IMG/VR virus record: IMGVR_UViG_3300029999_000477
Span: 1-46,168 of that record
Reading direction: 5' to 3' (one strand)
Length of the DNA stretch: 46,168 nucleotides
DNA from: a virus
Made by a program: the position numbers and the translations under genes. Under the pieces are notes generated by a model, which saw only the letters and a program-made list of their open reading frames with translations, did not search any database and was not told where the DNA came from. Shown piece by piece: positions 1-46,168 of the stretch (position 1 is the first letter of the stretch; each line of letters begins with the position of its first letter).

Positions 1-123
1 CCAGTACTGCCCTTTGACGATACGGTCTTCATCGGCGTCGTCGTGCAGGCGCTTGAGCAGCGCGGTCTTAATCGCGGCGTCGCCGTGAAAGGCACGCAGG
101 GTGGACGGAGTCGTGGTCGTCAT
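1..123 (-). CDS. Ala/Ser-rich repeat phage protein, N-terminal part (runs off left edge)
   Basis: Partial gene: 41 codons from its ATG to the window edge. It begins MTTTTPSTLRAFHGDAA and ends KGQYW. I recognise this as the start of a protein type common in phages of GC-rich hosts (FHGD..LK..LL...H...D.IVKGQYW, later an AIPVGADLS block and long Ala/Arg/Trp repeats), which databases usually call Imm-5-like or hypothetical. The matching C-terminal half lies at the other end of the window (45643-46168), so the two are probably one gene interrupted by the contig break. The ATG overlaps the upstream stop by 4 nt (ATGA). An AAGGAG ribosome binding site lies in the end of the upstream gene. Function unknown. 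Confidence 0.75.
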   Translation of the reverse strand, partial: MTTTTPSTLRAFHGDAAIKTALLKRLHDDADEDRIVKGQYW

Positions 124-156
124 CGTGTGTTCTCCTTGCCGAGTCGGGTGAGGATG
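74..156. repeat. 83-bp direct repeat, copy 1
   Basis: This stretch matches 577-659 over 83 ungapped positions with about five mismatches. On the minus strand it covers the end of a zinc-ribbon gene, the ribosome binding site and the first 17 codons of the repeat-protein gene. Confidence 0.85.
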
Positions 157-269
157 CGGCTCGTGGCGCGGATTTGCGCGCAGGGCGTGCAGCGCGGCTC
201 GAGGGTACGCGGGTCGATGGTGCGTTGTCCGCAATCAACGCAACGAGGGGCTTTGGTCGCACGGGTCAT
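120..269 (-). CDS. Small zinc-ribbon protein
   Basis: A 49-residue protein with two Cys pairs (RCVDCGQ and RCTPCAQ) about 17 residues apart, the pattern of a zinc ribbon. Such proteins bind nucleic acid or protein partners in phages, but no specific role can be read here. The start chosen (MTRATKAP) gives an ATGA overlap with the upstream 21-codon ORF and continues a chain of 4-nt overlaps. An in-frame upstream ATG at 338 would add 23 Arg-rich residues but has no ribosome binding site. Its last 11 codons (ILTRLGKENTR) recur in the 22-codon ORF at 623-691, part of an 83-bp duplication. Confidence 0.6.
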   Translation of the reverse strand: MTRATKAPRCVDCGQRTIDPRTLEPRCTPCAQIRATSRILTRLGKENTR

Positions 270-331
270 AGCGCGCATCCGATCCAGGTCATGGCGGCGA
301 GTGCGAGCAGGGCGAGGGTTGCGCGGATCAT
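266..331 (-). CDS. 21-residue hydrophobic peptide (possible)
   Basis: A tiny ORF, MIRATLALLALAAMTWIGCAL, with one hydrophobic stretch that could span a membrane or act as a signal-like segment. Its ATG overlaps the stop of the upstream gene and its stop overlaps the next ATG, each by ATGA, exactly as for the other genes of this minus-strand block. That spacing is the main reason to list it. There is no good ribosome binding site, so it would depend on translational coupling. It could be chance. Confidence 0.4.
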   Translation of the reverse strand: MIRATLALLALAAMTWIGCAL

Positions 332-498
332 TGTTCATCCTCGGGAACAAAAGCAGTGTAGGTCAAAAAGTCACCGCCGCCGAGGTAGATGTCGGCGACG
401 AGGACGGCGCCGCGTTGGTGCGTGTCGCGTTTGCGTACGGGCGCCTTGACGTAGATGTCCATGATGACGCCGGGCAGATGGAGTGAGGGGGCGCTCAT
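328..498 (-). CDS. Small hypothetical protein (56 aa)
   Basis: Short soluble protein beginning MSAPSLHLPG, with a central RGAVLVADIYLGGGD segment and an acidic end. I do not recognise a family. It overlaps the genes on both sides by ATGA, so it is part of the tightly coupled minus-strand operon that runs from 966 leftward. Nothing in it suggests a membrane segment or metal site. Confidence 0.6.
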   Translation of the reverse strand: MSAPSLHLPGVIMDIYVKAPVRKRDTHQRGAVLVADIYLGGGDFLTYTAFVPEDEQ

Positions 499-626
499 CG
501 GAGCATCGTGATCCAGCGCGAGCCGTTGAGTGAGGCCTCGAGATCGCTGACCATCTGCGTCGGGTCGCTCGTGCTCGCGGCGTCGCCGTGGAACGCGTGC
601 AGGGTGGACGGAGTCGTGGTCGTCAT
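495..626 (-). pseudogene. Truncated duplicate of the Ala/Ser-rich repeat protein N-terminus (43 aa)
   Basis: The first 17 residues (MTTTTPSTLHAFHGDAA) match the start of the gene at 1-123 with one change. After that the sequence diverges (STSDPTQMVSDLEASL...) and stops after 43 residues. The matching DNA is part of an 83-bp repeat shared by 577-659 and 74-156. The simplest reading is a partial duplication that fused the start of the repeat-protein gene to unrelated sequence. It keeps an AAGGAG ribosome binding site and ATGA overlaps on both sides, so it may still be translated as a small peptide. Confidence 0.55.
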
Positions 627-659
627 CGTGTGTGCTCCTTGCCGAGTCGGGTGAGGATG
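577..659. repeat. 83-bp direct repeat, copy 2
   Basis: Second copy of the repeat at 74-156, about 500 bp away and in the same orientation. It supplies the ribosome binding site and start of the truncated 43-codon gene. Direct repeats of this length could recombine and delete the three small genes between them. Confidence 0.85.
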
Positions 660-691
660 ACGGGCGCGCTCATCAGCAGCCCGCCCGTCAT
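623..691 (-). pseudogene. 22-codon remnant carrying the zinc-ribbon gene tail
   Basis: The ORF reads MTGGLLMSAPVILTRLGKEHTR. Its last 11 residues are almost identical to the end of the zinc-ribbon protein at 120-269, and it lies at the same place relative to the following MTTTTPSTL start. It is best explained as the upstream edge of the duplicated segment. It still overlaps both neighbours by ATGA, which would keep ribosomes moving along the operon. Confidence 0.45.
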
Positions 692-966
692 CGCGAGCCC
701 GTCATCGCGAGCTCGTCGCGCGTGATCTCGCACCCAGCGCAGACGGCGTCGCCGCCGTGCGCGCTCGCCGCGATGTGGGCGGGCTGCTGATAGTGCCCAC
801 AATCGATGACGTAGGCGCCCTCGCCGCAGTCGACGCAGGTCAGGTATCGGCAGGGCTGGTCGCACTCCACGCACGCGCGCGGGAGATCGGAGCCGTGTGG
901 CAGCGTGGTCATCAGGTCGGGGGCTTGCGCGCTGGCTTGCGCGGCGGTGATACGATTGGTGTGCAT
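688..966 (-). CDS. Zinc-ribbon protein, first gene of the minus-strand operon (92 aa)
   Basis: Protein MHTNRITAAQ... with many Cys: ACVECDQPC, LTCVDCGEG, then IDCGHYQQPAH and AVCAGCEIT. This suggests two metal-binding knuckles. The start was chosen because GGAGG lies a few bases before this ATG; a longer frame to 1083 lacks a ribosome binding site and has shadow-like sequence. It is the first gene of the minus-strand series and faces the divergent 967-1355 region, where a palindrome could control it. A role in binding nucleic acid or in host take-over is plausible but unproven. Confidence 0.75.
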   Translation of the reverse strand: MHTNRITAAQASAQAPDLMTTLPHGSDLPRACVECDQPCRYLTCVDCGEGAYVIDCGHYQQPAHIAASAHGGDAVCAGCEITRDELAMTGSR

Positions 967-1035
967 GGTCCCTCCAGCGGGATTGTGCTGGGCGCCGTGG
1001 GCTGCATCGTGCCCAGGCGCCCTCTGTGTCGATGT

Positions 1036-1050
1036 ACCATCATGGTACCA
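1036..1050. promoter_or_regulatory. Palindromic candidate operator
   Basis: A 15-bp perfect palindrome with a 1-bp centre, GTACCAT-C-ATGGTAC, about 70 bp upstream of the first minus-strand gene. On the minus strand TTGCGC-N18-TACCAT could be a promoter whose -10 lies in this palindrome, which would make it a natural repressor site. The right half extends to GGTACCAC, resembling the CAGTACCAC iterons at 41093-41189, so the same protein might bind both. That link is inference. Confidence 0.4.
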
Positions 1051-1320
1051 CAGGTGGGAGTGATCGCGCAAGGTGGACGTCACGGAGCGGTGGACGAGCA
1101 GGCCTTTGGCCGCTCAGAACCGGTCCAGGAAAGCGACAGCGCCAGAGCCTGTCCTCACGTCGACGCGAAGTAGCGACCTCTGAGCCGGGCTCCCCCCGGT
1201 CCTGCGGCAGCACCAGCGCGTCAAAACCAACGCGCCTCGCCCGCAGAAGGACAAAACCACTACCTTCAGTCGCCAACGCGACTCCGGGCTAGCGAGCAAC
1301 GCGAGCAGCACGCCGCGCTC

Positions 1321-1355
1321 TCGACACCACAACACCACACCACTACCATCCCACC
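1321..1355 (+). promoter_or_regulatory. Leaderless promoter of winged-helix gene
   Basis: TCGACA, a 17-bp spacer, TACCAT, then 6 bases and the ATG. Transcription should begin at or next to the A of the start codon, and there is no ribosome binding site. The spacing from -35 to ATG is 35 bp, identical to the promoter at 36342. Confidence 0.55.
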
Positions 1356-1784
1356 ATGGCACGACTCGTCAACGTCACACCAGCTACCGTCCTCAGACAC
1401 CTCATCGCCTACGCCAGAGACAAGGGATACTGGCCCTCCGCTCTCGACCTCTACAGGCGACGGAAACGAGCCCTCGGCGGCTCCTCACAAGTCCGACGCA
1501 TCCTCATTCAGCTAGCCAAAGCCGGCCTCGTCACAAAACACGGCGGCGGAAACGACTATCGATGGATCCCCACACACGACGGATACGCCTACGTCCATCT
1601 ACCACCAGTCCACCTCGCAGACCCACCAACCGCCCACCAACGCCGAAACAACACCCGATCGAAACAAACCAAAGCACGCACCAAAGCACGCAACGACGCC
1701 GCACGACTCCTCGACCTCCACACACCACATCACCCCTGCACCGCACCACCAACCTGGCCACACACTCTCCCAGTCGTCGAGTGA
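1356..1784 (+). CDS. Winged-helix DNA-binding protein
   Basis: Residues 1-75 read like a LexA-type or phage winged helix: a helix with RHLIAYARDKGYWPSALDL, a second helix with SSQVRRILIQLAKAGLV, then a wing KHGGGNDYRWI. The C-terminal half is His/Pro/Arg-rich and low in complexity. It is the first gene of the plus-strand half and divergent from the minus-strand operon, the usual place for an early regulator. No ribosome binding site precedes the ATG; a promoter places the start of the mRNA at the start codon. Base use is extreme: codons end mostly in C or A, and part of the gene has almost no T on the plus strand. Confidence 0.65.
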   Translation: MARLVNVTPATVLRHLIAYARDKGYWPSALDLYRRRKRALGGSSQVRRILIQLAKAGLVTKHGGGNDYRWIPTHDGYAYVHLPPVHLADPPTAHQRRNNTRSKQTKARTKARNDAARLLDLHTPHHPCTAPPTWPHTLPVVE

Positions 1785-2210
1785 CTACACACGACAACAA
1801 CACACTATAAGCTAGTCGTAGCAAGGGATTGCGGCGCACTGCCTGTTCACGTTTCGGGTGATGTCCAGGTCATCCGCCTCCGGCAAAACGCCTCCTAGGG
1901 CCGCATTCGGGCACGCGGGCAAGCGTGGTCTGAGCGTCAGGGTGCCAAATTGCGGTTTGTGTGCCTCACGAGGGAATCGTCGTGGTGAGGAGCCGGATCG
2001 CGCATAACGATGCAGTGGCTGCATAAAACGGGGCCTCGGACGCTGTTCCGGGGCTGCTGTTGCTGCGTCGCGCTACCTTGTCGCGAGCGTCGGCCTGCTC
2101 GCGCGCAGTTCCGATCCGCAGGCGTGACGCCGGAGCGAGACCCGGCAACCCCCCCGTGCCCACCCGATGGCACGCGTCGATCGATGAATATACCTTGAGA
2201 GTGGATATCG
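1785..2210. other. Noncoding region at a strand-composition switch
   Basis: About 425 bp with no convincing gene; the only ORFs have shadow-like composition. Small hairpins are present, such as CGCGAGC/GCTCGCG at 2082-2103. To the left the plus strand is C/A-rich, to the right (2211 onward) it is G/T-rich, so GC skew flips sign here. That is the pattern of a bidirectional origin or a recombination joint. No iterons are visible here, in contrast to 41093-41189. Confidence 0.5.
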
Positions 2211-2693
2211 TTGAAAAAAATCGTAGAGTGGTTGGTTGCTTGGTTGGGTCATGATATATGGTGTTGTGAGATGGGATTGTTGGATGGTTTGGTAGTGGAT
2301 GAGATGTGTGTTGAGGACGCTGTTGAGTTGGTTCGTTTGGCTGGTGAGTGGGGTATGCCGTGGTTTGAGTTTTCGGCAGGTGGTTGTGGTGCGGTAGTTC
2401 GTGATGGAGTTGGTGGTGTGGTAGCGTTCACGGTGGTGCGTGATCGTCCGTATGGTTTGGTGGTGGACGAGTTGTGGTGTGATCGTGGTACGTTGCGTGG
2501 TCGTGCGGGGTTGTCGTTATTGGCGGAGTGGTTGGAGTTGTTGGCGCAGCGGATTGCGGACGAGCGTGGTGTGGTGATGTCGTTGGGTGGGTTGGTGCGT
2601 TTGGGGAATGAGTCGCATAAGGCGATGTTGGAGCATCGTGGATATGTGGTTGTAGCTGAGGCGTTGTCGAAGGAGTTTGTGCCGCGTGGGTGA
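2211..2693 (+). CDS. GNAT-like acetyltransferase, putative
   Basis: 160 residues. The centre (GVVAFTVVRDRPYGLVVDELWC) and the C-terminus (RLGNESHKAMLEHRGYVVV) resemble the beta-4 region and the N...ML...GY end of GNAT-fold acetyltransferases, and phages often carry such a protein next to virion genes. The usual acetyl-CoA loop Q/RxxGxG/A is seen only loosely (RGRAGLS). Start is TTG with a weak GGAT-like site; an ATG 20 codons in is an alternative. The coding strand is unusually G/T-rich (TTG, GTG, GGT, CGT codons), unlike the C-rich genes after 3500. It overlaps the next gene. Confidence 0.5.
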   Translation: MKKIVEWLVAWLGHDIWCCEMGLLDGLVVDEMCVEDAVELVRLAGEWGMPWFEFSAGGCGAVVRDGVGGVVAFTVVRDRPYGLVVDELWCDRGTLRGRAGLSLLAEWLELLAQRIADERGVVMSLGGLVRLGNESHKAMLEHRGYVVVAEALSKEFVPRG

Positions 2694-3150
2694 TGTGTTT
2701 AGTTCTCCGACGAAGCAGGGTCAGCAGGTTGGTGGTGCGGTGCAGGGGATGTCGAATCAGGAGATATCGCAGCTTGAGAATTACGTGAACACGGGTGAGG
2801 GTCAGCAGCGTGCGGCGATAGCGGGGATGGGAGCGAATCCCTTTTTTGCGGCGGCTGGTGGTCAGAATCCGTCGTCGTATGCGTTGAGTCCGGGGAACAC
2901 GACGAACTTTGGATCGTCGTCGAGTGGTGCTCCGGTGGTGCATGCTGGGAGTGTGCAGTCGTTTACGCCCTCGACGCCGACGATGAGCAATCCGTTTTCG
3001 TTGGCGTCTCAGCAGGCGGCTCAGAACGCAGCTGCTGCGCAGGCGCCACCGGCTGCTGCGGCGGCTGCGCCTGCGCCTGCTGTGGGAGCGAATGCGCCGT
3101 ATGTGGGTCCGTCGTCGGCGAATCCGGCCAATACGGGGTCGAGTTCGTAG
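2686..3150 (+). CDS. Virion-associated protein, Ala/Ser/Gln-rich
   Basis: About 154 residues from the GTG start, which overlaps the stop of the GNAT-like gene. The N-terminal part has KQGQQVGGAVQGMSNQEI and ENYVNTGEGQQRAAIAGMG, suggesting a helical segment. The rest is low-complexity Ser/Ala/Pro. Position directly before three repeat-rich internal virion proteins suggests a minor structural or scaffold-like role. No known family assigned. Start uncertain by a few codons (TTG 2677 or GTG 2686). Confidence 0.55.
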   Translation: MGDVFSSPTKQGQQVGGAVQGMSNQEISQLENYVNTGEGQQRAAIAGMGANPFFAAAGGQNPSSYALSPGNTTNFGSSSSGAPVVHAGSVQSFTPSTPTMSNPFSLASQQAAQNAAAAQAPPAAAAAAPAPAVGANAPYVGPSSANPANTGSSS

Positions 3151-4320
3151 ATGTCATTTATGAGTGGTGCTCCGGCCAGCGAAGATCCTCAGATGGGCGC
3201 TACTTTTGGTGCGGGGTCGCTCTTAAGTGCTGCGCCCTCCGATGCTCCTTCGTCATCGGAGGCGACGGCGGGTCCTGGGGCAGCGGCTCCTGCGCCGATT
3301 CAGAGCTTTGGCGCGACGCCCTCGGTCAGCGCGTCGCTGGTCGATCCTTCGGGGAACCCGGTTGGTGCGACGACGGTTGATCCGTATCAGAATCAGGCTC
3401 AGGCATCGCTGGTCAACCCGTATCAGGCGCAGATGCAGGCGTCGCTGGTCAACCCGTATCAGGCGCAGATGCAGGCGTCGCTGGTCAATCCCAATCAAAA
3501 CGACGCCTATCTGCAATCGTACGAAAACGAGTTGAATACGGCGCTCGCTCCGCAATTCCAGTCGCAGAATCAGTCGTTGCAAGATTCTCTGGCGGCGCGC
3601 GGCATTTCGAGCTCGGGATCAGCGGCGTATCTTGGGAATCAGCTTGCGGGGCAGCAGGCCTCGGCTCTGGCAAGCGGTACCGAGCCGCTGATCTCTCAAG
3701 GGTATGGATACACGCAGCAGGACGTTCAGGGAAATCAGGCGGCACAGAACACCGCAGCATCTCAGAACGCGGGCTACGTTCAGGCGGGACTGCTGTCGAA
3801 TCAGGGAGCACTCAACGCGGCGAACTCTCAGAACGCTGACTACGTTCAGCAGGGACTGCTTTCCAATCAGGGAGCGCTCAATACGGCGAACCTTGCCAAT
3901 GCCGGATACGCGCAGCAAGACATATCCGCCAATCAGCAGTATCTCAACGCCGCACAGCAAGCCGGCGCCGGATATAGCCAGCAAGATATTCTCGCCAATC
4001 AGCAATATCAAAACGCGGCAACGAATACGAATGCCGGGTATTATGCCGCCGATCAGAACGCGAACTTCAACGCCTATAACAGCTACCAGAGCGCACTGCT
4101 GGGATACGGAGAGCAAAACTATAACACCCTCGAGAACGCCTACCTGGGAAGCTATGCTCCCAACTCTGGCATCGAGAGTGGCTACGGCACCGCCATCGGA
4201 TCAATCGGGTCGGCCACGGGCAGCGCCGCCCAAGGCGCGGAACAATCCCAAGGATCCGCGCTCGGAGGCCTTGGGTCCGCCGCCGGCGGCCTGCTTTCCA
4301 ACCCATCTGTGGTTGCGTAA
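3151..4320 (+). CDS. Repeat-rich internal virion protein (389 aa)
   Basis: A Gln/Asn/Ala/Ser-rich protein with few charged residues. Residues 80-115 hold three near-identical 12-residue repeats around QASLVNPYQAQM. Residues 190-300 hold degenerate repeats of the type NAGYxQxxLLSNQGALNxAN and AGYxQQDIxANQQYxNAA. Such repeats usually form long helical or fibrous structures. With the next two genes it forms a block resembling the ejection proteins of podoviruses, which leave the capsid ahead of the DNA. The C-terminus is Gly/Ser-rich. Assignment rests on composition and position only. Confidence 0.6.
   Translation: MSFMSGAPASEDPQMGATFGAGSLLSAAPSDAPSSSEATAGPGAAAPAPIQSFGATPSVSASLVDPSGNPVGATTVDPYQNQAQASLVNPYQAQMQASLVNPYQAQMQASLVNPNQNDAYLQSYENELNTALAPQFQSQNQSLQDSLAARGISSSGSAAYLGNQLAGQQASALASGTEPLISQGYGYTQQDVQGNQAAQNTAASQNAGYVQAGLLSNQGALNAANSQNADYVQQGLLSNQGALNTANLANAGYAQQDISANQQYLNAAQQAGAGYSQQDILANQQYQNAATNTNAGYYAADQNANFNAYNSYQSALLGYGEQNYNTLENAYLGSYAPNSGIESGYGTAIGSIGSATGSAAQGAEQSQGSALGGLGSAAGGLLSNPSVVA
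3394..3492 (+). repeat. In-frame 36-bp tandem repeats
   Basis: Three copies of about 36 bp encode CAASLVNPYQ-like units (QASLVNPYQAQM). The two inner copies are almost identical at DNA level, so they look recent and could vary in number. Confidence 0.7.
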
Positions 4321-4332
4321 GGAGATCGCCCC

Positions 4333-5916
4333 ATGTCGGTGATGCCGCCTCCCTCCCCCGCCGACCTCGCACGCCAGCGCCACAACCAAAAGCGCGACGA
4401 CAAACGCAAGGCCGGCACCCTCGCCCTACGCACCGTGCAACAGCAGGCCCCCGTCGCAGCCGGTGGCGGCCTGCAGACCCCTTCCAAGCCCCCCCCACCG
4501 CCCAATCCCCAAGCGCAACCCGCGCCCCTCGCAGCGGCGCCTTCGGCGCAGCCGATCCCGCCGATTCAAAAGCCGCCCGAGCTGCAACCACCCGCGGCTC
4601 CCCTCCCCCACGAAAACACCGCGACCTTCACCCCCACGCAATACCAGCCACCCAAGAAAGGCCTCGAATACCTCGCGCTCGGCCTCGGGGTTCTTTTCCC
4701 GGGCGCCCCCATCGCCAAGGCCGCCGCGGGCTTCGCGCAAGGACTCAACCAAGGCGCACAGCAGAATTACGATCGGCGCGAGCAGCAAGACCAACAACAA
4801 TACGCCTCCCAAAAAGAAAACATCCAGGTCGATCTCGCGAATCAGCAGCAAAACTATAAGGCCGCCCAAGACGCCGCACAGATCAAGTTCACCAACGATC
4901 AGGCCCGCTACCAGCAGCAGAACGAACTGCGCGCACAAGGTATCGGCCCCGACGGCAAGCCCCTCCCCTTTCCCCCCGTCGAGAGCCTGCTCCCCAAAGG
5001 GCAACCGCCCTCCAACGACGGCTACGCCCAAGCCTATCGGCAACTGGCGACCCGCGCCCAACAAATGGGCGCCACCACCATCGCCCAAAACTTCGCCACC
5101 CAAGCCGAAGACTACAACAAGCGCGCCCTCGATGACGCCAACAACGTCCGCGCGCTCGAGATCGCGAGCTATACCCAAAATCACCAAGATGCACGCGAGA
5201 ACTTGCGCCTAAGCACCGAGGTCGGACTGGCACAGACGCGCGAGCGAAACGAAAATGCCCGCGAGGAATATCGCGTCGCGCACGAAGACGCACGCGCCAT
5301 TCGCGGCGATGCCAACCGCCTCGCCGGACTCCAAGACGAAGCCACCCGCAGCTCGATCTCGTTCCGACAGAACTGGATCAAGGCTCTCAAGCCCGTCCTC
5401 GCCCATGACGCCGATGGACATCCCATCTACCAAAAAGACGCCCAGGGAAATCCTGTCTTCGATTCTACCGGAAAACCCCAGCCCGTCATGATGCCCACGC
5501 TCTCTGCCGCATCGGCCAAAGCACTCCCCACCATCTTTCCCAAGATCGACCGCGACCCCAACCCCCAAGCCCGTGCCGAATGGTACGCCGAACAAATCCC
5601 CGACCAGACCGCCAAAGAACTGCTCCTCGAACGCGGACGCGCCTCAACACTCAACCTGCGCTCGCAAGGCTATGCCATCCCCAACCTCACCTACGCGCTC
5701 CCCAAAACCGCCCCCAAGATCGATCCGCTCAAGGCCGCCGGACTCGACCTCGCGCAGCCCAAGGTCAAGGCGCTGGTCGATCACGCCCGCTCCATCGGAC
5801 TCGATCCCACCGATCCCCAAGTCCTCAGCGAGATCAAAAAAAGCCTCGCCAACCCCGCACCGGTCACGCCGTCTCCCGTACCGGAAGAGCAGCCTGACCT
5901 GATTCCGGCCATATGA
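4333..5916 (+). CDS. Internal virion protein with coiled coil (527 aa)
   Basis: Preceded by an AGGAG-like site. Residues 1-100 are Pro/Ala/Gln-rich and disordered. A hydrophobic, helix-prone stretch follows (LALGLGVLFPGAPIAKAAAGF). Residues 140-330 are a long Gln/Ala/Arg-rich coiled coil, and the C-terminal third is more globular with mixed composition. This order is common in the second or third ejection protein of podoviruses, which helps form the conduit across the host envelope. The stop overlaps the next start by 4 nt, so the two proteins are probably made in fixed ratio. No enzymatic motif seen. Confidence 0.6.
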   Translation: MSVMPPPSPADLARQRHNQKRDDKRKAGTLALRTVQQQAPVAAGGGLQTPSKPPPPPNPQAQPAPLAAAPSAQPIPPIQKPPELQPPAAPLPHENTATFTPTQYQPPKKGLEYLALGLGVLFPGAPIAKAAAGFAQGLNQGAQQNYDRREQQDQQQYASQKENIQVDLANQQQNYKAAQDAAQIKFTNDQARYQQQNELRAQGIGPDGKPLPFPPVESLLPKGQPPSNDGYAQAYRQLATRAQQMGATTIAQNFATQAEDYNKRALDDANNVRALEIASYTQNHQDARENLRLSTEVGLAQTRERNENAREEYRVAHEDARAIRGDANRLAGLQDEATRSSISFRQNWIKALKPVLAHDADGHPIYQKDAQGNPVFDSTGKPQPVMMPTLSAASAKALPTIFPKIDRDPNPQARAEWYAEQIPDQTAKELLLERGRASTLNLRSQGYAIPNLTYALPKTAPKIDPLKAAGLDLAQPKVKALVDHARSIGLDPTDPQVLSEIKKSLANPAPVTPSPVPEEQPDLIPAI

Positions 5917-8900
5917 GCGGCTTCGCCGGACTCGACGCGCTCGCCGCACAGAAGAAAGCCGCACACGCAACCACACCAAGCCAGCCAGCCTCCGGCGGCT
6001 TCGCCGGCGCAGCGCGCGGCGCGGGCTCGGAATTCGCCGGACTCGACGCGCTCGCCGCACAGAAGAAGGCCGCGCACGCAACCACACCAAGCCAGCCAGC
6101 CTCCGGCGGCTTCGCCGGCGCAGCGCGCGGCGCGGGCTCGGTCTTGGGAACCATCTCCAATGCCATCGACCTTCCCCTCGCCGTCACCGAGAACGTGCTC
6201 TCGGGCAAAGGCCTGGGCCGCATTCACGAGGACCTCGCTGCCGGCGGAGGATGGAAAAACATCCCCGGCGCGCTTGCCAACGTCTCCGAAAACGACGTCT
6301 ACTTCCGCAAGGGCTCCCTGCAGCGCGTTCTCAACGATCCCACCGCCGGCGCGGGACGCAAGGCCGCCGCTCAATTTCTTCTGAATCATCCCTGGGTTTC
6401 AGGTACCGCCGATTTCGCAACCGAGTTTGTCAATCCGGGAAACCTTCTCACCGGCGAAGTGCTTGGCCGCGGAGCGGAGATCGCCGGAAGCGCCCTCAAA
6501 GCCGCTCCCATCGTCGGACCTGCCGTGGAGAAGGTGAGCCAAGCCCTGGCGGCCACCTTCGATCGGTACAACCCCCTCAAGAAGGCCGGAGGGGACGCGA
6601 CGCGCATGATGGGCTTCCAGTCGCATGCCGCCGCCGCCGAAGCCAAGAAGGCCAACGACGCCGTCGCCATGAGCATCTTCGGCAATCCCGGAAAGCTCGG
6701 CGTCGGGGGTACCACCCGAGACGAGGAGGACGAGATTCTCCGGCGCGCCACCGGCGGCGCACCCAAGGCCGTCATGCGATCCTCCGGCCTCTCCGACGCC
6801 GACCTGCAAGCGCGCGCCGATCGCTACCGTGAAATCATCGACCAAACCGATGCGCTGCAGCGCCAGCTCGGGATGCTCCACCAAGAGCACGAGAACTACT
6901 TCAACATGCGCGGCGCCTACGAGCGACCCCAGACCGCTCGCGACGTCGCCATGGGCGGCGCGCCTCGCGTGGGCGCCTCGGGCGAAATGCGCTATGGTGC
7001 GCCGACCATGAAAGAGAAGGTCTATCACACCTACGATGAGGTGCTCGACGCCGTCGCCAAGGGCAAGGCGCGCCTGAAAGCGGACTTCTCGCCCCATCAG
7101 CAGCTCGTCTCACACCTTAACCGCGTCAGCGGCAACGTCGCCCTCGACGATTTCATCAAGAATCTCGCCACCACCAGCGCCGCGCACGAAATCGCCTTCG
7201 CCGGCAAGACCGGCGCCGAGGCGCTCCAAGCCGCCCGCGATACCGCCATGAAGCGCGCACGCATCGCCGCCGCCGCACGCGCCGCGCGCAAGATCGGATC
7301 CCAATTCGGACTCTCCCCGCAAGATGTCCAAGCAATCGCACAGCGCAACTTCGCCGACGCCGACAAACTCAAGGGCCGCCTCTCCGAACTCCAGCGCGGC
7401 GGAGGGCTCGCCCAGATCAAGCGCTCCACCGAGGACGAACTCAACACCACCGCAGGACGCGTCGGCGAGTCGATCAAGACGCTCGCCAACCGCGAGACCG
7501 GCCAAGTCGGACGCGCCGGAGCGATAGGCGAGACCGTCGCGCCTTCGGTCAACCGCCGCATCCAGCAGATTCACGGAAACGCCGCCGAGAATGCCGACCG
7601 CATTCGCACCGTTGCCCAGCGACTCTCCGCGCGCGTCGGCGGCCTGCAGATGAAAACCCTTCAGCGCGGCGTGGACCTGGCTCAGAAGATCGCCGATCCC
7701 CAGCGCCCCATCGCCGACGCCTATCGCACGCTACGAGACCGCTACGCGATCGAGATGATGTCCGAAGGCAATCCCAACTCGCTGTGGTCGAAGTATCGCG
7801 CCAGCCTCACTCCCCAAGGCTACATTCCGGTCAAGAACGTTCCCGGGCTCTCCAACCTCGATCGCATGAAGTACACCGACGTCAAGCCTGAGGTGGTGAA
7901 ATACCTGACCGACCACGGCGCGCCACCCAAGGACGCTGAGGGACTCGGCGCCTGGATCGATCGCTACAACGCGCTCTTCCGCATCGGAATCCTCACCAAT
8001 CCGATCGTCCACCCCTTCTATAACCTGCTCTGGGCGTATCTCGGCGGTGGCGGCGACGTCCGACGGCTCGCCACCGTCTTTCGCGATTCCCCACTCGACA
8101 CCGAGGCGGCGCGTTACGGAGCGCACGCCCCGCTCTCGAACTCCTCCATCGGCTCCAACCAAAACCGCCTGGTCCAAAGCCTTCCCGAGGCGATCCATCA
8201 AAGCCAGGGCATCGGCAAGGTCGGCGCCGCCGCGGACTGGGTCACCTCGCGCGCCGCGGAGATCAACCGCAAGATCGTCTTCGATACCATGGAGCGGCGC
8301 ATGGCGACCGAGATGTGGGCATCGCTGGTCGCCAAGGGAACCGACAAAGCGCGCGCCGGGGAACTCGTGCGCAAGGCCTTCGGCGATTACGGAAACATCA
8401 CCAAGGCCGAACAGGGCGTCTCGCGGGCGTTCTTCTTCTACCCTTGGACCAAGACCGTGATCCCGTTCTGGGCCCAGTCCCTGGCGACCGCTCCGAAGTG
8501 GACCACCGCGCCGCTCCAGGGCATCCTGACACACAACGAACTTGCCGGCGACCCGAACGTCGGTAAGGAATCTCCGTACACGCTCTATACGGGCACCGAC
8601 AAGGAAGGCCAGCCGCAGTATCAATCGCTCCCGATGCCACAGAAACGCCTCGAGGCCCCGCTCGAAGCGGCCACCGGCAACATCGGAGGCGCAATCAATG
8701 ATGCGAAGTATCACCTTACGCCGGCTCTCAACATCGCCCTGACCGCTCTCGAGCAGCACGCCAACCAGGAACCCCAAGAGCCCGGCGTCACCCCGGCGCA
8801 GAACGTCATGTACGACCGCTACGCACCGACCTCGACCAAGCTCGCGCAAGTCGCCCAGTATGCCGCCGAGAACGGCGTCCCGTTCGCCCCGCTCATCCGC

Positions 8901-9155
8901 GGTATCGCGCATGGCGTTGGCGAGGCGGCTGGCGGCGCCCCGGGGCGCGCACTCTCAAACCTCGCCGGCGGCTACCAATACGGCCAGGGGAACCCGGCAC
9001 AGCAGCATGCCCTCAACCGCATCTTTGACCGCTTTCAGCAGTCCTACAACCGCGCGCGCCATATCCCCGATCCCGCCGCACGCTCCCAATACCAGGCCCA
9101 GCTCTACGAACTCTTCCGCCGCCAAGCCGACGCGATCCTGAAGGCCAGCCCCTAA
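5913..9155 (+). CDS. Large internal virion / DNA-ejection protein (1080 aa)
   Basis: Longest protein in the window. It starts with two copies of a 37-residue unit (FAGLDALAAQKKAAHA...), then an Ala/Gly-rich region, a helical middle and a segment near residues 690-740 (FRIGILTNPIVHPFYNLLWAYLG is part of it). Near residues 800-860 the features DYGNITKAE, then RAFFFYPWTKTVIPFW, resemble the Y.NLT..E....R...PFY.W...P motif that I associate with large phage polyvalent or ejection proteins. It probably enters the host with the DNA. No lytic transglycosylase motif is visible. The gene has strongly C-ending codons, and its start overlaps the upstream stop by ATGA. Confidence 0.65.
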   Translation: MSGFAGLDALAAQKKAAHATTPSQPASGGFAGAARGAGSEFAGLDALAAQKKAAHATTPSQPASGGFAGAARGAGSVLGTISNAIDLPLAVTENVLSGKGLGRIHEDLAAGGGWKNIPGALANVSENDVYFRKGSLQRVLNDPTAGAGRKAAAQFLLNHPWVSGTADFATEFVNPGNLLTGEVLGRGAEIAGSALKAAPIVGPAVEKVSQALAATFDRYNPLKKAGGDATRMMGFQSHAAAAEAKKANDAVAMSIFGNPGKLGVGGTTRDEEDEILRRATGGAPKAVMRSSGLSDADLQARADRYREIIDQTDALQRQLGMLHQEHENYFNMRGAYERPQTARDVAMGGAPRVGASGEMRYGAPTMKEKVYHTYDEVLDAVAKGKARLKADFSPHQQLVSHLNRVSGNVALDDFIKNLATTSAAHEIAFAGKTGAEALQAARDTAMKRARIAAAARAARKIGSQFGLSPQDVQAIAQRNFADADKLKGRLSELQRGGGLAQIKRSTEDELNTTAGRVGESIKTLANRETGQVGRAGAIGETVAPSVNRRIQQIHGNAAENADRIRTVAQRLSARVGGLQMKTLQRGVDLAQKIADPQRPIADAYRTLRDRYAIEMMSEGNPNSLWSKYRASLTPQGYIPVKNVPGLSNLDRMKYTDVKPEVVKYLTDHGAPPKDAEGLGAWIDRYNALFRIGILTNPIVHPFYNLLWAYLGGGGDVRRLATVFRDSPLDTEAARYGAHAPLSNSSIGSNQNRLVQSLPEAIHQSQGIGKVGAAADWVTSRAAEINRKIVFDTMERRMATEMWASLVAKGTDKARAGELVRKAFGDYGNITKAEQGVSRAFFFYPWTKTVIPFWAQSLATAPKWTTAPLQGILTHNELAGDPNVGKESPYTLYTGTDKEGQPQYQSLPMPQKRLEAPLEAATGNIGGAINDAKYHLTPALNIALTALEQHANQEPQEPGVTPAQNVMYDRYAPTSTKLAQVAQYAAENGVPFAPLIRGIAHGVGEAAGGAPGRALSNLAGGYQYGQGNPAQQHALNRIFDRFQQSYNRARHIPDPAARSQYQAQLYELFRRQADAILKASP
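5922..6143 (+). repeat. Two 111-bp tandem repeats
   Basis: Units 5922-6032 and 6033-6143 are nearly identical at DNA level and encode a 37-residue unit twice, in frame. The near identity suggests a recent duplication. Confidence 0.9.
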
Positions 9156-9194
9156 CCCGGCCAGCCTCGGGCGATACTGTTGAGCCAGATCCGA

Positions 9195-9215
9195 AGCGGG
9201 CTTTTTCGTGCCCGA
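9195..9215 (+). terminator. Weak hairpin after ejection-protein gene
   Basis: CGGGC and GCCCG flank a T-rich loop about 40 bp after the stop. The stem is only 5 bp and no T-run follows, so this is a weak terminator candidate, but it lies between the virion block and the next promoter. Confidence 0.3.
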
Positions 9216-9232
9216 AGGGGCGGTTCCTTCCC

Positions 9233-9269
9233 TTGACATGTGCCCAAGACTGCGTCAATATGGGCACAT
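9233..9269 (+). promoter_or_regulatory. Promoter plus inverted-repeat operator, leaderless
   Basis: TTGACA at 9233-9238, a 17-bp spacer and CAATAT at 9256-9261 put the mRNA start at about the A of the ATG at 9270. ATGTGCCC (9238-9245) and GGGCACAT (9262-9269) form an 8-bp inverted repeat that brackets the spacer and -10. This is a natural site for autorepression by the ribbon-helix-helix protein encoded just downstream. Confidence 0.6.
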
Positions 9270-9428
9270 ATGGAGAACGATGGGCGCTGGACCGTTCACT
9301 TCTCAGAGGTGTCGGGTGAACTCCGTTCCGCGCTTGAGGCGCGCGCGAAGCAAAACCGGCGCTCGATCGGGAATGAGATTCTCTCGATGCTTATCAGCCT
9401 ACTCGCCGAGGAGAGCGTTACCGTATGA
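9270..9428 (+). CDS. Ribbon-helix-helix (Arc/MetJ-type) regulator
   Basis: 52 residues: a strand RWTVHFSEV, helix A GELRSALEARAKQN, turn RRSIGNEI and helix B LSMLISLLAEE, the layout of an Arc-type repressor that binds DNA as a dimer through the N-terminal strand. I chose this ATG because the promoter places the mRNA start there; an upstream in-frame ATG at 9240 lies inside the promoter. No ribosome binding site is present. It heads a tightly overlapping run of genes (9425 on), so it probably represses its own operon through the inverted repeat in the promoter. Confidence 0.7.
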   Translation: MENDGRWTVHFSEVSGELRSALEARAKQNRRSIGNEILSMLISLLAEESVTV

Positions 9429-9769
9429 CCGAGGCGCAGCTTTGGGCGCTCCTTACCTTCGCGGCCCTGGGAGGCTGGGCGGCGACGCTCGTTCTCTTCG
9501 CGCGAGCGACGCTCCCGATGGCAAACGCCCTCAAGGTCACCGAACAGGTCGATGACCGCATCGACCGCCGCATCGCCAGCGTCCTTGCCAAAGCCGACGA
9601 CATACGCGAGCGCCGCATGAAGATTCCAGGCCTGCCGGAACAAAAACCGTCCGAACGACCCAAGCAGCCATCACCCATCGACCAAATGCGCGAAATCTTC
9701 GGAGGCACGCCGATCGAGCCGTTCAATGAACAGCCCGACGCTGAAGGCCTCGAGGTCATCGGGACCTGA
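9425..9769 (+). CDS. Membrane-anchored small protein (114 aa)
   Basis: Residues 6-30 (LLTFAALGGWAATLVLFAR) form one membrane helix. The rest is charged, with a helix-prone centre (VDDRIDRRIASVLAKADDIRER) and a Pro/Gln-rich tail. Overlaps the regulator stop by ATGA and touches the next start. No family recognised. Position before the small terminase candidate does not define its role; a membrane-tethered accessory factor is one possibility. Confidence 0.55.
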   Translation: MTEAQLWALLTFAALGGWAATLVLFARATLPMANALKVTEQVDDRIDRRIASVLAKADDIRERRMKIPGLPEQKPSERPKQPSPIDQMREIFGGTPIEPFNEQPDAEGLEVIGT

Positions 9770-10374
9770 TGGCCGGTCGACGCAAGCCCCGCGGCGACGA
9801 CCAAATGACAAGCAACGAAATCATGGCGCTTCCAGTCCCTCAACCCGTTAAGCATCGCGAGCATGAGGTCGATCCCTACGCACCCGCTCCCGGAGCCATT
9901 CCCGGAAAAGTGACCAAGGTTGTCACCGAAGCGCCGATGCGTCTCACACGCAAGATGACCAAGGACGACATCCAAACGCGCGATGAAGTCCGACGCGAGA
10001 TGAAAATGCGCGAGACGCGCTACAAGAAATATCTCGATTCACTCATTACATATGGTGGCGATCAAGAACGCGCACTCGCCGATATCTACGGTATCTCCCT
10101 CGAAGAAGCACGCGCGCGCCGACTCGAGTTGCAAGCCGACGTCAGAACAGGATTCGGAAACACCGAACTCGCCGATCAACTCGAAGCCAATGACGTCGCG
10201 CTCGCTGCGCGCATCAACCTGCTTCGTATGCACGCGTATTCTGCAAACCCCGCTGCAAGCCTGAAATCACTCGATATGCTCTCAGAGCTCGAAGGGCAGC
10301 GCAGCGATATGGGAACCTTCGAAAGCTTCCTGCGTATCGTGAAGATGCAGGATCAAGCCGAAAGGAAACGATGA
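9769..10374 (+). CDS. terS: Putative terminase small subunit
   Basis: 201 residues, basic and helical. Residues 95-120 hold a helix-turn-helix-like segment (GGDQERALADIYGISLEEARARR), as in small terminases, which recognise the packaging site and recruit the large subunit. A further helical region (residues 125-190) could oligomerise. Length fits the family. The gene that would be its partner, the large terminase, lies 5 kb downstream on the opposite strand, so the usual adjacency is missing and the call rests on fold pattern. Another HTH protein is possible. Confidence 0.45.
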   Translation: MAGRRKPRGDDQMTSNEIMALPVPQPVKHREHEVDPYAPAPGAIPGKVTKVVTEAPMRLTRKMTKDDIQTRDEVRREMKMRETRYKKYLDSLITYGGDQERALADIYGISLEEARARRLELQADVRTGFGNTELADQLEANDVALAARINLLRMHAYSANPAASLKSLDMLSELEGQRSDMGTFESFLRIVKMQDQAERKR

Positions 10375-10571
10375 TCGATCTCGCCCTCTGCCCCGGAACC
10401 GGCGCTGAGTGTAAACCCATCACGCCCGAGAAGGTCCGTATCGACAAAGACGTGCATTTGCATTGCGACGCCAAAAGCATCGTACGTGTCTACATGGGCG
10501 ACGCCGAAGACTGCCCCGATTTTCGAAAAGCCCGCACCGCCTCTCGTCTCTATTCAGGGAGTACCGCATAA
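10371..10571 (+). CDS. Small Cys-containing hypothetical protein (66 aa)
   Basis: Starts by ATGA overlap with the preceding gene. Four Cys and two His are spread through the sequence (LALCPGTGAECKP, HLHCDAKS, EDCPDF), which might bind metal, but there is no clean CxxC pair. No family recognised. Directly precedes the GroES-like gene. Confidence 0.5.
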   Translation: MIDLALCPGTGAECKPITPEKVRIDKDVHLHCDAKSIVRVYMGDAEDCPDFRKARTASRLYSGSTA

Positions 10572-10572
10572 C

Positions 10573-11121
10573 ATGACCGTGGCCGACCAGCGACTCAAGA
10601 TCGCAACCGCCGAGAAATTCGAGCTGAAAATCCATGAGGTCAACCCAGAAGATATCGACCCGCTCGGAGATCGCTATATCGTCGAAGAAGTTACCATCGA
10701 CGAAAAGATCAAGCTGGGATCACTTCTCATCGTCACGCAGCAACCACAAATCAATCCTATGGACCCCATGGCTCCTCCGCAAGTTGAGCAACGCGGCGTG
10801 CGTGCTGGTATCATCGTGAGTTGCGGAAATGGGCACCTGCTCGGACTTTCGGATCACGCCGTTATGGCATATGAACACATCAGAGACGACGAGGGAAACG
10901 AGACCGAAATGCCTCAGCTCATCCGACCATGGTCGAGTGTCCCGATGTTTTTTGAGCCGGGAGATGTCGTCTTTTTCGATTACAACGCCAGGGGACGCGC
11001 GCTCGCAATCGTCGGACGAGAAGTCCGCGTCATCAACCAGATCGATATCCTTGCCAGCATTCCGAAGATGAAGATGCAGCGCGGCGAGAACGGCTGGGAG
11101 ATAGCGAAAGAATCCGCGTGA
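10573..11121 (+). CDS. GroES-like co-chaperonin fold protein
   Basis: Residues 29-50 (DPLGDRYIVEEVTIDEKIKLG) look like the opening of a Cpn10 barrel (PL.DR..VE...E....G), followed by LLIV, and a late FFEPGDVVFFDYNARG matches the GD.V.F..Y.G end of that fold. At 182 residues it is about twice normal GroES size, with an insert after the mobile loop position. Phage co-chaperonins such as T4 gp31 help fold the capsid protein with host GroEL; that function is inferred. ATG chosen because the upstream gene ends 2 bp before; the ribosome binding site is weak. It ends with a GTGA overlap into the glycosyltransferase cluster. Confidence 0.55.
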   Translation: MTVADQRLKIATAEKFELKIHEVNPEDIDPLGDRYIVEEVTIDEKIKLGSLLIVTQQPQINPMDPMAPPQVEQRGVRAGIIVSCGNGHLLGLSDHAVMAYEHIRDDEGNETEMPQLIRPWSSVPMFFEPGDVVFFDYNARGRALAIVGREVRVINQIDILASIPKMKMQRGENGWEIAKESA

Positions 11122-12017
11122 ATCCCGAACAACTAGCGGAGATTCTGGAGCCAGCACTTCCCAAGGGGGATATCGTCCTTACGACGGGTCCCCTTTTAGG
11201 ACTGGGAGATCACAGCGTCTACACAACCCTTCCCGAGCGCTTCTCAAAACTCGGATACAATGTCTATCTCGATAAAGACAATGCAGCGAGCAACGATGAA
11301 ATATACGATCTTCTTTGGGCGCGCAATCCCTTTATCAAGGGGCTCTCTGATAAAAAGCCCAACGCGGGATACGTCCGCCAAGGCAGCTTCTATGAGATTT
11401 CAAATCGCCTGGCCGGTTGCCGTTCGATCGAGGTTATGGAACGCGCACATGGTCTTCCCGGGCCATACGGGATTGCGCCGAAGATCTATTACAAGCCCAA
11501 TCCATCAATGATAAATCTTAAAAATACCGTGCTCGTTGATTTCTCAGCCGTATCTTCGAATATCGGTGTCCGTGGCTTGAGCGAAGCCATTCGTATGATG
11601 AATGGACGCTTTCGCAATGCTCCAATGCTGCAGGTTCTTTTCCACAAGGGAATCAGTATCCACGTTCCGCAGATTGCACTTCAAAGCTACCGCGTGTCGT
11701 CGATCTATGAATACCTCGACATGATCCATGATTGCCGGGCATGGATTGGTTCGGAATCTGGTGGACAGGCACTCGCCGCAGCGACCCGCGGAGAACATGA
11801 CGTTTACGACGAGGAAGCGAGACCTGAAGTCGTCTGCACCTCTACGCCACGCACATACAATAGCCGCGGATATACGTTCCGAGGGGTCGACTATCGCGTG
11901 ACCTGCGATACCGACGTGACCGGAGACTATCACGATCCGATAGAAACTCGGCAACATGTCTACGAGAATGTCTGCAAAATTCGTGCCGTCGAGATGCGCG
12001 AGCGAGCTCGTGGCTAA
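11118..12017 (+). CDS. Glycosyltransferase, family 9-like
   Basis: 299 residues, GTG start in a GTGA overlap. GPLLGLGDHSVYTTLPERF near the N-terminus is like the G.GD......P......G opening of heptosyltransferase-type (GT9, GT-B fold) enzymes. Near residue 215 WIGSESGGQALAAA resembles the (D/E)SG..HLAAA motif that contacts the nucleotide sugar. It is the first of four sugar-transfer genes in a row. Likely cytoplasmic. The acceptor (virion protein, host surface glycan or phage DNA) cannot be told. Confidence 0.6.
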   Translation: MNPEQLAEILEPALPKGDIVLTTGPLLGLGDHSVYTTLPERFSKLGYNVYLDKDNAASNDEIYDLLWARNPFIKGLSDKKPNAGYVRQGSFYEISNRLAGCRSIEVMERAHGLPGPYGIAPKIYYKPNPSMINLKNTVLVDFSAVSSNIGVRGLSEAIRMMNGRFRNAPMLQVLFHKGISIHVPQIALQSYRVSSIYEYLDMIHDCRAWIGSESGGQALAAATRGEHDVYDEEARPEVVCTSTPRTYNSRGYTFRGVDYRVTCDTDVTGDYHDPIETRQHVYENVCKIRAVEMRERARG

Positions 12018-12786
12018 AGGGAAGACGCTCATCGTCTGCTCGATCCCACCACGCCGCCCGGACGACGTCGGCGCAACGTGGGCGGACCTTGCGGAGGTCG
12101 TTTGCGCAACGCACCGCAAGTACGCGCAACGACACGGGTATGATTACCATCTCGACGTCTCTGATCTCTATGAGCTCGTTCGACCGACACGTCGAGGCGA
12201 TCCGATCGGAAACTATGTGCCGATCAAATATAAGATCAAGTTCCTGCTGTTTCAGCACTTTCTCGACGCGGATGCTTGCGGTAAGGAATATGATCACGTT
12301 GTTTGGTTCGATAGCGATCTGCTTATCACGAACTATGATATTCCGCTAGAGAAATTCTTCAACGGAAAACTCGCAGAAGATGGAATCGGCGAAGATGGAC
12401 GTGGATTCCTCGGAGACATTATTCTTACGTATGATGTAAATGGACTGCACGCAACGGTGATTATGATGCGCCGTTCGTCTCAGACGCTTGGATTTTCGTA
12501 TGCAAACGGAGAAGCTGGTATGCGCTACTTTATGACTGACGATTGGTCGGACCAACTGAGTATGCGCATGTTCCTCGAGACCCCGCCGTACCAATGGCTA
12601 ATTTGGTACCACTCGGTCAAGTCGCTTTGTGCGATGACTCCTGATACCTATACGCATATTCCTGAACGAGCACGCAAGCCGTATGAGTGGGGCGAGGGGG
12701 ATTTCGCGTTGCACTTGAGCGCTATGTCCATCGAGAAGCGGATCGAACTCTCAAAGCAATGGGTGGAACGGTACGGTCTTCTCTGA
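12010..12786 (+). CDS. Glycosyltransferase, GT34-like (DxD)
   Basis: About 258 residues from GTG at 12010, overlapping the upstream stop; an ATG at 11956 is possible but overlaps by 62 bp. The opening KTLIVCSIPP leads to a GT-A fold. HVVWFDSDLLITN holds the metal-binding DxD, and the C-terminal GEGDFALHLSAMS fits the GD...H end of the GMA12/MNN10 (GT34) family, which transfers galactose- or mannose-type sugars. The next gene and the N-terminal half of 13896-15362 are paralogs, so the cluster grew by duplication. Confidence 0.65.
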   Translation: MAKGKTLIVCSIPPRRPDDVGATWADLAEVVCATHRKYAQRHGYDYHLDVSDLYELVRPTRRGDPIGNYVPIKYKIKFLLFQHFLDADACGKEYDHVVWFDSDLLITNYDIPLEKFFNGKLAEDGIGEDGRGFLGDIILTYDVNGLHATVIMMRRSSQTLGFSYANGEAGMRYFMTDDWSDQLSMRMFLETPPYQWLIWYHSVKSLCAMTPDTYTHIPERARKPYEWGEGDFALHLSAMSIEKRIELSKQWVERYGLL

Positions 12787-13427
12787 TGCGCGTCGTCATC
12801 TGTACCGCTCACGGTCCCGAGTACCAAGTCCTGGCCGACATAACGCGCCCGAGCGTCGAGCGATACTGCACGAAGCACGAATACGTCTTCTTCTACGACC
12901 CGAATCGCACCGACAAGGATGCCTGCAAGGTCGCGCTCTACCAGTACGCCTTCGCGAGCGGGCAGTTCGGGCCGGACGACATATACGCTTGGGCAGACAG
13001 CGATCTCGTCATAACAAATAGCAGTCGCCGAATCGAGAACATGGTATATGAGCACATGCCGCGCAGTATTCATTACTTGATTGGAGTTGACGTCAACGGC
13101 ATAAATTCAGGGTTCTTTCTCGCGCGTTTTTCGGCAGAAGCAAATCTATTCATGACGGTCGCAAATAATCTGAGCGTGGTTTCCGGATGGGGAGATCAAA
13201 CTGGCCTGGCTCAGACCGCCCTCATGGAACCGCACCGTAGCATCTATAAAGAAGTTCCCGGCCGCGTCTTCAACTCAATGGACTATGCTGAGAAGGGGTG
13301 GAGACTTGGCGAGCTAGGTCTCTACATCAATCAATGGGAGCCTGGGGACTTCGCCTTCCATGCCGCGGGTATTGAGGAGCCGCGCCGCAGCGAATTACTT
13401 CGTCACTATGCTAATATAGCAGTATGA
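12786..13427 (+). CDS. Glycosyltransferase, GT34-like (DxD), second copy
   Basis: 213 residues beginning MRVVICTAHGPEYQVLAD, one base overlapping the upstream stop. DDIYAWADSDLVITN has the DxD, GINSGFFLARFS is the acceptor-side motif, and EPGDFAFHAAGIEE the C-terminal GD...H motif of the GT34 type. The similarity to its neighbours in all three motifs shows common origin. Activity and acceptor unknown. Confidence 0.65.
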   Translation: MRVVICTAHGPEYQVLADITRPSVERYCTKHEYVFFYDPNRTDKDACKVALYQYAFASGQFGPDDIYAWADSDLVITNSSRRIENMVYEHMPRSIHYLIGVDVNGINSGFFLARFSAEANLFMTVANNLSVVSGWGDQTGLAQTALMEPHRSIYKEVPGRVFNSMDYAEKGWRLGELGLYINQWEPGDFAFHAAGIEEPRRSELLRHYANIAV

Positions 13428-13606
13428 CTTCAAGACCGAAAGACGACCTGCCGATCAAATACATTCCCGACCGTAAGGCTGCGGAGGAGGCGCACTTCGC
13501 GAACCCGGAAACGAACGAAGTCGATGTCCCGCTCGACCCGCGAGTCGCCTTCCGCGAGGGATTCAACGCGTGCTTTCGCCGCCTGAAGAACCGAGTCGCT
13601 CCGTGA
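13424..13606 (+). CDS. Small hypothetical protein (60 aa)
   Basis: Starts by ATGA overlap with the glycosyltransferase. Charged, with a helical end (RVAFREGFNACFRRLKNRV). No family recognised. Possibly an accessory of the sugar cluster, only because of position. Confidence 0.5.
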   Translation: MTSRPKDDLPIKYIPDRKAAEEAHFANPETNEVDVPLDPRVAFREGFNACFRRLKNRVAP

Positions 13607-13899
13607 CCAACCCAGAAAAAGGCGGCCTCGGATCGGCGGTGCGCCGCGTTCACGGCTATTGCCTGGAGTCATCCGACGCGATGGAATCGTGGCTCGCGGT
13701 AAACCCGAACGTTCCGGTTGAAGAAGTACGTGCGGTCGTCGGCGCAACACGCGGTTCCGCTTTCCCATCAATACGTGGACGCAAGGAAGGTCCGTGGCCG
13801 GTGAAGCCGGAGTTTCCGTTTTGGGACGGGCGCTTTCATGAGAACGCCGAGCGCGGTCCCTCCATCGTTGACGCCTGCGGGCATGAACGATCAGCATGA
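13603..13899 (+). CDS. Hypothetical protein in glycosyltransferase cluster (98 aa)
   Basis: GTG start in a GTGA overlap; ends in an ATGA overlap with the next gene. Contains several Trp/Pro segments (EGPWPVKPEFPFWDGRF). No motif or family recognised. Confidence 0.5.
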   Translation: MTNPEKGGLGSAVRRVHGYCLESSDAMESWLAVNPNVPVEEVRAVVGATRGSAFPSIRGRKEGPWPVKPEFPFWDGRFHENAERGPSIVDACGHERSA

Positions 13900-15362
13900 G
13901 CAAGATTGCCATTATCACCTCCTGGGACGCGAAGTATCAACCGATCGCCGACGTAACGGTGCCGATCCTGCGCGCGTATGCAGATAGGTGGGGATACACC
14001 CTGCACACGGGCACATACACTGCCGATCCGGAGAACCTGCGAGACTATGGAGACCGCGGGAAAATTGATCTCTTTATGCAGGTTTACGATACGCACTCTG
14101 CAGTGATGTTTCTCGACATTGACGCGATCGTGATGAACCACGACATCAAGATCGAGGACGTTTGCAACGGAAGATACTTCACCTGGTCCTATGATCCGTC
14201 AGGTCCGTGTAGCGGATTTTGGATCGCGCGCTGTGTCCCCGAGGTACGAAATGCTCTTCTCGTGGTCCAGAGGCTTGCGCAAGAGCGTGGGAAAATCACG
14301 GTGCGAGAGAATCTCGGTCCGCCGCATAACGTTGTTCTTCAGATGGAGCCGCACGGCGCAAGCGATCAAGATGTCATGACGCAGCTCCTTGGCGTCCCGC
14401 CGTTCAGTTTGGTGTTCGGTTATGAGGGGCATTTGCGTCCTGCAAAAGAAGTCGGACATTGCTATCATAATGCTCGTTACCACGGGTGGGAGGGATTGGA
14501 GGATCAAGTCCAATACGAGCCCGGTGACTGGATCGTGACCGCGCCGTCGTATCCATTCGAGGAGCGGCTGGCAATCCTAAAGTCGTACGCTGAAACGATA
14601 TATTCATCGGCGCGAGTGGAGCGTCTTGAGACTCATCCTGAATCGGAAAAGTTTGACCGAAATTGGTGCGGACCGGAGGAACTCAAGCCGCGCGTTTATC
14701 GGACCCAATCCGAGAAAGACACCTGGCATGCCTGCGTCGTCGATAACGAGTACCGCTTACCACGCAAGCTAAATGAGTGGGACATTGTTATCGATATCGG
14801 TGCGCACATCGGTTCATTATCATATGCAGCACACGTGAGCGGATCACGTCACATTTACGCCTTCGAGATTGATCCCTGGCACATGGATGCAGCTCAAGAA
14901 AATCTGAAGCCCTGGTTGGATGATTCGATCGCTCTACATCATGCGGCGGTTGTACGTGGTGATGGATATCGTTCGAAGACGTATCGATATAATGGCGCAT
15001 GGAACTCATTCGGAGTCGTCGGAGCCGAGGTCCCGTCTATATCGCTCGATCAGATCATCGAAGACGCCTGCCCGAATGGTGAGCGTGTGCGATTCCTGAA
15101 GATTGACTGCGAAGGAGGAGAGTGGCCAATTCTCTACACCTGCACGAAACTCGACCACGTTGATGAGATCGCGGGAGAGTACCACACATCAATCGATAGG
15201 AGTGCTACCGAGCTTCAGAATCTGCCAGGGAAGATCGGGGCGTTTCATCTCTCGGAGTTTCTCGAGAAACACGGATTCCGCGTCGAAATCGCCGGGAGGG
15301 AAGAGATCGGAAACTTCTGGGCAAAGCGGGTGGGCAAAGCGGGTGGGCAAAGTGGGTCATAA
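13896..15362 (+). CDS. Bifunctional GT34-like glycosyltransferase / FkbM methyltransferase
   Basis: 488 residues. The first about 230 resemble the two upstream glycosyltransferases: MSKIAIITSWDAKYQPIAD opening, AVMFLDIDAIVMNHD with DxD, and EPGDWIVTAPSYP near the domain end. From about residue 290 a SAM methyltransferase of the FkbM type follows: VIDIGAHIGSLSYAAH (SAM loop), YAFEIDPWHMDAA, and FLKIDCEGGEWPIL (the KID.EG.E signature). FkbM enzymes O-methylate sugars and polyketides, so one protein could add and then methylate a sugar cap. Its last codons lie in a 13-bp triple repeat, and its stop overlaps the convergent terminase gene by 6 bp. Confidence 0.7.
   Translation: MSKIAIITSWDAKYQPIADVTVPILRAYADRWGYTLHTGTYTADPENLRDYGDRGKIDLFMQVYDTHSAVMFLDIDAIVMNHDIKIEDVCNGRYFTWSYDPSGPCSGFWIARCVPEVRNALLVVQRLAQERGKITVRENLGPPHNVVLQMEPHGASDQDVMTQLLGVPPFSLVFGYEGHLRPAKEVGHCYHNARYHGWEGLEDQVQYEPGDWIVTAPSYPFEERLAILKSYAETIYSSARVERLETHPESEKFDRNWCGPEELKPRVYRTQSEKDTWHACVVDNEYRLPRKLNEWDIVIDIGAHIGSLSYAAHVSGSRHIYAFEIDPWHMDAAQENLKPWLDDSIALHHAAVVRGDGYRSKTYRYNGAWNSFGVVGAEVPSISLDQIIEDACPNGERVRFLKIDCEGGEWPILYTCTKLDHVDEIAGEYHTSIDRSATELQNLPGKIGAFHLSEFLEKHGFRVEIAGREEIGNFWAKRVGKAGGQSGS
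15325..15354. repeat. 13-bp tandem repeat at convergent gene ends
   Basis: Nearly three copies of GGGCAAAGCGGGT form the end of the fusion gene. Because 13 is not a multiple of 3, each copy is read in a different frame, so a copy change would alter the C-terminus of the fusion protein and could shift its stop into the terminase gene. Confidence 0.75.
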
Positions 15363-17366
15363 GTTCGCGAGATCAGGTCGGTTTCTCTCCTTAGGAGCGA
15401 ACCTCGTCATCTGAGCAAAACTCTTCTCGAACTCTTCGCGTTTTTGTTTTTCGTCGATCTGTTTGGTCCGATGGAGACCGGAGTACGGATCACGCTGGAT
15501 GCAGACAGCAATCGCTAGAGCGTCGTAGTGATCATCCTTGCCATTACGTGACTTGAACGAACCGCTTGGCTCTCGCCCGAGATTGCGTATCTCGTGGAGC
15601 GTCTTTCGGTCGGGAATGATGATGTCGGGGTCTGGCTTTCCGGTCTCGCGATCGCGACGGCAGATGACTTCGGTCATCGTCTGGTCCATGAGCGGTCGCG
15701 TTCTTCCACTCGTTTCCCAGCCTGGATATTTGGTCGATTCCGGATGGTCGGCGTCGTAGCGCTTCCAGTAGTGGACGTTCTGCATTCCTCGGTCGATGCA
15801 ACGACGGATGAGATCGTATCCCATGCCTTTGAGTTCCATCGCGTAATAGCAATTCCAGTACCACCGATAGATAAAATAGAGCTGGTTGATGAGCATATGC
15901 GATGGAACGCGCGCTTCGTAGGTACAGACGAGCTTGTTGTCACGGAAGCGTACGATCTGTGCGACGGTCGCATCGGCGTCGACGGACTCATAGGCAATGT
16001 CCGTATCAATGCCCATCGTGTATTTCTCCCCATTCTCCGGTGGCGCGTAGACGCGAATCTCTTGCCACTGGAGATTCTCGGGGTGCTTGTGATCGAATTT
16101 GTCTTCGGAGACAAAGAGACCACGAGCGATCGGCTCACGCTCCTGGCGAGAAACTGTATCGAGGCACGCTCGATCGAATGGAGCCTTCCCGGAATCGATG
16201 AACGCGCTCTCGATGGTAGTTAGAAACTCCTGCCTAAATGTTAATAGCTTAATCTCATTAGTTGGGAATTTGTATCCATCGATCTTTCTACGGCGCCAGA
16301 ATAGGCGCTCCGTCGACATTTCGTAACGGTCGCGAAACTCGAGTTCTTCCTCGCCACCGTACTTCTCAATCTTTCCGAGAGTGCTTTCGGTCTCTCCTCG
16401 CTGGTCGCGCGTAAGGGGCTTCAGCTCTCCTCTCGGGTTAGTCTTTGATCGGCATGTGTATTCTTCGTGAAAGCGCCAAGGGCATATCGCTGGCACCATA
16501 ACGTTTGGGTATCCGTCGATGACCGTATCAGGAACTCCCAGAACTCCATCGAGAATTTGCTCTGCGGTGATCTCTCCTTTCCAATTTTCAATCCTTTTTG
16601 TCCAGTCCGGATTTTCTTCTACGGCCTCCATGACCATGGGGTAATAGTGCTCGTCGATTCCGTTGGGCGTTGTATCTACTACGAAGATCGAATGAGGTGT
16701 ATTTGGTAGAGCGGATACGATTCCGGTCTGCACTGCTATCTGACGATCCTCATCCATGTGAGCATATTCAGAAACGACAACAAACCCAGGAGGGACGCCT
16801 CGGAAGCTTGATGGGACAGTAATTTGAAGCGCCGCATTGAGGCCGGGATTATGAATTCGGTCTTTGGGGTTCGGGTTCTCGAAAAAGAGATGCTTGAGGT
16901 TCTGAATGCGTCGCATCGGTTGCATCCAGCCGGGAAGGCCATTGATCATGGTTCCCAGGCGCGTCGCTTGCTCTGCGGCGACATCTTCGTCGTCGACAAG
17001 GATTAAAGAGCGTCGGTTCTCATCTAGGCAGTAGTGGAGTGCGCGCGCGATGTTATCGACAGTCCATCCGAGCTGACGTGCCTTGACTTCGGCGATACGT
17101 CCGGGAAGGCCATTGCGGAGCTGGCTGTCCAGCGCCGTTCGAAGGATGGCCTGCCCAACGAATGGCCTCAGGGTGACAAGCTCCCCGCTCTTGTCGGCGA
17201 CATAGGCGAAGTTCGAGGCGAAGAAGTTGAAGCTCTCGTGCACCTGCCTCGTCAGAGCGACTCGCCACATGTTCTCGTGGCCTGATTCCGGTTCGACCCG
17301 CCCGTACTTCTGCTGGAAAAACTGCGCTACCGTGAGGCGCTCGTCCGGCCGATATAGTGCTTGCAT
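15357..17366 (-). CDS. terL: Terminase large subunit
   Basis: 669 residues. The ATPase half has a Walker A-like KARQLGWT (residues 95-102) and a Walker B-type FVVVSEYAHM with catalytic Glu near 200. The nuclease half begins with TMGIDTDIAYE (Asp near 454), then AMELKGMGYDL, and near the end KDDHYDALAIA with the last metal-binding Asp. It drives DNA into the procapsid through the portal and cuts genome ends. The ATG follows an AAAGGA site. It is the only virion gene on the minus strand, placed back-to-back with the portal-side operon and convergent with the glycosyltransferase cluster, a rare arrangement. Confidence 0.9.
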   Translation of the reverse strand: MQALYRPDERLTVAQFFQQKYGRVEPESGHENMWRVALTRQVHESFNFFASNFAYVADKSGELVTLRPFVGQAILRTALDSQLRNGLPGRIAEVKARQLGWTVDNIARALHYCLDENRRSLILVDDEDVAAEQATRLGTMINGLPGWMQPMRRIQNLKHLFFENPNPKDRIHNPGLNAALQITVPSSFRGVPPGFVVVSEYAHMDEDRQIAVQTGIVSALPNTPHSIFVVDTTPNGIDEHYYPMVMEAVEENPDWTKRIENWKGEITAEQILDGVLGVPDTVIDGYPNVMVPAICPWRFHEEYTCRSKTNPRGELKPLTRDQRGETESTLGKIEKYGGEEELEFRDRYEMSTERLFWRRRKIDGYKFPTNEIKLLTFRQEFLTTIESAFIDSGKAPFDRACLDTVSRQEREPIARGLFVSEDKFDHKHPENLQWQEIRVYAPPENGEKYTMGIDTDIAYESVDADATVAQIVRFRDNKLVCTYEARVPSHMLINQLYFIYRWYWNCYYAMELKGMGYDLIRRCIDRGMQNVHYWKRYDADHPESTKYPGWETSGRTRPLMDQTMTEVICRRDRETGKPDPDIIIPDRKTLHEIRNLGREPSGSFKSRNGKDDHYDALAIAVCIQRDPYSGLHRTKQIDEKQKREEFEKSFAQMTRFAPKERNRPDLANL

Positions 17367-17455
17367 AGGATCCTTTCTTCCTGAACGGTTGGGAGGATAC
17401 TCCTGGTCGGTATAGGGAACGAATGGCCCGTGCGCTGCATCGCGAGGGTTGATCC
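17367..17455. promoter_or_regulatory. Divergent spacer between terminase and portal operon
   Basis: Only 89 bp separate the divergent starts, so both transcripts must begin here or be fed by distant promoters. I see no clear -35/-10 pair on either strand. Confidence 0.3.
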
Positions 17456-18301
17456 ATGACTCTGAAACGCTTGCTCGACAAGGTGATCGACCCGCGTGGT
17501 CCTATCGGCGAGTGGCTCTCTCCCTCTATCACCTTCAAACCCAGGGCAGGTTTGCCCATTGCGGCCCCATTCTCGGCACGCGCCGAGATGGGCACCAGCG
17601 CCGAAGTCGAGCGGGCTCTCGCTGCGCCCAGGTTCGTCCGAGCCGACGAAGCCGATGCGCCGGCAAATCGGGTCCGCCAGGTCTCGGCGTTCGTGGCCGA
17701 GCGATGGGCGCCGGTCTATGCCAAAACGGAATCCATGGATCTCGTAGAAATTCTTCGAGCCTCCGAAACCCTGATCGGGTGGCAGGTCACGCAGCACGTT
17801 CACTCAGCACATTGCGACTGTACGCACGCGCGCTTCGAGATTGAGTCTGATGGGCGAATGGTCCATCATGCTTGTGGCAGAGCCCGAAAACCGATTAGCG
17901 CCGAAGCCTTCAACGAAATCGTCAAATCGATGCAAGTCCAATCTACCGACGATTTCTACAACGGCGTCTATGAGACGATCCCTGGAAACGACCCGATCGT
18001 GCTCGAGGGCGAGCTTCTATGTGGGCAACCGACCTACGATTCTGAAGGTCGCATGACGCACGACGGCATCATTCGCGGAACGATGATCAAAGGCGGTCGC
18101 AGAGAGTACCGAGAGCGAACCAAGGGATTCGTCCATTGGGACAAGGGGTTCCTCGAACAACGCAAGATCGCGCTCGCGGAAGAGGCGTCTCGGCCCGTGC
18201 GCAACGTGCAGCGCGCGCTCGATGCAACAAAAGGTCGGGTGCTTCCCATGAGGCGCATTGTCGGCATCAATCCGCGCTACGATCGTAAGTCGGCTGTATG
18301 A
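17456..18301 (+). CDS. Hypothetical protein upstream of portal (281 aa)
   Basis: Soluble, mixed alpha/beta composition. A possible metal-binding patch lies around HVHSAHCDCTHARFE and VHHACGRARK near residues 115-145. No family recognised. It is the first gene of the plus-strand portal operon and overlaps the next by ATGA. A head-assembly or packaging accessory is possible by position. Confidence 0.6.
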   Translation: MTLKRLLDKVIDPRGPIGEWLSPSITFKPRAGLPIAAPFSARAEMGTSAEVERALAAPRFVRADEADAPANRVRQVSAFVAERWAPVYAKTESMDLVEILRASETLIGWQVTQHVHSAHCDCTHARFEIESDGRMVHHACGRARKPISAEAFNEIVKSMQVQSTDDFYNGVYETIPGNDPIVLEGELLCGQPTYDSEGRMTHDGIIRGTMIKGGRREYRERTKGFVHWDKGFLEQRKIALAEEASRPVRNVQRALDATKGRVLPMRRIVGINPRYDRKSAV

Positions 18302-18504
18302 TCGCCAACACGGTCTATGCCGAATGCTTCGGTGGACCGCTTGATGGAGACCGTCACCTTGTTCCATTTATTTCGTGCATTCGCTTTAGGAAAGAGTTGA
18401 TGCTCTCGTCTGGATATTGTGTCCAAGAGTCGGTGTATGCCCTTGAGGCAATGGAGAGTGGCGTCTTCCGCTTACGCTATATCTCGAGTATTGATAGCAA
18501 GTGA
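18298..18504 (+). CDS. Small GGPLDG-motif phage protein (68 aa)
   Basis: AECFGGPLDGDRHLVPF near the start matches the GGPLDG signature of a small phage protein type found next to structural genes in many phages. Function of the type is not known. ATGA overlap upstream and GTGA overlap with the portal downstream. Confidence 0.6.
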   Translation: MIANTVYAECFGGPLDGDRHLVPFISCIRFRKELMLSSGYCVQESVYALEAMESGVFRLRYISSIDSK

Positions 18505-20567
18505 CCGCTATTTATGGACCCGATGCGACCAACGTCACCAAGTCCGCTGGTGGCTGGCTTGGCGGATCACCAAACGATCAAAACCCTCTGCAACCATCGC
18601 GCACGGGTCCTGAAAGCCCGATGGTGGCGTGGTCTCGTCGCTGTGCAGGAACACTCAAACGCGAGCGCAGCGCCATCACTGCCGAGATGCAGAGAGCAAC
18701 GAATCTCGCTCGAGGAGGGACTCCCTGGTGGAGAGATCGTCCCAAGTGGAAGATCGGAACTAAACTAAATTACTGTGCCACGATACCTCTTACGTGGACG
18801 GCGATTCTATGTGACGCTAAGCCGAGCGTTTCGTATACCGCACTCGATCGAAAAAAACAGAAGCGCGCCGATATCGCAACAGCCGCGTGGAATCAAGCCT
18901 ATATAGAAGGAGATTGGGAGAAACGAATCCATGATGCAGTTCATAACTCTCGTGTTCAAAAGAAGTCCTATCTTCGACTGACGTATGATCCTCTTTCTCA
19001 TGGTGGGAGAGGACGTCCAGAACTTAGAGTCGTTCTCGGCGAGCAAGTCTTTCTCGATCGTAATGCGACCTGCGTTGACGACGCAGAGATCGTCATGTAC
19101 GAGTATCGCGAGAGCTACGGATCGCTCTGTGCGAGGTTTCCTAATATTCGTTGGAAGCTATCCCGGAAATACGATCAACCACGCAGCGAGAACGACGGAG
19201 ATAACCAAAGCGTTCTTGCTCCTCCGGGATCATACGCGATGCCGACCGGAGTGACGGTTAACACGCCAGCGTATGCAGCTTCACCAAATCCTCCCGAATC
19301 ATCCGCTGGAACATCTGGACTCCTGGTTCAAGAGTTCTGGACGCGTCCTAGGAAAGTGATCGAGGTCTCCGAGGTTCAGTTTCTGACCTCCGGGGAACCG
19401 GCAACACAACCGAAGATGTACGAAACGATTCGCCCGGAAGACGAAGAGCCTCTACGTCGGATCACCACGGAAGGCGATGTCATCTACGAGCTTCCTGAAA
19501 GCGTGGTCGCTGCAATGTACGACGCTCAGGATGCTGGTGGCATTCGCATTCTGAACGATCAGCCAGCGCTCGAGGTCTTAAAGCACAAGGTGAAATACCC
19601 GCTTTATCCTCAGGGTCGTCTTGTCACGATCGTCGACACCGATATTGAGTCCGACGATCGAATGAACCCGCTTGGGTACTTTCCCTTCGCTGAGATATTC
19701 GCGAACAGCGATCCGGCCGGAGAGCAATACGGTCTTTCGGATGTCGATCTCATTGCTGATGTCTATGAGCAGATCGTGCGCCTCGTATCGCTTGTTTACG
19801 ACACCGCCAATCTTTCCGGCAATTCGATATGGCGCATCATCGACACCGATGAACGATCGAACGACGATATCACGAATGCTCCTGCGGCTATCTATCGAGA
19901 ATCAATTAACTCGCTCAAGTATGCGAAGCGAGAGCCGGCTCCAGATCTTCCGCAGTATATTATCGCGATGATCAAGCTTCTCTTGGAGCAGATCAAAGAG
20001 CTTTCTGGCCTCTCAGATATGGCTCTTGGTAAGGTTCCTCCAAAGACGCAAGTCTCTACCGAGACGACGACGCTTCATCAAGAAGCGTCAGGAGTTCGTT
20101 TTCGTGATTCCCTCTCAAGTATATCTCGATGTATGAGAACACTGGGAGCGCATTTCCTCGAACTCATGGCTCGATACTACACGTCACCGGTAATCGTTCA
20201 GATCAAGAATGATGCTGGTATTGAGGAGCCGACCCCAATGCTTGGAGCGTACCTTACGGATCCATTCATTGTCGAAGCAAAGGCCGGTAGCCGTCAGCCG
20301 AGCGGACCATCCGCGCGGTTGAATACGCTCATGAATCTCAAGAACGCCGGAGTCCCGATGTCTTTGAATACCGTATTTGGGCTTTTGGAAGAACTTGGTT
20401 CAATTCCATCGGCTACATCTGAGATGCGGCAAATTGAACTTCTCATGAAAGACCCATCGCAGCGATGGAAACTTTTGGGACTTCCGCCTCCAGGTGGAAA
20501 GCCAAATCAGCAGTCCAAAAAACCAGGATCGAAGCGGGCTCGTAAAGCTGGAGGAGCGGCCGGATGA
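18501..20567 (+). CDS. Portal protein
   Basis: 688 residues, size and feature order of P22-type portals. An N-terminal helical part with NLARGGTPWWRDRP, conserved middle (YFPFAEIFANSDPAGEQYG, DLIADVYEQIVRLVSL), and a crown or stem region with SGLSDMALGKVPPKTQVS and TTLHQEASGVRFRD are typical of portal sequences. The tail is Pro/Lys-rich. Twelve copies form the ring through which DNA enters and leaves and onto which the terminase docks. GTG start coupled to the preceding gene by GTGA; the end overlaps the next gene by ATGA. Confidence 0.85.
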   Translation: MTAIYGPDATNVTKSAGGWLGGSPNDQNPLQPSRTGPESPMVAWSRRCAGTLKRERSAITAEMQRATNLARGGTPWWRDRPKWKIGTKLNYCATIPLTWTAILCDAKPSVSYTALDRKKQKRADIATAAWNQAYIEGDWEKRIHDAVHNSRVQKKSYLRLTYDPLSHGGRGRPELRVVLGEQVFLDRNATCVDDAEIVMYEYRESYGSLCARFPNIRWKLSRKYDQPRSENDGDNQSVLAPPGSYAMPTGVTVNTPAYAASPNPPESSAGTSGLLVQEFWTRPRKVIEVSEVQFLTSGEPATQPKMYETIRPEDEEPLRRITTEGDVIYELPESVVAAMYDAQDAGGIRILNDQPALEVLKHKVKYPLYPQGRLVTIVDTDIESDDRMNPLGYFPFAEIFANSDPAGEQYGLSDVDLIADVYEQIVRLVSLVYDTANLSGNSIWRIIDTDERSNDDITNAPAAIYRESINSLKYAKREPAPDLPQYIIAMIKLLLEQIKELSGLSDMALGKVPPKTQVSTETTTLHQEASGVRFRDSLSSISRCMRTLGAHFLELMARYYTSPVIVQIKNDAGIEEPTPMLGAYLTDPFIVEAKAGSRQPSGPSARLNTLMNLKNAGVPMSLNTVFGLLEELGSIPSATSEMRQIELLMKDPSQRWKLLGLPPPGGKPNQQSKKPGSKRARKAGGAAG

Positions 20568-20851
20568 TTCACCATGGGCCTTTCGGAGGGTACAGCTATA
20601 CCCATCGAAAGAGGGACTCTCTCACGATGTCGCTTATAGCAAGTATCGAATGGTGGGTAAAACATCAACTCGGCGCTCCTGATTCTCGAGTCGTGATCGA
20701 GCGAATGAGTGAGTGCAATCGAGTTTCAATTCTTCTAATATGGGGAGACAAAAACGAGAAGTACGACGTTCGTTTTTTGCAATCTCTCAAAAAAGAACGA
20801 TTGAATGGCGATCTTCTGAGAAGTAGGCTTGAAGGCCACTTGCTAGAGTGA
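20564..20851 (+). CDS. Hypothetical protein after portal (95 aa)
   Basis: Overlaps the portal stop by ATGA. Basic and helical in the second half (FLQSLKKERLNGDLLRSRLEG). No family recognised. Lies between portal and the lysis genes. Confidence 0.5.
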   Translation: MIHHGPFGGYSYTHRKRDSLTMSLIASIEWWVKHQLGAPDSRVVIERMSECNRVSILLIWGDKNEKYDVRFLQSLKKERLNGDLLRSRLEGHLLE

Positions 20852-21186
20852 GTGGAGAGGATGAGCATGAACCTCACGATCGCCGGGTCAAGGATATCAC
20901 CGATGAGACCGCGGCTCGCCATGTGCTCGAAGGGCGGATGGCCTACGCGACAGTGGAAGCCTTGCGCGCTCTTGAGTCCAAGGTTGATGACATGACAGGA
21001 GCCCTGAAAGAGATGCGGGGCTGGATGATGGGAACGGCATCCTCAGACGGGCACGTGACCCCTGGCGTGCTGCAAACCGTTGGCTTCATGCGATACATGG
21101 GAACCGCGATCGTAACGCTTCTTGGGACCATCGCGATGGCGACGATATCGATGGCGGTCCACACTATCTTTTTCGGAGGGCACTGA
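20848..21186 (+). CDS. Holin-like or spanin-like membrane protein (112 aa)
   Basis: GTG start overlapping the upstream stop. Residues 1-75 are charged with a coiled-coil-like centre (ATVEALRALESKVDDMTGALKEM); residues 82-108 (YMGTAIVTLLGTIAMATISMAV) form one membrane helix near the C-terminus. Directly upstream of the endolysin, so it may be a type III-like holin or another lysis membrane protein. Its end overlaps the region with the endolysin's ribosome binding site. Confidence 0.55.
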   Translation: MSGEDEHEPHDRRVKDITDETAARHVLEGRMAYATVEALRALESKVDDMTGALKEMRGWMMGTASSDGHVTPGVLQTVGFMRYMGTAIVTLLGTIAMATISMAVHTIFFGGH

Positions 21187-21187
21187 A

Positions 21188-21799
21188 ATGGTAAACGGTA
21201 TCGATGTCTCCGATTGGCAGGGCACGGTCGATTTTTCGGCGCTCCAGGCGGCCGATTATCGATTTTCTATCGCCAAGTCGACCGAAGGAACCGACAATGC
21301 CCAGGAAACCTTCGCACGCAATCTCGCCGTCTCGCGCGAGCGCAAGATCATCTTCGGCGCCTATCATTTCCTGTCGTGGAGCGATGACCCGGTCGCCCAG
21401 GCGGCGGCGTTCCTCAAGGCCTACACGCCGACCAAAGGCGACCTCCCGCCCGCCCTCGACTGCGAAGGCGATCTCCCGACCGATCCGCAGGTTGCAATTT
21501 CGATCATGGCGACTTGGCTCGACTACGTCGAGGCGCACCTTCCATCCGGCCGAAGATGCCTCATCTACGGAGACTACTCGTTCTTCCACGACTACCTCGG
21601 GGACGCGCGTTCCGAGTTTTCGGGGCATCCGCTCTGGGTGGCGGCGTACGGAAACTCGTCGCCCGTTGACCTCGGTCCGAACGTCGCCATCTGGCAGTCA
21701 TCTGAGGGGGTTGTGCATGGGGTCTGCGATGGAACGCCCCCCGATCTCGACCAGTTTCTCGGCTCTTCACAAGCACTCGAAGCCTTTGTGCTACCCTAA
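21188..21799 (+). CDS. Endolysin, GH25 muramidase
   Basis: 203 residues, one catalytic domain. NGIDVSDWQG at the start and PALDCEGD (Asp 91, Glu 93) carry the acidic residues of glycoside hydrolase family 25, which cuts the MurNAc-GlcNAc bond. CLIYGDYSFF, PLWVAAYGN and AIWQSSEG complete the barrel signature. No signal peptide or cell-wall-binding domain, so release depends on a holin. ATG chosen because of GGAGG 10 bases upstream; a longer frame upstream is a shadow. Placed between two small membrane proteins. Confidence 0.9.
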   Translation: MVNGIDVSDWQGTVDFSALQAADYRFSIAKSTEGTDNAQETFARNLAVSRERKIIFGAYHFLSWSDDPVAQAAAFLKAYTPTKGDLPPALDCEGDLPTDPQVAISIMATWLDYVEAHLPSGRRCLIYGDYSFFHDYLGDARSEFSGHPLWVAAYGNSSPVDLGPNVAIWQSSEGVVHGVCDGTPPDLDQFLGSSQALEAFVLP

Positions 21800-21803
21800 A
21801 GCC

Positions 21804-22085
21804 ATGCACAAATTCGATATCGCCGCCATCGCGAGCACGGTTGTCGGGGTGAGTGCAATCGCTGCCTCCAGTCCCATATTTCAGAGCGACATAACGACCC
21901 TCGCGGGGTCACATGCTCCCGAGTGGCTGGCTGCCATCTCCATCTTGGGGATTGTCGGAGGGCAGGCATTTCGCGTCGCTGGCTCTCCGTCTGGGTCCTC
22001 ATCTTCTGTTCAGGGAAACGCTTTAGCGCAGCTCACTTTCCCTCCACCAATCAACGCAGCGCCGCCAATGGCGCAGAAGGAATGA
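21804..22085 (+). CDS. Holin-like protein with two membrane helices (93 aa)
   Basis: Two hydrophobic segments (DIAAIASTVVGVSAIAASS and WLAAISILGIVGGQAFRVA) joined by a short loop, then a polar Pro/Ser/Gln tail. Size, topology and position right after the endolysin fit a small holin that forms holes at the time of lysis. Ends in an ATGA overlap. The start ATG has no strong ribosome binding site but lies 4 bp after the endolysin stop. Confidence 0.6.
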   Translation: MHKFDIAAIASTVVGVSAIAASSPIFQSDITTLAGSHAPEWLAAISILGIVGGQAFRVAGSPSGSSSSVQGNALAQLTFPPPINAAPPMAQKE

Positions 22086-22348
22086 CTCCCATGTCCGTTT
22101 CCCCTTCGTCCATTGTAGAAATCGTCGTCGCTCTTCTCCAGACGTTCCTCTCTAACAACCCGACGGCGGAAGAAATCGAGGAACTCCTCGCCGAGCTTCT
22201 CCCCGCCCTCGTCGCAATCCAGAGCGGATCGTCGGCAACGATCCCGGCGTTCCGTATCGGGAACAGTCTCTTCGGGCCGATTCCAGTTGCGCCATACGTC
22301 GCGCCGCCGCTCACCTCGCCGGTCACCTCGACAGAGGAAGGCGTTTAG
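22082..22348 (+). CDS. Small hypothetical protein (88 aa)
   Basis: Begins by ATGA overlap with the holin-like gene. An N-terminal helical, acidic stretch (AEEIEELLAELLPALVAI) is followed by a Pro/Val-rich tail. No family recognised. A promoter-like sequence (22328-22357) overlaps its last codons. Confidence 0.5.
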   Translation: MTPMSVSPSSIVEIVVALLQTFLSNNPTAEEIEELLAELLPALVAIQSGSSATIPAFRIGNSLFGPIPVAPYVAPPLTSPVTSTEEGV

Positions 22349-22357
22349 GGCTATATA
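22328..22357 (+). promoter_or_regulatory. Promoter for scaffold-side genes (TYGACR-N18-TATATA)
   Basis: TCGACA, 18 bp, TATATA, followed by AGGGG. Same layout as 24416-24445. It lies 36 bp before the next start and could drive the Pro-rich, basic and scaffold genes. Confidence 0.5.
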
Positions 22358-22393
22358 AGGGGTATGCTGGTTCGAGCGCGAGGCAATGCTTAA

Positions 22394-22897
22394 ATGGCGG
22401 GATTCCCTCCTGCACAGGGGCCGGGAGGCGCACTGCCCCCGCGACCACCGCTCAATGCAGTACCCGGGGCGCTCCCGCCCATGCCATCGCCTCCACCATT
22501 GGCAGCTCCGCCGCCGCCTCCGCCCGCGGGAGGTCCGCCTCCCGCAACGCCCGGGGGAATCGGACCAGCGTCTCCTCTTGCCGGGCTCTTCTCGGACCTC
22601 TCGCCCCACATGGGGCCGGGATGGCAACAGATCGACCTTGCGGTGCGCGCCATTCGAACCGCGCTGCGATCGCCAGATTTTCAGAAAAGCCCTTCCGTGG
22701 TTGCCGTTTTTCAGAGCGTGCTGAATACGTTGACCGAATTGCTTTCCCACTACACAACTGGAACCAGCGGCGCGTCGAGTACGGCATCAGGTTCTCTGCC
22801 GCGTAGTGAGGAGACGTCCAGCGGGGGAGATTCGCCCTCCGCGGATGCCGACGCGCAACCCAGCGCGGTTTCCGCCGATGACGCGGACACTGAATAA
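22394..22897 (+). CDS. Proline-rich virion-associated protein (167 aa)
   Basis: Residues 1-60 are mostly Pro, Ala and Gly (PPLAAPPPPPPAGGPPPATP); residues 70-115 form a helical domain (WQQIDLAVRAIRTALRSPDF, SVVAVFQSVLNTLTELL); the end is Ser/Asp-rich and acidic. Located just before the scaffold protein. Probably a minor head or assembly protein; no family recognised. Confidence 0.55.
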   Translation: MAGFPPAQGPGGALPPRPPLNAVPGALPPMPSPPPLAAPPPPPPAGGPPPATPGGIGPASPLAGLFSDLSPHMGPGWQQIDLAVRAIRTALRSPDFQKSPSVVAVFQSVLNTLTELLSHYTTGTSGASSTASGSLPRSEETSSGGDSPSADADAQPSAVSADDADTE

Positions 22898-22916
22898 CGA
22901 AAGGGGGTGAATCAGA

Positions 22917-23021
22917 ATGGCAAAACACAAAAAGGGGATCATGGCCCATATCGAAGGCCACAAGAAGCACAAGGGCGGGAAGAAAACGCGTCGCGGTGCG
23001 CGTCGGTCTAAGAGAGGCTAG
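22917..23021 (+). CDS. Small basic protein (34 aa)
   Basis: More than a third of the residues are Lys or Arg, with several His (KHKKGIMAHIEGHKKHKGGK). A strong AAAGGGGGTGA ribosome binding site precedes the ATG. Such peptides may neutralise packaged DNA or bind the scaffold; the present role is unknown. Followed by a strong hairpin. Confidence 0.65.
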   Translation: MAKHKKGIMAHIEGHKKHKGGKKTRRGARRSKRG

Positions 23022-23044
23022 CTCTCAGCACCGCTTCCCTTATT

Positions 23045-23080
23045 GAGGCCTCGAGGGCTTGGTTGAGCCTTCGAGGCCTC
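23045..23080 (+). terminator. Strong intergenic hairpin
   Basis: GAGGCCTCGA pairs perfectly with TCGAGGCCTC, and the stem continues with GGGCT/AGCCT (one wobble), about 15 bp in all with a short loop. Only a CTTCCCT tract follows, so it may be a partial terminator or an RNA-processing or stability element between the basic-protein and scaffold genes. Confidence 0.6.
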
Positions 23081-23099
23081 TTCCCTAAACCGGAGAGAG

Positions 23100-24419
23100 A
23101 TGATGTCGGAAAAGAAACTGCCGAGCGTTCGCGAGCATGCCGAAGCGCTTCGGGACAACCTCGTCAAGACCGGCCAGATCGCGCCTGACCCGGAAGCCGC
23201 CGTCAAAGCAGCGGGCATCCCAACGTTCTCTGCCGGTACCGCAACGCTTGATCCGAACACGGGCAAGCCAGTCACGCTCAAGAGCGCCACGCCTACCACT
23301 CCCTCGTTCACGGACGGGAAAGTCGATCTCCCAGCAGAGGCGTCGGTCACTTCGGCGCCGCTTCCTGATGCGTCTTCGCCGGAACCAGAAAAACCGGTTG
23401 CGGCCGCCTCAGCGAGCAAGGCTGCGGGCACGGAAGCCGCTGAAGAAGCGGCGCAAGCCGTTGCCGATGACTTCGCCGAGTACGAAGAGATCGAAGTCGA
23501 GGATGCTGATCTTGATCTGAAATACCCGATCCGGGTTCCGAAGCAGTATGCGACGTCGGCCAAGCGCGGATATCCGCGGCGCGCGATGTTCGACCGAACG
23601 GTCAACAACTACAAGACCGCTGACCCCGTGCTGCGCGAACTCATCGAGTCCGGGAGCATCAATCAAATTCTCCCGCTGATCCAGCGCGCGCTCAACGATC
23701 GCACCTACGGCGATTATGTCTGGAACGGATTCCAGCGGGCAAACCAGGGGCTTCCGCTTATCGAGCAGGCGAAGCGCGAAGCGGCCTCCGCCGGAGCCCC
23801 TCCGCTTCCCGATGCGACTAATCCGGCGCTCGAATTTTCGAACGATCCGTGGCTGGCAGAATCGCTCAAGCCCGTCGTTTCCGAACTGACCGAGCTGCGG
23901 ACGTGGAGGCAGCAGCAAGCCGACCAGCAAGCCGAGCAACAGCGACGAGTGGCTGAAGCGGAACGCGCGCGCTCGGAGAGTGCGACCCAGATCAACTGGG
24001 CGCTCGAGGACCTCAAGCGTGCTTATCCCGCAGAATACACCGGCGATTTCACGCGCGATCGGGATCGCTGGCAGCGCACCATGCAATATGCCCAAGAGTC
24101 CGGCTATATCGGCGCCTACGGCGTCCGTGCGGGAATCGTTTTCGCGGCTCAGCAGATTCACCAGATGGACCAAGAGCGACTCGTGGCGACGGCCTCTCCC
24201 GTCGCCGCCGCGCTCGCTCAAGCCGAAGCCCAGCATATGAACCTGGCTCGTCAGCAGGCGGCAGCTTCGGCGAGGACCGTCGGGTCGGGAGCGCCGACGC
24301 AAGCGCCTCCCCCGCGTCCGCCGGTTCGTCCGTCGACGCGTAACGCCGATGGCTCGATGAAGCCTTCTGATCAATACATGCGCGAGATGCAAACGTATCT
24401 CGTAGCAACGCGTGCTTGA
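23100..24419 (+). CDS. Scaffolding protein, putative
   Basis: 439 residues, directly before the capsid gene. The N-terminal third is acidic and disordered (Ala/Pro/Glu), the middle includes YPIRVPKQYATSAKRGYPRR, and residues 255-300 are a Gln/Ala/Arg coiled coil (QQADQQAEQQRRVAEAERAR). The end is Pro-rich then TRNADGSMKPSDQYMREM. Acidic, helical proteins at this position guide capsid assembly and leave before packaging. ATGATG start; the second ATG is better spaced from GGAG. Confidence 0.7.
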   Translation: MMSEKKLPSVREHAEALRDNLVKTGQIAPDPEAAVKAAGIPTFSAGTATLDPNTGKPVTLKSATPTTPSFTDGKVDLPAEASVTSAPLPDASSPEPEKPVAAASASKAAGTEAAEEAAQAVADDFAEYEEIEVEDADLDLKYPIRVPKQYATSAKRGYPRRAMFDRTVNNYKTADPVLRELIESGSINQILPLIQRALNDRTYGDYVWNGFQRANQGLPLIEQAKREAASAGAPPLPDATNPALEFSNDPWLAESLKPVVSELTELRTWRQQQADQQAEQQRRVAEAERARSESATQINWALEDLKRAYPAEYTGDFTRDRDRWQRTMQYAQESGYIGAYGVRAGIVFAAQQIHQMDQERLVATASPVAAALAQAEAQHMNLARQQAAASARTVGSGAPTQAPPPRPPVRPSTRNADGSMKPSDQYMREMQTYLVATRA

Positions 24420-24445
24420 CGCATTTACAAGAAATGAGCTATATA
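24416..24445 (+). promoter_or_regulatory. Capsid promoter (TTGACG-N18-TATATA)
   Basis: TTGACG overlaps the scaffold stop; 18 bp later comes TATATA followed by GG. It would give the capsid mRNA a leader of about 150 nt and allow capsid protein to be made in excess over the upstream genes. Confidence 0.6.
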
Positions 24446-24601
24446 GGTCATAGTTCAGCCTCGGGCGCGTAAGCCACCCCGGAGCAGAGCATTCGATTCA
24501 AAAATAGCCCCGGAACCGACCCGCGTCCGCTTTGAGCACCCCGTCCTCGGGCCTCGATATCGCGAGATTGTGGAACTCCAGTCCGTTGAGGCGCACCGCG
24601 T

Positions 24602-25666
24602 TTGCGTTTCCGAATTGGAGGATTGGTACAACAAATCCCAGCAAATTTGGGCGGTTTCGACCAAGAGAGCGCGATTCTCGCAGAGAGTTTCGCCCCCTAT
24701 GTGAGCGACGCGACGTTCATCGGAAATCGTGTTGTTCGCGTACTCTACGATAATGCGCAAAAACACGATGAAGGGCGTTTCCTCGCCATTCCAGTCTTGA
24801 GCGCGAAGAACGATACGGCTGAGAGCTTCGGTCAATATGACACGTTGAGCTCTGGACCGCAGTCGCTCTACTCCGTGGCTTCGATGCCGTGGTCGTTCTA
24901 TCAGACCGCCGTCAGCCTCGATTACATCACCGTGAAGCTTGTGCGCGGTCCGAACATGCGTGTCGACAATCTGACGACGCAAATTGAGACGGCGATCGGA
25001 TCGGCGACGGATATTCTCGGGCAGGACACTTGCTCGGTCAACAAAGGCCGATCGACGCAGCATGGTATGCCACTCGTCGGCATCTTCGAAGCGTGCGATA
25101 ACGGAAACACCTTCGACGTCTACGGGCAGATCGCGCGCTTGGGAACGGGAAGCTTCGCGAACTGGCAAGGCCAGGTCATCAGTATTCCACAGAGTACGCT
25201 CGGGACTGCCGCCAACGACGCCTCACGAGCATCGATTCTTCGAAATTACGGCGCCTGTGTCGTTGGCGATGCGGCTCCAACGCATATCTTCGGCCACCAG
25301 CAGATGGTCTCGTCGTATATGTTCACGCTCGATGCCCAGGTTCGCGTGAGCCCAGGTGATTCGGCGAACCCCTATCTTGGGAATCCGCATCTACTTGGTG
25401 CGCAGTGGATCGGCGACAACCACTTCGACACGTATTCGCCGGTCACCGGAAACACGACGGCGATCGGCTACAACATGTTCTATGTGAACGCGAACCACAC
25501 GAAGTATCGATACTTCGGAGAGAAAGGGTTCGACTTCGTTCCGTGGATTGACACGCCAAACGTCCTCGAGAAGACCTGCCGCTATGTCATCGGGTTGTGC
25601 AATATCACGGACAATCCGCGCTTGAATGGCTGGTACGGCACCGTGAACGACTTGCTCAATCTATAA
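24602..25666 (+). CDS. Major capsid protein
   Basis: 354 residues. From about residue 20 the sequence is like a widespread phage coat protein group: ESFAPYVSDATFIGNRVV, then FLAIPVLSAKNDTAESFGQYDTL, PWSFYQTAVSLDYITVKL, ATDILGQD, and late GAQWIGDNHFDTYSP with FYVNANHTKYRY. Position after the scaffold and behind its own promoter supports this. Start uncertain: TTG at 24602 has a GAGG 10 bases upstream, but the leader in another frame (TTG at 24532, LDIARLWNSSP) is also open and a frameshift cannot be ruled out. Confidence 0.75.
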   Translation: MRFRIGGLVQQIPANLGGFDQESAILAESFAPYVSDATFIGNRVVRVLYDNAQKHDEGRFLAIPVLSAKNDTAESFGQYDTLSSGPQSLYSVASMPWSFYQTAVSLDYITVKLVRGPNMRVDNLTTQIETAIGSATDILGQDTCSVNKGRSTQHGMPLVGIFEACDNGNTFDVYGQIARLGTGSFANWQGQVISIPQSTLGTAANDASRASILRNYGACVVGDAAPTHIFGHQQMVSSYMFTLDAQVRVSPGDSANPYLGNPHLLGAQWIGDNHFDTYSPVTGNTTAIGYNMFYVNANHTKYRYFGEKGFDFVPWIDTPNVLEKTCRYVIGLCNITDNPRLNGWYGTVNDLLNL

Positions 25667-25691
25667 ATCGCTGAACCTCTAGGAGAAACTG

Positions 25692-25919
25692 ATGACTGTG
25701 AAACGTAGCCGTCCGGGGCATTCCGAGGTTCGCAAGTCGAACGAGGTCGGACCGGATTACCCAGAAGAGAACTTTCGGAATCCCTATAATGCGGGCGTTG
25801 ATCGCCAGCGCGGGAGCGAGACGTCGAAGACCCTGTTGAGCCCAACCGACACGACTGCGGGTCCTTCGGGTGACGACTCGTTGAATCACGATTACGACAG
25901 CTACTGGGAAGGGAAGTGA
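25692..25919 (+). CDS. Small polar head-region protein (75 aa)
   Basis: Highly polar and probably disordered (Ser, Asp, Asn, Arg), with AGGAGA before the ATG. Lies between the capsid and a decoration-like protein. Possibly a minor head component; no family recognised. Confidence 0.55.
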   Translation: MTVKRSRPGHSEVRKSNEVGPDYPEENFRNPYNAGVDRQRGSETSKTLLSPTDTTAGPSGDDSLNHDYDSYWEGK

Positions 25920-25925
25920 CGTCCG

Positions 25926-26522
25926 ATGGCTCTTCGTAGGCTCTACAACCTGACCACGGCGTCAGGTGGCGCGTCGGGCGGAGGTTTTTTGCCGGGCGGC
26001 GCTGGCGTTGCGGTGCAAGGCCAAAACGTCAACCCTTGGATTTCGGGACCGCGCATAGAAGAATATAAGATGGAAGTTCTCGACACGAGAGCGGTTAGCT
26101 CCGTACCGGTTCCTTCTGCATCTGGAAAGTTGCTGGTTCTTGATCCCACGACGGGCACGATTGGCGGTGCAACGTGGACGAGAAATTCAGTCGCCAATCG
26201 CTCATTTCCGGTGGGAACATATGGGATTGTCGATACGCCAGGTCAGGCATCGGAAGCGTCTGCAACAGGGAATCCGAATCAAAGCACCGGGACAAAAGCT
26301 TTGGTCGTTACCTCAGGTCCAGTCCAAGCGTTGGTAACGACTTCGCCAACCAATACGACAGCGATTTCGGCGGGTATGTACCTTTCTTCCGATACTGGCG
26401 GAAATCTCACATATGCTGGAGCTAGTCCGGCGGCGGGAACGGTTCTTGCTACGGCAATGGGTTCCATGGCTGGTGGGATCTCTGTTCCCACCATGATGCC
26501 CGTGTACGTCGGCGGATTCTAG
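25926..26522 (+). CDS. Head decoration-like protein (198 aa)
   Basis: Gly/Ala/Thr/Val/Ser-rich beta protein. After a Gly-rich N-terminus (GGASGGGFLPGG) come alternating strands such as TKALVVTSGPVQALVTTS and AGMYLSSDTGGNLTYA, a composition often seen in phage capsid decoration proteins and head fibers. Position right after the capsid gene supports this. No direct motif. Confidence 0.5.
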   Translation: MALRRLYNLTTASGGASGGGFLPGGAGVAVQGQNVNPWISGPRIEEYKMEVLDTRAVSSVPVPSASGKLLVLDPTTGTIGGATWTRNSVANRSFPVGTYGIVDTPGQASEASATGNPNQSTGTKALVVTSGPVQALVTTSPTNTTAISAGMYLSSDTGGNLTYAGASPAAGTVLATAMGSMAGGISVPTMMPVYVGGF

Positions 26523-26531
26523 GAGGATACG

Positions 26532-27266
26532 GTGGCAGATAATATCGGAACGGTTCACCATCCCAAAAGCCCTCAGGCCCATGCGCAGGCGCTTGCGGCG
26601 TGGATCGATCTCCAGAACAATCCGTTTGGTACGCAGGGGAACGAAAGCCTCACGGTTCCCAAAAACTACGTGATCCCCCCGGCTCGCATCTATGTTATCA
26701 ATCACTCTCGAACGCGCAAGTGGAAGCACGTCATCGTTCCGGTTTCCGAGCGTCGCGGTGCAGAAGAGGTTTTGATCTTCGATAAGGAGCTTGCGAAGAT
26801 ATACAGCATCGATACGCTGTATAAGCGCATCGAGCAGGGCAAGGACATGAACCGCTACAGCGATGAAGGCGGCAAGGCCGGCGAACCATACACGGTCGTC
26901 TACAAGATGCAGGTCGGTTCTCCGATCGATGGCCGGCCTCCGATCATCTATGGCATTCCTCCGGCTCGGAATAAGGAGACGCCCCCTCCGCGAGTCGAGG
27001 TCGTCGAGGGAACGTGGGACCTCTACCTTGGAAACTACCAACGGATGAGGAGCAAGGATGCTCGCGTCGTGAGTGAAGAGCGAGCGAATCTTGCCGTTCG
27101 TTGGCGTGGCCGTCATAACCCAGTCTTCCGATATACGGATGATGGAGAGACGACTGACCTCGGGAATGAGTTCGGATTTCTCGAGTTCGTGCGCGAGCCT
27201 CAACGTGCGGTAACCGTTGACATCGATAAAGAATACCTCTCTGCATTGGACATGATCGAGGCGTGA
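26532..27266 (+). CDS. Head-associated hypothetical protein (244 aa)
   Basis: GTG start with GAGG upstream. A soluble mixed alpha/beta protein with segments NYVIPPARIYVINHSRTRKW and VIVPVSERRGAEEVLIFDK; charged C-terminus. No family recognised. Its place between decoration and connector genes suggests a role in head completion. The C-terminus overlaps the alternative GTG start of the next gene. Confidence 0.55.
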   Translation: MADNIGTVHHPKSPQAHAQALAAWIDLQNNPFGTQGNESLTVPKNYVIPPARIYVINHSRTRKWKHVIVPVSERRGAEEVLIFDKELAKIYSIDTLYKRIEQGKDMNRYSDEGGKAGEPYTVVYKMQVGSPIDGRPPIIYGIPPARNKETPPPRVEVVEGTWDLYLGNYQRMRSKDARVVSEERANLAVRWRGRHNPVFRYTDDGETTDLGNEFGFLEFVREPQRAVTVDIDKEYLSALDMIEA

Positions 27267-27280
27267 TCAAGGAGCGTGAA

Positions 27281-27571
27281 ATGGCACGTCGCCGTAGGGG
27301 ACCAATCGCGATTTCCATCCACGCGGAGGTCGAGGAAGATACGCGTCCTCTTGGATCGGTTCGATTTGCCGATCCGTCGACGGCTGATATGACGTCACGT
27401 TTTAACACCTTCAACGAGCCGTATTCCCCCAGTTCCAAAGGAACGCAGACGGGAATTCGAAGCGTTCGGACCGACCGGTTGGGGCTGAGCGGATATGGTC
27501 TCGGTGGAGATCAGTGGAGCGAGATGAATCGAAAGCGCGGCGTTTTTGATAAAGATGACGAGAAGCGATAA
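27281..27571 (+). CDS. Small basic/polar protein (96 aa)
   Basis: Begins MARRRRGPIAISIH; ATG chosen because AAGGAG lies 7 bp upstream, although a GTG at 27263 would add six residues and a 4-nt overlap. Polar, with no membrane segment. No family recognised. Confidence 0.5.
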   Translation: MARRRRGPIAISIHAEVEEDTRPLGSVRFADPSTADMTSRFNTFNEPYSPSSKGTQTGIRSVRTDRLGLSGYGLGGDQWSEMNRKRGVFDKDDEKR

Positions 27572-27619
27572 TATCTCTGATGCCGCTATTGTGAGAACTT
27601 ACACGATCTAAGGTGATGA

Positions 27620-27820
27620 ATGCCGCTTCCCAAGGGACAGAAAGCCTCGACATCTATTCGTGAGCTGCACGGCGGTAAAACATATGCCCGAACGAAGCGT
27701 AAATTTGGGAAGAAGAAGGCCCAGAAGCAAGCGATCGCGATCGCTCTTTCGAATGAGCGCTTGGGGAAGAAAAATATCCGCTCCACGAAGCGCTCTTCCC
27801 ATCGGCGGTTGAAGCGATAA
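27620..27820 (+). CDS. Small Lys/Arg-rich protein, DUF6496-like
   Basis: 66 residues, very basic. AQKQAIAIALSNERLGKK resembles the KPKKQAVAIAL helix of small phage proteins grouped under names such as DUF6496, of unknown function. TGATG before the start and direct abutment to the next gene show tight packing. May bind DNA. Confidence 0.6.
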   Translation: MPLPKGQKASTSIRELHGGKTYARTKRKFGKKKAQKQAIAIALSNERLGKKNIRSTKRSSHRRLKR

Positions 27821-28960
27821 ATGGCGACGCCTATCGGATACTCGGGGGCGTCTGCGATCGCGATGATCCAGGCGTGCACCAGTGAGTACACCTTTCCGAC
27901 GCAATCCACCATTCTCACGTTCCTCAACAAAGGTCTTGAAGAAGTGGTACGACGGACGGGTGGTATTCGTCTTTGGGCCCCTTATTACACGGTTACAAAT
28001 CAGACAACGATCACGCTCAACGATGACGTTGTCGATGTGATTTCGGCGAATTTCTCAATGGGGAATGCGAGCTCTCAAAATAGCGGGAACTCTTCCCCGT
28101 TTGCTCAAGGCGCTCTCGTCTATCCGATGGTTCAGCTTGAACAGGCAACGTTCATGGATGCGGCGGCTGGATTCCCTGCGGTCGGATTCGGTCCTCCGCA
28201 GGCATTCTTCGTCTATCAGGACCAGGGATCGAATCCGACGACGGCACTTCCGGCTCCAGCCGCTCCCGTTTTATCTACGGTGAGCGGGCTCGGAACATCA
28301 ACGGTTACGCCGATGTTTGTTCAGTTGACCTATACGAATCCATATGGAGAGACGACTCCTAGCCTTCAGACCCAAATCTCCTTGATCAGTTCGGAGCGAG
28401 TTCAGGTTTCCTCCCCCATGAGCATTGCGAATGCAAACGGATATATGGTCTATGTAAGCACCACTCCAGCAGGTACAGAATCAACTTTTTTTTGCCAGAC
28501 GGTTTCCGGTCCGCTAACTCCAACACCGCAGCCGCTGGGAACGCCCTTCACGATCTTAGGAACGCCGTGGTCTTCTGGATCAAACCCGCCTTTGTCGAAT
28601 ACTGCGACGGGAGCGGGAGCCGGAGGCGCTCTCTCCATGCAGCTCTATCCAGCGGCGATGCCTGGACAGGTCAATATCTACTACAAGGCTCGCCCTCAGC
28701 TCTTTGCAGATACGACTTCCTCTTCATGGACGAATCTCGATACCTCAGCTCAAGAGGCGGCTGTTCTCTTTGCGATCATGCGCGTGCTTTACAATCGCCA
28801 GCGATCCGCTGAAGCGAATCAAATTTGGTCTCCTCAGTACGAGTCGATGATTAAGAGTCTCGAGAGCACGAATAATCGCCGCACGCAGCCGAAGTCCGGG
28901 CAGGTTCGCGATGTCAGCGGCGGTTCGTTTCCCAACGCTTCGTGGTGGATGACGAGCTAA
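27821..28960 (+). CDS. Head-tail connector / adaptor protein, putative
   Basis: 379 residues. The N-terminal part (SAIAMIQACTSEYTFPTQSTILTFLNKGLEEVVRR) and C-terminal part (AAVLFAIMRVLYNRQRSAEANQI) form helical bundles like podovirus adaptor proteins that bind the portal. Between them, about residues 140-260, lies an Ig- or Fn3-like insert (VLSTVSGLGTSTVTPMFVQL, TNPYGETTPS). It would sit under the portal and hold the tail. Function inferred from position and helix pattern. Confidence 0.6.
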   Translation: MATPIGYSGASAIAMIQACTSEYTFPTQSTILTFLNKGLEEVVRRTGGIRLWAPYYTVTNQTTITLNDDVVDVISANFSMGNASSQNSGNSSPFAQGALVYPMVQLEQATFMDAAAGFPAVGFGPPQAFFVYQDQGSNPTTALPAPAAPVLSTVSGLGTSTVTPMFVQLTYTNPYGETTPSLQTQISLISSERVQVSSPMSIANANGYMVYVSTTPAGTESTFFCQTVSGPLTPTPQPLGTPFTILGTPWSSGSNPPLSNTATGAGAGGALSMQLYPAAMPGQVNIYYKARPQLFADTTSSSWTNLDTSAQEAAVLFAIMRVLYNRQRSAEANQIWSPQYESMIKSLESTNNRRTQPKSGQVRDVSGGSFPNASWWMTS

Positions 28961-28961
28961 C

Positions 28962-30620
28962 ATGGGAATCAAAACGCTCGGGAAGCTTCAGCAAGGCACG
29001 ACCGAGCCCATGGAATTCGCCTATTACGGCTGCCGTGGCGGCTTGAATGTTCTCGATCCCCCGCAGCTCGTCGGCGACGAAGACCTCACGATTGCCAAGG
29101 ACGGATACCTTCAGGCAACGGGTGACGGTGGTGGTGGTTTCCGGATGCGCAATGGGATGTCGTTCTACAGCACCGCGAATCCTCCAGCTACGGGAATGAT
29201 GATCCTCGCCCGCTTCTTTCAGGGCGTGCAGAACGGAAGCGTGATCTCTCCCGAAACGAAGCTCTTGCTTGGGCAAATTGGAGACACGCTGTACTCGATT
29301 ACCGGATCGGCGTACACGTCGATCGGTTCTATTGGTTCCGGTGCGAATCCCATGACGTGGGCGCGTATCCAAGACCCCAATGATACTCATTACCCGTCTG
29401 GATTGACTGACGTCATCGTTATATGTACCGGAGTCGGCGGTCCGTATGTGTATGATGGAGCTCATTCTCTCTATTCTCCCGCAGGATGGTCGGCTGCGAG
29501 TGGAGCGTCCTGGTGCTCGGTCGTGAACGGAATCCTTTGGTTCGGTGGCATTCCAGCTACGCCGAATCAGATATTCGGATCGGGAGACGGAATCACTGAT
29601 TCAATGGAGACGTTGCCGGCGATCAGGAACTTCGTCTTCTCGTGCCCCGTGACCGGACTGTGCGCGCTTGGTGCCGGAGCAAACGCATCGCTCATCGTCG
29701 GTCTCAACAAAGGCATTGGAATTCTCTTTGGAACGGGACCGAGCACGTTCTATCTTCAGGAGATGCCATTCGAGGATTCAGTAGCTGCGGGACGTACGAT
29801 GGTATCGGCAAACGGAGTCGTGTTCTTCCTAGGTCATAACGGAGTCTATTCGTTCGACGGAATGTCAGTTCCGAAACAGATATCAGTGAAAGTCCAGCCC
29901 TGGATTCAGAATGATCCTTTCGTAGCCGGATATCCAATGGCAAACAATCGAAACCTATCCTGGTCATGCGTATACAATAACCGTCTTCATATCGGATATT
30001 GCAGTTCTTCTAGCGTTCCCGACACGATTCTGTGTTATGACCTCGATGTCGGAGGGTGGACGGTTCTCGTTCCAGCGGGTGGAATCGCGTCCATGTGCCT
30101 GCTCGATGCTCCCTCCGATCCAGCCCCTTATGAGGCTATCGTCGGAAGTTCGACGACGGGAGCGGCTTTGAATTGGGACACTGATACGTTTACTACCATG
30201 TATGACGATGCTCCAAATAACACGGCTCCGGTCTTGGCACAATGCCAGTCGAAAAACTTCCAACTTGGAGTAACGGGAGCTACCAAGGCGCTTCAGCGTT
30301 TCTATCCTGAGCTATTCATTTCCGATATTTTTTTAGCGCAATTCGTTACGAGCATTGATTCAGGAAACCAGATCATAAACAGCATTTCCAGTTCTTCAGG
30401 ATCGGTATTCGGAAATTCGATGATATGGGATTTTTCCTTGTGGGATGAATCCACATGGGGAGGAACTGGCCTCTCGCGATTCGGTCCTCCGTATTCTCGT
30501 ATAGACTTCGACGGAAATGAAGGTTCTGAATTCGCATTCGGCATTAAGATGACATCGGCTCTCTCTCCATGGATATATTCAGGAGGAACCGGAGTCTATG
30601 GCCAGAGATCAAGGACGTAA
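28962..30620 (+). CDS. Tail hub / tube protein, beta-propeller-like
   Basis: 552 residues, rich in Gly and aromatic strand motifs that recur every 40-60 residues (GDTLYSITGSAYTSIGS, GGPYVYDGAHSLYS, GVVFFLGHNGVYSFDGMSVP, DTILCYDLDVGGWTVLVP). This is the pattern of the propeller-type stabilisation or tail tube proteins found after the adaptor in podoviruses (P22 gp10, T7 gp12 types). FFLGHNGVYSFDG is especially typical. Confidence 0.65.
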   Translation: MGIKTLGKLQQGTTEPMEFAYYGCRGGLNVLDPPQLVGDEDLTIAKDGYLQATGDGGGGFRMRNGMSFYSTANPPATGMMILARFFQGVQNGSVISPETKLLLGQIGDTLYSITGSAYTSIGSIGSGANPMTWARIQDPNDTHYPSGLTDVIVICTGVGGPYVYDGAHSLYSPAGWSAASGASWCSVVNGILWFGGIPATPNQIFGSGDGITDSMETLPAIRNFVFSCPVTGLCALGAGANASLIVGLNKGIGILFGTGPSTFYLQEMPFEDSVAAGRTMVSANGVVFFLGHNGVYSFDGMSVPKQISVKVQPWIQNDPFVAGYPMANNRNLSWSCVYNNRLHIGYCSSSSVPDTILCYDLDVGGWTVLVPAGGIASMCLLDAPSDPAPYEAIVGSSTTGAALNWDTDTFTTMYDDAPNNTAPVLAQCQSKNFQLGVTGATKALQRFYPELFISDIFLAQFVTSIDSGNQIINSISSSSGSVFGNSMIWDFSLWDESTWGGTGLSRFGPPYSRIDFDGNEGSEFAFGIKMTSALSPWIYSGGTGVYGQRSRT

Positions 30621-30626
30621 TCCATC

Positions 30627-31499
30627 ATGTCAACTCTCTCGATTCCGAATACTTTTTCACCTGGGACAACGGCTCTGTCTGCTTTGGTCAACGGAAATTT
30701 CTTAGCGATATCATCATGGGCATCGGGAATCGATTTCAAGGCGCTTTCGATCCAACCGAGTTCAGCGAACACCGTTGCCATCGTCGTCAATAGTCAGCCT
30801 TCTCCCACGGCCAACATCGCCGATTTTCAGTTGAATGGAACGACGGTGGTATCGGTTGATAAGGGAGGAGCGCTTGTTTTTGGGTATGGGTCCTCAATCA
30901 CTAACTCAACGGTGGCTATCGTGAACGATGGGGCCGGAACGAATGGAATGTCGTTTAATGTCCCTTCTGGATCTACGAATGGTTGGATATTCAACGTCGG
31001 TGGAGAATACATTGCTCAGATCGCATCGAATGGGAACTTCTATGGAGTTGCCTTTAATGGGTCTGGGTTCTCGGCAGGTTTAGGTGGATTCTCAACCACC
31101 GAAACGAATCTGATACTTACGAACTCATCCACGGGAACTGCAGGCCAGATAAATTTCGGAAACTCGTCTTCTTCTTTAGAGTACGGATACGTATCGCATT
31201 CGGGATACTCAGCTCCGTCTGCTCGACGCATGAAGCGAGACATCGATTATCCGGTGGTAGACTCGCTCTCAGAGATTGAGCGCATGAATCTGCGGAGCTT
31301 TCATTGGAGCGGAGATAGCGAAGGCGACCCGTTGACGCACGGTTTCATCGCCGACGAACTCCCAGAAAGCGTTGCAGCGGTGAATGAAGACGGTGAGGCC
31401 GTTGGCTGGAAGACTGCCGTGGCGCTTGCCTTTGCACTCGATGCGATCAAGAAACTCAAGTCGGAGGTCGATGACCTCAAGAGAGGGGTGAACCGATGA
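30627..31499 (+). CDS. Tail fiber with S74 intramolecular chaperone
   Basis: 290 residues. The N-terminal 190 are beta-rich with fiber-like repeats. From residue 196 comes a Peptidase_S74 domain: PSARRMKRDI (Ser 198 is the expected self-cleavage site), LSEIERMNLRSFHW, HGFIADELPESV, and an end helix LALDAIKKLKSEVDDLK. In known family members this domain trimerises the fiber and then cuts itself off. The protein probably contacts the host surface. It ends in an ATGA overlap with the first exported protein. Confidence 0.8.
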   Translation: MSTLSIPNTFSPGTTALSALVNGNFLAISSWASGIDFKALSIQPSSANTVAIVVNSQPSPTANIADFQLNGTTVVSVDKGGALVFGYGSSITNSTVAIVNDGAGTNGMSFNVPSGSTNGWIFNVGGEYIAQIASNGNFYGVAFNGSGFSAGLGGFSTTETNLILTNSSTGTAGQINFGNSSSSLEYGYVSHSGYSAPSARRMKRDIDYPVVDSLSEIERMNLRSFHWSGDSEGDPLTHGFIADELPESVAAVNEDGEAVGWKTAVALAFALDAIKKLKSEVDDLKRGVNR

Positions 31500-32941
31500 G
31501 GCTGCTCAAGCCGTGCACATGGATTCGCTCGGTGCTGGGCGCCTTGGGGATCGTACTTGTCGTGGCCGGATCGGTTGGCGAGGTCGACGCGCAGTCCATC
31601 GACTTCTTCCGCCCGGTGACGATTGGGAACAACATCCCCGGCACGGCGATCGCCGCCGTTGGTGCCTATGCCCAGTACAATGCCACGCCGATCGCGATGA
31701 CTTCGGGGAACTACACGATCCTCCAGACCGACGCAAACGGGAACCTCCTGATCAACTGCTCTACGGGATGCAGTGGCGGCGGCGGAGGTGGCGGGAACGT
31801 TACCATCGTTGGCCCCCTTGACGGTTCTGGGAACGTGAAGGTCAACGTCGCGGCAGGTTCGGTTTCTGCGACAGTCGCCTTTCCCTACGGAGAGACCACC
31901 GATGGTCAGACCGCGACGACAGCGAGTACTCTCGGCATGGCGGCCTTCAACGGGTCGACCATCGATCGCGTACGGACGACCGGCGGCACGGCCCATGGTA
32001 TCCTCGCGGCGACGCCCTGCGATCCGACCACCGCCAACCAATGCGCCGCGGTGACCTCGTCCAACGCGCTCAAGGTCGACGGATCGGCCGTCACGCAGCC
32101 CGTGAGCGGTACCCTGACGGCGACGCAGGGTACCGCGGCCAATCTGCTCACGCAGGTCTCCCAGCCCACGGCGGCTTCGCTGAACGCGACCGTCGTGCAG
32201 TCGACCGGTTCAAATCTGCATGTCGACGTTGACTCGGCTCCGACGCTGACGGTGAGTGGCTCGGTCACGCAGCTCCTGCCCTACAGTTCGGGCGCGACCC
32301 AGACGGCGACCGCGAACTCCTTCACGGGCATCGCTGGATTCGATGGAACCAACGTCCAGCCGGTCAAGACGACCACCAGCGGAGTCGCTCAGGTCAATGT
32401 CTGCAATGTCACGGGAGCTACCTGCGCGTCCATCATCAACAGCGGCCTGACGACGAATATGAGCTCCGTCGGCGGAACGGCGATCGGTGCCCCGACGGCC
32501 GCCGGCTCCTCGGCGTCGGGGAACATCCTCGGCGTGCAGGGCGTTGCCAGCGGCGTTCCCGTGGCAACGAATCTCACCCAGGTAAACGGCGCGACTGTCG
32601 ACCCCTGCGAAGCCGATTCGAAGTCGAACTACGCGGTCAACGTGAGCACCAGCACGACGACGACGGCCGTTGCGCTCTCGTCAGGGAAACGCGTGCTCGT
32701 CTGTAAGGTCTTTCTCGTGGCGGGCGGCACCGATAGCGTTACGCTGGAGTACAGCACGAGTTCGTCCTGCGCAAGTGGTACCACCGCCTTCACGGGAGCT
32801 GTCCCGCTCACGGCGCAGGCCGGATGGGTCGAAGGCAACGGCGCCGGCGAGGTCTACATCGTTCCCTCCGGGGACTCGCTGTGCATCGTGACCAACGCCG
32901 CAGTTCAGCTCTCTGGGTCGATCGAGTATCTACAGCAATGA
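31496..32941 (+). CDS. Exported fiber-like protein (481 aa)
   Basis: N-terminal signal peptide: basic start, hydrophobic core VLGALGIVLVVAGSVG, cleavage after VDA. The mature part is Thr/Ser/Val/Gly-rich with repeats such as VDGSAVTQPVSGTLTATQG and TVSGSVTQLL, common in phage tail proteins and surface adhesins, and three Cys pairs near GATCAS, DPCEAD and SSCASG. A cleavable signal peptide on a phage structural protein is unusual, so it may be displayed on the infected cell instead of, or as well as, the virion. It is translationally coupled to the fiber and the next exported gene. Confidence 0.6.
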   Translation: MRLLKPCTWIRSVLGALGIVLVVAGSVGEVDAQSIDFFRPVTIGNNIPGTAIAAVGAYAQYNATPIAMTSGNYTILQTDANGNLLINCSTGCSGGGGGGGNVTIVGPLDGSGNVKVNVAAGSVSATVAFPYGETTDGQTATTASTLGMAAFNGSTIDRVRTTGGTAHGILAATPCDPTTANQCAAVTSSNALKVDGSAVTQPVSGTLTATQGTAANLLTQVSQPTAASLNATVVQSTGSNLHVDVDSAPTLTVSGSVTQLLPYSSGATQTATANSFTGIAGFDGTNVQPVKTTTSGVAQVNVCNVTGATCASIINSGLTTNMSSVGGTAIGAPTAAGSSASGNILGVQGVASGVPVATNLTQVNGATVDPCEADSKSNYAVNVSTSTTTTAVALSSGKRVLVCKVFLVAGGTDSVTLEYSTSSSCASGTTAFTGAVPLTAQAGWVEGNGAGEVYIVPSGDSLCIVTNAAVQLSGSIEYLQQ

Positions 32942-33744
32942 TAAATCGGCGATCGGCGAGTTTCTTTCACGCCGTAATCGCGTGCTTGATTTTCTTGATT
33001 CCGAGCGCGGCTTCGGCTTCGCTCGTTTCCGTGATCCAAGGAGACTCTCCAACTCAGCTCATCAACCCGGTAGACAGCGCGTGTACGGGAACCGGAAACG
33101 TGACGACGCCGACGGGAACGACGGCGAGCTACCATAGCCTGAGCGGCCCTTGCGCTCAAACGGGATTCGACCTCCAAGGAGACCTCGTCACTACGATTCA
33201 GACCTCGAGTGCTTCGGTGAGCTACATAGTGAGCAACACCACCACGCAGCCCTCTACGGCCTTTTCTCTCGAGGCTTTCGCAAAGCTTTCATCTACCAGC
33301 ACCAATGCCAATCAAGCGCTCCTGTCGATCGACTCCCCTATTGGAGATTCAAACAAGGGCCTCGAGTTGATGATCAGCTATTCCGGTGGAACCTATTACG
33401 AAGAATGCGATACCGGATCGGAACGCTTAAAAACGGCAATCACCGTCGACACGAATTGGCATCAATGGGACTGCACGCTCGGAAGCGGAACGCTCACGAT
33501 CTATGAAGACGCGGTTTCTAAAGGATCAGCAAGCGCAACGTACACGACGAGCGCGCTCGGGCTTTATTACGGCGTCGATGTCGAGGAGTTTTCCTGGTCC
33601 TGGGTCGGTGAGATGGGGATTGCCGCGTATACCGTGAGCGCGACGTGGTCGCAGACGCAAATCTCGAACCATTATGCCGCGAGCGGTCTTGGAGGAACAT
33701 CGTCTTGCGGGAAAGGCACACTTTTACGCGGAGGGGGATGCTGA
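32938..33744 (+). CDS. Exported LamG/ConA-like protein (268 aa)
   Basis: Signal peptide with core [17 protein letters not shown] and an AxA cleavage site. The mature protein resembles a concanavalin A-like (LamG) sandwich: [48 protein letters not shown], and [16 protein letters not shown]. Such domains bind sugars or proteins. It is clearly paralogous to residues about 110-330 of the next protein. Starts by ATGA overlap with the preceding gene. The C-terminus ends in a short Gly/Cys tail. Confidence 0.65.
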
Positions 33745-33745
33745 C

Positions 33746-36016
33746 GTGCGGAACCGATTCGAATGGTGCTCGAAACTAGCAGCGATCGTCGCTGCTTATT
33801 TTCTCTTTGAGGCTCCGTCGTGTTCGGCGACCGTGCAGAACCCATCGCCTGGGCTCAACTGCTCGGGAACGAGTTCGGCGATTACCTGCACGGCGGGAAC
33901 CCCTGGTCCGAGCCCGACGCCTTCCCCGACGCCATCGCCGACGCCGAGCCCTTCCCCGACGCCATCGCCGACTCCATCTCCGAGCCCGACGCCTTCCCCG
34001 ACGCCGACCCCCAGCCCGACGCCCACTCCGGCTCCCCTCATGGTTGCGATCGCCAATGATTCACCTGACCAGCTCGTGCCGATGTACGATGCTGGCTGCA
34101 CCGGCACGGGACCGGCGACCACCCTCGTCGGCTCGACCACGGCGCATTACCACAACGCTGCGGCTTGTCAGCAGCCGGGATTCGATCCCGCTGGCGATTT
34201 GACCACGCAAATTGCGACGAGTTCATCTGGAACCGGATTCGTCACCTCGGATATCACGACCGATCCTGCGACCAATACGTTCTCGATGGAGGCCTTCGCT
34301 AAACTCGCAACGGCCTCAACGGGAACGCAATTCGAACTGGTCTCCAAGGACTGGACTGAAGGGATCACGGGCGATCCTGGTACTGATTTCTTCATCGTCA
34401 CGACAGGATCACCGATTCTCGAATGCGTGGTCGGCACGGTAAACGTCACCGCGATGATCACATTCAATACGGCGTGGCATCAATACGTCTGCACGGATGC
34501 TGCTGGCACCCTGACGATCTACCAGGACGGCGTCCAGCTTGCGCAAACGTCAGGGGCAACCTACGTTGCAGCCTCGTCCTTCGATTTCATCTACGGCTTC
34601 AATGTTGAGAGCTACGAGTATCCGTGGGTCGGAAACATGGGCCCGGTAGCAATCTGGCTGTCGACGGCGATTACGCCGACGCAAGTTGCCAACGAGTACA
34701 ACGCGTCGGGACTCGGCGTCGCTCCGACACCGTCGCCCACGCCGACACCCGGGGGACCGACTCCAACCCCATCCCCGACACCGACTCCGTCGCCGAGTCC
34801 TGGGGCATGCAACGGTGCTGCGGACGAAGTTCCCACCGTTCCGAATAGCACGTTCTGCGCGACGATTCCCCCGAGCCCGTCGATCGCGTCGAACAGCTCG
34901 ACGATCATCTCAGACCTCGCAGCGGAAAGTTCTGAATCGAGCGGATGGGCGTGGGTCGGAGTCCTCTACGGTTCCCAATTCTTCTACGCGATGGAGCCGC
35001 TCGCCGAAGGCTCTCCTCCGACGCTCGCGCAGTCGCTCAACGTCGAGGACAACCGCTTCTCCGTCTGGTACGCAAAGACCAGCGATCCAATGGAAACGAT
35101 CTCGTGCGCGAGTGGCGATCCGGTAAATCATGGAAACGCCTGCAACGCTCAAATCCATATTCCTACCGCAATCAAATGGGAGGGATGGTGCACGTCCAGC
35201 ACTTCGCCCGATTGCCAGAACAGCGGAGTCGATGGAGGCGAGGCTCACGCTTCGATCATTGATCCGACTGGAACCTATGAGTACGACCTCTACGATATCG
35301 GATACGGGAAGAGCGGTCCGTCTACCGCCTGCGGTCAATCGAACACGACCTGCACCGTCGGGTCGGCCTTGCAAATTCCGCTTTCGAGTTCGAATGGCTG
35401 GTGCTGCTCGTCAGGAACCGTCACGGTATCCGGGCGCATCCTCTCGCAGGGGCTTATTCATCCCGAAGAGCTCATCAACGACCAGATCAATCACGCGCTT
35501 TCGGTAACCGTGAATAGCTGCAATGGAGGATATGTCGCTCCTGCAATCGACGCGTGCTCGTATGGATCATTCAATCTCTGGAACGCCGGACAAAAGATCA
35601 TCGTGACGGCACCAATAGCGACGATCAATTCGTGGACGATACCTGAGTACACCAAGATCGTTATCCGCGCCATGCACAACTACGGCATGTATATTACCGA
35701 CACGCTGGGAGACGCTCCGACAACCTCTGGAGGGCCCATGTCGCTGGAGACGATCGCCACGTTCTCGACGACCGGCGGAGGAGGGCCGCTTACCGACTAC
35801 TGGCCGACTGCAGCCAACTACTTTGCGACGACGTGGGGTACGCCCATAACGCAGGAAAAGACCGGCAACGGCATTGATACGGGCGGTCTGACCGGCGGCG
35901 GTCTCGGAGGCTACGACCTGCAGCTCGACTCGACGAACATCCCCACCAATCCGAGCGGACCGAGCGGAGCAACGCACCTTGCGAGCTGGCTCGCCGTCTG
36001 CAATGCGAGTTGCTGA
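33746..36016 (+). CDS. Large exported protein with PTS linkers and LamG-like domain (756 aa)
   Basis: GTG start with GGAGGGGG upstream. Signal peptide with core [19 protein letters not shown]. Then a Pro/Thr/Ser linker (about residues 55-95), a LamG-like domain paralogous to the preceding protein, a second Pro/Thr/Ser linker (about 325-350), and a 400-residue C-terminal domain with [34 protein letters not shown] and many Cys. This last part resembles secreted bacterial proteins of unknown function. Possible roles are surface display, host-glycan binding or exclusion of other phages; none is proven. Confidence 0.6.
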
Positions 36017-36333
36017 TGACGACTCCTGATGACGCACGCACCGCGCGCATCGCATCCAACGTGTTCAACGCCCAGAAGAACTCGAGACCGATCGGGAAGG
36101 TAACGGCTCCGTCCTTCCCGGCGACGACTGCGAGCGTGACGAATACCTCGGGGTACCCGGTCACGGCATTCGTCGCCGCTAGCGCTGCGACCATCACCGC
36201 GGTCTCGATCGGTGGGAGCGTGACAGGCATCGAGGTCGCGTCCAGCGGATATGCGTCCTTCCCGTTGCCAGTTGGTCAGAGTATCAGTTTTACCTATTCC
36301 GGGGGAACGCCGACCTGGACCTGGTTTGCCTAG
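36016..36333 (+). CDS. Small beta-rich protein (107 aa)
   Basis: Overlaps the preceding stop (TGATG). After a polar N-terminus, repeated short strands (SVTNTSGYPVTAFVAASAA, TITAVSIGGSVTGIEVASSG, ISFTYSGGTPTWTWF) suggest a single beta-sandwich, as in small phage fiber or decoration proteins. No signal peptide. It closes the tail/exported block; a new promoter follows. Confidence 0.6.
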   Translation: MTTPDDARTARIASNVFNAQKNSRPIGKVTAPSFPATTASVTNTSGYPVTAFVAASAATITAVSIGGSVTGIEVASSGYASFPLPVGQSISFTYSGGTPTWTWFA

Positions 36334-36341
36334 AGAGGGGA

Positions 36342-36376
36342 TTGACTAGACCACTTCTGTCCACTATGCTCCACCC
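36342..36376 (+). promoter_or_regulatory. Leaderless promoter of second RHH gene
   Basis: TTGACT (36342-36347), exactly 17 bp, TATGCT (36365-36370), six bases and then ATG. The mRNA should start at the A of the ATG. No ribosome binding site is present. This is the best promoter match in the window. Confidence 0.7.
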
Positions 36377-36577
36377 ATGGCAAAGAAGGCCTCGTCCAAG
36401 AAGAAGACCCCTTCAAACCGTATGGTCTCGGCAGTCCGGGAGATTGTGCGTCTGCCCGACGAAGATCGGCGCGTCATTCTCGAGCACCAGGCAGCGGTCC
36501 AGCGCTCGCAGGCCTGGATCGTTCAGCGGGCGCTTCTTCTCTATGCCGAGGGCCTTCGGAAAGGAACGATCGAGTGA
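36377..36577 (+). CDS. Ribbon-helix-helix regulator of recombination operon
   Basis: 66 residues. A Lys-rich N-terminal arm (KKASSKKKTPS) precedes a strand (REIVRLPDED), helix A (RRVILEHQAAV) and helix B (QAWIVQRALLLYAEGLRK), the RHH fold used by small dimeric repressors. It is the first gene of the recombination and replication operon and overlaps the exonuclease by GTGA, so it probably controls it. Leaderless start like the two other DNA-binding genes. Confidence 0.65.
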   Translation: MAKKASSKKKTPSNRMVSAVREIVRLPDEDRRVILEHQAAVQRSQAWIVQRALLLYAEGLRKGTIE

Positions 36578-37527
36578 CGATAACCGAGCGTGAATCCTGG
36601 CTCGCCGAACGTCAAACCGGACTCGGCGGAAGCGACGCCGCCGCTGCTCTCGGCCTCTCACCGTGGAAGACGCCGTTCCAACTCTATCTTGAGAAGCGCG
36701 GCCAGGTCACACCTGAGGATCTGTCAGAGAACGCCGCGGTCATGTGGGGCACGGCGCTCGAAGAGGCTGTCTTAGGGCGCTACGCCGAGCGGACGGGCCT
36801 GCGCGTACGCCGGGTGGCCGAGAACGCGCGCCATCCCGACCATCCGTTCATGATTGCCAACCTCGACGCCAAAGTCACGGGCGAGCCGATCGGCGTCGAG
36901 GCCAAGACCACCAACGTCTTCCAGGCCAACGACGCAACGCTCTGGGGAGAGCCAGAGACCGATCAAGTCCCCGAATCCTACCTCGTCCAGTGCCAGCATT
37001 ACATGGCCGTGAAGGGCTATGTTCGGTTCGACGTCGCGCTCTTCTGCGGCACGCATGAGGATATCCGCATCTACCGCGTGCCGCGCAACGAAAAGCTCAT
37101 CGCGGCGCTGATCGAGCGCGAGGCGGCGTTCTGGCGGTGCGTGACCGAGGGCGTGGCGCCAGCGCCGGTTGATTACGCCGATGCGGCGCGCGTCTTTGCT
37201 CGCTCGACGCCGAGCAAGACGATTCAGGCGACGCCGGAGCTGCGGTCGCTGGTAAAGCAGTTTTCGATTGCCAAGCAGTCTCTCAAGGTCTACGACGCCG
37301 ATGAAGACCGTCTCAAGACGCTCATCGCCAGCGCAATGGGCGACGCCGAGGTGATCGTCGACGGTGTGGACGCCAAGGGCAAGCCGCTTGAGCTGCTGAC
37401 CTGGAAGGCTCAGAAGCAGAGCGATTTTCGGATCGCCTCATTCAAGGCCGATCATCCAGACTTGTACGCCGCCTATTTGGTTGAGAAAGAGAGCCGCGTG
37501 ATGCGGCTCAAGAAAGGCGCCCTATGA
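36574..37527 (+). CDS. YqaJ-type (lambda Exo-like) exonuclease
   Basis: 317 residues. GLGGSD (16-21), the metal-binding Asp in ANLDAK (98), the E-x-K of GVEAKT (109-111) and QCQHYMAV (139-146) are the ordered motifs of YqaJ/lambda Exo nucleases, which resect double-stranded ends 5' to 3' to give single strands for annealing. The C-terminal third is helical. GTG start coupled to the RHH gene, end coupled to the annealing candidate by ATGA. The pair makes a Red-like recombination module. Confidence 0.85.
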   Translation: MTITERESWLAERQTGLGGSDAAAALGLSPWKTPFQLYLEKRGQVTPEDLSENAAVMWGTALEEAVLGRYAERTGLRVRRVAENARHPDHPFMIANLDAKVTGEPIGVEAKTTNVFQANDATLWGEPETDQVPESYLVQCQHYMAVKGYVRFDVALFCGTHEDIRIYRVPRNEKLIAALIEREAAFWRCVTEGVAPAPVDYADAARVFARSTPSKTIQATPELRSLVKQFSIAKQSLKVYDADEDRLKTLIASAMGDAEVIVDGVDAKGKPLELLTWKAQKQSDFRIASFKADHPDLYAAYLVEKESRVMRLKKGAL

Positions 37528-38723
37528 GCGAGACGATAGAAGCCCGCCCTTTGGCGGTGAGGGAATCCTCAGCGATCGCGACGTGGACGCCGTCATTTGC
37601 CGTTGCCGTCGACGAAGCGATCGAACGCAAGCGCGAGAAGCGTCGCTTCTTCGAAGGCGTTATGGACGTCGACTTGCACTATGGCGTGATTCCGGGCACA
37701 GGGACCAAGCCAACGCTGCTCAAGCCTGGCGCCGAGATGCTATTAGCGAACATGGGCCTGCATGCCGAGTTCAGTGACGCCGAGGCCCCAATCGTGGATG
37801 TCACCGGCGATGATCATGGAGGCGAGGCCTACATCCGCTATCGTCGTTCCTGCCGCATCTACCGCCAGACCGGCCCGAAGGAAGACGATCGGATGGTCGT
37901 CGGCAAGGCCGAGGGCGTTTGCTCGAGCTGGGAGGCAAAATACCGATGGCGCAAGACGGAGCGTCTGTGTCCGTCCTGCGGGAAGCCGGCGATCATCGCG
38001 GGGAAGCCTGAGTACGGAGGCGGATGGCTGTGCTTTAAGAAGCGCGACGGCTGTGGAAATAAGTTCCAAACATACGATCAGCGCATCACCTCTCAAGTTG
38101 TCGGGCGCGTTCCGAATCCCGACGTCGTCGAACTCGAGAACACGATCCTCAAGATGGCCGACAAGCGCGCCCTCATCGCGGCGACACTGATCGCCACGGG
38201 CTGCAGCGACATCTTCACGCAGGACCTTGAGGATCAAGTTCAAGACGCGGAATATGTTGAGGAGACTCCTCCTCCTCCCGAGCGCGTGCCGAACTCGGAG
38301 CTGATCGCGCTGCACGCGAAAGCTGATTCGCCCGAAGGGACGCTCGGGAAATGGCTGGTAGCGAATTTCTCCGGATACGCCGGTGGACATCTGAGCATCG
38401 AGCAGTCGATTGCCGCCGCGCGCCTCTTGAAAGAAATCGCCTCAGCGGGGAAGACGCGTGCCACGCAGGTGCTCGAAAAGCTTGTTCCACGGGAAACAGG
38501 AGATGAATCCGCCTCCGACGTCATGTCCGAAGAACAGCGCGGCCTGTATTTCAGGCTCTGCGACGAGCTCGGATATGATGACACGCGCAGGCATGGGATC
38601 AACGAACTCATCACCGGAAAGAAATCGAGCGTCGGATTCACGAAGGACGACGTCTCGAAGATCATCGACGAACTGAACCGTCGGCTCGATCTCCAAAATG
38701 CTTCTTCGGAGGATCAGCAGTGA
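37524..38723 (+). CDS. Recombination-partner protein with zinc ribbon
   Basis: 399 residues. Near the N-terminus DLHYGVIPGTGTKPTLLKPGAE is a conserved phage motif of proteins that sit beside exonucleases and are often treated as single-strand annealing or DNA-binding factors. Residues about 149-182 add a zinc ribbon (CPSCGKPAII, then CFKKRDGCGNKF). ENTILKMADKRALIAATL follows, as in Rad52/ERF-like phage recombinases. The C-terminal part is helical and acidic. Coupling to YqaJ supports a function in recombination; exact fold unconfirmed. Confidence 0.6.
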   Translation: MSETIEARPLAVRESSAIATWTPSFAVAVDEAIERKREKRRFFEGVMDVDLHYGVIPGTGTKPTLLKPGAEMLLANMGLHAEFSDAEAPIVDVTGDDHGGEAYIRYRRSCRIYRQTGPKEDDRMVVGKAEGVCSSWEAKYRWRKTERLCPSCGKPAIIAGKPEYGGGWLCFKKRDGCGNKFQTYDQRITSQVVGRVPNPDVVELENTILKMADKRALIAATLIATGCSDIFTQDLEDQVQDAEYVEETPPPPERVPNSELIALHAKADSPEGTLGKWLVANFSGYAGGHLSIEQSIAAARLLKEIASAGKTRATQVLEKLVPRETGDESASDVMSEEQRGLYFRLCDELGYDDTRRHGINELITGKKSSVGFTKDDVSKIIDELNRRLDLQNASSEDQQ

Positions 38724-38962
38724 CCACTCAACTCTTCGCTCTCGTATTGGCGCTCGTGACGCCGGTCCCGGCCGCTCCCTCGCCGGCAGTTGCAAAACCG
38801 GCTCCGAAGGCGTCGGAGGAGCCGCACGGATGGCACAAGGTTTCGAACATGCCCTGCAAGGCGATCTCCGTCTCGGACATCATGTACACGCACGAAGATG
38901 GAACGCAGCACCTCCAGACGACCGTGTTGTGTGAAGACCATACGGTGTATGTCTGGATATGA
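38720..38962 (+). CDS. Small exported protein (80 aa)
   Basis: GTG start, GTGA overlap. Signal peptide-like start (TTQLFALVLALVTPVPAAP) with a possible AVA cleavage site. Mature part about 55 residues with two Cys (MPCKAIS and VLCEDH) that could form a disulfide, and His-rich strands. No family recognised. Its presence inside a recombination operon is odd. Confidence 0.55.
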   Translation: MTTQLFALVLALVTPVPAAPSPAVAKPAPKASEEPHGWHKVSNMPCKAISVSDIMYTHEDGTQHLQTTVLCEDHTVYVWI

Positions 38963-39111
38963 GCCAGGAACCTGATCGGCGGAGGAAAGACGAGGAAGCC
39001 TACGATGGAATTGCCGTGTCGGTAATATACATGCCGTATTCGCTCCTGAAACGAGCGAAGCCTGATCCGGCTTGGATCGAGGTCGCACCTCCCGAGTTCC
39101 CCTTTGAGTGA
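38959..39111 (+). CDS. Small hypothetical protein (50 aa)
   Basis: ATGA overlap with the preceding gene. Charged N-terminus (SQEPDRRRKDEEAYDG), then IAVSVIYMPYSLLKR. No family recognised. Overlaps the next frame by a few bases. Confidence 0.5.
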   Translation: MSQEPDRRRKDEEAYDGIAVSVIYMPYSLLKRAKPDPAWIEVAPPEFPFE

Positions 39112-40093
39112 TCGGGAGGTCGTAGAGCGCCCGCGGATGCCTGACGCTGACGAGTACCGCTCTTTGGCGTCACTCGCGTTCGCCGGGCTAATCGCCACAG
39201 CGGTTTGCTCTAGCTGCTCGGGAGGAAGTTCTTCCTCGGTGCCGCAGGCGGCCGTCGCCACTGAGCACCCCGCTAGTCCCGTGTCCAGTTCCTCGGTTTC
39301 GGCTCCGTTGCCGATCGTGATATCGTCGCCAACCCTCACGCCGGGTATTCAGTCAAGCCCGACGACAGTGCCGTTCGCATCTACCGCACCGCCCACGCAG
39401 AGCCCCATTCCGACGCCTACACGCACGCCAATCCCATTGGCGGCTCCAACATCGTCGCCGAGCCCTACCCCTGCCCCCAGCGCAACGCCGAGTCCCTCTC
39501 CGAGTCCCTCTCCAGCGCCTCCAGATGCGCCCGAATGCCTCGCGCAGCCAGCGACGGCGGCGGGTTCGTACATCAGCTTTACCAGCTACGGAACTGTCAT
39601 TTCGATGCCGTCAGGGCCGATCTACTCGCAGACCGCTTCGACTGCTCCGGCGAGCTGGGGGAGTGCCTACACGAATACGTGGGCAGCGGACTACTACGGA
39701 TCGACGAGCACCTCGCTCAGGCATGCGGATGCGACGCCTTCACCCGCGCCGACAACGATTGTCACGAACACCTACACCGGCATGTATACCTTCGGCACTG
39801 GAGCGACGTACCCGACTGTTGGATGCTTCATCTTGCAGGTTGATCCACCACCGATCTTGCCGGCGAACAGCTATGCGTACATGCAGGGAACGGCGATGGC
39901 CGTCATGCCACAGCCTAGTCCTCCCGTGAACCATCCGGTTCCGGTCTCCTTTCCGCTCACGGCATCGGGATACATCACCTCGCTTACGCTTGGCCTTGGC
40001 GTCGGACAGACGGGATCGATCACGCTCGACGACGGCGAGACGGGAACGTTGCTCGTGCAATATGCATATAGCGAAACAGAGAACGTGCCCTGA
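39104..40093 (+). CDS. Putative phage-encoded surface lipoprotein with Pro/Ser/Thr linker
   Basis: About 318-329 residues depending on start (TTG 39104, overlapping the upstream stop, or ATG 39137). A hydrophobic segment LASLAFAGLIATAVCSSCSGG ends in Cys, as in lipoprotein or secretion signals, though the lipobox is not ideal. Then comes a long Ser/Pro/Thr linker with a (SP)n core, and a beta-rich C-terminal domain (GSYISFTSYGTVISMPSG, SITLDDGETGTLLVQYAY). The layout is that of host surface lipoproteins. A phage gene of this kind could block adsorption by competitors; inference only. It couples to the next gene through CTGA. Confidence 0.55.
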   Translation: MSDREVVERPRMPDADEYRSLASLAFAGLIATAVCSSCSGGSSSSVPQAAVATEHPASPVSSSSVSAPLPIVISSPTLTPGIQSSPTTVPFASTAPPTQSPIPTPTRTPIPLAAPTSSPSPTPAPSATPSPSPSPSPAPPDAPECLAQPATAAGSYISFTSYGTVISMPSGPIYSQTASTAPASWGSAYTNTWAADYYGSTSTSLRHADATPSPAPTTIVTNTYTGMYTFGTGATYPTVGCFILQVDPPPILPANSYAYMQGTAMAVMPQPSPPVNHPVPVSFPLTASGYITSLTLGLGVGQTGSITLDDGETGTLLVQYAYSETENVP

Positions 40094-40272
40094 ATCGACC
40101 GACTCTGGATGCCGCCAAGACGCTGATTGAGCTGCTCGGTTTTGAGCCGACACCTGAGCGAATTGCGAACGTGGTCGCCGCAGCACATCCGCGCCGTGCA
40201 GCGGTGACTCCGGGAGCTCGGACGGCGATTTGCCCATCATGTATCGCGGAAAAATTGGAGATCAAGTTATGA
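40090..40272 (+). CDS. Small protein with apparent CTG start and Cys pair (60 aa)
   Basis: Open frame starting (M)NRPTLDAAKTLIELLGF, with a helical, sensible N-terminus and CPSC near the end. No ATG, GTG or TTG lies before this region in frame; the CTG forms a CTGA overlap with the upstream stop just as ATGA/GTGA does elsewhere in the genome. Its own stop overlaps the next ATG (ATGA). A start at an internal GTG would lose the first half. Function unknown. Confidence 0.5.
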   Translation: MNRPTLDAAKTLIELLGFEPTPERIANVVAAAHPRRAAVTPGARTAICPSCIAEKLEIKL

Positions 40273-40550
40273 GTGCCGATCACATCGAGTTCGAGCTCGC
40301 CGAGGCACGGCGCCTGATCGCCGAGGACGCGGCGCGCATCGCGGGCATGACGTTCCATCCCGATCAAGACTCGACGGAACTTCCACGCATGTTAATGCGC
40401 TCAGGCGAGAACCGGCGCGCGCTACTCGAGGAAGTCGAGCGCCTGCGCGTCATCGAGGCTGACTACTATCATCTCGTGGAGGACATAAAAAGTTTTCAAC
40501 AGGACAGCGCCTTGCCTCTTGGCGAGAATCCAGTTATTCGATTCTTCTGA
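40269..40550 (+). CDS. Acidic helical protein (93 aa)
   Basis: ATG selected because GGAG lies about 8 bp upstream and it overlaps the preceding stop by ATGA. Rich in Glu, Arg and Leu with coiled-coil character (FELAEARRLIAEDAARIA, RRALLEEVERLRVIEADYY). No family recognised. Confidence 0.6.
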   Translation: MSADHIEFELAEARRLIAEDAARIAGMTFHPDQDSTELPRMLMRSGENRRALLEEVERLRVIEADYYHLVEDIKSFQQDSALPLGENPVIRFF

Positions 40551-40562
40551 AAGGATCATCCA

Positions 40563-40715
40563 ATGAGCACACTCCTGATCATCATTCTGATCCTGGTCCT
40601 CGTGGGAGGATTCGGCTCCTACAGCTATGAGCCGTTCCGCGGCTACACGTTGCCGGGAGCTGGGGCCGTGCTGTTTATTCTGCTGGTGCTGTACCTGATC
40701 GGCGTGCTTCGGTAA
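40563..40715 (+). CDS. DUF3309-like small membrane protein (50 aa)
   Basis: Two membrane segments (LLIIILILVLVGGF and AVLFILLVLYLIGVL) separated by a short aromatic loop YSYEPFRGYTLPGAG. This matches the pattern of the small bacterial DUF3309 family (I/L-rich helix, Tyr/Trp/Gly/Pro loop, second I/L-rich helix), whose function is unknown. GAAAGGATC precedes the ATG. Confidence 0.65.
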   Translation: MSTLLIIILILVLVGGFGSYSYEPFRGYTLPGAGAVLFILLVLYLIGVLR

Positions 40716-40760
40716 TCGCCATAGGACCGCACCCTGGGCCGCCGAAGTAGCCTGGAAATG

Positions 40761-40787
40761 AAAAGAGCCGGACGTGAACCCGGCTCT
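40761..40787 (-). terminator. Hairpin with T tail on minus strand
   Basis: AGAGCCGG and CCGGCTCT form an 8-bp stem with an 8-nt loop. Read on the minus strand it is followed by TTTT, as in intrinsic terminators; on the plus strand no T-run follows. It may stop antisense transcription or act as a weak two-way terminator before the replication genes. Confidence 0.5.
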
Positions 40788-40849
40788 GGACCACTGGAGA
40801 CCTTCATGGCGATATTACGTCAGCCCCATTCGCATTCCCTTCTGGCGGG

Positions 40850-40939
40850 ATGCTTTTTCTCGTGAGCGCCCAGCGAGAGGCGGTCGCCGACAGACGCGAG
40901 GCGCTCATCAGGGAGTGGTTTAGAGGGCAGGCGCCATGA
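40850..40939 (+). CDS. Very small ORF upstream of initiator (29 aa, possible)
   Basis: MLFLVSAQREAVADRREALIREWF... with helical, charged composition and an ATGA overlap with the initiator start. Ribosome binding site is weak (GGCGGG adjacent). It may serve as a leader peptide coupling translation to the next gene, or be chance. Confidence 0.35.
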   Translation: MLFLVSAQREAVADRREALIREWFRGQAP

Positions 40940-41865
40940 ACCGGGACGCAATGATTCGCGCCGCGATCGACGGCGTGAAAGCCAGCGCCGACGAGGTCTC
41001 AAGGCGCTCTGTTCAAGCGATGCTCAAGCGTATGTGCGGGAAAGCTCTTCAGACGAAAGACGTGCTGCGCGTTATGGGCGAGGTCAAATCCTCAGTACCA
41101 CCTCAGTACCACGTTAATTCTGAATCAGTACCACTAGCCTCGAATAAACAGCCTAATTCAGTACCACCACAGTACCAGTCTAGTACCCTCTCACGTGCGA
41201 GCGCGCGCAGATCACAAGGGTCTAGTGTGAAGGAGACTCGGACTTCGTCCTCGTCTCCCGTCCCTTCGTGTTCTTCGAACACTCAGGGGTCCGAGGCGCT
41301 TGCGGCGCCATCGAACCCGCCGCCGCTGGTAAGCGCCAAAGGCGCCAGGGAAACGACGGCAGGGACGAGAGAGCAGGGCGTCCTGTTCGCTGCCGTCGAT
41401 GTCGGTTCTCACGCGCTAGCGTCGGGGTCGCGGCGAAAGCGCGCCTCGAAGCCGCCGAAACCCAAGCCGGACCCGGAGGTCTGGCGCGCCGCGGTCCGGG
41501 ATGCCGTCGGGCCCTTATGGCACCGGTCTCTCGGGGAGCTCGGCCCCGAAGAGCGCATCGTCTGCGCCCGATATTGCGTCTGGAAATGTGCCAACTGCTC
41601 GGTCGACGAGGGCCGGAACCTTGCCACGGCTCGGCATTTTGCGGCCGGTCTCTCGTCGATCGCCGCGTCGCCGCTCTGGCGGGATATGGGCGTCGGCGGG
41701 TACTTCTCGGCGCTGCACGACGCCTGGACCGCCGGCGGGGAAAGGCCGTTGCTGAACCCGTGGGACTTCAAGGCGTTCGCCGATGCGTACCACACGCCGC
41801 CAGCGCCGCCGTGGAGGTCGCAGGCGCAGCGTGCCGGACCCTGGGCGGCCGGAGCGCGCCGATGA
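40936..41865 (+). CDS. Replication-initiator-like protein containing iterons
   Basis: 309 residues. N-terminal helical, winged-helix-like part (AIDGVKASADEVSRRSVQAMLKRM, TKDVLRVMGEV), a long Ser/Pro/Gln-rich linker (residues 50-180) and a C-terminal domain of about 120 residues with CARYCVWKCANC and Trp-rich segments. The linker DNA contains six AGTACC iterons in 11-bp phase. This resembles the lambda O gene, where the origin lies inside the initiator gene: N-terminus binds iterons, C-terminus recruits the helicase. No sequence match to a named initiator; the call rests on layout and iterons. Confidence 0.5.
   Translation: MNRDAMIRAAIDGVKASADEVSRRSVQAMLKRMCGKALQTKDVLRVMGEVKSSVPPQYHVNSESVPLASNKQPNSVPPQYQSSTLSRASARRSQGSSVKETRTSSSSPVPSCSSNTQGSEALAAPSNPPPLVSAKGARETTAGTREQGVLFAAVDVGSHALASGSRRKRASKPPKPKPDPEVWRAAVRDAVGPLWHRSLGELGPEERIVCARYCVWKCANCSVDEGRNLATARHFAAGLSSIAASPLWRDMGVGGYFSALHDAWTAGGERPLLNPWDFKAFADAYHTPPAPPWRSQAQRAGPWAAGARR
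41093..41189 (+). other. Candidate replication origin: six phased AGTACC iterons
   Basis: CAGTACCAC occurs perfectly at 41093, 41104, 41126 and 41159, with CAGTACCAG at 41170 and TAGTACCCT at 41181. The distances are 11, 22, 33, 11 and 11 bp, all whole multiples of 11, so all sites face the same side of the helix. The stretches between (GTTAATTCTGAAT, GAATAAACAGCCTAATT) are AT-rich in an otherwise GC-rich gene, as needed for unwinding. Confidence 0.65.
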
Positions 41866-42221
41866 GGACGCTGTTTCCGGCGCCGAAGCCGACTGGCGAT
41901 GGTAAGTGGCTCCAGGTCGCCGATGTCTGGAAGAACGCCCGTCGGCAAGACCGCCGCTGGCTCGAGTATGGCGAGTGGGAGATCGTCTTCGAGCTGTGGG
42001 ACGAGGTCGAGGACTTCCCCACGTTACTGGCGGTGGGGGCCGCGCAGACCAAGCACCGTATCCGCGCCGCTCGGGAGTCAGGGATCACGGCGTATTGGTG
42101 CTGGTACGGAGCCCGCAAGATGCGCGTCGAGGAGGCGCTTCGCAAGCGCGCCCAACGCCGCGCCGAGAAGGCTGGGGAACGGATGAACTCGACGTCGACT
42201 CGGGGCTGGAGGACCCCGTGA
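41862..42221 (+). CDS. Hypothetical protein after initiator (119 aa)
   Basis: ATGA overlap with the initiator gene. Many Trp and charged residues (WLEYGEWEIVFELWDEVEDF), then a basic helical end (RVEEALRKRAQRRAEKAG). No family recognised. In many phages the gene after the initiator is a helicase loader; this one is too short to call so. Confidence 0.5.
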   Translation: MRTLFPAPKPTGDGKWLQVADVWKNARRQDRRWLEYGEWEIVFELWDEVEDFPTLLAVGAAQTKHRIRAARESGITAYWCWYGARKMRVEEALRKRAQRRAEKAGERMNSTSTRGWRTP

Positions 42222-42553
42222 GAACGCGCCTGAAGAGGCTTATCACGAACCCTCCGATCGCGGTCGCCGCCGTGCTGTTGCTGCTCTTACTGGTCTCGGC
42301 GACCGCGGGATGGCATCTCGAACGCGATTGGACACCGCCGCGTCCTCAAGGCGTGTTCGTTCCGACGAGCGAGCTGGACGCCATCATGATCGCCGAGCTC
42401 GCGAAGTTCCGCGAAGAATACGTCGCGACGGATAACGACGCCGAAAAGGCGCGCATCCGCAAGCGCGTACGTCGCGAGGTCATCGAATGCCCGCCGCCCG
42501 AGAGCGGCATTCCGCCAGACCTGCGCGAGTTCTGCCTTGCGTCGCTTCGGTGA
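42218..42553 (+). CDS. Single-pass membrane protein (111 aa)
   Basis: GTGA overlap start. Residues 12-30 (PIAVAAVLLLLLLVSATAGW) form one membrane helix with a basic N-terminus, so the rest likely faces outward or the periplasm. The remainder is charged and helical with two Cys near the end. Position in the replication operon gives no clear role. Ends in a GTGA overlap with the resolvase gene. Confidence 0.55.
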   Translation: MRTRLKRLITNPPIAVAAVLLLLLLVSATAGWHLERDWTPPRPQGVFVPTSELDAIMIAELAKFREEYVATDNDAEKARIRKRVRREVIECPPPESGIPPDLREFCLASLR

Positions 42554-42981
42554 CTATCTCGTTCACCGTGCGTGGAACACCCATGCCGAAGGGAAGTCTG
42601 ACTGCCGCGATCCGCGGAGATCGTGCAATCATGCTCCCAGCTCGGCGTGGACCAGCCCGCAAAGCGTTTGCAGCATGGTCATCCGCGACTCAGGATGCCG
42701 CGCGCTGTGCCTCTTACGCGCTACGCGAACCGATTGACACGCCGGTCAACGTCGCTGCGGTATTCTGGCTGCGACGTCCGAAGTCACGAAGGAGAGCGGT
42801 CTGGCCGGATTCCCGGCCAGACCTTTGACTCGACAAGCTTGTGCGCGCCGTTTTGGATCCGCTCGTCGCCGGGGGGCTTCTGAAGGATGATTCGCTCGTC
42901 GTGGGCCTCGACGGAACCCAGAAGCGCTACGTCGACGCCGATCATCCCGAAGGTGTCGTCGTTACGATCACAACGCTCTGA
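42550..42981 (+). pseudogene. rusA: RusA-family Holliday junction resolvase, broken by in-frame TGA
   Basis: Frame of 144 codons from a GTG (GTGA overlap). ISFTVRGTPMPKGSL opens it; the conserved RPDLDKLVRAVLDPL motif is present but split: after RPDL there is a TGA (codon 93) and then LDKLVRAVLDPL continues in the same frame to KDDSLVV and the end. Removing 6 bp (CTTTGA) would restore the motif. RusA enzymes cut Holliday junctions as dimers using Asp residues of exactly this motif. An 11-bp perfect hairpin lies just before the stop. It may be a pseudogene, a readthrough case, or an assembly error. The last codons overlap a 14-bp tandem repeat. Confidence 0.7.
42798..42823 (+). other. Perfect 11-bp hairpin before the RusA stop
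   Basis: GGTCTGGCCGG and CCGGCCAGACC flank the tetraloop ATTC, and TTTGA follows at once. The stem is coding sequence. It ends 2 bp before the TGA that splits the resolvase gene. Confidence 0.8.
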
Positions 42982-42994
42982 TCACAACGCTCTG
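42967..42994 (+). repeat. 14-bp tandem repeat at end of resolvase gene
   Basis: ATCACAACGCTCTG occurs twice back-to-back. The first copy supplies the last codons and stop of the resolvase; the second is noncoding. Confidence 0.85.
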
Positions 42995-42997
42995 AAA

Positions 42998-43037
42998 CGA
43001 GAAAGTCCCGGGGCATGTACTACCCGGGACTTTCTCG
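42998..43037. terminator. Bidirectional terminator
   Basis: A perfect 15-bp inverted repeat (CGAGAAAGTCCCGGG / CCCGGGACTTTCTCG) with a 10-base loop, between the converging plus-strand replication operon and minus-strand operon. TTTC in each right arm gives a weak U-tract in both directions. Confidence 0.8.
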
Positions 43038-43063
43038 AACCAAGCATTGTATCGTGCCCCAGT

Positions 43064-43318
43064 CTACTCCTCGCTGCCCGTCTCTTCCTGCGACTCCGCA
43101 CGCGCCGAGAGCGCATTGACTGCCGAGTCGCGGGCGGCATCGATGCGTTTCAGCGACGCGTTGAGATAGCGCGACGGAGGAAGAATCGAAATGAGGCGCG
43201 TTCGGATGCTCACGAACTCGTCTTCGATCGCGTCAGCGGCCTCAATAAGGCGGCGTGCCCGTTGAATGCGCGAGAGCTTCAGGGGCTTTGTTTTGGCGGC
43301 GGTATCGGTTTCGTCCAA
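43064..43318 (-). CDS. Charged helical protein, last gene of minus operon (84 aa)
   Basis: TTG start selected because AGGAG lies 5 bp upstream; another TTG further up (43345) has none. Helical, rich in Ala, Arg, Glu and Asp (RARRLIEAADAIEDEFVSIR, LKRIDAARDSAVNALSARAE). No family recognised. Confidence 0.6.
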   Translation of the reverse strand: MDETDTAAKTKPLKLSRIQRARRLIEAADAIEDEFVSIRTRLISILPPSRYLNASLKRIDAARDSAVNALSARAESQEETGSEE

Positions 43319-43638
43319 GGTTTCTCCTCGAGAGGGGGGGTTCAAGTGTCGTTGTCATACGTTCATCAAATTACGCTGCGGAAACCTCGGCGTTTAGGCC
43401 GGGGAGGAACAGCACGGGCCTAGTGACGGAGATTTTTTTAAGAAATCTCGCTCCCCTCGGGAAAGTTCGTAGCCAGCCTTATTTAAGTGCTCACAGCCGT
43501 TTCGTGCCTGACTCGGCGTGTCTGCTCTGTGAGCTTCAAGTGGTCCAAACTGAGGAAGTATTTGGACGTTGGTCGTTTGCTTGCATTGAACGTAGTGGTG
43601 CGGGGACCACTGACCCTGGTCAATATGGGCTTGGGGTA
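43319..43638. other. Noncoding, structured region
   Basis: About 320 bp with no convincing gene. It contains several inverted repeats on the plus strand: GAGATTT/AAATCTC (43429-43449), GTCCAAA/TTTGGAC (43543-43567), GTGGT/ACCAC around 43595-43612 and CTTGG/CCAAG near 43630-43647, plus hairpin 1. The density of hairpins suggests a structured RNA or an insertion-sequence remnant. Confidence 0.5.
43385..43404 (+). ncRNA. GTTTAG-loop hairpin 1 (IS200/IS605- or omega-RNA-like)
   Basis: CCTCGGC-GTTTAG-GCCGGGG forms a 7-bp stem with one G-U pair, preceded by AAA and followed by AGGAAC. I recall AA-stem-TTTA-stem-GGAGGA as typical of the right-end hairpin of IS200/IS605 elements and of the omega-RNA of TnpB. 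No tnpB gene is nearby, so this may be a remnant or a non-autonomous element. Confidence 0.35.
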
Positions 43639-43827
43639 TTAATCCAAGCCTCGGGGTTTAGCCCGAGGTCGTTGACTAAAACCGCAATCGTGGCAAATAA
43701 TGAGGCCGTCGTAGTCTCGCGACCATCGGTACTTCGAGCTGCACTTCGGACAAGGTAGGCAGCCGTACATGTTCACATCGGCGGTCTTGCACGAGAGATC
43801 CACGATATTGCTCGCCGCTTCACTCAT
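43639..43827 (-). CDS. Zinc-ribbon protein (62 aa)
   Basis: GCLPCPKCSSKYRWSRDYDG and IICHDCGFSQRP give two CxxC pairs 16-20 residues apart, a classic zinc ribbon like phage restriction-alleviation (Lar-type) proteins (CP.C......C..CG). The start overlaps the methyltransferase stop by 8 bp. An anti-restriction or nucleic-acid role would fit its neighbour, but is inferred. The C-terminal codons lie over hairpin 2. Confidence 0.65.
   Translation of the reverse strand: MSEAASNIVDLSCKTADVNMYGCLPCPKCSSKYRWSRDYDGLIICHDCGFSQRPRAKPRGLD
43649..43668 (+). ncRNA. GTTTAG-loop hairpin 2
   Basis: CCTCGGG-GTTTAG-CCCGAGG: same total length, same hexaloop and same orientation as hairpin 1, 264 bp away. TCGTTGAC follows. 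It overlaps the 3' end of the minus-strand zinc-ribbon gene. Confidence 0.4.
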
Positions 43828-44557
43828 CGACAGTCTCCTCTTGTGCAGCGGATATAGAATTCTTGAACTCGCAAGCAGACATGAGTTGCGCGCCGATCCA
43901 TTCGCAATAAGCTGGAGGGATCGCTTGATTCACTTCCTTGCCGACCATCCAAGTCGTATCAAGAAGCGCACGACGAACGGCGTGAGACGGAGCGTATCCT
44001 CCCCGACCCCGAGTCTCGTTCTTGGTTTTGTTCCTGTTCGATGGACCTCCGCCATAGACTCCTCCGCACCGAACGGTCTGGTCGCCACAGGTACAATGCG
44101 TCGGCATGTTCAGCCATACGTTCGACTCGAAAAGACGATGACGTTTGAGGAATAGCTCTTTCCCATCCGTGTCAATGGCACGAAGACCGAACATCGTGCC
44201 GCAGAGGATGATCGGGGCTTCGAGAGGCGCACCGATGACGTTCTCGATTACGTATGGAAGACCGGATGCGCGAAGTCTCTCACGCGTCGGTACGATAAGC
44301 TCAGGGTGTTTTACGTGCGGATGCGTGAAACGCGTCACCGAGTACGCCTGGCATGGCGGGCTCGCATGTATCACATCGAACCCGTCGAGCGGGAACGTCA
44401 TCGCGTCGGCTCGGTGGAACTCGTCGCCCGCGTACCGAGGCTGCGGATTGATGTCGACACCGACGACGTAGAACCCAGCACGCTGGTATCCGCGCGCTGC
44501 ACCTCCAGCGCCGCAGAAGAGATCGAGGAGACGGCGCTTCACCATTACGATGGGCAT
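43820..44557 (-). CDS. DNA cytosine-5 methyltransferase
   Basis: 245 residues. Motif I LLDLFCGAGGAARGYQRAGF is near the start, motif IV ASPPCQAYS (catalytic Cys 69), motif VI VIENVIGA (Glu 105), motif VIII-like LKRHRLFESN and motif X AIPPAYCEWIGAQLM. The target-recognition part is short, with CTCGDQTVRCGG. It methylates cytosine C5 in DNA, probably to protect the phage from host restriction. The start chosen is the ATG 15 bp after the upstream stop; a longer open frame upstream is a shadow of the neighbouring gene. No endonuclease partner is visible. Confidence 0.85.
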   Translation of the reverse strand: MPIVMVKRRLLDLFCGAGGAARGYQRAGFYVVGVDINPQPRYAGDEFHRADAMTFPLDGFDVIHASPPCQAYSVTRFTHPHVKHPELIVPTRERLRASGLPYVIENVIGAPLEAPIILCGTMFGLRAIDTDGKELFLKRHRLFESNVWLNMPTHCTCGDQTVRCGGVYGGGPSNRNKTKNETRGRGGYAPSHAVRRALLDTTWMVGKEVNQAIPPAYCEWIGAQLMSACEFKNSISAAQEETVDE

Positions 44558-44571
44558 ACTCGTATTCGGGA

Positions 44572-44900
44572 TCACTCGGCTCGCCACCGAACTGTCGTAT
44601 TTGGCCAGCAGACCGGTGCGGCCTTGAGTAGCTCGAGGAGCACGCGGCTCATCGCGACGTAGCCCGCGCTCTCCGCCGCGTAGGCCGCGCTCCTCACCGC
44701 GTTGGCCACGCTCCCGGCGCTCCGTGCGTCGCAGACGAATCGCATGCGCCGCAGACGAATCGCATGCGCCGAACCGGCGCCATGAGTCCACGAAGCAGGG
44801 CAATGACGTGCTCGCTGTCGTCGTTCGTTAAATGGACGAGGGCGCCGCATTCCGAGCAGCGCAATGTCGCCGAGGCGAGTGCGGGGCCGTGCATGTTCAT
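44572..44900 (-). pseudogene. Zinc-ribbon/Ala-repeat protein frameshifted by a 20-bp tandem duplication
   Basis: Start MNMHGPALASATLRCSECGALV with AAGGAG upstream. After MRFVC the frame enters a second copy of a 20-bp unit, shifts, and ends early (68 aa). Deleting one copy joins MRFVC to DARSAGSVANAVRSAAYAAE and gives a clean 102-residue protein ending at 44572. Its C-terminus (YVAMSRVLLELLKAAP) matches the end of the repeat protein at 45643. So the intact form fuses a CxxC ribbon to an Ala-repeat tail. Confidence 0.75.
44731..44770. repeat. 20-bp perfect tandem duplication
   Basis: GCAGACGAATCGCATGCGCC twice, back-to-back (44731-44750, 44751-44770). Because 20 is not a multiple of 3 it breaks the gene that contains it. 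Confidence 0.95.
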
Positions 44901-45145
44901 GATTTTCTCCTTGCAGCGCGCTCACGTTGCGCCTTGCGCTGGTGTTGCGGCGAGCAGTAGCGGGCCTCGTTTGCGCGCCGCTCGAGAACGAGACGTAGCG
45001 GTAACGGTGCATGGCAAAAAGCGCACTGCGGCAGTCCACCCTTACGGGCGAACGACACCACGACATCCGCGACGTCGGTTCCCGGTCCGAGAAGCCGGTC
45101 GACCGACGCGCGGAATTCTGCCTCTCCATGCGCATGCCGCTCCAT
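44897..45145 (-). CDS. Small zinc-finger protein (82 aa)
   Basis: CAFCHAPLPLRLVLERRANE followed by ARYCSPQHQRKAQRERAARR: a CxxC pair and a later C...H in a basic helix, like the YCS..C/H..A.R.R treble-clef tail of small bacterial zinc fingers. The N-terminus (VDRLLGPGTDVADVVVSFAR) is helical. Start set by a 1-nt TGATG overlap with the tiny upstream gene; an in-frame ATG 15 bp earlier is possible. Ends with ATGA overlap. Confidence 0.65.
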   Translation of the reverse strand: MERHAHGEAEFRASVDRLLGPGTDVADVVVSFARKGGLPQCAFCHAPLPLRLVLERRANEARYCSPQHQRKAQRERAARRKS

Positions 45146-45216
45146 CACTCGCGTTCCCATGTCTCCCCCTCTGCCCAGAGCCGAGCCCAGACGCGCTGGC
45201 CATTGATTTTCTGCAT
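45145..45216 (-). CDS. Tiny protein downstream of hammerhead ribozyme (23 aa)
   Basis: MQKINGQRVWARLWAEGETW..., preceded by a good AAAGGAG site. The site lies about 25 nt downstream of the ribozyme cut, so self-cleavage would leave an mRNA with a short leader and 5'-hydroxyl end starting just before this gene. Too short for a family call. Confidence 0.55.
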   Translation of the reverse strand: MQKINGQRVWARLWAEGETWERE

Positions 45217-45245
45217 GGTGCTCCTTTGAGCTGGTTGCGTAATTC

Positions 45246-45297
45246 CCGCGACGCCGCCGAAGCGGCGTTTCGTCCGATCGTCGGACTCATCAGGCGG
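45246..45297 (-). ncRNA. Type I hammerhead ribozyme
   Basis: On the minus strand all core elements are in order: CTGATGA (45293-45287), stem II GTCCGA-CGA-TCGGAC (6 perfect pairs), GAAA (45271-45268), stem III CGCCGC-TTCG-GCGGCG (6 perfect pairs, C(UUCG)G tetraloop), then TC with cleavage expected between 45250 and 45249. Helix I, the open one, is CCGC (45297-45294) with GCGG (45249-45246). It begins 1-2 bases after the stop codon of the upstream gene and would separate the upstream and downstream parts of the operon mRNA. Confidence 0.9.
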
Positions 45298-45298
45298 C

Positions 45299-45646
45299 CT
45301 AGGGTAGGTCCTCTCCGGTGATGATAGCGTGTTCGAGACATGCTTCGGCGTGATCGCGATTGAAGCGCGGCGTTTTCGGGTCGGGCGCGCATTGTGCCCA
45401 AGCATCACGGATGCGCTGCCTCAGCGTGGTCTTGCGTCCGAGCGAATCGACGACGACCATTCCAGGATCGAGGTTGACGTCGCCGATATCGTCGGGATTG
45501 GTGGGGCATTGTAAGTGGTAGGTCATGCTCGCCGCGGTGACCTCGATCGCTTGCAGCGTGCAGATGCTCTGCTGCTGGCTGCTGATGGTGTTAACTCCGA
45601 TCCATAAGGCGGTGGTGAGTAGGGCGAGGATGAGGGGCGCGCTCAT
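45299..45646 (-). CDS. Membrane-anchored protein (115 aa)
   Basis: Begins MSAPLILALLTTALWIGV, a single N-terminal membrane segment or uncleaved signal. The outer part has four Cys (SICTLQ, LQCPTN, AQCAPD, EACLEH), suggesting disulfides outside the cytoplasm. A central VVVDSLGRKTTLRQRIRDAW is conserved-looking. ATGA overlap with the repeat-protein stop fixes the start. The stop codon abuts the hammerhead ribozyme. No family recognised. Confidence 0.65.
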   Translation of the reverse strand: MSAPLILALLTTALWIGVNTISSQQQSICTLQAIEVTAASMTYHLQCPTNPDDIGDVNLDPGMVVVDSLGRKTTLRQRIRDAWAQCAPDPKTPRFNRDHAEACLEHAIITGEDLP

Positions 45647-46168
45647 GATGCGTCCTCGCACGGGACGGGTGCTGCTACGAGCAGCTCGAGGAGCACGCGG
45701 CTCATCGCGACGTAGGCCGCGCCCTCGTCGGTCACGGCGCTCTGGGCGTTCTCGGCGACGCTCCGGGCGCTCCGGGCGCTCCGGGCGGCGCTCCAGGCGG
45801 CGCTCTGGGCGCTCCAGGCGGCGCTCCGGGCGCTCCGGGCGGCGCTCTGGGCGCTCTCGATGGCGCTCTCGGCGCTCCGGGCGGCGCTCCAGGCGGCGCT
45901 CTCGGCGCTCCGGGCGGCGCTCCGGGCGCTCCAGGCGGCGCTCCAGGCGGCGCTCCGGGCGCTCTGGAGGGTGCTCTCGGGCACCTCATGTCCATCGGCG
46001 AGGCGTTTCATGATGTCGGCGACGTTGCTGACAGCGTCGCCGACGAGGGGATGGGTGATGCCCGGGGTGATGGTTTGGTCGGTGAGGATGCGATGGAGAA
46101 AGGCCCAGGAGACGCGCGAGAGATCGGCGCCGACGGGGATGGCCTCGATGAAGGCGATGGGCCAGCGC
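45643..46168 (-). CDS. Ala/Ser-rich repeat phage protein, C-terminal part (runs off right edge)
   Basis: Enters from the window edge as RWPIAFIEAIPVGADLSRVSWAFL, then ADIMKRLADGHEV, about 60 residues of five-residue repeats (ARSAAWSA, ESAAWSAARSAESA) and the end YVAMSRVLLELL. The AIPVGADLS block followed by Ala/Trp/Arg repeats is typical of the phage protein type whose N-terminus is at 1-123. The expected middle (GKGCAVGC-like region) is missing from the window. The repeats give a regular alpha-helical, possibly amphipathic surface. Function unknown; Imm-5-like naming does not prove immunity. Confidence 0.7.
   Translation of the reverse strand, partial: RWPIAFIEAIPVGADLSRVSWAFLHRILTDQTITPGITHPLVGDAVSNVADIMKRLADGHEVPESTLQSARSAAWSAAWSARSAARSAESAAWSAARSAESAIESAQSAARSARSAAWSAQSAAWSAARSARSARSVAENAQSAVTDEGAAYVAMSRVLLELLVAAPVPCEDAS
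45717..45968. repeat. 15-bp-type coding repeats
   Basis: GC-rich iterations of GGCGCTCCRGGCGGCGCTC and variants encode the (A/S)xSA repeats. Copy number could change by slippage, and read-assembly through this stretch could be unreliable. Confidence 0.8.

Follow-up and report, generated by a model that had tools for sequence, protein, structure and literature searches.

A single type I hammerhead ribozyme between co-oriented phage genes as a probable divider of their mRNA

In 2011, individual prophage genes were reported to be flanked by hammerhead ribozymes (PMC3088659). In Agrobacterium tumefaciens, Azorhizobium caulinodans, and Clostridium scindens, tandem hammerheads flank the genes of polycistronic transcripts; those of all three species cleave in vitro, and the A. 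tumefaciens set also cleaves in E. coli (PMC3088659). The same study described a pseudoknot between loop II and the 3' tail, as well as a variant of the core, HHphage, in the haloviruses HF1 and HF2 (PMC3088659). The role of the hammerheads in phage operons was left undecided in 2011. A literature search that took in neither preprints nor the majority of subscription journals yielded no later paper on arrays of hammerheads in phages, and later work may exist.

Here, we analyzed a stretch of viral DNA of 46,168 nucleotides (the window), the minus strand of which carries one hammerhead. This copy is one more example of the known phage hammerheads and is ordinary in kind. It shares the common core, the permutation, and the intergenic phage placement with the Rfam type I family RF00163, including the phage and prophage hammerheads that Perreault et al. 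described in 2011 (PMC3088659), but it scores below the Rfam cut-off and has a 4-bp stem I, a 3-nt loop II, and no recognizable pseudoknot. The tandem hammerheads of the three species above form arrays, whereas the window has one copy near the contig end. HHphage likewise lies closely upstream of a start codon, at a distance of 13 nt; in the window, the core is standard and 33 nt separate the predicted cut from the start codon. The use of a ribozyme as an mRNA divider, which had been singled out as notable, is not new, because the gene-flanking prophage hammerheads were already published (PMC3088659).

The type I hammerhead occupies positions 45297-45246 of the minus strand and was recognized from the sequence, RF00163, a covariance model of our own (R1), and the predicted fold. 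Stem I (CCGC/GCGG, 45297-45294 and 45249-45246) is an open helix of 4 bp. It is followed by the core CUGAUGA (45293-45287), a 6-bp stem II (GUCCGA/UCGGAC, 45286-45281 and 45277-45272) with the loop CGA (45280-45278), the core GAA (45271-45269), and a 7-bp stem III (A plus CGCCGC paired with GCGGCG plus U, 45268-45262 and 45257-45251) with the loop UUCG (45261-45258). C17 is at 45250, and the predicted cleavage site, taken from the established hammerhead mechanism, is on its 3' side (45250/45249), with the downstream mRNA starting as 5'-OH-GCGGGAA. These elements, preceded by a single G, make up 45298-45246 and follow the UAG of a 115-aa gene. The conserved core (CUGANGA, GAA, the pair A15.1-U16.1, and H17) and the three helices, of which I is open and II and III are closed by loops, are all present; every core position is standard, and the alignment to R1 contains no non-standard pairs. 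The minimum free energy fold of the isolated 52 nt is exactly the hammerhead structure (-25.4 kcal/mol). The coordinates, the anatomy (CUGAUGA, stems I-III, UUCG loop), and the complete core described in the original prediction were correct; the label "perfect" was too strong, since a pseudoknot or another tertiary contact could not be recognized.

We conclude that the hammerhead is genuine and is a member of the type I family. With strict pattern criteria (stem I of at least 4 bp, stem II of 4, stem III of 5, and the full core), 80 Mb of sequence simulated to the dinucleotide composition of the window contained no match; looser limits gave 8 matches, corresponding to 0.009 expected per window. 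Model R1, which was trained on 56 viral and prokaryotic type I hammerheads with the window excluded, gave 61.6 bits (E ~1e-15), and the next-best place in the window reached 8.6 bits. In the R1 training alignment, 99.2% of the cells are paired and both sides vary in 11 of the 14 pairs; this covariation is inflated, as the sequences were picked via a stem filter, and was not counted as independent proof. The simulation and the independent covariance model together rule out a chance origin. Neither the pattern search nor R1 found a further type I, II, or III hammerhead in the 46-kb window.

The score with RF00163 was 26.1 bits (E 1.8e-4 over 251 bases), below the gathering cut-off of 34 bits, which is a curation threshold and not a structural feature. 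The low score goes back to a mispairing in the Rfam alignment, where the 5' arm of stem I is matched to a portion of the 3' arm of stem III. Therefore, a default Rfam search at the gathering threshold does not report the window hammerhead, and the forecast of a type I score far above the threshold failed.

The hammerhead sits between co-oriented phage genes on the minus strand. The upstream gene (45299-45646, with an alternative earlier GTG start at 45661) encodes 115 aa with a hydrophobic N-terminus, has no Pfam or PHROG match, and ends with UAG at 45301-45299. It is overlapped through ATGA by a gene with SA-rich repeats (45643-46167; phrog_18326, E 2.3e-6), which is open at the contig end. 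Downstream of the ribozyme are a ribosome binding site, AAAGGAG (45227-45221), and an AUG (45216-45214), together spanning 45214-45227. The AUG begins a 23-aa ORF (MQKINGQRVWARLWAEGETWERE, 45145-45216), which shares a TGATG overlap with the in-frame AUG of an 87-aa ORF (44897-45160). The latter carries zinc-binding-like residues (CxxC and YCSPxH) and has no family match in Pfam or PHROG. Next is a DNA cytosine methyltransferase gene (43820-44803; PF00145, E 2e-5; phrog_363, E 7e-31), the true start of which is probably near 44555. In the SA-rich gene, the repeats WSAAWSAARSA lie at 45740-45990, and its 3' part, AYVAMSRVLLELL, partly recurs on the same strand at about 44600-44690, upstream of the methyltransferase; this partial recurrence suggests a duplication.

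The UAG was said to be immediately before the ribozyme; it does adjoin the motif, but one nucleotide (45298) separates it from stem I. The ribosome binding site lies about 18 nt past the end of the motif and about 24 nt from the predicted cut. The distance of about 30 nt originally assigned to the ribosome binding site is that to the start codon at 45216, which is 33 nt after the predicted cut.

When viral contigs were scanned with a pattern, a similar motif turned up in at least 120 viral stretches. A stricter pattern, with stem I at 4 bp as in the window, had 94 viral matches and 50 in prokaryote genomes, the latter mostly from Paenibacillus and related Bacillota, Clostridia, Arthrospira, and others. 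From the matches listed, 323 distinct hammerheads were extracted. To describe their placement independently of gene calling, we looked for a reading frame that spans at least 100 codons and ends between -60 and +30 of the core, for 288 hammerheads among the matches listed. Such a long upstream frame was present for 173 of them; random positions gave 44 and the opposite strand 41. In 141 of the 173, the stop was within -14 to +4 of the first core nucleotide (24% at random positions). The window stop, which ends at -5, falls in one of the two main peaks of this distribution. For 54 of the 173 relatives (L002-L261), the upstream frame stops at the UGA inside the core CUGAUGA, and in these a single UGA would double as stop codon and as part of the catalytic core. 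When called genes were used, the median distances from the cut in the relatives were 32 nt to the start codon and 23 nt to the ribosome binding site, compared with 33 and about 24 nt in the window. The placement in the window is typical for phage and prophage hammerheads. From this geometry of stop and leader, it follows that the ribozyme is placed as a separator, behind one gene and before the leader of the next.

The best-supported explanation is that a type I hammerhead of a tailed phage acts in cis as an mRNA divider, to which we assign a probability of about 0.8; the original prediction had read the locus in the same way, the placement agrees with that of most relatives, and cleavage itself is inferred. 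Self-cleavage of hammerheads yields a 5'-OH and a 2',3'-cyclic phosphate, and a 5'-monophosphate stimulates RNase E. By this chemistry, the polycistronic transcript would be cut after C17. The upstream mRNA would then end just past its stop codon, with the GC-rich hairpins II and III followed by a terminal 2',3'-cyclic phosphate, features that should delay 3' exonucleases. The downstream mRNA would begin as 5'-OH-GCGGGAAUUACGCAACCAGCUCAAAGGAGCACCAUG, a short leader with the ribosome binding site, and its 5'-OH end should escape 5'-phosphate-dependent decay by RNase E. With one end sheltered and the other lacking a 5'-monophosphate, the halves would have separate fates, each being translated and degraded independently.

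The group-wide stop-codon geometry is the most useful by-product of this analysis; the wording "stop codon" is absent from the main text of the 2011 paper (PMC3088659). The fixed arrangement, with the stop at or inside the ribozyme and about 32 nt from the cut to the start codon, points to mRNA punctuation, a role that 5'-OH sequencing of a cultured phage or prophage could test directly. A broader proposal, to which we give slightly less than an even chance, is that phage hammerheads are a standard gene-punctuation module. They would be fused to a stop codon (in about one-third via the core UGA), be followed by a short leader before the next start, and break operons up into mRNAs of one gene each, protected at the 3' end and beginning with a 5'-OH. 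In this scheme, the window copy, which lacks the pseudoknot, would belong to the slow members and set the ratio of full-length to split mRNA.

In the first scan, at least two hammerheads were present at 43 of the 113 viral loci among the matches listed, with up to eight at one locus. Six phage contigs (L098, L050, L208, L105, L108, and L120) have 4-8 successive hammerheads on one strand. The Arthrospira sp. PCC 9108 chromosome (CP066886.1) has ten matching hammerhead places (L214, L215, L223, L224, L237, L239, L243, L248, L255, and L261); those displayed are near-identical and resemble a dispersed repeat. Two hammerheads could excise the segment between them, and the 5'-OH and cyclic phosphate ends, being ligatable, could then be joined into a circular RNA. 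We regard this as very improbable for the window, even with multiple copies at so many viral loci, since the 46-kb record holds one hammerhead only and a published search of arrays found no circular products (PMC3088659); the contig ends 871 nt upstream, and a second copy may lie beyond.

For the divider reading, slow cleavage is the main doubt, because mutants that lost the pseudoknot were 20- to >100-fold slower (PMC3088659). In many relatives with short stems, loop II is able to pair with the 3' tail, e.g., UGCGGCA/UGCCGCA in L191. The mean score for this pairing in the short-stem relatives was 9.9, compared with 8.2 with shuffled tails, and a score of 9 was reached by 66% of them, compared with 43% with shuffled tails. 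In the window, the short loop II measures 3 nt, or 7 nt with stem II counted as 4 bp, and no more than 2 bp can form between it and the 3' tail, so that a pseudoknot is not recognizable; other contacts are possible. The window ribozyme therefore probably cleaves more slowly than its pseudoknotted relatives. It might even be a catalytically weak or decaying hammerhead that hardly cuts at the Mg2+ levels of the cell and acts chiefly as a 3' hairpin or has little function; the score below the RF00163 cut-off and the lack of a hammerhead in two related phages also speak for this. We consider it unlikely, as the core and all stems are intact, which is unexpected for a relic, its position between the genes matches that of the hammerhead relatives exactly, some short-loop relatives likewise have no loop II-tail pseudoknot, and unrecognized contacts may exist. 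Similar prophage arrays cleave in vitro, one of them also in E. coli (PMC3088659), and the window ribozyme is probably active.

Fold prediction with flanking sequence disfavored stem I of the window (P ~0). The median P for the short-stem-I relatives was also 0.0, and because the loss of stem I in silico is shared by most relatives, we rejected such folding as an argument against activity. When the 122-nt context was folded in silico, an upstream UCAUCA (about 45324-45319) paired with UGAUGA of the core, which might block cleavage until a ribosome passes. Such a translation-gated switch is hardly credible: the anti-core hexamer was found upstream of 3 of 320 hammerheads, compared with 6.5 expected by chance, and the anti-core helix was rejected as a general feature.

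The hammerhead is patchy in its occurrence; it is not conserved in the lineage and lies in a variable accessory cassette, as expected for phage hammerheads. We found no viral relatives of either gene flanking the ribozyme (the 87-aa and 120-aa ORFs), and no relatives of the large terminase. Two related phages, L262 and L263, were identified via the portal protein (65% and 70% identical), and neither matched the R1 hammerhead model. Three contigs with relatives of the methyltransferase (L122-L124) also had no hammerhead. The best candidate among all these contigs scored 12.9 bits (E 0.06) and was not convincing.

Elsewhere in the window, a large-terminase-like ORF on the minus strand (15357-17366) adjoins the structural genes of the plus strand, e.g., the portal gene at 18501. 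HEARO RNA is an RNA associated with IscB-type elements, and a copy (RF02033, 83.6 bits; cut-off 83) was found on the minus strand at 43445-43676, at the 3' end of a 62-aa zinc-ribbon ORF. It is absent from the two related phages. No IscB-sized ORF follows it on the minus strand, and this copy looks like a solo or MITE-like element.
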